In this document: positions 1 to 31,519 of the stretch, piece by piece | Position numbering within the stretch: position 1 is the stretch's first letter | Layout of the letters: each line of letters opens with the position of its first letter | From: a virus | Virus record (IMG/VR): IMGVR_UViG_3300033553_000821 | Coordinates: 1 to 31,519 of that record | Length of the DNA stretch: 31,519 nucleotides | Direction: 5' to 3' (one strand) | Program-made: the position numbers and the translations under genes | The notes under the pieces: generated by a model | Seen by the model: the letters and a program-made list of their open reading frames with translations, nothing else | Database searches by the model: none | What the model was told of the DNA's origin: nothing

Positions 1-2172
1 TTACGAACACTTACTATAACCACACTGATGACAGGTCTCACAACCTTCTTCAAAAATCAACTGACCGGAACATTCCGGACAGACACTGGCAAAACCATGA
101 TGAGTTCCTGCCATAAATGATTTAAACAGTTTACTCAATTGCGCTGGAAGGTCTAGCATATGTCCACTGGACCGGTCAAGCTGTTTAATGATCTCGCTGG
201 CAGGGATATTGAAACGCAGAGCCAGGGAGACCAGACGACAGGTGGTGGTCCACATGGTTGACTTGTCCTTCAGATCCACACGGTTGTCAAAGGGAAATTT
301 GGCAAAAACCTCCATGGGTTTCTCATTCTCATCAAAACAGACAATGATATAGACTGATTTCTGATCCTGATCCTTCAGACGGTAGCGCTTGGCATTCAAG
401 GTATCCGGCAGATTCCTTTTTACCATTCCGTCACAGGAGACCACGGCCACCTGTTCGCTCTCCGTCGTTCCCCCGGCATTCAAGACCTGTGAGTCCCTGG
501 ATCCATCGCGATAGACCGTCAGACCCTTGCAGTCCAGCTGATAGCCAAGCAGATAGCACAATTTCACCTCTTCACGGGTGGCGCTGTTGGGCAGATTAAT
601 GGTCTTGGAAATGGAGGAATCAACCCCGCTCTGCTGCAGGATCCCCTGCATGCGGATATGATCCTCAGGCCTGACATCCTGGGCAGTACGAAAAACCTCC
701 TGCCACTGTTCCGGGATCTCGTCATGGCCAATCACCGTACCACTATCCGCCACCTTACTCATCAGCTCTTCCGAGAAAAAGCCCTCCTGCCTGGCAACCT
801 GTTCAAAATATTTATTGACCAGGATCAGCCGGTCCCCATCCATCACATGCTTAACCATGACAATCGAAAAATAGGGTTCACAACCCGAGGCACAGTCGGC
901 AATCATGGAGACAGTCCCTGTGGGCTGGATTGAGGTCAGTGCGGCATTCCGGCGGGCACCATATTTATTGACAATAGGATCATAGGCCGGGAAAGCCCCT
1001 TTATCCTCCGCCAACTGCATGGAGCGTTCTTCGGCCGCATCACGGATAAACTGCATTACCTCGGAGGCCACGCTCCGTCCTTCTTCACTGCCATAGGGGA
1101 TACCCATCTGAATCAGCATATCATGCAGTCCCATGATACCAAGACCGATCTTCCTGGTCTTCAGGGTCATCTCCTCGATCTCCGGGATGGGAAAGCGGTT
1201 GCAGTCAATCACGTTATCAAGAAAAATCGTGGCGGTCTGGGTAACCTTTTTCAGCCGTTCATAATCAACCTGGCCATGGGCGACAAAATTGGCCAGGTTG
1301 ATAGAACCGAGATTGCAGCTCTCATAAGGAAGAAGCCACTGCTCTCCGCAGGGATTTGTGGCCTCGAAATCACCCAGTTGCGGGGTCATGTTGGCCCGGT
1401 TGGCCGCGTCAATAAAGAGTACCCCCGGCTCACCATTATGCCAGGCAAGATCAATGATCTTTTCAAAGACAATACGGGCATCCAGGCAGGCAACCACAAC
1501 CCCTGTGGCAGGCTCAATCAGGTCAAACTCGTGCCCCTCCTCGACCGCCTCCATAAAAGCATCCGTAATCGCCACACTGAAATTAAAATTATTAAACTTG
1601 TTCTGGTCCTCTTTTGCACAGATAAAATCCATAATATCAGGATGATCAATACGAAGCACCCCCATATTAGCCCCCCGCCGCTTCCCACCCTGCTTGATGG
1701 TTTCAGTGGCAACATCAAAGACCGCGGCAAAGGAAAGGGGACCGGAGGCAACACCCTGGGTTGACCTAACGGCTGCATTCTTGGAACGAAGGCGGGAAAA
1801 TGAATATCCGGTTCCTCCGCCAGTCTTGTGAACCAGTGCCCCATTGCGGATGGCGGTGAAGATACCATCCATGGAGTCCTCTATGGGAAGGACAAAACAG
1901 GCAGACAACTGACCAAGATCCGTCCCGGCATTCATCAGGCAGGGCGAATTAGGCAGAAAATCCAGATGATATATCAGGCGGAAGAATTCTTCGCCCAGTT
2001 CGGCCCCCTGCGTTCCCTTTCCATTACCCAAGGCTACGGCATCAGCCACCCGATGACAAAGGGTCTCCCAAGTTTCCACCGGCTGCCCGGCATCATCTTT
2101 CAGATAGTAACGTCTGGCCAAAACGGTCTCGGCCGTAGCGGTCATCTCCTGCTTGGTGTGATCCGGGGTCAT
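1..2172 (-). CDS. nrdJ: Adenosylcobalamin-dependent ribonucleoside-diphosphate reductase (class II)
   Basis: Reduces ribonucleotides to deoxyribonucleotides with an adenosylcobalamin-generated thiyl radical, an oxygen-independent route. The family core is intact: NSPCLMNAG and QLSACFVLP near the N-terminus, a glycine-rich HKTGGGTGYSFS stretch, KQGGKRRGANMG, the NPCGE active-site motif (radical Cys and Glu), and PTGTVS. The C-terminus has a zinc-ribbon-like tail with CPEC, CETCHQC and a final CGYSKC pair, usual for the B12 class. The open frame reaches upstream to a GTG at 2241 with no ribosome-binding site. I prefer the ATG at 2172, which has GAGG six bases before it; the family normally starts close to the ETVLARRYYLKD segment that follows. 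Length is then about 723 residues. It is a host gene, divergent from ade. Function is secure; the start is not. Confidence 0.93.
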   Translation of the reverse strand: MTPDHTKQEMTATAETVLARRYYLKDDAGQPVETWETLCHRVADAVALGNGKGTQGAELGEEFFRLIYHLDFLPNSPCLMNAGTDLGQLSACFVLPIEDSMDGIFTAIRNGALVHKTGGGTGYSFSRLRSKNAAVRSTQGVASGPLSFAAVFDVATETIKQGGKRRGANMGVLRIDHPDIMDFICAKEDQNKFNNFNFSVAITDAFMEAVEEGHEFDLIEPATGVVVACLDARIVFEKIIDLAWHNGEPGVLFIDAANRANMTPQLGDFEATNPCGEQWLLPYESCNLGSINLANFVAHGQVDYERLKKVTQTATIFLDNVIDCNRFPIPEIEEMTLKTRKIGLGIMGLHDMLIQMGIPYGSEEGRSVASEVMQFIRDAAEERSMQLAEDKGAFPAYDPIVNKYGARRNAALTSIQPTGTVSMIADCASGCEPYFSIVMVKHVMDGDRLILVNKYFEQVARQEGFFSEELMSKVADSGTVIGHDEIPEQWQEVFRTAQDVRPEDHIRMQGILQQSGVDSSISKTINLPNSATREEVKLCYLLGYQLDCKGLTVYRDGSRDSQVLNAGGTTESEQVAVVSCDGMVKRNLPDTLNAKRYRLKDQDQKSVYIIVCFDENEKPMEVFAKFPFDNRVDLKDKSTMWTTTCRLVSLALRFNIPASEIIKQLDRSSGHMLDLPAQLSKLFKSFMAGTHHGFASVCPECSGQLIFEEGCETCHQCGYSKCS

Positions 2173-2557
2173 ATTGTGCCTCATATTATCGTCTGATAAA
2201 TCAACAAATCTGAAAAATTTCTCCTGAAATCTCCTGAACACCCCGATTCCAAGGCCGGAAACTCTCTCCTAAAAAAATATCCCAATTAATGGGACGCACA
2301 AGATATATACACCACCCTTGTGGCATTACTCAAGGAGATTCTACAACATATTGTGCCAGAGACATAAAGCTAGTTCAACAACTCCTTAATATTCAGGAAA
2401 AAATTTACAAACAAATAAGATGTTTTTTTCTCTCCTCATGCTCTCTCGCCTTAATGATATTTTACCAAGAAAAAAATACGCAAAAAAACATTTCCGTCGC
2501 CCTGGCATCCATAATTTCCTGATAGATTTTATGGCACGACTGATGTATTTTTAAAAG
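2173..2557. promoter_or_regulatory. Divergent nrdJ-ade intergenic region with two possible NrdR-box-like sites
   Basis: This AT-rich gap separates the divergent nrdJ and ade genes and must carry both promoters. At 2341-2356 lies ctacaacatattgtgc, which agrees with the palindromic NrdR box (ACACwATATATwGTGT type) at about 12 of 16 positions. A poorer match, gcacaagatatataca, is at 2296-2311. NrdR is the usual repressor of ribonucleotide reductase genes and binds paired boxes. Here the spacing is 45 bp centre to centre, not the usual 31-32, which weakens the case. I see no cobalamin or purine riboswitch. The remainder shows no gene that I can support. Confidence 0.3.
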
Positions 2558-3778
2558 ATGAGTAACCATTTTATCATCGAAGGAACCATTGCAGATGTAG
2601 TAAACGGGCAATTCTTCAAGGGAGGGATTGAAGTAAACCACGGAATAATTACCCGAATCTACAAAAAAGCAGATGTTCCCGAACAGTTTATCCTCCCCGG
2701 CTTGATTGACGCCCACATCCATATCGAAAGTTCGATGCTGGTTCCTTCGGAATTTGCACGACTGGCCGTAGTACATGGCACGGTAGCAACAGTGTCGGAT
2801 CCACATGAAATTGCCAACGTCCTGGGACTTTATGGAATTGATTTCATGATCAGAAACAGCCAGGAAGTTCCGTTCAAATTCTTTTTCGGCGCACCAAGCT
2901 GCGTACCGGCTACATCATTTGAATCATCAGGAGCCCACTTGGGACCCGAGGAAATTGCCGCTCTGCTGGTAAAAAAGGACATTAAATACCTCTCCGAAAT
3001 GATGAATTTCCCCGGAGTGATTAATAACGACAAAGAGGTAATGGCGAAAATCGATATCGCCAAAAAACAGCAGAAGCCCATAGACGGCCATGCTCCTGGT
3101 CTTACCGGCGAGCAGCTCAGGAAATACATTGCAAGCGGTATCACGACCGATCACGAATGTTTTACCCTGGAAGAAGCGCGCGAAAAAATCGCTTATGGCA
3201 TGAAGGTGCTGATCAGAGAGGGAAGCGCTGCCAAAAATTTTGACACACTCATTCCCTTAATTGAAGAGAACAGCACAAATATCATGTTCTGTTCGGATGA
3301 TAAACATCCCGACGAACTGCTAGAGGGACATATTAACCTGATGATCAGAAGAGCGATTCAGTTGGGATATGATCCTCTCCAAATCTTAAAGGTATGCACA
3401 CTAAACCCGGTACGTCACTATCAGCTTGACGTTGGACTTTTGCAACAAGGAGATCCTGCCGATTTCATTATCGTGGATAATTTTAACGATTTTAACATCG
3501 CAGCAACCTATATCAACGGGCAAGCAGTGTCCCGTAGCACTCACTGTCTTTTTTCCACCGAAAAAGGAGAAGCACCTAATATATTCAACGCGTCACCCCT
3601 ATCCACGGAGGATATAAAAGTTCCGGCCCTGGCAGGCACGATCAGGATCATCAGAGCACTTGACGGTCAATTGATCACCAAACAGGAAATTGGAGAAGCG
3701 AAAATTAAAGACAATCTGGTTGTAAGCTTGCACGTAAACGTAGAAATTTTTGCACGTAAACATAGAATTTTTCTTTAG
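2558..3778 (+). pseudogene. ade: Adenine deaminase, 3' truncated by prophage insertion
   Basis: Adenine deaminase converts adenine to hypoxanthine and ammonia in purine salvage and is a metal-dependent amidohydrolase. The amidohydrolase core is recognisable: GLIDAHIHIESS (metal-binding HxH) near residue 47, SDPHEIANV, DGHAPGLTG, DHECFTLEEA and CSDDKHPDELLEGH. Normal family members run to roughly 540-600 residues. This frame has only 406, and the last 18 or so (from about Leu391) are read from phage end repeats and do not resemble the family. The whole C-terminal domain is missing because the Mu-like prophage inserted at codon 388-389. The ribosome-binding site before the ATG is weak. The remaining 3' part should lie beyond the other prophage end. 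The product is probably inactive. Confidence 0.88.
3721..3772. repeat. Prophage right end: TG terminus and two tandem 22-bp transposase-binding-site-like repeats
   Basis: The phage DNA most likely starts with the TG at 3721-3722. Two directly adjoining 22-bp repeats follow at 3729-3750 and 3751-3772, each starting tgcacgtaaac and ending in a T-run; they differ at two positions only. In Mu the right end also begins TG, with sites R1 and R2 abutting, and its first bases contain GCACG followed by an A-rich run, much like this. If the usual 5-bp target duplication applies, it would be ctggt at 3716-3720. The exact junction cannot be proved without the other end. Confidence 0.75.
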
Positions 3779-3822
3779 CAGCGCCATCAATAAAACCCTA
3801 TGCTCACATGCAGCCCCTAAGG

Positions 3823-4590
3823 CTAATTGTAATTCGAAATCAGCAGCTCAGTCCTCAACTTCGCCCTGCTCGCTTTTGATGCGGAGCAAGAGTATTTCAA
3901 GGTAACCTCCTCAATCGAAAAACCACTGAATATCTCTCTGACTTGCGGCGTATCGTTGATAGTCATGAGGAACTTGCCTTTGATGCCTTTTAGGATATCG
4001 CGAAGGTCATAAAAATCCTGTTCAGCAAAATCATATTTATAGCCTGGAATCTTCCAGTACGGCGGGTCCAGGAAGAAAAACGAGTGCGGCCGGTCGTATC
4101 TGGTGATCAGGTCGCGAAAGTCTTTACACTCTATAGTCACATGAATCATCCGCTTCCAGGCATCTTCGATGGTGCTTTCAAGCGTCAGCAGGTTCAAGCG
4201 CGGTTTACCGGTCGTACTCATGCCGAAGGTTTGTCCGGTTATATGACCGCCGAAGGCATTCTTCTGCAGATAAAGGTACCTCGCCGCCCTTTGGACATCA
4301 GTAAGAGTTTCAGGGTTGACCTGTTGTTCTCTGGCGAATTCAGAGCGAGAAACCAGACTAAATTTATACTGTTTATAAAGTTCTTCGGGATGATGCTTGA
4401 TCACCCGATACAAAGTGACCAGGTCTTTATCGAGATCATTTAGGACTTCTGCTTTTGATGGTTCCTTGGCAAAGAAGACACTCGCCCCTCCGGCAAATAC
4501 CTCGACATAACAGGTATGCGCAGGGATCTTGTCGATGATGGTTTTTGCCAGTCGCGATTTGCCGCCGAAATAGGGTATTACTCCTTTCAT
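3823..4590 (-). CDS. D12-class N6-adenine DNA methyltransferase (Dam-like)
   Basis: Transfers a methyl group from S-adenosylmethionine to adenine in a specific DNA sequence. The D12 (Dam/M.DpnII) class is shown by the N-terminal YFGGKSRL (residues 7-14) with EVFAGGASVFF (30-40), which form the AdoMet-binding motifs, and by the catalytic DPPY at 175-178. At 255 residues it is full length for the family. It is the last phage gene before the right end, the place where Mu keeps its DNA-modification gene mom. The likely role is to protect phage DNA from host restriction, or to mimic or override host Dam marking. No partner endonuclease is seen. The recognition site cannot be read from the sequence; GATC is only a guess. 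A hairpin-rich leader precedes it. Confidence 0.93.
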   Translation of the reverse strand: MKGVIPYFGGKSRLAKTIIDKIPAHTCYVEVFAGGASVFFAKEPSKAEVLNDLDKDLVTLYRVIKHHPEELYKQYKFSLVSRSEFAREQQVNPETLTDVQRAARYLYLQKNAFGGHITGQTFGMSTTGKPRLNLLTLESTIEDAWKRMIHVTIECKDFRDLITRYDRPHSFFFLDPPYWKIPGYKYDFAEQDFYDLRDILKGIKGKFLMTINDTPQVREIFSGFSIEEVTLKYSCSASKASRAKLRTELLISNYN

Positions 4591-4638
4591 TTTATTTGCC
4601 TTTCCATTTGCAGCTTCATCTGCTACAACATCCTGCGT

Positions 4639-4748
4639 GCTTACCCAGCATCGGGACTAAGCAGGTGAAGCCTGTCGGCCCCTTCCGTGTCTCTTCACGG
4701 TCGAGTGGTTGGGGGATGCTGAAACATCCCCGTTCCGTCCGTTTGGAC
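4639..4748 (-). promoter_or_regulatory. Array of five small hairpins in the leader of the methyltransferase gene
   Basis: The 163-base gap between the PLA2-like gene and the methyltransferase is unusually structured. Inverted repeats are: 4737-4740/4745-4748 (gtcc/ggac), 4712-4718/4725-4731 (ggggatg/catcccc), 4685-4689/4696-4700 (ccgtg/cacgg), 4662-4665/4671-4674 (cagg/cctg), and 4639-4643/4658-4662 (gctta/taagc) with an inner ccc/ggg. None is followed by a U-run on the minus strand, so these are not simple terminators. A leader controlling methyltransferase translation, an RNA-processing region or a small RNA are all possible. A 44-codon minus-strand frame also crosses the region, but its ribosome-binding site abuts its ATG and I do not call it a gene. 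Confidence 0.4.
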
Positions 4749-4753
4749 ATTCC

Positions 4754-5152
4754 TCATGCAAATACAGTTGCAAACTCAAGCGGATCCCTGAAAGACTCAT
4801 CAGGATTCTTGTCAGCCCAGAAGAACATGCCGCCATTGTCCCGGACCACACTATAATAATGAAGGGCCAGTTTCCTGCGCAGGAAGCGAGTTATCCAGGT
4901 CTCTGACTGAGCCTCTACCATGCGCAGCATGTTATTGAGAAATACGCGATCGGCTTCTTCCCGGGCCTCTTCGTTCTGCCCGACGAAATACATCCAATCA
5001 TGGATGTTACAGGCGTCGTGAATTTTGACCCACAGCAGATGGTCGGGGATAAATCTACCTTTCCACCCTGCAGGCCCGCAGCCGTTAACCACCTCGGCAA
5101 GAGCACCCTTGGAAAGTCCCCAATAGGCCGCCGGTGCATAAATCTTTGTCAT
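4754..5152 (-). CDS. Phospholipase A2-like protein
   Basis: A 132-residue protein with the layout of the phospholipase A2 fold. A glycine-rich loop NGCGPAG at residues 23-29 could bind calcium. It is followed by HDACNIHDWMYF (45-56), where C48, H51, D52 and Y55 match the CxxHDxxY catalytic signature. EADRVF (66-71) then supplies an Asp (D68) in the place of the second catalytic-network Asp. C25 and C48 could form a disulfide. The family hydrolyses the sn-2 acyl bond of phospholipids; parvoviruses use a related capsid domain to breach membranes. It lies directly downstream of the tail hub gene, so it could act at the tail tip during entry, in lysis, or as a cargo gene. There is no signal peptide. 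The assignment rests on motif reading only. Confidence 0.55.
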   Translation of the reverse strand: MTKIYAPAAYWGLSKGALAEVVNGCGPAGWKGRFIPDHLLWVKIHDACNIHDWMYFVGQNEEAREEADRVFLNNMLRMVEAQSETWITRFLRRKLALHYYSVVRDNGGMFFWADKNPDESFRDPLEFATVFA

Positions 5153-5158
5153 TATGAA

Positions 5159-7366
5159 TTAACCCCTGTTCACCGTCACATTCCATTTCTCACGGGAGGT
5201 CAAGGTCCCCCGCACGGCCTCCAATTCTATCCGGAGTGAGGTATTTAATCGTGGGGCGGTAAAACCGCTGTCCGACTGCTCGGTAAGAGTGTCATACGTA
5301 TATTCCGGGGCCACGATACCTATCACCGTTTTCAATAAAACATCCGTCTCTCCATAAATCCGCAATGTATAGGTCGTACCCGGCTCGGGGATAATATTAT
5401 CCGCATCCTGAGTCACTAAATACACGGTTTGCGCCAGCCGGTTACGGCCCGCCCACACCAGAGAGAGCCCGGCCCCCGCCGCGATTGCCGCCTGCGACCA
5501 CACCAGCCCGTTAATAAAAAGTTTGCCCGGCGGATAGGGTCGCATCATCCGGCCGCCGCAGACGACGGGATTGATGGCCGCCTCGGCAATCGGCAGTTGC
5601 CCCAGGGCGGTGGAGGTCAGCATCGCCACATCCACCCCTTCGCCTACCACCCGGTCCTCCCGGTCGACGGCAAAGCTGTTTTGGGTGAACCAGACCGGAG
5701 CGCCGGCGGCATGATAGACCGGCAGGGTATCCATAATACCCCGGCCTATCGTGACAGTCCCCACCCCGATAGTGGCCACGACCACAATCTCCTGGTCGAT
5801 ATAGCCATAATCGCCAACCGCCACGGTTATCCCGCTCGGCACGGCTATCTCCGAAAACGTTTCCGACGGCAACGAGACCGCCAGCGTCGCCCTCTCGGCA
5901 AAGACCGCCTGCCCCTTATTGGCCCAGGAAGCCCCGCCGGCCGGCCGTGTTATCATCGTAAAGAGCCCGGCATCGGGCGAGGGCTTGACGCAGAAGCAAA
6001 TCAGCCGCGTTGATTGATCTACCAGATCGGCCTGCACCAATAAAGATTCACCATAAAGCCGCGTAAACTGCCACCAGGTCATCTCCTCCACCCGCTGGTA
6101 TGGCGAGTTAGCCGGTGGATTTATCGGGTTTTGCCAGAGGCTGGCCGCCGTTGAGGTAAAGGCTACCTGGCTCAACGAAAAGATATCACGCACGGCCTTA
6201 ATATGCAGGGCATTGTCGGTGAAGGGGCCGAATTCGACCGAGGCCACCCGCATCACCATGTTGGCTATGCCGAGGGCCTCCCACGAAAAACGGAAATAAT
6301 CGCCGATCTCCAGATCATAATATTTTCGGTTGATAACCAGCTCAACGGCCGCCATGGGTGTGCAATACTGGGTCAGCTCCCGGGCGGCTATCCTGCCCGC
6401 CAGTTCGGCAGTAGCGACCCCCGGATATTCGATCTCAACCGAGTTGATCTTACCGTCGGCCCTGTTTATCCCCGCTATATCATGCACCGACACGGCGAGC
6501 GACCGACCGTCTCTGGTGATATATTTGACGACCACCTGATTCACCGCCTCCGACACGGAGGTATTGGTGAAGGATGTCATATCAATCACCGTCGACTCAT
6601 CGAGCACCGGGGCCAGGGAGGTGTCTTCTTTGCGGATCAGGCGCAGGGTCATCAGGCCGGTCACATGGCTGAAGAAGCAGACCCCATTGATATGCGAGAC
6701 GACAAACCCGATAAATTCATCCAGGCTCTTGTTGATATCCCAGATAAACGACAGGCCGAACCCCTCGGCATGCAAGGTGGTGGCGGCGGCCAGAAAAGAG
6801 ACATCATCGATATCGGCCGCGGCCAGGCCCAGCCCGCCCCAGGTGATGTTGGTCAGACACTCCCTGATAATGTGGGCCGGATTCATGTCGCCCCCGGTCC
6901 CCACGCTGGCCAGCTCATCGTGCCAGCCGGTCTTCACCCGCTTGGCCTGGATGCTCCACGCCTTGATATATGGGTTATTGGCCGACAGATAGGCCTTGTT
7001 CACCACCATGCCGAAGAGGCCCCGGAAGGCCGGCATGACCGCCCCGAGCTTGCTCACCAGATAGGCGTTGGGGCCCTGGGTCGGGCCGCCGAATTCAATG
7101 TCGACATTGCCCACAACCCCGCCCTCCCGTCTGGTACCGCCGAAGACATCGGGCTTATTGAGAGACAGGCGACTGTTGGCGGTGATCACCCCGGTCCAGA
7201 CGTCCTTTTCCCCGACGATGATCCTTTGCAGTTCATCTATGCCGCTGCAAAAGACCAGATGCAGCCCGCAGAAATACTTCCAGCCGGTCGTGTTGCACGA
7301 GGTTGATGAAAAATACGATTCCGTCGTCACCGGCGGGGTATATACGTCGGCGTCGCCACTACCCAT
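5159..7366 (-). CDS. Tail hub / tip attachment protein (J-like)
   Basis: A large protein of 735 residues at the end of the tail module, expected to form the central baseplate hub or receptor-binding tip. The frame extends upstream to 7441, but the ATG at 7366 is preferred: it has GGAGGG at ideal distance and overlaps the preceding 72-codon gene by 8 bases. The N-terminus (TPPVTTESYF, then YFCGLHLVFCSG and RIIVGEKDVW) resembles hub proteins of B3-like siphophages and gene transfer agents. The C-terminal third is beta-rich with repeated fibronectin-like strands (RLNTSLRIELEAVRG), likely the surface-exposed host-recognition part. It follows the DUF2163 and membrane-anchored hub-associated genes, as in related phages. 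The function is inferred from position and N-terminal pattern. Confidence 0.78.
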   Translation of the reverse strand: MGSGDADVYTPPVTTESYFSSTSCNTTGWKYFCGLHLVFCSGIDELQRIIVGEKDVWTGVITANSRLSLNKPDVFGGTRREGGVVGNVDIEFGGPTQGPNAYLVSKLGAVMPAFRGLFGMVVNKAYLSANNPYIKAWSIQAKRVKTGWHDELASVGTGGDMNPAHIIRECLTNITWGGLGLAAADIDDVSFLAAATTLHAEGFGLSFIWDINKSLDEFIGFVVSHINGVCFFSHVTGLMTLRLIRKEDTSLAPVLDESTVIDMTSFTNTSVSEAVNQVVVKYITRDGRSLAVSVHDIAGINRADGKINSVEIEYPGVATAELAGRIAARELTQYCTPMAAVELVINRKYYDLEIGDYFRFSWEALGIANMVMRVASVEFGPFTDNALHIKAVRDIFSLSQVAFTSTAASLWQNPINPPANSPYQRVEEMTWWQFTRLYGESLLVQADLVDQSTRLICFCVKPSPDAGLFTMITRPAGGASWANKGQAVFAERATLAVSLPSETFSEIAVPSGITVAVGDYGYIDQEIVVVATIGVGTVTIGRGIMDTLPVYHAAGAPVWFTQNSFAVDREDRVVGEGVDVAMLTSTALGQLPIAEAAINPVVCGGRMMRPYPPGKLFINGLVWSQAAIAAGAGLSLVWAGRNRLAQTVYLVTQDADNIIPEPGTTYTLRIYGETDVLLKTVIGIVAPEYTYDTLTEQSDSGFTAPRLNTSLRIELEAVRGTLTSREKWNVTVNRG

Positions 7367-7577
7367 TTTTGCCCTCCATAACCTGCATCTCCAGCATCTC
7401 CTCTTCGGCGAATTTGACCAGCCTGGTGGCCATGTCATCATCCGCCGCCCTTAAGACATCAGCGTCCACCCCATTGGCCACGGCATCGCTCCAGCTGAGC
7501 CCCAACCGCTCCAGCCACAACCGCGACCCTTTGTGGCAATAATTATTGGCGCGCAGATGGTGCAGATAGACCCGCAT
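7359..7577 (-). CDS. Conserved small tail-module protein
   Basis: A 72-residue protein starting MRVYLHHLRANNYCHKGSRLW. Small proteins of this type, with a basic N-terminus and the pattern (LH)LR..xxC..G.R.W followed by an acidic VDADVLRA segment, sit just before the hub gene in many Mu-like siphophages. No enzymatic motif is visible. It starts just downstream of the previous gene's stop (7579) and its own end overlaps the hub start by 8 bases, so translation is probably coupled. A role in tail tip assembly is likely from position alone. Confidence 0.75.
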   Translation of the reverse strand: MRVYLHHLRANNYCHKGSRLWLERLGLSWSDAVANGVDADVLRAADDDMATRLVKFAEEEMLEMQVMEGKNG

Positions 7578-7578
7578 C

Positions 7579-7926
7579 CTATTTACCCCCGTCGACGGTG
7601 GTGGTGACCGCCGGCGTGTCGGAGGTCATGGTCCCCGAGGTCGTAATGCAGGCGCGGATCGGTTCCAGGCCCACATCCCCATACCAGATGCAGTTGGAGA
7701 CATTCAGCACCCGCGTGCCGAACAACACCGGCACCGGCGTCGAGGCGTTGACGGTCGGGCTGGACAGATCGCCGGGCGACGGGCCGCTGCCCACGCTGCC
7801 GCCGCCGCCGGCCGCAGCCGACGCCGGCGGCACGCCGGGGACGCCCACCCCACCCTTGGGGCGGATCAGATACATGACCAGCATGATTATGACCCAGATT
7901 ATCAGATAAACAAGATATGCAGGCAT
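7579..7926 (-). CDS. Membrane-anchored tail-hub-associated protein
   Basis: 115 residues in three parts. One hydrophobic segment (about residues 4-22, YLVYLIIWVIIMLVMYLI) is followed by RPKGG. A Gly/Pro/Ser/Ala-rich linker runs from about 25 to 55. The compact C-terminal part (PTVNASTPVPVLFGTR, then SNCIWYGDVG) closely resembles the start of hub or tail assembly proteins of other phages, which carry a similar P.PV.FGTR...W.GD stretch. It lies between the DUF2163 protein and the small gene before the hub. The membrane helix is odd for a virion part; it could tether tail assembly to the membrane or be ejected into the envelope at infection. Confidence 0.75.
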   Translation of the reverse strand: MPAYLVYLIIWVIIMLVMYLIRPKGGVGVPGVPPASAAAGGGGSVGSGPSPGDLSSPTVNASTPVPVLFGTRVLNVSNCIWYGDVGLEPIRACITTSGTMTSDTPAVTTTVDGGK

Positions 7927-7961
7927 TCCTTACCCCCTCGTTGGTTCCAGGATCATATTGT

Positions 7962-8759
7962 TCAGGCGATTGAATCGCCGGAAAACGGGTTTTTCGGCGG
8001 CAGAAACGGCAGCCCGCCGAAGTTCAGGACATTGCCGAACCTGTTGTTGCAGATGGCCATAGTGCGGTCGCAGCCGGGCCAGAGGGACACCGAGGCGCCG
8101 GCGATAAGATCGGCCATGGAGTCGATCATAGTGATGGCCGCGCCTACATGCTGGGTGATCAGCCGCACCTCATTGCCACCCGCAATGACCCCCCCGGTAA
8201 AATAGCCGTTTGGATAGCCGCCGGCGCCCGTAACGGTGACGATATTGCCCGCCACCGCGCTGGTGGCACCGGTGAATTGCCAATCATCGGGGTTTACCTT
8301 GCAGGCCCCCAGATACAGGGCATGGGGACACATAATTTGATACACCCGGCGGAGACCAGCCCTCCTGAGGATGGTGGCGATGGAATCAACGGCCAGGGTG
8401 GCGACCGACCCTTGCCACCGGCAGCTCGTCACCCGCCCTTTCCACATCACCACCGCCTCGCCGTCCTCATAGTGGAGACGGTACAGGGTGAGCAGCATCA
8501 CGGCCGGCAGCAGGCCGGTGCGAAAGCCCATGGTCACGTCCAGACCCGCCGCCACCTCCACCTCCAAAGTGGCCCGGTTCAGGTCATTGCCGCGGGTGAA
8601 CCCCTGCCGGTTGATATAGACCGGGGCGTATCCTTTGCCACCATAGGAGACGATATGATCGGCGCTGGTATAGCACCACTCGCTGCCGCCCATGGTGAAC
8701 CGATAGAGCTCCAGCGGCTTGCTGGCATCGACACTCTGTTCCAGGGCCAGAAATCCCAT
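7962..8759 (-). CDS. DUF2163 / BR0599-family tail hub protein with probable iron-sulfur cysteines
   Basis: 265 residues. The ending LWPGCDRTMAICNNRFGN, then NFGGLPFLPPKNPF, is the hallmark of the phage BR0599/DUF2163 family, found in gene transfer agents and Mu-like siphophages. The N-terminal part (YRFTMGGSEWCYTSAD) also fits. Four cysteines, C144-x8-C153 and C230-x6-C237, have the same spacings as the four that hold the [4Fe-4S] cluster in lambda gpL. The family forms part of the hub ring under the tail tube. It sits between the 519-residue distal protein and the membrane-anchored hub partner. Family assignment is strong; the metal cluster is inferred. Confidence 0.85.
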   Translation of the reverse strand: MGFLALEQSVDASKPLELYRFTMGGSEWCYTSADHIVSYGGKGYAPVYINRQGFTRGNDLNRATLEVEVAAGLDVTMGFRTGLLPAVMLLTLYRLHYEDGEAVVMWKGRVTSCRWQGSVATLAVDSIATILRRAGLRRVYQIMCPHALYLGACKVNPDDWQFTGATSAVAGNIVTVTGAGGYPNGYFTGGVIAGGNEVRLITQHVGAAITMIDSMADLIAGASVSLWPGCDRTMAICNNRFGNVLNFGGLPFLPPKNPFSGDSIA

Positions 8760-8790
8760 TATTCACTCCGTTGCCAAGATTGTTTTTTTC

Positions 8791-10350
8791 TTACGGTAAG
8801 GCCACTACCGGCAGCTTACAGGCGACAATGTCGTCAGACTGCCAGTCCAGGACCACCTCGTCGCTGGTCAGCCGCACCAGTTCAAACCATGAAGAGCGGT
8901 TTAAAGTCGCCTCGGAGACGACTGCCGGCAGGGGCGTGGTCAGGGTCAACTCCTCGTGGCCGCCGGTGATCGCCTGTTGCGCGCTCAATATCTTGCGCCT
9001 GAAGACCGTGCCGTCGGTCATCTCAAATTCCAGGTGGGTCCTGGCGTTGCTGCCGAACAGCGACCGCTCGTAATCCATCTGCGTGACCGTTATTACGGTA
9101 TCGCCTGCCGCCGCCGCCCCCACGATTGCCAGATCCCGGTTCAGGGTGGCGACCCAGAAAGGCGACAGCCGCCCCGCCCGTTCGGACAGAAAACTCAAAA
9201 ATTCGTCGATCACGGCCCGGCCGGCCAGCAGAAAATCAAGCGTCCTGGTCAAGACCGGCTCGGTTGACTGCACCTCAAAGTTCATCACGCCGGTGTCATT
9301 GTCCAGCCGGATCCACTTATGGTCGATGGTGTCGCCGTCGTCGTGCCAGCCGGCGGCAAAGGGGCAGACCTGATACCCTTCGTAGCTTACCAGGGTCGTC
9401 ACCGGGGCGCGCCTCGTCTCCCCCAGCACCTCGGCGGTAACTCCGTATTCCGCCGCATCGTCCGTCACCCTGGAGATTACCCGCTGCTCGATTATCTCGG
9501 CATAGCGGCAGGGGGCGATCTTGGCGCCGGCCGGCCAGGCGCTAAGCGTCGGGGCGTCGAGCACGATGGCGCTCTCGCTCAAGGCGGCGATGGTGTGGAT
9601 CTCGTAATGGTCGAAGCGGTCCCAGAGGGCCACCTGCCGGTCGACAGCATAGTCAAAGAACTGGGTGTTGACCGCAATGACCGCCGAGCCGGCCGGCAGC
9701 ACCGCCGGCAGGCTCTGCATGTCCCTGAAAACCGGCAGCAGGTAAAACCGCACCCGCCGGGCGGCCAGGATGTTTTCGAGATAGCGCCGCTCGGAGCCGG
9801 TGGCCAACAACCTCAGCTCAAACTTACGCCGGGGCCGGTTCCGCAACTGGACCCGCTGCTCGGTGCGGTCGTAGGCAATCATGACGTCGGTCAGCCAGGC
9901 CAGCGATTCCCGCAGCCCGCCGTCCCAGTTGTGTTCGGTGAACAGGTTGCCGATCACCCCGGCCGGCGTATACCCCCGGCTGCCGATGATCGTAAAAATA
10001 TTGGGCGAAGTGCAGGGGGAAAGGAATGTCAGCGTGGCCTCAAACTGCACCGGACCGGTAATCCCCACGGTGATATTGACACGAGAGGACGTTCCGCGCT
10101 CGATCAGATCCGGCAGGACGGTATCCCAAAGGATCCCGTCGGCATCGGGATTCCCGGCGATCCCCGCCAGGGTCACATCGGCTGCCGTCCCGTTATAAAG
10201 AAACAGCGAGAAGGCGACGGCGCGCCGCAGATAGCCGACATCCTGCCGCGGCGGCAGGCCCATGACAAAGAGCTGGGCGCTGTTATTGCTCAACCGGCCA
10301 TTGATCGGCGCGGCGACGTAGAGGCTGGTGGCCAGGGTACCGGCAGCCAT
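8791..10350 (-). CDS. Distal tail / baseplate structural protein
   Basis: 519 residues, beta-rich, with no enzymatic motif or membrane segment. Toward the C-terminus, segments such as RLDNDTGVMNFEVQ, FLSERAGRLSPFWVAT and WFELVRLTSDEVVLDW resemble tail proteins placed next to DUF2163 genes in Mu-like siphophages. They look like two half-barrels joined by a long linker. By position (tape measure, small virion proteins, this, BR0599, hub) it should be the distal tail protein or an adaptor joining the tube to the hub. Both neighbouring genes are close (2-base gap upstream, about 30 bases downstream), consistent with one late transcript. Confidence 0.7.
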   Translation of the reverse strand: MAAGTLATSLYVAAPINGRLSNNSAQLFVMGLPPRQDVGYLRRAVAFSLFLYNGTAADVTLAGIAGNPDADGILWDTVLPDLIERGTSSRVNITVGITGPVQFEATLTFLSPCTSPNIFTIIGSRGYTPAGVIGNLFTEHNWDGGLRESLAWLTDVMIAYDRTEQRVQLRNRPRRKFELRLLATGSERRYLENILAARRVRFYLLPVFRDMQSLPAVLPAGSAVIAVNTQFFDYAVDRQVALWDRFDHYEIHTIAALSESAIVLDAPTLSAWPAGAKIAPCRYAEIIEQRVISRVTDDAAEYGVTAEVLGETRRAPVTTLVSYEGYQVCPFAAGWHDDGDTIDHKWIRLDNDTGVMNFEVQSTEPVLTRTLDFLLAGRAVIDEFLSFLSERAGRLSPFWVATLNRDLAIVGAAAAGDTVITVTQMDYERSLFGSNARTHLEFEMTDGTVFRRKILSAQQAITGGHEELTLTTPLPAVVSEATLNRSSWFELVRLTSDEVVLDWQSDDIVACKLPVVALP

Positions 10351-10351
10351 A

Positions 10352-10693
10352 TCAGATATGCCTCAAAAGAGTGAGACACTGCCGCCACCACTCCAGGCCG
10401 TCTTCCCCGACAGACCCGGGCCCGGCGTACCAGTGGATGAAATCAATGGGTTCGTTATGGGTCAGCGGGCCGAAGATGGCTGGTGTAGCCGGCAGGGCCG
10501 GATAAAGATCCTGCCGCCAGGGCAGCACCCAGCCGTTGGTGAAAGACGAGGAGATGCCGACGTACTCTTTGGCCAGCGCCTCCGGGACAGTATACCCGTA
10601 GACGGTACCGTGGGTGATCAGCAGGGACTGCTTCAGCCGGAGATCAGCAGAATCCTGGCTGCCGGTCAGCAATAGAATTGACTGCTTCAGCAC
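10352..10693 (-). CDS. Conserved tail-region protein of unknown function
   Basis: 113 residues (MLKQSILLLTG...). It is rich in Trp, Pro and Leu, with WYAGPGSVGEDGLEWWRQC near the C-terminus. I do not recognise a family. There is no signal peptide, membrane helix or catalytic motif. It is packed 2 bases upstream of the 519-residue distal tail gene and 4 bases after the preceding gene, so it belongs to the tail operon and is probably a minor structural or assembly protein. Confidence 0.65.
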   Translation of the reverse strand: MLKQSILLLTGSQDSADLRLKQSLLITHGTVYGYTVPEALAKEYVGISSSFTNGWVLPWRQDLYPALPATPAIFGPLTHNEPIDFIHWYAGPGSVGEDGLEWWRQCLTLLRHI

Positions 10694-10696
10694 AGC

Positions 10697-11023
10697 TTAG
10701 GCCCGCAAGAGGTTCCAGGGGAAGGTGCGGGCAACCCCGGTGGTCTGCCTGAGGGTGCAAACGATCTCCTGATCGATGGGCACCGGCACCGAGTACTTAT
10801 GGGGCTCGGCCTGGATATCGGTGTAGCTGTCCCGATAGGCGTTTTTGACGGTGCCGGTGGCGATGCACTTGGTTTTGATCAGGATCTCGACCGTATCCCC
10901 GGCCGCCATGGCATTGAGATCCACGACCAGGACATAGATGCCCAGCCCTGTTTTTGACGCCAGCGAGTGCTCGCTGCCGATGACTGCCAGCTGTGACCCG
11001 GAGGCCGTTGATTGTAAGCCCAT
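10697..11023 (-). CDS. Small virion-associated protein, beta-rich
   Basis: 108 residues (MGLQSTASGSQLAVIG...). An alternating pattern (GIYVLVVDLNAM, DTVEILIKTKC, QEIVCTLRQT) suggests one beta-sandwich domain. No named family is recognised, but small proteins of this look are common beside tail fibre genes and may decorate the tail. It is separated by 2 bases from the 274-residue protein upstream. Function cannot be read from the sequence. Confidence 0.65.
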   Translation of the reverse strand: MGLQSTASGSQLAVIGSEHSLASKTGLGIYVLVVDLNAMAAGDTVEILIKTKCIATGTVKNAYRDSYTDIQAEPHKYSVPVPIDQEIVCTLRQTTGVARTFPWNLLRA

Positions 11024-11025
11024 TA

Positions 11026-11850
11026 TTATGCTCCTAATTTGAAAAGAAAATCGACCTGCTGGACGACACCTACTGTGGTGGCGTATTGGTAACTGGGGGT
11101 TATAAGATAGGTATCAGCCCCGATAACCAGCTCGTCTCCAGCCTGGTAGATATCACCGCCGTTGGTCTGGTAGATCCCCGGGGCATAGCCCAAAGGGACC
11201 CGTTTGCTCGTATCTGTCGCCAGGTTCTGCAGCAACAAAATAGGCATAGGTACCAGCCCACCGTTATAGTAATTCGGGGACTTGGTCGGCAGATGGCTGG
11301 ATAGTTTGTTGCCGCTGACCCCGGCGGCCGCCACGGTCGCACTCCACTCCCCGTTGATATACATCTGCCCATATCCCGGTCCAAGACACCAACCACCATT
11401 GAATAGCTCAGCGATACTGCCGGCGCTGAGCCCAAAACCGTCCAGCCAGCTCCCGACCTTGTCCTGGACGATAAAAAAACAACACCAATGGAACCAGTAG
11501 AATGGCGCCACGTTATTGAGCACACAGATATAGATCCCGCCGGTGACGGAGATCATCCAGCAGTCGGAACCGGCTATAATCTGATAGAGCTTTGCCGGGG
11601 TTGCTCCCGGTTGCAGGTTCGGGGCCAGCCCACCATTAAATCCCGTGCAGCCGTGCATCCCCATACCTAGGGTGCTGTTACTGTAAATATCAAAATGGGC
11701 CGCGCCCTGGTGAAAGTGCAGGCGGCGATAGTTGGTGTTATAGATCCCGTTCAGGTCCACTATCCAGCCGTTGGCCGCCACGAAGGCCGCCAGGTCGATG
11801 AGGAACTGATTCGAGGTCGTAGCCCCGGCGAGCTTTTGATAGTAGGCCAT
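11026..11850 (-). CDS. Putative tail surface protein, paralogue of the next upstream gene
   Basis: 274 residues, rich in Gly, Tyr, Asn and Trp with several cysteines (FHWCCFFIVQDK). The N-terminal pattern (MAYYQKLAGATTSNQFLIDLAAFVAANGW) is shared with the adjacent 284-residue protein (MAYTSGTAANYKNLLALMVTFAAANGW). So is the general plan: a helical start, a beta-rich aromatic middle and a short TYLITPSYQYA-like end strand. The pair probably arose by tandem duplication. Aromatic, Gly-rich beta proteins of this kind are often exposed virion proteins. Placed right after the tape measure, they may be tail-tip or adhesin proteins. No enzyme motif was found. Confidence 0.7.
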   Translation of the reverse strand: MAYYQKLAGATTSNQFLIDLAAFVAANGWIVDLNGIYNTNYRRLHFHQGAAHFDIYSNSTLGMGMHGCTGFNGGLAPNLQPGATPAKLYQIIAGSDCWMISVTGGIYICVLNNVAPFYWFHWCCFFIVQDKVGSWLDGFGLSAGSIAELFNGGWCLGPGYGQMYINGEWSATVAAAGVSGNKLSSHLPTKSPNYYNGGLVPMPILLLQNLATDTSKRVPLGYAPGIYQTNGGDIYQAGDELVIGADTYLITPSYQYATTVGVVQQVDFLFKLGA

Positions 11851-11851
11851 G

Positions 11852-12706
11852 TTAATTCATCCTCATTGCGCAGTAGTCGCCATAACCTGAGCGCGACCCG
11901 TTAGGAAAGACCAGATAATTGACGCCGGCCACCGTGATGATGTTTTCGGCCGTATTGGCATAGCCGGTCACCCGGAACAGCCCCTCTATGTGGCCGAGGA
12001 TAGCCGGGGTATTCACGTACAGATAAAACGGCTCCAGCAGGTAGGAGCCGTCCAGCCCGGTCAGCATTACCAGCTTATGCGACTCATTAAAGGTCTGGAC
12101 CAGAGGTGTCGGCTTTACTGTTGACTCCGCGTTAGAGTTTATCTGCCCCCAGGCCCCGCCGGGCATTGACAACCTGCCGGAAAAGTATCCGTTATTCCAG
12201 AAACTGTCAGTAGCCCCTGAGTAGTTAATCAGCAGGTTGTTGCCGCCGCCGCCGATCAGCAGCGGGTAGGGGTACTGGGCCTCAGTGGCCGGGGTGGTCA
12301 GCAGCCCCAGGTGGATTGACTGGTAGGTGGTGCCGACCTTGGCCACGACGATGATGCGCCGGGGCGTACAGACCATCCAGTAGGGGAGGGCGGCGTTCCA
12401 GAAGTGACCTACTGCCAGGTAAGAGACAGTATCGTTATTGAGACTGCTGACCGGGTGCGCGTGCAGGGCGCGGCCGGCCCGCCAGCCCCAGGAGCCGACC
12501 ATGTACCAGTTAAAGCGGCCGTTGACCGGGTCCTCGTAGGTCTCAACCCCGCAGTAGATCTCATCGAGCCCGGCCAGGCCGGTACCCTTGAGGTAGACCC
12601 GGGTCTCCGACTGCTCCAGTATCGCCCAGCCGTTGGCGGCGGCAAAGGTGACCATCAGGGCCAGCAGATTCTTGTAGTTGGCGGCGGTGCCGCTGGTATA
12701 AGCCAT
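11852..12706 (-). CDS. Putative tail surface protein, paralogue of the next downstream gene
   Basis: 284 residues, the first gene after the tape measure (5-base gap). It shares the N-terminal helix pattern ending in FAAANGW and the Gly/Asn/Tyr-rich composition with the protein encoded next, from which it is separated by 1 base. It contains GGGGNNLLINYSG and ends with VAGVNYLVFPNG, paralleling the IGADTYLITP end of its partner. No catalytic signature is seen. It is likely a virion structural protein at the tail tip; receptor contact is a guess from composition and duplication. Confidence 0.7.
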   Translation of the reverse strand: MAYTSGTAANYKNLLALMVTFAAANGWAILEQSETRVYLKGTGLAGLDEIYCGVETYEDPVNGRFNWYMVGSWGWRAGRALHAHPVSSLNNDTVSYLAVGHFWNAALPYWMVCTPRRIIVVAKVGTTYQSIHLGLLTTPATEAQYPYPLLIGGGGNNLLINYSGATDSFWNNGYFSGRLSMPGGAWGQINSNAESTVKPTPLVQTFNESHKLVMLTGLDGSYLLEPFYLYVNTPAILGHIEGLFRVTGYANTAENIITVAGVNYLVFPNGSRSGYGDYCAMRMN

Positions 12707-12710
12707 AATA

Positions 12711-15700
12711 TTATCCTAATATAGTCTTTATGGACGACCCGTTGCGCCGGATCATGTTCAGCAGCACCGTTTCCCCGCCCGGGGTCTGCAGGTAATCGCC
12801 CACCATGTTCTTGTCCAGCACGTTGACCACCCGCAGGTTGGTGTTCACCGTGCTGCCGCCGCTGCCGGCCATAAATCCAGCCACCGCCCCCCCGTCGGCC
12901 AGCCTGTTTGAGGGGGCCCTGGTGGTGGCGATGGTGTCCATGGACTTGGCCAGCGCCAGCGGGAAGATCCCCGCCCGCACCGACTCCATGAAGCCGAGGC
13001 CGTATTTGCGCACCGCCGACACCGGGTGCATGAACTCGCCCGCCGTCGCCCAGATGGGGATATTGTCGGCCCGGCTGTTCGGGCTGGAACCTGGGATCCG
13101 GCCGCCGGGGGCGAATTTCAAAACCCGGCCGCCGGTCGCCAACCCCTGCACCTCCCCGCCGGTCGCATAGCCCAGGGCGTGGGTGGTGGCGATGATGGCG
13201 TTATAGATCAGCTGCTGCAGGATCATCTTGGCGATCATCTCCAGGGTGGCGCGGGCAAAGTCCATGAAGGCGTCCTTGGCCGTTTTCGTCCCCATGCCGA
13301 AGGCCATGATCGCCTCCGTCATCCCCGAGGCCAACTGGCCGTAGATGTCGGTCATGAGCTGGGCGGTAAATTCGGCCATGGTCCTGGCGCCCGCCGCGAA
13401 GTCCTCGAAACCAAGCCAGGCGGCGGCCACCATGTCAGCGCCCGCCAGGATCATCCGCCGGTTCGCCTCCTCCATGTCCATGGCCCCGGCCTGGGCTGCC
13501 GCCTGGACTGCCCGCCGGTACTCCTCCACCGAGGCCTTGCCCTTGCGCCAGGCGTCCTCCGTCACCCGCAGCATCTCGGCGGTCTCGGCCTTGTGCGCCG
13601 CGGCCCGCTGCCTGGCCCCGTCGATCCGCAAGCCCAGCAGCTCTTCCTCGGCCCGCATCAGGTTCTGCTGATACTGGCTGTCGAGCTGGTCGAGGCTCGC
13701 GATCTCGGCCTGCTTCAGGGCGATCTTTTTGGCGCTGATCTGCTCATCAATCGCCGCTTCCGCCTGCATCCTGGCCAATACCGTCGGCAACCGGCCCGCC
13801 TCGATCTTCTGCTCTTCCAGGCCGATCAGGACCATCTGCCCCCGATGCCGCTCGCCGGCCTGCTCCAGCAGCCGGAGCCGTTTTATCTCATCCTCGGCGG
13901 CCTTGGCGTTGGTCTCGTCCAGTTTTCGGGAGGCCTCCACCTCCGCCTTCAGCAGCCCGAGCCGCTGCACGCGCAGCCCGTTGATCTTGGCATCCATCTC
14001 GGCGCGGGCGTCGGCGCCCTCCTGGCCGGGGGCATTGGTGGGAACCAGCGCCTGCAACTCCTGATATTTCCTGATCTCGGCGTCCAGCAGCCCCAGCTTC
14101 TGCGTGCGCAGCAGGTTCTCGGCCTGGGCGGCATCCATGCCCTGCCGGGAATAGGCGAGGGCCGCCTCCGCCAGGGCCAGTTCGCCCTGCGAGGCGGTGA
14201 CCCCCATCTGCTGCAGTTCCTTGTCCAGCTTATCCTGAAAGGCCTGCCACGAGGCCGCATCCATCTCCGGGGCCTTGACCGGCGGCAGTTGCAGTTCGGC
14301 CGCGACCGGCTGCCACTTGGCCCCGCGCCTGAGCTCTAATTGTTTCTGGATATGGGCCTTGCGGGCGGCCTCTTCCGCCGAGAGCTGCGTCTTCAGCGCG
14401 GCCATGCCCCCTTTTGTCGACTCTTCGGCGATCTCCCGGTTCATCTCGCCGAAGATCTGTCTGACCTGTTCGGCCTTGGCCCGCACCGCCGCCACGTCGC
14501 CGCCGGTGAGCATGGCCCACCACTCGGCGACCTTGAGGCGGGCCAGCTCGAAGGTCTCAATCAGGACATTGGCGGCTGTCTTCACCAGGTCAAACTTGGC
14601 CAGGATCTCACCCACGGCCCAGCCCACCCCAAAGGCCGCCAGCACGCCGCCGGCGACGGTCAGGGTCGTCCTCAGGGTCAGGGCGGCCAGGTTGATCCCC
14701 TTGAAGGCCCCGATGACCCCCGCCGACTGGCCGACCGCCCCGAGCATCATCATCTTCAGGATCTCGAAGGCCTTGACCAGCGGCCCCAGGATCACCGCCG
14801 ACGTGGCCAGGGTGACCAGCGCCGCCGAGATCTGGGGGAAGGCGGCGGCAAAGTCAGCCAGCAGCCTGATGGCCGCGGTGATCGGCCGGAGAATATTCTT
14901 GATCGCCGGCAGGAAGACCGTCCCCAGATTGATCCCCGCCTCGCGGACCGCATTTTTCATGAGGATCAGCTGGTTCTCCGTGGTCGCGGCCCGGGCCGCA
15001 AACTCCTTGTTCATCGAGCCGGCGTATTCCGTCTTCTCGGCCACCTGTCCCAGGGCCTCCTGATACGTCTGCAGCCCGCTCACCAGCACGGCGATATCGT
15101 CCTGGAACTCACGGCCGAACAGTCCGGTCAAGACCTCGGCCTTCTTCTGCCCGTCAAGTTTGCTCAAGGTCGTCAGCAGATTTTCAATCGCCGCCTGGGG
15201 ATCGGCCGCCACCTGCGCCGCCATATCCTGCGCTGACAGGCCGATCTTGGCCAGGGCGTCCTGGAACTCGCCGCTCTCCATGGTAGCGGTCTGCATCCGG
15301 TTGAGCAGGCTGTTGATCGAGGTGCTCGCCACCTCCGGGGCCTTGCCCAGCGACAGCATGGCCGCCGCCAGGGCCGCCGCCTCGGTGGTGGCCAGGCCGA
15401 ATTGCTGGGCCGCGCCGCCGATCCGCTGCATGACATCCACAATATCCCGCTCCCGCGCGGCCGAGGTGTTGCCCAGCTGGTTGATGGCATCGCCGAAGGT
15501 CTCAACCTCGGCGATGCTGAGTTTATAGATGTTCTTGATCTTGCCGATGGAGTCGCCCGCCGCCTCGGCGCTCATGTCGAAGGCGGTCGCCATCTTCGCC
15601 GTCACCTGGGTGAAGGCCGCAATGTCCTTGGTGGCGATCCCGAGCTGCCCGGCGGCCGCGGCGATCTGGGCCAGCTCGTCGGCGGTGAGCGGCAAGGTCC

Positions 15701-16340
15701 GCGTCAGGGCCAGCAGCTCGCCCCGCAGGACCGCGAAGGCCTCAGGCGTGGCCTCCACCACCTTCTTGACCCCGGCCATGGATGATTCAAACTTGACGGC
15801 GGCGCCGATGGCCAGCACGGTGGGGGCAATCGCCGCCGCCGCTTCCAGCAGGCCCATCTTGAGGCCGGACAGCGCCTCCCGCCAGCCGTTGGTCTTGGCG
15901 GTCAGGGTCTCGATCTGGCCGCGCAGGGCCACCTTGGCCTGGGCCAGTTCGGCCATGGACAGCTTGCCGGATGAGGCCAGCGCGGTATAGGCCGCCCGGG
16001 CCTTATTGATCTCGGCCGTAATGTCGGCGTGGGGGGTCAGGTTCAGGGTGGTGCGGGCCTGGGAGACCGTCGCCAGCTCTTTATAGCTGGCGACGGTGGC
16101 GGTAAGCTCAGCCCGCAGTCTCACCTGTTGCGCGGCCAGGGCGGCCGCGCCGCTCCTGTCGTTGCCGCCGGCCCGAGACTGCTGGGCCAGCTCCTTCATC
16201 TTGACGGTGACCGCGGCCAGCTCCTGCTTGATCTTGCCATAGGCCGAGGAAAAGTCAGCGACGATCCGGTCGGTGCCGGTCTTGACTTCTTTTGAGTCAA
16301 CGCCTATCTTTATTTCAATAGTTGAGGAGGTCTTTGCCAT
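12711..16340 (-). CDS. Tail tape measure protein (TP901 type)
   Basis: 1209 residues. The N-terminus is coiled coil. From about residue 180, FESSMAGVKKVVEATPEAF leads into a TP901-type tape-measure core with TADELAQIAAAAGQLGI and SMLSLGKAPEVAST-like stretches. Hydrophobic helices follow (about 500-600), then long Ala/Glu/Arg-rich coiled coils, and a Gly-rich C-terminus. The protein fills the tail tube during assembly and sets tail length; at about 0.15 nm per residue it predicts a tail near 180 nm. It lies downstream of the frameshifted chaperone genes, as in most long-tailed phages. The start ATG at 16340 shares a CCATGG palindrome with a plus-strand start on the other strand. Long plus-strand frames inside it are shadows. 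Confidence 0.93.
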   Translation of the reverse strand: MAKTSSTIEIKIGVDSKEVKTGTDRIVADFSSAYGKIKQELAAVTVKMKELAQQSRAGGNDRSGAAALAAQQVRLRAELTATVASYKELATVSQARTTLNLTPHADITAEINKARAAYTALASSGKLSMAELAQAKVALRGQIETLTAKTNGWREALSGLKMGLLEAAAAIAPTVLAIGAAVKFESSMAGVKKVVEATPEAFAVLRGELLALTRTLPLTADELAQIAAAAGQLGIATKDIAAFTQVTAKMATAFDMSAEAAGDSIGKIKNIYKLSIAEVETFGDAINQLGNTSAARERDIVDVMQRIGGAAQQFGLATTEAAALAAAMLSLGKAPEVASTSINSLLNRMQTATMESGEFQDALAKIGLSAQDMAAQVAADPQAAIENLLTTLSKLDGQKKAEVLTGLFGREFQDDIAVLVSGLQTYQEALGQVAEKTEYAGSMNKEFAARAATTENQLILMKNAVREAGINLGTVFLPAIKNILRPITAAIRLLADFAAAFPQISAALVTLATSAVILGPLVKAFEILKMMMLGAVGQSAGVIGAFKGINLAALTLRTTLTVAGGVLAAFGVGWAVGEILAKFDLVKTAANVLIETFELARLKVAEWWAMLTGGDVAAVRAKAEQVRQIFGEMNREIAEESTKGGMAALKTQLSAEEAARKAHIQKQLELRRGAKWQPVAAELQLPPVKAPEMDAASWQAFQDKLDKELQQMGVTASQGELALAEAALAYSRQGMDAAQAENLLRTQKLGLLDAEIRKYQELQALVPTNAPGQEGADARAEMDAKINGLRVQRLGLLKAEVEASRKLDETNAKAAEDEIKRLRLLEQAGERHRGQMVLIGLEEQKIEAGRLPTVLARMQAEAAIDEQISAKKIALKQAEIASLDQLDSQYQQNLMRAEEELLGLRIDGARQRAAAHKAETAEMLRVTEDAWRKGKASVEEYRRAVQAAAQAGAMDMEEANRRMILAGADMVAAAWLGFEDFAAGARTMAEFTAQLMTDIYGQLASGMTEAIMAFGMGTKTAKDAFMDFARATLEMIAKMILQQLIYNAIIATTHALGYATGGEVQGLATGGRVLKFAPGGRIPGSSPNSRADNIPIWATAGEFMHPVSAVRKYGLGFMESVRAGIFPLALAKSMDTIATTRAPSNRLADGGAVAGFMAGSGGSTVNTNLRVVNVLDKNMVGDYLQTPGGETVLLNMIRRNGSSIKTILG

Positions 16341-16635
16341 GGATTATCCCTTAAAAAAACATCAATCAGCAGCCCTTGTTGCCGCTATTATCGCCGCTGT
16401 CCTGGTGCCGGCCGCCAGGGGCGAGCTCTTCACCCTGGCGCAGACCGTTGCCCTTGCTGTCTTTCTCGCCTGGTCCTTTATCAGCCTGTCCGCCGTTCTT
16501 TTTGGCCGAGCAGGGATGATCATCGCGACCACGGCCACCATCTTCTGTATTGCCGGAGCCCTGGTTCAAATCTTCGTCCCCTTGGCGGCCTTCTGCTTTT
16601 TCAGCCGCACGATCATGATCGCCACCACCGCCTGA
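16339..16635 (+). CDS. Candidate antisense moron: small three-helix membrane protein
   Basis: A 98-residue plus-strand frame starting at ATG 16339, eight bases after a perfect GAGGAGG (16324-16330). It has three hydrophobic segments: about 10-28, 32-54 and 57-85. It fills the 225-base gap between the chaperone extension (ends 16566) and the tape measure (starts 16340), where no minus-strand gene exists; such a gap is unusual in this tightly packed operon. Its 3' end overlaps the frameshift extension antisense by about 70 bases. A membrane moron such as a superinfection-exclusion factor is plausible. Against this, no clear promoter is seen because upstream DNA lies inside the tape measure gene, and GC-rich DNA can yield chance hydrophobic frames. 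Confidence 0.45.
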   Translation: MDYPLKKHQSAALVAAIIAAVLVPAARGELFTLAQTVALAVFLAWSFISLSAVLFGRAGMIIATTATIFCIAGALVQIFVPLAAFCFFSRTIMIATTA

Positions 16636-17044
16636 AAGAAACCCCAGCCATAGTCCCAGACGGCCCCGCCATGGCCCGCTTCAATCACGGCGCAGATTCC
16701 GCCGTTGAGGTCAGCGATCCGCTGATGGTTCCCAGGATCGAGGCCTTGACCGTTGCCACGATCCGCTCGAGGATGGCATCGCCCCCCAGCGTCCTGGCCA
16801 GTTCCAAAAAATCGGTATTGACCTCCCGGAAGGCGTCCCACAGGGTCTTGAGCTCGGAAGGGGCCATATCCATGACGTCCTCCTCGGTCAGGTCGGGGCA
16901 GGTCATCGCCAGAAAGGATTTGACCGGATGGTTGCCGGCATCGGCTCCTTCCTCCTGGTTGAAGATCGACCAGACCTGGCGGACGGTCAGCTCCTTGATC
17001 ATGAATTTGCGGCCGTCAATGGCAATTTCCGTAAATTTGCGCAT
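16566..17044 (-). CDS. Tail assembly chaperone, -1 frameshift fusion product (G-T type)
   Basis: A predicted 159-residue fusion: 88 residues of the upstream chaperone, then 71 read in the -1 frame after slippage at 16781-16787. The extension contains VIEAGHGGAVWDYGWGFFQAVV, an aromatic-rich stretch of the kind seen in T extensions, and ends in a basic tail (RLKKQKAAKG). In lambda, the G and GT proteins are made in a fixed ratio and coat the tape measure before tube assembly. The position just before the tape measure gene fits exactly. The 96 bases from the slip to the stop at 16685 are read in two frames. A later slip nearer the stop cannot be excluded. Confidence 0.65.
16685..17044 (-). CDS. 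Tail assembly chaperone, zero-frame product (G type)
   Basis: 119 residues starting MRKFTEIAIDGRKFMIKELTVRQVW, the typical opening of a tail chaperone: a beta-strand start, then KELTVRQVW. It continues with an acidic helical middle (DLTEEDVMDMAPSELKTLWDAFREVN). It lies between the tail tube and tape measure genes, the invariant slot for this protein. It binds the tape measure and recruits tube subunits, and is absent from the mature particle. The GGGGGGC heptamer at codons 86-88 diverts some ribosomes to the longer product. Confidence 0.8.
   Translation of the reverse strand: MRKFTEIAIDGRKFMIKELTVRQVWSIFNQEEGADAGNHPVKSFLAMTCPDLTEEDVMDMAPSELKTLWDAFREVNTDFLELARTLGGDAILERIVATVKASILGTISGSLTSTAESAP
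16781..16787 (-). other. Programmed -1 ribosomal frameshift site GGGGGGC
   Basis: On the minus strand the heptamer G GGG GGC sits in the exact X XXY YYZ phase of the chaperone frame: the last base of CTG, then GGG (16786-16784) and GGC (16783-16781). Slippage by -1 moves both glycine tRNAs onto GGG codons, keeping full pairing outside the last wobble base. Reading continues in the frame that stays open to 16566. Glycine-rich heptamers of this kind are common in phage tail chaperone genes. Confidence 0.7.
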
Positions 17045-17124
17045 GCGATAACTCCGTTATTAAAAAGAAACAGGTGGCAGACTGAGGGCCGCAGGTGAAC
17101 ACCCGGCAACCGTCAGCCTGCTTC

Positions 17125-17874
17125 TTAGCTCAGAAAGGTCAGGTCGTACGGCGACGCTTCGCCCGCCGGGGTCTCGAATTGGCCGTCAAAGCCGCAGGAG
17201 ATAAAATTATCGCCGATTAGCGCCACCTCGGCATTGGCCGACAGGCGCACCTTCTTGCCGTTAAAGATAAAATTACGGCCGGTTGATTGCTCCATCCCGT
17301 CCACGACCACCCGCGCCAGGACCGAGGACCTGGTCGCCCCCGATACTCGGGATCCGGCAATGAGAGCATGGCTGTAAGAGACGTTGAGACTGGCGCCGTT
17401 AAGGATGGCGCCGGTGGACTTGACCATGACCATGCCGAGGCGGGTATTCACCTCATAGTCCGTGCCCAGCACATAGACCGGCAGCCCGGTCGTATGTTCA
17501 ACCACGACCAGGGAGACCATCATCTTGCCCAGCTCCACCCACTTGTCATGCACGGCGATAACGGGCTGATCGACCACCGCCGCCGCGGTCTGGGCCAGGG
17601 CGGCCGACGTCCCGGAAAAGGCCAGGGCGAACAACTCGGCGTCCAGCTGGTTGAAGGTGAAGGCACAGGTATGCGGCTTGGGGATAACGACGGTGGCAAT
17701 GGCCTGGCCGAAGTTCGTCCGCCCCGAGCCGATCTGCTGCTTGGTCTCTGATTCGCCCTTGATCTTGATCTCCGGGCAGTTGCCCTTGAGCTGCAGGCCG
17801 GTAGAGTTGCCGGCCGCATCGAAGATGTCCAGCAGGACGTCGCCTGCCCCGATAAATGAAAATGATTCTGGCAT
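17125..17874 (-). CDS. Major tail tube protein
   Basis: 249 residues, beta-rich with few charged clusters (FSFIGAGDVLLDIFDAAG, TKQQIGSGRTNFGQAIATV, PHTCAFTFNQLDAELF, TGLPVYVLGTDYEV). It lies between the tail terminator-like gene and the frameshifted chaperone pair, the standard place of the siphovirus tube protein. Its length fits a tube subunit with an added surface domain. It polymerises into hexamer rings around the tape measure. The 80-base gap downstream contains weak hairpins such as a GCAGG/CCTGC pairing, perhaps lowering read-through into the chaperone genes. Assignment is by position and composition with moderate sequence likeness. Confidence 0.8.
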   Translation of the reverse strand: MPESFSFIGAGDVLLDIFDAAGNSTGLQLKGNCPEIKIKGESETKQQIGSGRTNFGQAIATVVIPKPHTCAFTFNQLDAELFALAFSGTSAALAQTAAAVVDQPVIAVHDKWVELGKMMVSLVVVEHTTGLPVYVLGTDYEVNTRLGMVMVKSTGAILNGASLNVSYSHALIAGSRVSGATRSSVLARVVVDGMEQSTGRNFIFNGKKVRLSANAEVALIGDNFISCGFDGQFETPAGEASPYDLTFLS

Positions 17875-17900
17875 GATGGTGTCTCCTCGGTTTTAGTATT

Positions 17901-18308
17901 TTATGTTGTTTTTAACATAGCCGGCATCACCTTCATGGTCAGCCGCGCGGTATAAATGAGCAGGGTTCCTTCGGTGCCCTCCAGAACTATGTCGACCTCG
18001 GAGGGCAGGACGCCGCCGGTGGTCCACGGCCGCCAATCGGTAAAGGCCACACTCACGGCATCGACAATGTCTCCAGCCGCCGCCTGCCCCTTATCCGCCC
18101 CCAGGGCCGACACCACCAGCACCAGATCCCAGCCGAGGTCTCTGGTGATAGTCGGCTTGCTTGCTGCCTTGCGGTTACTGGCCAGATAGACCGCGACGGA
18201 GGGCGGACTTTTCAGGGTCTTGGCGGTGACGGTCTTCTCCACCGCCTTAAACAGGCCCAGGCTTTTCAGCTCGGCCTCGATCGCATCCGCAATCATCGTC
18301 GTATACAT
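17901..18308 (-). CDS. Mu gp37-like protein (DUF1834), likely tail terminator
   Basis: About 135 residues; the frame could also begin one codon upstream at 18311. It has the DUF1834 pattern: an N-terminal helix (IADAIEAELKSLGLFKAVE), PPSVAVYLASNRKA, the strand WDLVLVVSALG, and FTDWRPWTTGGVLPSEVDIV. In Mu the homologue is gp37; in siphovirus-tailed relatives the position right before the tail tube gene is that of the terminator that caps the tube. The start overlaps the stop of the preceding gene, suggesting translational coupling. Confidence 0.8.
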   Translation of the reverse strand: MYTTMIADAIEAELKSLGLFKAVEKTVTAKTLKSPPSVAVYLASNRKAASKPTITRDLGWDLVLVVSALGADKGQAAAGDIVDAVSVAFTDWRPWTTGGVLPSEVDIVLEGTEGTLLIYTARLTMKVMPAMLKTT

Positions 18309-18736
18309 CACAGCCCTCTCATCTTGGTACGGCTGAACAGCCGCTCGTTGCCGGGGATCAGCGCGCTGTTGCTCTCACTTGACACCACGGCCGTTAAAGG
18401 AATGCCGATCGAGGCATCCCCTTTCTGCACCTGGCGCAGAAAAGAGAGGGTCTGCTTCTGGCGCTCGCCGATCACCTCCGGCATCGGCACATGCGTGCGC
18501 CGGCTGTACAGGTTATAGACGGCCAGGTCGACCGCGTACATCCGCACCAAAGGCGGGACCGGATTAAACGGTACGGTATACCGGTCTCCGCAATGGGCAT
18601 CGATCAGGGTCATGGCGTTGGCAATGGCCCGGTCGATGACCGTCTGGTCGATCGCCTCAAGCTGTGCATCGTCGGTGAGGCTGATCAGCTCAGCCTCGGC
18701 CACCTGTTCGAGGATGTCGGCAAGGGTGGCATACAT
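18308..18736 (-). CDS. Mu gp36-like head-tail connector (DUF1320)
   Basis: 142 residues starting MYATLADILEQVAEAELISLTDD. It shows the DUF1320 features: RAIANAMTLIDAHCGDRYTVPF, then P.LVRMYAVDLAVYNLYSRR near the middle. The family forms the adaptor ring between the portal and the tail. It overlaps its neighbours by single or few bases at both ends, placing it within the Mu-type gp35-gp36-gp37 block. Confidence 0.88.
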   Translation of the reverse strand: MYATLADILEQVAEAELISLTDDAQLEAIDQTVIDRAIANAMTLIDAHCGDRYTVPFNPVPPLVRMYAVDLAVYNLYSRRTHVPMPEVIGERQKQTLSFLRQVQKGDASIGIPLTAVVSSESNSALIPGNERLFSRTKMRGL

Positions 18737-19041
18737 TATTCAGCGGGCTCCAGCGCTTTGCGCCGTACGGCAATGGCTGCCATTACGCCTATGCGCTCTT
18801 CGCCCAACTGCAGGCCCTCCAGCTCCTCAATAGTCAGCGCCGCCTTGACCAGGGCGATGGTATCATTAGCGTTCAGCCGCGGCGGCGCCTCCTCGACGAT
18901 CTCGACCTTCAGCATCGACTCCGCCCGCAAGATCTTAAGCTCATCAACACTGAAATGGTCATCGCCATAGTCAACAGGCCGCCTGCTGTGGGCAACACCA
19001 CAGCGCCGAAAGCCCTCTTTTTTACTGCTGATTCTGATCAT
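18736..19041 (-). CDS. Mu gp35-like protein (HI1506 family)
   Basis: 101 residues. FRRCGVAHSRRPVDYGDDHFS followed by ELKILRAESMLKVEIVEE is the typical gp35/HI1506 pattern in Mu-like prophages. It continues with an acidic stretch and a helical end. The homologue lies directly after the capsid gene in Mu and is thought to be a virion assembly or connector protein; its biochemical role is not known. A strong AAAGGAGTG ribosome-binding site precedes the ATG at 19041. The 87 bases between it and the capsid gene hold a strong hairpin. Confidence 0.85.
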   Translation of the reverse strand: MIRISSKKEGFRRCGVAHSRRPVDYGDDHFSVDELKILRAESMLKVEIVEEAPPRLNANDTIALVKAALTIEELEGLQLGEERIGVMAAIAVRRKALEPAE

Positions 19042-19077
19042 GATTCACTCCTTTGGTTCTTCTCTTGACACAAGGTT

Positions 19078-19106
19078 GGTGTGAGGGACAAAACGTCCCT
19101 CACACC
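19078..19106 (-). promoter_or_regulatory. Perfect 12-bp hairpin after the major capsid gene
   Basis: ggtgtgagggac (19078-19089) and gtccctcacacc (19095-19106) are a perfect inverted repeat with a 5-base loop. It lies between the capsid stop (19129) and the gp35 start (19041). No U-run follows on the minus strand, so it is not a standard terminator. It would protect the capsid message 3' end or cause partial termination or pausing, so that capsid protein is made in excess over the connector proteins downstream. Confidence 0.7.
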
Positions 19107-19128
19107 CTGCAGTCCTCATCGGCCGCCG

Positions 19129-20022
19129 TTACGCCAGCCAGGGCACCTCAAGGAGCTCGACCCGGTTGAAGTTGGTATTGCTGTCACCGCCGTTGATCAG
19201 TTGGGCCTGGACGATCTTGCGCCCGGCGCTGGCATTGGACGAGCCGACCACCAGCATGTTCGGCTTGATGCCCAGGGGCTTGCCGCCATCGCCGGTGAAG
19301 GCGGTCATGGCATCATACGCCGCTTCGAAATTGACATCCGTCAGAGCCAGCTGGGAGCCGAAGGCCATCTGCCAGAAGCCGAAGCCGACATTCTTTCTAT
19401 CATCGATGCCGTAGATCAGCTCATCCTTGTTGAAGACGTTGTCGTCCTCCGGCTTGTCTTTTTTGACAAACTGCGGCTGCTTGCGCATCTGCAGGATCAG
19501 CGGCTTGAGCGGCCGTCTGGTGTCGAGCAGGAACCAGGGGGTTAACGCTCCGGCCTGCATATTGACGACCGACTTCGTGACGCCGTCGGCATCTTTCACC
19601 GGATGATCAATATCGAAAAAGAACTGGCCGTCGTAACACGGAGTCGCAAATCCGGCCGGGAGCAAGCCAAAGACCAGCTGGTCCGGGTGCTCGGAAGCCG
19701 AAGAGCCGAGCATCTCGAACATCGGCGAGTAGACGCCGTATTGGTCATCTTCGACCTTGTCTTGAGGCACACCGACCGTCAGCTCGAACTTTTTGTTCTT
19801 GATGCTGTAATTATGCTGAGCCAGGTTATGGATCTGCCGGTCGCCGATCCATTCCCGCATGCCGGGAATATTGCCCAGCCAGCCGTAATCCTCGGTGCCG
19901 GTAGTCGATGGCACCATGGTGGCGACTTTACTCCACATCGGCGTGACGCCGTCGAAGCCGCGCTGGAATGCTGCATTGAAGGCCCGGAACAAAATGGCCA
20001 GGGAACCGCTGTTGATGATCAT
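19129..20022 (-). CDS. Mu-like major capsid protein (gpT family)
   Basis: 297 residues. The beginning (MIINSGSLAILFRAFNAAFQRGFDG, FGWLG-like DYGWLGNIPGMREWIGDRQI, NYSIKNKKFELTVGV, KVEDDQYGVYSP) and the end (GIKPNMLVVGSSNASAGRKI) are characteristic of Mu gpT-type major head subunits with the HK97 fold. The usual length is about 300. It follows the protease/scaffold gene and a decoration-like gene. Hairpins flank it on both sides (20055-20092 and 19078-19106), consistent with special control of its high expression. Confidence 0.94.
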   Translation of the reverse strand: MIINSGSLAILFRAFNAAFQRGFDGVTPMWSKVATMVPSTTGTEDYGWLGNIPGMREWIGDRQIHNLAQHNYSIKNKKFELTVGVPQDKVEDDQYGVYSPMFEMLGSSASEHPDQLVFGLLPAGFATPCYDGQFFFDIDHPVKDADGVTKSVVNMQAGALTPWFLLDTRRPLKPLILQMRKQPQFVKKDKPEDDNVFNKDELIYGIDDRKNVGFGFWQMAFGSQLALTDVNFEAAYDAMTAFTGDGGKPLGIKPNMLVVGSSNASAGRKIVQAQLINGGDSNTNFNRVELLEVPWLA

Positions 20023-20054
20023 GATCCACTCCTTATCTAATTTTTATGCGGTCA

Positions 20055-20092
20055 GGCCGCTTACCGGCCGCCAGTATCCGGGTACCGCCCGG
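20055..20092 (-). promoter_or_regulatory. Two hairpins upstream of the major capsid gene
   Basis: ggccg/cggcc at 20055-20059 and 20065-20069, and ccggg/cccgg at 20078-20082 and 20088-20092, are each separated by 5 bases. They lie in the 82-base gap between the decoration-like gene and the capsid start. They could mark an RNA-processing point or partial terminator; no U-run follows directly. Function is inferred from position only. Confidence 0.45.
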
Positions 20093-20104
20093 CTGTTACT
20101 CTGG

Positions 20105-20512
20105 TTATTTGAATGTGACCCAGACACCCTGGGCGTCGACATTAAAAACGGTCCCGGCGATTGACCTGGTCCCCACACCATCGGTGGCGGCAACGGTCTG
20201 ATCGTCGACAATAAAGCAGTTGCTGCCGATGTTGGCGATGGTGACCGGGTCGGCTGCCAGGTTATCATACCGGAAGGTCCCTTTGTCGATCTCGACCCCT
20301 GCCGCCCCGGCCAGCCCCAGGGTGTTGTCGACTGTCTCGACGGCCCGCCCGGCGCCCAGGATGCCGACGGCGGTAGCGCCGGGGATGGCATTGCCGGCCG
20401 CATTCCTGGCGACCAGGGAACCGGCATAGATCAGTACCGCCGCTGCCAGACCCAGATTGAGACGGGATCCTGACCTGGCGACTGTGTTACGTTCTGCTGT
20501 TAAAGGTGGCAT
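20105..20512 (-). CDS. Putative capsid decoration protein
   Basis: 135 residues with an Ala/Gly-rich pattern of short strands (LAAAVLIYAGSLVARNAAGNA, GVEIDKGTFRYDN, SNCFIVDDQTVAAT). Proteins with this plan sit between protease/scaffold and capsid in Mu-like phages and resemble small trimeric capsid cement proteins. It starts at ATG 20512 behind GAGGAGT. It has no signal peptide. Decoration is inferred from size, composition and neighbours. Confidence 0.72.
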   Translation of the reverse strand: MPPLTAERNTVARSGSRLNLGLAAAVLIYAGSLVARNAAGNAIPGATAVGILGAGRAVETVDNTLGLAGAAGVEIDKGTFRYDNLAADPVTIANIGSNCFIVDDQTVAATDGVGTRSIAGTVFNVDAQGVWVTFK

Positions 20513-20571
20513 GATGTACTCCTCTTGCTGTTATTGATGATTGGTTCTCGCGTCAGCCGGTCCTGATCCGA

Positions 20572-21063
20572 TCAGGCCGGTGTCTTGAGATATTCTTCCG
20601 CCGTAATGCCAAGGCTGTCGCAGACCTTCTGCTCCTCCGCGTTCAGAGCCTTCCTTTCCTTGTTCAGGTCCTTATCGTTTAGTCCGGAGTCGCCGCCGAT
20701 GGCCGGTGCCGACGCGCAGTAGGCGGTGAATCGTTCCAGCCCGCCTTCCTGTCGGCACTGGGCCTTGTGGTAATCAGCGGTGGCCGGGGTAATCTTGCCG
20801 TCCTTCAGGGCCTGGTCGATGACGGTGTTGACCGCCGTCTCCAGCTGCTCGCCCTTGATCTTCAGGAGCTCGGTCTCGGCATTGGTCGCTTTGCCCAGGG
20901 CCGCGTCATAGTCGGCACGCGGCACAAACTTTTCAAGACTCGGGTTCTCCGCCCGGTTGGTGGCTGTCGCCAGCTCGCCCTGCAGGCCGCCGATCTTGCC
21001 CACGACCTCAGCCTCAGTGATGTTCTCAGGCAGGCCCAGCGCCGCCAGTATCGCTTTCAACAT
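20572..21063 (-). CDS. Internal-start scaffold protein (Mu Z equivalent)
   Basis: An in-frame restart inside the protease gene at ATG 21063, directly after AAAGGAGAG with 5-6 bases of spacing. It would yield a 163-residue protein starting MLKAILAALGLPENITEAEV, mostly helical and charged. This is the expected scaffold around which the capsid shell is built before being digested by the protease. Mu makes gpZ in the same way. The strong ribosome-binding site in the middle of a coding frame is the main evidence. Confidence 0.75.
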   Translation of the reverse strand: MLKAILAALGLPENITEAEVVGKIGGLQGELATATNRAENPSLEKFVPRADYDAALGKATNAETELLKIKGEQLETAVNTVIDQALKDGKITPATADYHKAQCRQEGGLERFTAYCASAPAIGGDSGLNDKDLNKERKALNAEEQKVCDSLGITAEEYLKTPA

Positions 21064-21543
21064 AGTGCTCTCCTTTGGGGCATGGGCCCCTTGTTCGTGG
21101 TTAAGTGCCGGCAACCTGAAGTTCGGCTGATTGGTAGCGCCGACCGAGGTCATGCCGACAATGATGCCGCTTGTCGCTTCGTAGATGATGACCGGGCTCA
21201 GATATCGATACGCCTTGTCACCGACCAGTTTTTCTCCGGTGCCGTTCCATTCCGCCCTGCCCCAGATGGCCCCGTCCCGATTTTCTACCGCCTTGATCCA
21301 GCCGATCGCCGGAGCCGGCTCGCCTTTTCGCGCCTTATGCTCGGTGCTGTGCTCAATATCGATGGGCAGATCACGACCCAGGACCGTGATAGAGTCGATG
21401 ATCGAATCCGGTTTGCTGTTATTAAACTCCCGGCCGTCACGGCCGATAATCGCCCCGGCCGGGATCAGCTCCACCCACTCCGGCACAGTGCCGTCCACCC
21501 GGGGTATCTCCATGGCATTTATCGCTACCGCATTTCTCTTCAT
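20572..21543 (-). CDS. Mu gpI-like prohead protease with in-frame scaffold
   Basis: 323 residues. The N-terminal half (VPEWVELIPAG, GREFNN, LPIDIEHSTEHKA, APAIGWIKAVENRDGAIWGRAEW, YRYLSPVI) is typical of the phage I serine protease that matures the prohead; the His of IEHSTEH and Ser of RYLSPV fit catalytic positions. The C-terminal half is helical and charged, a scaffold domain that can also be translated alone from ATG 21063. Mu has the same arrangement (I and Z). It is followed by decoration and capsid genes. The terminal residues (GITAEEYLKTP) match the usual scaffold end. Confidence 0.92.
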   Translation of the reverse strand: MKRNAVAINAMEIPRVDGTVPEWVELIPAGAIIGRDGREFNNSKPDSIIDSITVLGRDLPIDIEHSTEHKARKGEPAPAIGWIKAVENRDGAIWGRAEWNGTGEKLVGDKAYRYLSPVIIYEATSGIIVGMTSVGATNQPNFRLPALNHEQGAHAPKESTMLKAILAALGLPENITEAEVVGKIGGLQGELATATNRAENPSLEKFVPRADYDAALGKATNAETELLKIKGEQLETAVNTVIDQALKDGKITPATADYHKAQCRQEGGLERFTAYCASAPAIGGDSGLNDKDLNKERKALNAEEQKVCDSLGITAEEYLKTPA

Positions 21544-21664
21544 CGCCTTCCCTCAAAACCTTGTTTAATACCCGCTTAAAATCTTCTGTATCGCCCGCCC
21601 TGGATTTTTTCGGCCTATGGGGCGGGTGAGCATGTAAATCGATTTACGGCCGTTCTGGGCACTT
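21544..21664. other. G-I intergenic gap: syntenic position of the Mu central strong gyrase site
   Basis: A 121-base gap in an otherwise overlapping gene block. It contains a 7-bp inverted repeat, cccgccc 21594-21600 with gggcggg 21620-21626. It also has a perfect 14-bp palindrome gtaaatcgatttac at 21634-21647. In Mu the strong gyrase site needed for bringing the ends together in replication lies between G and I near the genome centre. Here the gap is about 17.9 kb from the right end, which would be near the middle of a 36-38 kb phage. Gyrase binding cannot be read from the sequence itself. Confidence 0.5.
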
Positions 21665-22198
21665 TTATTCCAAGTCCGCTATTTCATCCCGGATCATCTC
21701 CAGAATCCATGTTCGGTCGCTCTCGGCCAGGTCCAGTCCATCACCCTTGTTCATGGCCAGATACTCCCTGGCCGGGATGGTCACCTTCCTGCCGCGCCCG
21801 GCCTGGCCGCCGAACTGGTGGATGGCGGCATAAGGGATGGAGCCGGAGCTGCCGATGGTCACACTGTCGCTGTCCGCCTGGAAATGGATCGAGCCTTCCA
21901 GATCGCCGCTCTCCCGCAGGATGCGCTTGCCCTGGATATACTGCTTGCCCCTGGCCGACAGCCCGCCGTTCCTCTTCCAGCCCTTTTTTTTTGCCAGCCC
22001 CATCATCATGGTGTCCTGGGCCAGGGGCTTCCAGGCGCTGCCGTCCGGCGCCGATTCGGCCTTGAAGTTTTCCAGGACCCGGCGTTCGTAGAAGGCGCCG
22101 ATCCTGGTCATCAGCGGCTTCATGTTGCCGGCCTTGGCCGCCAGCCTCTGCAGCAGGGCAGTCACCTCACGGTCATCTATTCTTACCGAGATATCCAT
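21665..22198 (-). CDS. Mu gpG-like virion morphogenesis protein
   Basis: 177 residues: MDISVRIDDREVTALLQRLAAK, then IGAFYERRVLENF, SAPDGSAWKPLA and RESGDLEGSIHFQADSDSVTIG, ending in IHQFGGQAGRG and PAREYLAM. This pattern defines the phage virion morphogenesis / tail completion family (Mu gpG). It acts in joining the head and tail. Its start overlaps the preceding MuF-type gene by 16 bases. It is full length for the family. Confidence 0.9.
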   Translation of the reverse strand: MDISVRIDDREVTALLQRLAAKAGNMKPLMTRIGAFYERRVLENFKAESAPDGSAWKPLAQDTMMMGLAKKKGWKRNGGLSARGKQYIQGKRILRESGDLEGSIHFQADSDSVTIGSSGSIPYAAIHQFGGQAGRGRKVTIPAREYLAMNKGDGLDLAESDRTWILEMIRDEIADLE

Positions 22199-22923
22199 GC
22201 CGTCAGTCCCTTTGCCGCCAGCTGCTCCATCCAGGCCGCGGCGATATCGGCAGGCATCCGCGCTATTTTCTGTTGCATTGACTCCACCAGCTGCTCTGTC
22301 CCCGCTGAGCCGACGTTATAATCCCAGCCCGCATCGGCCATGGTCTCCCAGCCCTGGGGCCTGATATTTTTGGCGCCCTCGTTGAACTCCTGTTCGCTTG
22401 CCGCCACCGCCCGGCACCTGCAGCCCCAGCCGTTGGGCGGATAGTTGGCGGACCAGAACGGATCGGTGCGCGGCAGGACCGTGCCGTCCATCGCCACATG
22501 GTGGGGCCGGGGATGCCGGACCCCGTCGTTGTGGACATACATCAGGTAGTCGATGCCGCCGTCCTCAAACTGTTGCCAGCGTCCGGCCTGGTAGGCCGTG
22601 CTGATATTGGTCCGCCAGATCAGGTTACTGCGCCAGGCCGGCCCGCCGCCCTTCAGCTGCCAGCCGTAGCGCGAAACCAGCGGCCGGAACTGCTTCCTGA
22701 ACTCGCGGATATCCATCTCCCCGGCAATGGCCTTGTCGGTCATCTGCCGCAGCTCGGTGAGCAGATCGGCCTGGTAGGCCCCGGCGCTGACAAAAGCCTT
22801 GGCATGGGCAGCCCCGGCGATATCGTCATAGGCAGCAGTGGGGAGATTCAGCTTGTCGCGGAAGAACTGCTCCGCTTCCGCAAAGGGCAGGCTGAAAACC
22901 CTGGCGAATTCGGCCGCGTTCAT
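22183..22923 (-). CDS. MuF-type head morphogenesis protein (Mu gp30/F)
   Basis: 246 residues with the MuF domain: RTNISTAYQAGRWQQFED, then YLMYVHNDGVRHPRPHHVAMDG and the hallmark PPNGWGCRCRAVA. This minor capsid protein associates with the portal and is often injected or needed for head maturation. The start overlaps the portal gene by 4 bases. It is shorter than the roughly 400-residue Mu F, but the core is complete; C-terminal toxin-like extensions of some MuF proteins are absent. Confidence 0.9.
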   Translation of the reverse strand: MNAAEFARVFSLPFAEAEQFFRDKLNLPTAAYDDIAGAAHAKAFVSAGAYQADLLTELRQMTDKAIAGEMDIREFRKQFRPLVSRYGWQLKGGGPAWRSNLIWRTNISTAYQAGRWQQFEDGGIDYLMYVHNDGVRHPRPHHVAMDGTVLPRTDPFWSANYPPNGWGCRCRAVAASEQEFNEGAKNIRPQGWETMADAGWDYNVGSAGTEQLVESMQQKIARMPADIAAAWMEQLAAKGLTAWISR

Positions 22924-24491
22924 TCCTCCCGCGCCTCCAGTCGCCCGGCGAGATTGGCCAACAGGTCAGCCCTGGCCATGACTTCAGCCAGCGCCTCCGG
23001 ATCGGTGTCGGCAAACAGGTCAATCAACGATTCGCGGAACTGCTCCAGGCTGCTCACTTCGCCAAGCAGCTTTTCCGCCGCCACGATGATGGCCTCGGCC
23101 GGGCCTGCCGACTGCTCTTTTACCCAATCGAACAGAGAAGACTCGACATCGGCAGCTGGCAACGGTTGCTGCCGGTTCTGCGCTTTTTTATTATCCTGCG
23201 GGCCAGACTCTTTTTCGCCGGGCCCGGGGGCGGACGGTGCAGCCTGCTGTGGCGGCTGCAGGATCTCTGCATCTTTGGCCGGATCCGGTAGGCCCAGTTT
23301 GTCTCTGACCACCGACTGCTCCACCCGCAGACCGAGCGGTACCAGTTTTTCCAGGGCGGTGGTCAGAACGGTCAGGTCGTCATTTCTGATGGCCCTTAAG
23401 ACCAGCTCCGGATAGTTCTCCTGGGGACCGAAGTTCAGATCAATGAACGGGCGGACCAGGTCACGGTTCAGGGTCTCGGAGATCTGGGTGGCATCGTCAT
23501 CGCGGATATCAGAGCGCACTTCCGATTGCGCCTCATCGCCGCCGAGCTTGCCGGGTGTGCCCTGGGTGGTTGCGGACTGGCCGAGGATGCCCCGGCTGAC
23601 CTGGACGTCGAGCCAGTCGGCCAGGCGCATGAAGAGCGTATCGCCGCCGGTCGACTTGCCGCCTTCGATGAATTCGATCTGCATCGACTCGGGGATCACC
23701 GCCGCCGCATCGCTGCCCAGGTTGGCCACCGCCATCTTCAGGATGTTGATGTCTTCTTTCAAGGCGCCGCTCTGATATTTACCCAGACGCAGCGGCATGC
23801 CGAAGACCTCGGCAAAGGCCAGCCAGTCTTTCACCGCATAGTTCTTGCACAGGTACGACCAGGCCGCCACCCGAGCAAGACCCCCACGGATCGGCAGGCC
23901 GGTCTTCAGGTGCGGCAGGTGGACGATGAATTTGTATGGAGCAAGCTCCACACCTTCCACCATGTTGGCACCATCCAGCAGGCGGATCTTGCGCCGTGAC
24001 TCGCGGTCAAAGACAAAGAACCGGGGATCCCGCCATTCATACGCGGTTGGCAGCCACTTTGAACCGCGCTGCCACATGATCTCGGATACCGAATAGCCCT
24101 TGCCCAGGGCATCGAGCAGGTCCTTCAAGAGGCCACGGAACCCGGCCCGCTTGATCATGGCCCGGACTTCGTCGGCCAGCTGCACGTCTTTGGCGTCATC
24201 GCTTGCCGCCTCGACCGTCAACGGCAGCGAGGCCACGGCCAAACGCCGTTTGCCGATCTCACAACGATAATGAAGATCACGCTCCTCCATCTCTTCGGCC
24301 AGGGTCAGATAATCGCGGGCATCCCCTGCTGCAGCGCCCTGGAGCAAAGCGGCCAGCCGGTACGGAGTAAGCCCGCCGGTCACCGTCTCGTCCCAGACCG
24401 TGCGCACGCCGGACAAAGTTGGGGCGGCCAGCTCTTCTTTCAGCTGTTGCGGCACAACCTTATTGCCGCGATGATCGTAGAGTGTCACCAT
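22920..24491 (-). CDS. Portal protein (DUF935, Mu gp29 family)
   Basis: 523 residues. YLTLAEEMEERDLHYRCEIGKRRLAVASLPL, DALGKGYSVSEIMW, EWRDPRFFVFD, RGGLARVAAWSYLCKNYAVKDWLAFAEVFGMPLRLGKY and ATTQGTPGKLGGDEAQ are signatures of the DUF935 portal family. The ring of 12 forms the DNA entry vertex. A C-terminal extension rich in Pro, Gln and Lys (about 415-455) precedes a helical end. It overlaps the terminase end by one base and the MuF start by 4. Confidence 0.93.
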   Translation of the reverse strand: MVTLYDHRGNKVVPQQLKEELAAPTLSGVRTVWDETVTGGLTPYRLAALLQGAAAGDARDYLTLAEEMEERDLHYRCEIGKRRLAVASLPLTVEAASDDAKDVQLADEVRAMIKRAGFRGLLKDLLDALGKGYSVSEIMWQRGSKWLPTAYEWRDPRFFVFDRESRRKIRLLDGANMVEGVELAPYKFIVHLPHLKTGLPIRGGLARVAAWSYLCKNYAVKDWLAFAEVFGMPLRLGKYQSGALKEDINILKMAVANLGSDAAAVIPESMQIEFIEGGKSTGGDTLFMRLADWLDVQVSRGILGQSATTQGTPGKLGGDEAQSEVRSDIRDDDATQISETLNRDLVRPFIDLNFGPQENYPELVLRAIRNDDLTVLTTALEKLVPLGLRVEQSVVRDKLGLPDPAKDAEILQPPQQAAPSAPGPGEKESGPQDNKKAQNRQQPLPAADVESSLFDWVKEQSAGPAEAIIVAAEKLLGEVSSLEQFRESLIDLFADTDPEALAEVMARADLLANLAGRLEAREE

Positions 24492-25936
24492 TACATTGCC
24501 CCGCTGATAGCGCCGAACCCGGCGTTCGTTTTGATGGCGCGATAAGAGTCCTGGTCATCTTTTGACTCGCGTTTTGTCACGGACTGATAGTCATACTGTA
24601 CGCCTGGCGTTGATGCGGCATGCAGGCCGAGCGCCAGCGCCCAGAACCTGTCGGCATGGCCACCAGGCCCGCGATCGGCTGCGAAACGGATGTTGCCGGC
24701 AGCGGTCACGGTCTTTTTTATTGCGCGGACATCCGCCCGGATCTCGTCATCTTTCGGGATCCGGATCGACTTATCTTCAAACGCTGCGCGCAACGGAAAT
24801 GCCAGCGCTTCTTTAACGGGACCGGTGAAAGTGACTGCCTCGACCAGGTACGAACCGAATTTCTCCTGGGCTCGTTCGGCCAGCTGCATGCCCAACCCAG
24901 TCGCGTCCAGGCAGGCCCGGCGTAATCCCGGCAATTGTAATAAGGCATAAAGCACCTCTTCCTGTTCGCTGAATTTTTTGTTCTGCAGGGTGACGATCTT
25001 CCTGGTGAACATCATGCCGGAGATCCTTTCCAGCAACCAGAAGACAGTCAGATCGTTGACCCGGCCGACATCCATGCCCAGATAAAGTTCTTTACCCTGG
25101 GTCGGTTCCTCAAGTTCCCACGCCTCTGTGGCCCGGTACTCACAACCGGCGATCAGGTCATAGGATAAAAAGGCGCCGGTATCATCCGCCGGGATGCAAC
25201 AAAACTCCTGGAGGAACTGCTCTTCCGAGGCGCAACCGGCACGAATAAAATCAAAGTAGGCCGCCTCATCCATGGCCTGCCGTTCGTCATCGGGCGGCAG
25301 CGCGGCCTGCAGCTTGTACAAAAACCCCTGGTCAAGCGCATTCTGCAGGGTCACGGTATGCAGGGAAAAACCCTTCGGATTACCCCGATGCTTGACATCC
25401 TCGACCAGCTCGTTGAAATAGTTGTCACTGCCGCGGTGGGTGGAGACCAGCTCCATCTGGCCACCCCAGGTGATACCGGGGTAAGCGATCGAATAGAGCT
25501 TGCGCGGGTCCGGATGCAGGGCGAACTCATCAAGCACGCGGCCGCCGCGCTTACCTGCCTGGGCGTCCGGATTGCTGCTCATCGAGTGGATCCGCTTGCC
25601 GTTGCCGAAGTGTAAAACATAGGCGGATATACCCTTGTCCGGATCAATGACCACCATGCCGAGATCCTTGGCGGCCGCATCGAGCAGGCCGGCAAAGCGT
25701 TTGCAATCCTCAAGGAAGAGCCGGGCCTGGATCTCGTCGCGGGATGACACCCACTGGTCATTACGCGCCTCTTTGGGGGCGGTGCGTTCGACGCAGCCGA
25801 AGGCGGTCGACCAGGACAAACCGATCTGCCGCCCCTTCTCCATGATCTTGAGACGGCTGCGGTCATCGACCCATCGTTGTTGGTAAGGCAGGAAGATCTT
25901 ATGCGGATCCTGCGGTATGATGAGAGCTCTACCCAT
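24491..25936 (-). CDS. Terminase large subunit (Mu gp28 family)
   Basis: 481 residues. The ATPase part is shown by KGRQIGLSWSTAFG (Walker A region, near residue 34) and by GRVLDEFALHPD (Walker B with Glu). Later YLGMDVGRVNDLTVFWLLE begins the nuclease domain, with further acidic residues in the CLDATGLGMQLAE stretch. It drives headful packaging of phage DNA from integrated Mu-type copies. It starts in a TAATG overlap with the small subunit and ends overlapping the portal gene. Length is typical. Confidence 0.93.
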   Translation of the reverse strand: MGRALIIPQDPHKIFLPYQQRWVDDRSRLKIMEKGRQIGLSWSTAFGCVERTAPKEARNDQWVSSRDEIQARLFLEDCKRFAGLLDAAAKDLGMVVIDPDKGISAYVLHFGNGKRIHSMSSNPDAQAGKRGGRVLDEFALHPDPRKLYSIAYPGITWGGQMELVSTHRGSDNYFNELVEDVKHRGNPKGFSLHTVTLQNALDQGFLYKLQAALPPDDERQAMDEAAYFDFIRAGCASEEQFLQEFCCIPADDTGAFLSYDLIAGCEYRATEAWELEEPTQGKELYLGMDVGRVNDLTVFWLLERISGMMFTRKIVTLQNKKFSEQEEVLYALLQLPGLRRACLDATGLGMQLAERAQEKFGSYLVEAVTFTGPVKEALAFPLRAAFEDKSIRIPKDDEIRADVRAIKKTVTAAGNIRFAADRGPGGHADRFWALALGLHAASTPGVQYDYQSVTKRESKDDQDSYRAIKTNAGFGAISGAM

Positions 25937-26538
25937 TACAGTCCAAATTGTTCCCTGATTGATTTGATAGCGGCTTCGTCCAGTTGCCGATCCTGTTTGT
26001 CTTCACCTTCCCCGGCCTTGGCCTGCAGTTTTTCCAGGAGGATAAGAGACTGCTGCAGCTCCTTGATCGTGGCCATGGTGATACCGCCCGGCGCACTCAG
26101 CATGAGGCCGATCTTCCGCTCTATCGCTCCGGCCAGGGCGGCAGGGATATTCTTAGGCATAGCCTCACCCTGCACCCCCGGCGCCGTCTCTTCGGCCTTC
26201 ACGGCCTGCTGGCTGCGCTCCCGCGCCTCCTGGTCGATGGTCCGAGCCGAGCTCACCAAAGCAGAGAAGGCATAAGCCTTCTGCGCATCCTCGGTATTGA
26301 TCACCGACTCGATCAGCTTGGCCTTGGCCAGCATCACCCCGCGCCGCACCGAGGTCTGGGCCTGCCGGTATTCGCGGCGGCGGTCGCTCCAGGTGGGCAC
26401 GCTGTCCAGGCCCCAGCGTTTGAGCTGGGAGATGGAGACGCCGGAGGCCTCGGCCACCTGCTCATAGGTGCGGCCGTCGATGATATAGAGCTCCTCGGCG
26501 CCCTCGCGGACCTCCCATGAATAAGACTCCGGACTCAT
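25936..26538 (-). CDS. Small terminase-like protein (Mu gp27 position)
   Basis: 200 residues. The N-terminus carries a helix-turn-helix (TYEQVAEASGVSISQLKRWG), then a helical, charged domain (RRGVMLAKAKLIESV, DAQKAYAFSALVSSARTID). The plan matches DUF1804/DUF3486-type proteins that act as DNA-recognition subunits of Mu-like terminases. It overlaps the large subunit start and the preceding gene by a few bases. The HTH likely recognises the packaging initiation site near the phage left end. Confidence 0.82.
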   Translation of the reverse strand: MSPESYSWEVREGAEELYIIDGRTYEQVAEASGVSISQLKRWGLDSVPTWSDRRREYRQAQTSVRRGVMLAKAKLIESVINTEDAQKAYAFSALVSSARTIDQEARERSQQAVKAEETAPGVQGEAMPKNIPAALAGAIERKIGLMLSAPGGITMATIKELQQSLILLEKLQAKAGEGEDKQDRQLDEAAIKSIREQFGL

Positions 26539-26789
26539 GCGATCCCCAGGGCCTTCTTCATGGCGGCAATCTCGCCGATCATGCCCAGATAGTCGGCATG
26601 TTTGGCTGCCAGCTCCACGGCCTGGACCGCTGCCTGCTGGGCCTGCAGCTCTTCGATCGGCACGAAGGGCGGCAGCAGCATCCGCACGGCCGAGACATCG
26701 CCGGCGATCGACAGCTCCAGGCGGCGCGCGTCCTGTTCTTTCTCAGCCAGGCGGCCACGGACGGTTAATCGTTCAGTGTCAAAACTCAT
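26535..26789 (-). CDS. Mu gp26-like small protein
   Basis: 84 residues, helical: RLTVRGRLAEKEQDARRLELSIAGD, then a hydrophobic LLPPFVPIEEL and a long helix with many Ala/Gln. It resembles the short gp26-type proteins directly before the terminase in Mu-like prophages, of unknown function. It overlaps both neighbours by 4 bases. It could be a terminase accessory or assembly factor. Confidence 0.72.
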   Translation of the reverse strand: MSFDTERLTVRGRLAEKEQDARRLELSIAGDVSAVRMLLPPFVPIEELQAQQAAVQAVELAAKHADYLGMIGEIAAMKKALGIA

Positions 26790-27190
26790 TGTTTTCTCCC
26801 GTTGCGGTCCGAACTCCAGATGTTGAGCAGTTGATCGAACTTGTTGCCGAGACTGGTCATGCCCTGGGTGTTGAGATAAACCATGCTGGTCATGTCGCCG
26901 GCCGTCTTTTCCCAGTTCTTGACGAGATAGACGTTGTTGTCATATTTGGCCGAGAACTCGGCGTGCTGTCTGTTGGACATCGTGATCATCGCCTCGAAGC
27001 GCTTGTTGTCCTGTTCGTTCTTGGTGCGGATCTCGTCTTTCAGGGCCGCCATCACCCCGACCACCTTGAGCACCGCCACCAGGCCGAGCACAGGCGGCAC
27101 CACGAAGATGCAGAGGATCAACGTGCCCACGCTCCAGCCGTTCAGCGCCGTGAAAAAGGTGGCAATTGCCGTAATTACCGCTGGGTCCAT
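26786..27190 (-). CDS. Single-helix membrane protein with coiled coil (DUF2730 / Mu gp25-like)
   Basis: 134 residues. Hydrophobic residues about 20-50 (VGTLILCIFVVPPVLGLVAVLKVVGVMAAL) form one or two membrane passes. A helical, charged part with NEQDNKRFEAM, and then a C-terminal coiled coil, follow. The layout resembles Mu gp25 / DUF2730 proteins and also inner-membrane spanins. Its neighbours are the lysis cluster upstream and terminase genes downstream, so either role is possible. No lipobox-bearing partner frame was recognised within it. Confidence 0.68.
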   Translation of the reverse strand: MDPAVITAIATFFTALNGWSVGTLILCIFVVPPVLGLVAVLKVVGVMAALKDEIRTKNEQDNKRFEAMITMSNRQHAEFSAKYDNNVYLVKNWEKTAGDMTSMVYLNTQGMTSLGNKFDQLLNIWSSDRNGRKQ

Positions 27191-27414
27191 TAAGGTCTCC
27201 TCTGATTCTGTTGTTCAAGTTGTTCGGCGCAGCCGATACAGTGCTGGACCCCGAGGCCAGGAATATTCCGCCTGGCCTCGGGGATCTCTTCGCCGCATTC
27301 CAGGCAATGGGTGCGGGCCGTGCCCTGTTGCCGCAGGCGGGCTTGATGTTGCGCCAGGGCCTGCTGCCGATAGTGAGCGTCCAGCTCCTGGGCGCGGTCA
27401 AACTGATCGGCCAT
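27190..27414 (-). CDS. TraR/DksA-type C4 zinc-finger protein
   Basis: 74 residues. A basic helical N-terminal arm with many Gln and Arg leads to a C4 finger: HCLECGEEIPEARRN, then HCIGCAEQLE. Cysteines are at 37, 40, 58 and 61, the pattern of phage TraR/DksA proteins. These bind the secondary channel of RNA polymerase and can mimic DksA with ppGpp. It lies in the lysis block, one base from the next gene (start/stop overlap). It may modulate host transcription late in infection. Confidence 0.87.
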   Translation of the reverse strand: MADQFDRAQELDAHYRQQALAQHQARLRQQGTARTHCLECGEEIPEARRNIPGLGVQHCIGCAEQLEQQNQRRP

Positions 27415-27573
27415 TTATAGCTTCCAGGACCACAGCAGACGACCAGCAAGACCAGCCAGGGCCAGAGCTACGGCCAGCGTCCCGCTTTCCCGATAGCCGT
27501 GAGCCAACAAGAAAATACTCACCGCACCCAGCCCGGCTATACCTGCGGCTGCCAGCCATGTTTTCCTGGTCAT
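27415..27573 (-). CDS. Small two-helix membrane protein, candidate holin
   Basis: 52 residues when started at ATG 27573 (MTRKTWLAAAGIAGLGAVS...). This start overlaps the stop of the transglycosylase as ATGA and has GGGAG upstream; the longer open frame to 27693 lies within the transglycosylase gene and is not favoured. Two hydrophobic segments (about 6-24 and 29-47) are joined by a short charged turn (HGYRESG). Position beside the cell-wall enzyme suggests a holin, though 52 residues is small even for that group. Confidence 0.6.
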   Translation of the reverse strand: MTRKTWLAAAGIAGLGAVSIFLLAHGYRESGTLAVALALAGLAGRLLWSWKL

Positions 27574-28088
27574 TTGCTGCTCCCTGTGGCGGCGAGCCGA
27601 CCGAACAGGCGCTCCACCCGCTGGACATAGGTGATGGTTTCGGTGGCGTGGCGGCCGGTAACCTCCGGCAGACAGGCCGCGATCGAGGCCCATTGATCGG
27701 CAGGCAGACCTTTGCGGACGGCCAGCCTTTGCGCCTTGACGATATGGCCACTGCCCGCATTGTAACTGCCCAGCATGTAACGGACCCGCTCCCGGCCCGC
27801 CTCTTCCCGCCAGATATCGAAACAGTGCCGGTCATAGGCGATCCCTAAGCGGATATTGATATGCGGCAGCAGGATAGTGCCGTCCTCGCCGGGATGTTTG
27901 GCGGCCATCTCGGCGGCGGTACCAGGCATCAGCTGCATGACGCCCAGGGCGCCGGCCGGGGAGCCCGCCTCCGGATTCAACGAGGACTCGGCCACAGCCT
28001 GGGCCTTGAACCACAGCCAGTGCAGGCGGTCGCCGAAAAACTCCTGGGCGCCGCGCTGGAAGTATCGATCGTAACAGTTGGAATACAT
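27570..28088 (-). CDS. Lytic transglycosylase, endolysin of the prophage
   Basis: 172 residues with the SLT/goose-lysozyme-like fold: FKAQAVAESSLNPEAGSPAGALGVMQLMPGTA, where E34 is the catalytic acid, then RYMLGSYNAGSGHIVKAQ and ETITYVQRVERL. It cleaves the glycan strands of peptidoglycan without hydrolysis. No signal peptide is seen, so export would depend on a holin, consistent with the small membrane gene that follows it. GAGGT precedes the ATG at 28088. It is the first minus-strand gene downstream of the antisense moron. Confidence 0.88.
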   Translation of the reverse strand: MYSNCYDRYFQRGAQEFFGDRLHWLWFKAQAVAESSLNPEAGSPAGALGVMQLMPGTAAEMAAKHPGEDGTILLPHINIRLGIAYDRHCFDIWREEAGRERVRYMLGSYNAGSGHIVKAQRLAVRKGLPADQWASIAACLPEVTGRHATETITYVQRVERLFGRLAATGSSK

Positions 28089-28183
28089 AGGCCTACCTCT
28101 TGCTTGTTATCCTGTGGAGCTGAATCCAAGGCAACCGGAGCGGGCCGCGTATGGACCGCCCCGGCTGTCAATCGGAGATCAGA

Positions 28184-28312
28184 ATGTCAAAGGTAGATAT
28201 AGGAGATTTGTGGAAGAGGGGTAAGACTGAGTTGTTTCAGGTGTTTTATTGCGGAGTGCTTCAGGGATGGGTGACGGTGAGGAGAAAAAAGGGGAGACAG
28301 CGTTGTACTTGA
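28184..28312 (+). CDS. Possible 42-residue plus-strand protein upstream of the moron
   Basis: ATG 28184 stands six bases after GGAG. The frame (MSKVDIGDLWKRGKTELFQ...) runs 42 codons to TGA at 28310-28312, which overlaps the -35 of the moron promoter. The product is small and basic, ending in RRKKGRQRCT. No family is recognised. It lies in a region without a minus-strand gene. It could be a real leader gene of the moron cassette, or chance. Confidence 0.3.
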   Translation: MSKVDIGDLWKRGKTELFQVFYCGVLQGWVTVRRKKGRQRCT

Positions 28313-28338
28313 CGTCATCTTTATGACGAGTGTATAAC
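28309..28338 (+). promoter_or_regulatory. Sigma-70-type promoter with inverted repeat in the spacer (moron promoter)
   Basis: TTGACG (28309-28314) and TATAAC (28333-28338) are separated by 18 bases. CGTCAT (28313-28318) and ATGACG (28323-28328) form a perfect inverted repeat around CTTT inside the spacer, a likely operator. The transcript would run into the plus-strand gene at 28408, opposite to the phage operon. Confidence 0.65.
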
Positions 28339-28407
28339 CTAAACATCTAACAACAACAAGCGTTGGAAAAACACTTATTAATCTTTGACCGGATGAGGGG
28401 TTAGCTC

Positions 28408-28824
28408 ATGAATAAACGTCCACCAAATTCTTCTCAACAACAGCAACCGTCATTAATTATTTTGGTGGGTGGTGGCTTCTTAATTTTTTGCGTATTGTTT
28501 GCCGTCTACGCGGAATTAACGGGAATGAGCAAGAGCCCTTCCCCAGATGCGGCCGGCAACTTAACCACTATGGCCTTCGTCCAGTGTCAGGATATCGTAA
28601 AAGGTGAACTTGTTTCACCTAGCACGGCCGACTTTCCATTTATGGACTTTTCTGCCAATGCCGCCCCAGACAACCTCTATATCATCAAATCCTACGTCGA
28701 CTCCCAGAATGGTTTTGGCGCGACCATCCGAACACGATGGCGCTGTAAGGCGAGATATATCGGCGGAGATAAAGCCGATCCGCGCAGCTGGAAGCTGGTT
28801 GACCTGCAGATGTACAAACGCTAA
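28408..28824 (+). CDS. Membrane-anchored moron protein of unknown function
   Basis: 138 residues on the plus strand, against the phage operon. A polar, Gln-rich N-terminus is followed by one membrane helix (about 16-38, LIILVGGGFLIFCVLFAVYA). The outer domain has CQDIVKGELVSPSTADFPF and later YVDSQNGFGATIRTRWRC with WKLVDLQMY; the pair of Cys may bond. A domain with the same pattern (C..VK..L.SPSTADFP...VD.QN.FG....W.C) recurs in small envelope proteins of phages and bacteria, without an assigned activity. It has its own promoter and terminator and is more AT-rich than its neighbours, which marks it as a moron expressed in the lysogen. Superinfection exclusion is a reasonable guess. Confidence 0.85.
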   Translation: MNKRPPNSSQQQQPSLIILVGGGFLIFCVLFAVYAELTGMSKSPSPDAAGNLTTMAFVQCQDIVKGELVSPSTADFPFMDFSANAAPDNLYIIKSYVDSQNGFGATIRTRWRCKARYIGGDKADPRSWKLVDLQMYKR

Positions 28825-28847
28825 CGTGGAGATGAATCTGAATGGCG

Positions 28848-28886
28848 ATAAGGGGAGTGCAAATAGCCACCCCCTTATTTTTTTTT
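28848..28886 (+). terminator. Rho-independent terminator of the moron
   Basis: ATAAGGGG (28848-28855) pairs perfectly with CCCCTTAT (28871-28878), extended by an inner GTG/CAC with one bulged A. An uninterrupted T-run reaches 28886. It closes the plus-strand moron. On the minus strand there is no U-run after the stem, so phage late transcription should pass. Confidence 0.9.
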
Positions 28887-28907
28887 GTGAATCCATTCAT
28901 TGTTATT

Positions 28908-29075
28908 TCAGCCAACCGCCCGGCGCAACTGCACCAGCAAACCGTAGCCCACCAGCGCCAGGCACAGGCCGACGCTAACCAGGCCTTGCATGAACACGCA
29001 GAAAATCATGCCACCCCCCATGCTCACCCAGGGGAACAACCGATACATCGGCTCAGGTATCCACACTGCTCGCAT
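28908..29075 (-). CDS. Small conserved membrane protein (MRAVWIPEP type)
   Basis: 55 residues starting at ATG 29075, five bases after a perfect AAGGAGG. The sequence starts MRAVWIPEPMYRLFPWV and has one long hydrophobic stretch of about 35 residues (GGGMIFCVFMQGLVSVGLCLALVGYGLL), perhaps two short passes, before a basic end. Short proteins that begin with R..WIPEP.Y and carry membrane helices occur in the same place, right after Mor, in related transposable siphophages. Function is unknown; a holin or antiholin role is possible given the lysis genes downstream. Confidence 0.75.
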   Translation of the reverse strand: MRAVWIPEPMYRLFPWVSMGGGMIFCVFMQGLVSVGLCLALVGYGLLVQLRRAVG

Positions 29076-29085
29076 AAGTTCCTCC

Positions 29086-29412
29086 TTAAAAAAGCTTCAA
29101 CTGTTTATCCTGGCCGGGCTCCTGGCCGAGGATGTTATAGGCATGCCGTTCGCTGATGCCGTACTTCCTGGCCAGATCGACCACCGACACGCCCCCCTGG
29201 TCGTAGTCCGCCCGCATCTGCCGATCGCGCCAGACCACGAGCCAGCGGCGATGGCCGTACAGTCTGGCCGGGGTGCCGTCGAACAGCTCGGAGATTTCCA
29301 GCGCCTGCCTGACCCCGACCTTTTCGGCGAGCATCCGCAGATCGCCGCTCAGTTCATGCACCTCCGGCAGGGCCTCTTCCGGTAATTTATCAATGGTATA
29401 AGCGCTCATCAT
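29086..29412 (-). CDS. mor: Mor-type middle/late transcription activator
   Basis: About 108 residues from ATG 29412 (an adjacent ATG at 29409 is also possible); the stop of gemA overlaps as ATGA and GGGAG lies upstream. The family pattern is clear: LPEVHELSGDLRMLAEKVG, then ALEISELFDGTPARLYGHRRW, and a C-terminal helix-turn-helix (VSVVDLARKYGISERHAYNIL). In Mu, Mor turns on the middle promoter, and its relative C turns on late promoters. No second copy is seen here, so this one protein may activate all late genes. Confidence 0.9.
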   Translation of the reverse strand: MMSAYTIDKLPEEALPEVHELSGDLRMLAEKVGVRQALEISELFDGTPARLYGHRRWLVVWRDRQMRADYDQGGVSVVDLARKYGISERHAYNILGQEPGQDKQLKLF

Positions 29413-29849
29413 TCCACTCCCGCGCTTACCTGCCGCTTGTTCAGATCGGTGATCAGTACATGCAGATCCCGCTGATCGGTCAGCCACTCAAACCGCTCCA
29501 CCCCGAACTGCCGCTTGCAGCGCTTGTGCAGCTTGTCCATGCCGTAGCCCAGGGAGTTCCACATGGCCAGGACCTTGCGCTGCTGGGCCGCGGTCGGGCC
29601 GGGCTGGATCTCGATAAAGTTGCCGTCCCGCCGCTTCGCCCTGGGCGCGCCGGCCGGGGCCTTCTTCGGCTTCCAGCCTTTGCTGCGGAAATGCTCCAGG
29701 AGCTGATCAGCCTGCCGAATGGTGAGCCCCTTGGCGCTCTGGACGCCCTTAAAGTTGAGGGCCAGGATATCGCGGTAGATATCGTCGGTCAGCTGCAAAT
29801 CTTTCTTGGCAATATGGATCTTGGCCAGCTGGGCCATGGTTGGCGGCAT
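29409..29849 (-). CDS. gemA: GemA-like regulator (DUF1018)
   Basis: 146 residues from ATG 29849, which overlaps the stop of the ASCH-like gene (ATGA) and follows GAGGTG. The frame extends upstream to 29873 but that start lacks a site. The family features are MAQLAKIHIAKKDLQLTDDIYRDIL, the SAKGLTIRQADQLLEHFRSKGW segment and VLAMWNSLGYGMDKLHKRCKRQFG. GemA of Mu alters host gene expression and DNA supercoiling. It directly precedes mor, as in Mu. Confidence 0.92.
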   Translation of the reverse strand: MPPTMAQLAKIHIAKKDLQLTDDIYRDILALNFKGVQSAKGLTIRQADQLLEHFRSKGWKPKKAPAGAPRAKRRDGNFIEIQPGPTAAQQRKVLAMWNSLGYGMDKLHKRCKRQFGVERFEWLTDQRDLHVLITDLNKRQVSAGVE

Positions 29850-30334
29850 CAGGACACCTCGACTTTCTTGCATAATTCATCCGTCCAAGACAGCCCGCCC
29901 CCGCACAGCTGTGCGGTGCAGGCTGGACACAGGCTCTCTTGAAGCGAGACCAAGACCCCGCAGCCACCACAGCGCCAGGGCATATAGATAGACTTTTCCA
30001 TTTTTTTAACATCATTTGAAATCCGGTAGTTTTCGAACCTGATTATTCTTCCAATATTTATCTGAATGATAAGGCCCTCTAGCTCTTCTCCATTAGCGCA
30101 GCGGCAATAGTTCGCACCTTTGCCGATTGCAAAGAGAAATTCAGTGACCACCAAGGGCCGGTGATGACCGTAACCATTGCGAAAATGGATCTCGTCAAAC
30201 TGCTTTGGTGTTCCATTTTCATTAAAGAGCCGCTTTCGCCAACGAGGAGTGTCTTGCCGATATTCAACAACCTTGAATCCTGTCGCGATCAGATCAAACC
30301 ATTTGCGGTAGAGAGTGAGATGTAATATTGGCAT
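29849..30334 (-). CDS. ASCH-like domain protein with C-terminal zinc ribbon
   Basis: 161 residues. The N-terminus MPILHLTLYRKWFDLIATGFKVVEYR, then FDEIHFRNGYGHHRPLVV, fits the ASCH/PUA-like fold of small phage proteins, thought to bind RNA or modified nucleobases. The usual end of such proteins is the QINIGR strand near residue 95. Here a further 65 residues carry CGGC (122-125) and CPAC (136-139), a zinc ribbon. No ribosome-binding site precedes the internal Met112, so this looks like one fused protein. The gene is visibly more AT-rich than its neighbours, suggesting recent acquisition. It overlaps the genes on both sides by single or few bases. Confidence 0.72.
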   Translation of the reverse strand: MPILHLTLYRKWFDLIATGFKVVEYRQDTPRWRKRLFNENGTPKQFDEIHFRNGYGHHRPLVVTEFLFAIGKGANYCRCANGEELEGLIIQINIGRIIRFENYRISNDVKKMEKSIYMPWRCGGCGVLVSLQESLCPACTAQLCGGGLSWTDELCKKVEVS

Positions 30335-30873
30335 CAGTCCATCCCCTTAATAATCAAATTAACAGGAGCGGCTGCCGGGCCATGCTCAGCGTCCCACGCC
30401 CGCCGGGCCTTCTCCAGGGGATCCAGCGAGAGATCCGCCGTCCTGGTCCTGGCATAGGTGATGGCGGCGTTTTTGTTGGTTTCGGTCCGGCGATTGGTCT
30501 GCTCGGCCAGGTCATAAGCGACCTTGCTCAGATAGGTATGATTCGGCAGCGGCAGGGTCAGGCCGACCCGCCTTTCGACCATTTGCTCCATGGCCTGCGC
30601 CCAGATCCGCGCCGGGCAGTCGCGATCGATGCGACCCTGGACGGAGACAAAGCCCTTAGCGGCGAACGCCTCGACTTCGAGCGCCAGACGCAGCGCCTTC
30701 TTCCACGTGAGCGACTGCTTGCCCGGGCGGAAGAGGGAGAGGTAGCTGAGGACAATTCGTGGCAGCGGCGCGGGCAGCCGACAGGCCACCAGTAGAGTCT
30801 CCCGGCAATTGACGTCATTGAGCCAAGCGTCTGCGCTGGCGATGGCTGCGCATGATGGGCAAGCAAGTTTCAT
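30334..30873 (-). CDS. Conserved protein of transposable siphophages with N-terminal CPSC
   Basis: 179 residues when started at ATG 30873, which shares its first A with the stop of the preceding small gene (TAATG). The frame is open upstream to 30948, but that stretch is covered by the small gene in another frame. It begins MKLACPSCAAIASADAWLND and continues with LPRIVLSYLSLFRPGKQSLTWKKALRLALEV. This plan (CPSC or similar, then LG/LFRP..R.L.W) is widespread at this place of the early region in B3/D3112-like phages; function unknown. The Cys pair may bind metal. Confidence 0.78.
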   Translation of the reverse strand: MKLACPSCAAIASADAWLNDVNCRETLLVACRLPAPLPRIVLSYLSLFRPGKQSLTWKKALRLALEVEAFAAKGFVSVQGRIDRDCPARIWAQAMEQMVERRVGLTLPLPNHTYLSKVAYDLAEQTNRRTETNKNAAITYARTRTADLSLDPLEKARRAWDAEHGPAAAPVNLIIKGMD

Positions 30874-31049
30874 TATATTTTCTTCCATTGGCAGATTTTG
30901 CCGGTACGCCAATCCTTGCACCAGTCGCCTCTGTTTTTCCGGCACCACCCAATAGGGCAGGCGGAGCCGGGCGGATAGGCGATACAGCCGGGCAAGTGCT
31001 TCAGTACTTCCGGCGTTGCGCCCTTTATGACTCTGTTCTTTTCACTCAT
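30873..31049 (-). CDS. 58-residue Cys-rich early protein
   Basis: Starts at ATG 31049, overlapping the end of the upstream gene by 8 bases, with GGAAGAG before it. It ends at TAA 30875-30873, sharing its last A with the next ATG. The protein (MSEKNRVIKGATPEVLKHLPG...) has five cysteines at 22, 31, 36, 44 and 53 and several Trp (IGWCRKNRGDWCKDW). This composition and the exact fit between two genes argue that it is real. A small metal-binding protein is likely; I do not recognise the family. Confidence 0.75.
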   Translation of the reverse strand: MSEKNRVIKGATPEVLKHLPGCIAYPPGSACPIGWCRKNRGDWCKDWRTGKICQWKKI

Positions 31050-31305
31050 CACTCTCTTCCTTTAACTGTTCCAGCTCTTTTGTGAGCCTCCTTCTAAGAG
31101 ATTCCAGAGCTGCAAATTTTGCATGTGGGCATAGACATGAGCCGCAATTAAGGTAAGTGCATTCCTCACTACCATCAGGAGGCATCATAGGGCAGAGCGC
31201 AAACCGGCACAATTTCACCCCCACGCAATCAAAGCCAAGCTGGAAGTCACCCTCGTAGAGGGTTGCGTAAATGCTCGCTGTTTTAGTGGCTTTTTTCGCA
31301 GGCAT
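31042..31305 (-). CDS. Cys-rich early protein
   Basis: 87 residues, with seven cysteines between positions 27 and 59 (FDCVGVKLCRFALC, then ECTYLNCGSCLCPHAKF) followed by a coiled-coil end (ALESLRRRLTKELEQLKEE). Zinc or iron-sulfur binding is probable. It overlaps the gene before by 23 bases and the next by 8. No family is recognised. It belongs to a row of small early genes that often modulate host functions. Confidence 0.7.
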   Translation of the reverse strand: MPAKKATKTASIYATLYEGDFQLGFDCVGVKLCRFALCPMMPPDGSEECTYLNCGSCLCPHAKFAALESLRRRLTKELEQLKEESDE

Positions 31306-31519
31306 TGATCAATCCTTCAGCAAATTTCATTAACTGATTCGGGCCACTGCCGGTAACGTGCAGACGATCAATGGATATCTTTGCCAACCTTCCATTTCGT
31401 CTTTTGATAACAGCAATATCACCAAGGATTTCTGCCACCATGCCATAGCATTGAGACATGCGGATATTACCTCTGACCCTTTCTACCTTCGTCCACTCAA
31501 CAATTGTGCCTACTTCCAT
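31283..31519 (-). CDS. Small SH3-like early protein, possibly partial at window edge
   Basis: 78 residues from an ATG that coincides with the last base of the window, so the true start could lie further upstream. MEVGTIVEWTKVERV, then YGMVAEILGDIAVIKRRNGRLAKISIDRL, has the strand pattern of a small SH3/KOW-like barrel found in the early region of Mu-like phages. Function is unknown; nucleic acid or protein binding is plausible. Confidence 0.65.
   Translation of the reverse strand: MEVGTIVEWTKVERVRGNIRMSQCYGMVAEILGDIAVIKRRNGRLAKISIDRLHVTGSGPNQLMKFAEGLINACEKSH

What the first reader, a model, noticed from the sequence alone, without database searches (positions are those of the whole stretch)
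28184..28886. Complete moron cassette with its own regulated promoter and terminator
A promoter with an inverted repeat between -35 and -10, an AT-rich membrane protein gene and a perfect terminator run against the phage operon, just where late transcription starts on the other strand. A possible 42-codon gene precedes it. The cassette is built for expression in the lysogen, and the operator-like repeat implies a specific repressor.
Basis: partly seen in the sequence, partly recalled or inferred. Interest (0 to 1): 0.6.

Follow-up and report, generated by a model that had tools for sequence, protein, structure and literature searches.

The report
Phage moron encoding membrane-anchored exclusion-like protein
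A virus of bacteria carries a small, self-contained extra gene for a membrane-anchored protein whose relatives repeatedly sit beside the gene for the phage's DNA-injection "tape measure", which suggests that it keeps rival phages out of an infected cell, although this is untested.

Summary
The cassette is real, but two of its parts are not. The window is a B3/Mu-like transposable phage. A + strand unit (promoter TTGACG-N18-TATAAC at 28309-28338, 138-aa ORF at 28408-28824, terminator at 28847-28886) lies antisense between the Mor-like regulator and the lysin. One phage relative keeps gene, hexamers and terminator. Others have an empty site or different cargo, so it meets the definition of a moron. 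The inverted repeat is not conserved in that relative, occurs once in the window, and is weak against chance; a specific repressor is not supported. The "42-codon gene" is the reverse strand of the phage's own late promoter: a Mor-type dyad centred at -43.5, conserved in six phages. The protein belongs to an uncharacterised family with an N-terminal membrane anchor and a predicted cystatin/NTF2-like domain bearing YVDSQNGFGA. Homologues sit beside the tape-measure gene in 10 of 17 informative records (5 of 12 after collapsing lineages, P about 3e-4): the slot of the exclusion gene HK97 gp15. Others lie in immunity/integrase modules, where the exclusion lipoprotein Ltp sits. Best reading: a lysogen-expressed moron that blocks DNA entry of superinfecting phages, probably through the tape-measure protein. 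Expression, topology and function are inferred.

The parts
28309..28338 (+). sigma-70-type promoter of the moron: -35 TTGACG (28309-28314), 18-bp spacer, -10 TATAAC (28333-28338)
   Evidence: 10/12 consensus matches, P about 0.02-0.03; both elements kept in L001 as TTGACT-N18-TATAAC
28313..28328 (.). inverted repeat CGTCAT-CTTT-ATGACG; probably not an operator
   Evidence: present, only copy in the record; 3 of 6 pairs broken in L001; weak against chance
28395..28400 (+). Shine-Dalgarno-like GAGGGG ahead of the moron start codon
   Evidence: sequence; same in L001
28408..28824 (+). moron ORF, 138 aa: N-terminal TM helix (about 15-38) plus predicted alpha-beta4 cystatin/NTF2-like domain (about 46-138) with motif YVDSQNGFGA
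   Evidence: phrog_13160 E 3e-14; no Pfam, NCBIfam or PADLOC match; AlphaFold2 pLDDT mostly above 90 in the domain; VIA Z 10.1 to a designed cystatin fold
28847..28886 (+). intrinsic terminator of the moron: stem-loop 28847-28879, T run 28878-28886
   Evidence: -15.9 kcal/mol, z -3.2; perfect-stem version at the same place in L001
28197..28240 (-). phage late promoter (opposite strand): Mor-type dyad CTGAAACAACTCAG (28227-28240) and -10 CTATAT (28202-28197), start near 28190
   Evidence: conserved in six phages whatever the cargo; dyad centre at -43.5, as for Mor in Mu Pm (PMC4390567)
   Evidence: non-synonymous changes dominate, start lost in L049, frame shifted in L134
27570..28088 (-). lytic transglycosylase (endolysin), first late gene beside the moron slot
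   Evidence: PF01464 E 8.5e-16; phrog_669
28908..29075 (-). 55-aa hydrophobic ORF on the early/middle side of the slot
   Evidence: no family match; lies in DNA 80-83% identical in L049/L001 and L132
29086..29406 (-). Mor-like activator (106 aa from the ATG), presumed user of the late promoter
   Evidence: PF08765 E 2.4e-7; phrog_836 late transcriptional activator

Best explanation
It is a moron: a self-contained, independently transcribed gene inserted between the end of the early/middle operon and the Mor-activated late promoter of a B3/Mu-like temperate phage, pointing against the phage operons. Its own sigma-70-type promoter most likely makes it active in the lysogen, and its terminator keeps the transcript to one gene. 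The protein is held in the cytoplasmic membrane by one N-terminal helix and most likely displays a small cystatin/NTF2-like domain on the outer side. I propose that this domain meets the tape-measure protein, or its membrane partner, of an incoming long-tailed phage and blocks DNA entry (superinfection exclusion). Shown here: cassette structure, insertion and replacement in relatives, family membership, recurrent tape-measure and immunity-module neighbourhoods. Inferred: expression in the lysogen (about 0.75), outward topology (about 0.75), exclusion function (about 0.45), tape measure as target (about 0.35).
For: Cassette: promoter hexamers and terminator kept around a 74%-identical homologue in L001; overall dN/dS about 0.45. 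Insertion: L050, L051, L054 and L134 lose homology at about 28245 and regain it at about 29084, and L132 carries other genes there; in StopSmel and Mwe-Yong1 the Mor-like gene is next to lysozyme. Membrane anchoring: in 40 of 40 distinct relatives the most hydrophobic segment precedes the motif, 10 have a zinc ribbon, 5 look like lipoproteins. Neighbourhood: within 1 kb of the tape-measure gene in 10 of 17 records, 1.36 expected, P 3e-8; 5 of 12 after collapsing lineages, P 3e-4. In a draw of 298 Pseudomonas genomes all 3 strong members are directly beside tape-measure sequence. The tape-measure-adjacent members tested have a terminator before that gene, including L034 and L043. The slot matches HK97 chaperone-gp15-terminator-tape measure. 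Others lie beside integrase or repressors, like Ltp, a membrane-tethered lipoprotein of the lysogeny module that blocks DNA injection by way of the tape-measure protein (PMC3952083). [quoted passage not shown]
Against: No expression or phenotype data. The window's own moron is not beside its tape-measure gene (12711-16340). The domain also occurs in loci that I did not show to be prophage (Flavobacteriia, Parcubacteria and others), so a general envelope role is possible. No sequence homology to any solved structure or defence model was found; gp15 itself was not compared directly. A shared slot may reflect ease of insertion rather than function.
Confidence: 0.45

Rival explanations
1. A lysogen-expressed moron, but its product serves the host envelope (stress, transport or assembly of an envelope complex) rather than excluding phages; the phage copy was taken from a bacterial membrane protein family.
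For: The domain occurs in 26 bacterial loci, several not shown to be prophage, and on a Phyllobacterium replicon among ordinary genes. The fold also resembles periplasmic domains of secretion proteins DotI/IcmL/VirB8.
Against: Does not explain the repeated tape-measure-adjacent and immunity-module placement.
Confidence: 0.3
2. The gene is regulated by a dedicated repressor that binds the CGTCAT-N4-ATGACG repeat between -35 and -10.
For: A perfect 6-bp dyad lies in the spacer; P 0.026 for one inside a 30-bp promoter.
Against: Three of six pairs are broken in the only relative that shares the cassette, while the hexamers are kept. No second copy in the record. About one such dyad is expected by chance in the intergenic region.
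Confidence: 0.08
3. The gene is expressed mainly in the lytic cycle, as an accessory that modifies the cell before lysis or protects the burst from late superinfection.
For: In Pseudomonas and Lysinibacillus phages the homologue is co-directional with tail genes, so late read-through could express it.
Against: It is antisense to all late genes here, with its own promoter and terminator; tail-operon homologues also have terminators.
Confidence: 0.12
4. The main role is in the RNA or the act of transcription: a promoter divergent from the late promoter sets timing by supercoiling or interference, and the protein is incidental.
For: The two promoters lie back to back, with predicted starts about 155 bp apart.
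Against: The protein is under purifying selection. Relatives without the cassette keep the late promoter. No Rfam match.
Confidence: 0.05

Closest known systems
HK97 gp15 moron (superinfection exclusion)
   Same: single-TM moron with its own terminator, in the slot between tail chaperones and tape measure that this family's Pseudomonas and Lysinibacillus members occupy
   Different: gp15 is about 62 aa and, from memory, YebO-like; no relation to this domain was found. The window copy lies between Mor and lysin and runs antisense.
Ltp lipoprotein of phage TP-J34
   Same: membrane-anchored with an outside domain, lysogeny-module placement, as for several family members
   Different: Ltp has repeat domains; no family or sequence link to Ltp was seen
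Tab of Pseudomonas phage JBD26
   Same: moron expressed from the prophage, recognises the tape measure (PMC10884400)
   Different: Tab is an 83-residue protein that blocks tail assembly and lies between the terminase genes; no TM anchor is described in the passages read
PHROG 13160 / 26910 / 2320 / 9700 (unknown function)
   Same: the window protein and 34 of 34 aligned members match phrog_13160
   Different: no function is recorded there
Regions of genomic plasticity in Mu-like Pseudomonas phages (PMC4378225)
   Same: single accessory genes with low GC inserted between core genes
   Different: I did not find this family or this antisense slot in the passages read

Membership tests
phage moron | inserted between two genes that are adjacent in related phages | tested here: met
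   empty or different site in L050, L051, L054, L134, L132; Mor next to lysozyme in StopSmel and Mwe-Yong1
phage moron | own promoter and terminator | tested here: met
   promoter kept in L001; terminator z -3.2 here and -6.2 in L001; both predicted only
phage moron | base composition unlike the neighbours | tested here: met
   47% GC against 58% for the window
phage moron | expressed from the repressed prophage | not testable with these tools
   needs RNA from a lysogen; host unknown
superinfection exclusion protein (HK97 gp15 / Ltp kind) | membrane anchor with the active part outside the cytoplasm | tested here: inconclusive
   anchor predicted; outward side inferred from lipoprotein-like and zinc-ribbon homologues
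superinfection exclusion protein (HK97 gp15 / Ltp kind) | linked to the tape-measure gene or the lysogeny module | tested here: inconclusive
   met for the family, not for the window copy itself, which lies between Mor and the lysin
superinfection exclusion protein (HK97 gp15 / Ltp kind) | blocks DNA entry of a superinfecting phage | not testable with these tools
   no experiment
HK97 gp15 (YebO-like) protein family | sequence homology to gp15/YebO | not tested
   gp15 was located but not aligned to this family; the phage-collection search at E 1e-5 returned only MinS1
cystatin/NTF2-like fold | alpha helix packed on a four-stranded antiparallel sheet | tested here: met
   AlphaFold2 helix plus four strands, pLDDT mostly above 90; VIA Z 10.1 to 4r80 and 8-9 to cystatins; Foldseek E only 0.035 at best

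The most novel reading that the evidence does not exclude
The YVDSQNGFGA family is an unrecognised, very widespread class of prophage exclusion proteins, displayed on the outside of the membrane, that read the tape-measure protein and travel as a matched pair with it, shared by phages of Pseudomonas, Lysinibacillus, Microcystis, Actinobacteria and Mu-like siphophages.
Probability: 0.25. Interest if true: 0.75.

Novelty: new member of a known kind. Interest (0 to 1): 0.45.

Why it matters
How long-tailed phages push DNA across the inner membrane, and how prophages stop rivals doing so, is known for only a few proteins (gp15, Ltp, SieA, Tab, SNIPE), several of which act through the tape-measure protein. 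If the association found here reflects function, one uncharacterised, structurally compact family with a strongly conserved motif gives a testable exclusion module in many genera. The late-promoter result also extends the Mor/Pm geometry (dyad at -43.5) to B3-like siphophages, where it would drive late genes.

Tried and rejected
(a) Operator/repressor: not conserved, single copy, near chance. (b) 42-codon gene: antisense of the late promoter, non-coding substitution pattern. (c) A structured RNA in the slot: no Rfam match. (d) Known defence family: no credible PADLOC, NCBIfam or Pfam match; the zinc-ribbon hits of L001 are generic. (e) Solved-structure homologue by sequence: none. (f) My first guess that the large gene after the Pseudomonas homologues was tail tip J was wrong; PHROGs shows tape measure. 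(g) Host: Mor-like relatives in 297 genomes of the phylum of a Desulfarculaceae MAG were all 39% identity or less; the host stays unknown. (h) The promoter's core (23 fixed bases) occurs in only one other viral contig, the one holding L001. (i) The generic terminator scan found no sites in the region, this one included, presumably because it does not allow bulges.

Full report
WHAT THE WINDOW IS. The window is a 31,519-base virus record. Its genes are those of a transposable siphophage of the B3/Mu kind: GemA and a Mor-like activator, lysin, portal, head protease, tape measure and tail proteins, and a large terminase 61% identical to that of Pseudomonas phage B3. The phage's core genes read on the - strand. 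The host is unknown.

THE CASSETTE. On the + strand, between the 55-aa ORF that follows the Mor-like gene and the lysin, lie a promoter (TTGACG-N18-TATAAC, 28309-28338), a Shine-Dalgarno-like GAGGGG, a 138-aa ORF (28408-28824) and a terminator (28847-28886; -15.9 kcal/mol, z -3.2). The promoter alone is weak statistically (P about 0.02-0.03). Support comes from L001, a relative with a 74%-identical homologue at the same site. It keeps both promoter elements, the ribosome-binding context and a stronger terminator. The L001 protein carries an extra N-terminal zinc ribbon of about 40 residues that the window copy lacks. The overall dN/dS between the two is about 0.45.

INSERTION. Backbone relatives L050, L051, L054 and L134 align to the window up to about 28243-28254 and again from about 29084, with only 45-195 bp between; L132 has two other genes there, and L049/L001 has this gene plus an anti-repressor. 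In the named phages StopSmel and Mwe-Yong1 the Mor-like gene is followed directly by lysozyme. The site is a cargo slot, and the element meets the usual definition of a moron (wording in PMC4378225).

THE LATE PROMOTER. What the six phages share in the intergenic region is a block on the - strand: CCTGAaacAaCTCAGtCTTA, then a -10-like CTATAT or close variant. The dyad CTGA-N6-TCAG is centred 43.5 bases before the start predicted from the -10. In Mu, Mor binds 5-bp inverted repeats in a 16-bp element centred at -43.5 of Pm (PMC4390567). I infer that this is the Mor-activated late promoter. The 42-codon ORF is its reverse strand: codon changes are nearly all non-synonymous, the start is missing in L049, and the frame shifts in L134.

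THE REPEAT. CGTCAT-CTTT-ATGACG reads CTGCAT-CTTT-GTGACG in L001, with three of six pairs broken, while the hexamers are kept. It is the only copy in the record, and about 1.3 such repeats are expected by chance in the intergenic region. A specific repressor is not supported. A lineage-specific operator cannot be excluded from two sequences.

THE PROTEIN FAMILY. The ORF matches PHROG families of unknown function and nothing in Pfam, NCBIfam or PADLOC. Forty-seven viral contigs and 26 bacterial loci encode relatives. The searches used YVDSQNGF as a pattern (alone in the genome scan), so its invariance in these sets is partly ascertainment. In all 40 distinct viral proteins the most hydrophobic segment precedes the motif; some have zinc ribbons and some look like lipoproteins, which suggests that the C-terminal domain is outside the cytoplasm. 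AlphaFold2 gives one helix and a four-stranded sheet at high confidence. VIA-align puts it closest to designed and natural cystatins (Z 8-10) and, lower, to NTF2-like, DotI, IcmL and VirB8 domains; Foldseek E-values are weak. A shared fold does not show function.

WHERE RELATIVES SIT. (i) Directly or one gene upstream of the tape-measure gene: L007, L008, L010, L011/L015, L012, L016, L017/L021, L022, L034, L043. Over 17 informative records, 10 are within 1 kb against 1.36 expected (P 3e-8); with lineages collapsed and short fragments dropped, 5 of 12 (P 3e-4; some gene edges there were estimated from hit coordinates). In a separate even draw of 298 Pseudomonas genomes, the three strong members are all beside tape-measure sequence. 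One of these three genomes (G050) is the genome of L144, which the first scan had already found, so two are new. The tape-measure-adjacent copies scanned are followed by a terminator. This is the arrangement of HK97 gp15. (ii) Within about 3 kb of an integrase or repressor: L009, L013, L020, L025, L027, L028/L029, L036, L044, L047, and Microcystis phage MinS1, where it lies between divergent HTH genes and the integrase. Many records are fragments, so counts are lower bounds.

INTERPRETATION. Two known exclusion proteins match these two placements. HK97 gp15 is membrane-located and blocks DNA entry; [quoted passage not shown] Ltp is a lipoprotein of the lysogeny module that stops injection through the tape-measure protein (PMC3952083). 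Tab and the nuclease SNIPE also recognise tape-measure proteins (PMC10884400; PMC13190303). I therefore propose exclusion at DNA entry as the likeliest function, at moderate confidence, and the tape measure as the likeliest target, at lower confidence. The window copy is an outlier in placement (antisense, beside the late promoter), and nothing here shows expression or activity. A general envelope role is the main rival, because the domain also occurs in bacterial loci not shown to be prophage.

NOVELTY. As an element it is a new member of a known kind (moron). The family and its tape-measure association were not found in the papers searched, but that library is partial and the 2012 gp15 paper itself was not held.

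Noticed in passing
window 2558-3778 (+): A 406-aa amidohydrolase (PF01979, E 4e-42) on the + strand in the phage's most AT-rich stretch (about 1.8-4.4 kb, 40-49% GC), convergent with a D12 adenine methyltransferase (3823-4590, -). It may be a second antisense cargo gene.
   Followed up: partly
L001 8676-9512 (-): The relative carries an anti-repressor (phrog_130, E 3.5e-38) in the same slot, right after the moron's terminator.
   Followed up: partly
L132 4629-4970 and 5028-5330 (+): In another relative the slot holds two unrelated genes with no PHROG match, one starting with a signal-peptide-like segment.
   Followed up: no
L172-L191 (Pseudomonas genomes): About twenty Pseudomonas genomes show a weak match (E 1e-4 to 1e-7) in open frames of about 250 aa, possibly a chromosomal paralogue family.
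   Followed up: no
L050 and L054, just after the late-promoter block: Where the moron is absent, a strong GC-rich hairpin (GGGATCGCGCG...CGATCCC) follows the conserved late-promoter block; L132 and L134 have other hairpins there. They may be early-operon terminators.
   Followed up: no
window 29849-30334 (-): 161-aa early ORF with a weak ASCH-like N-terminus and zinc-ribbon-like C-terminus.
   Followed up: no
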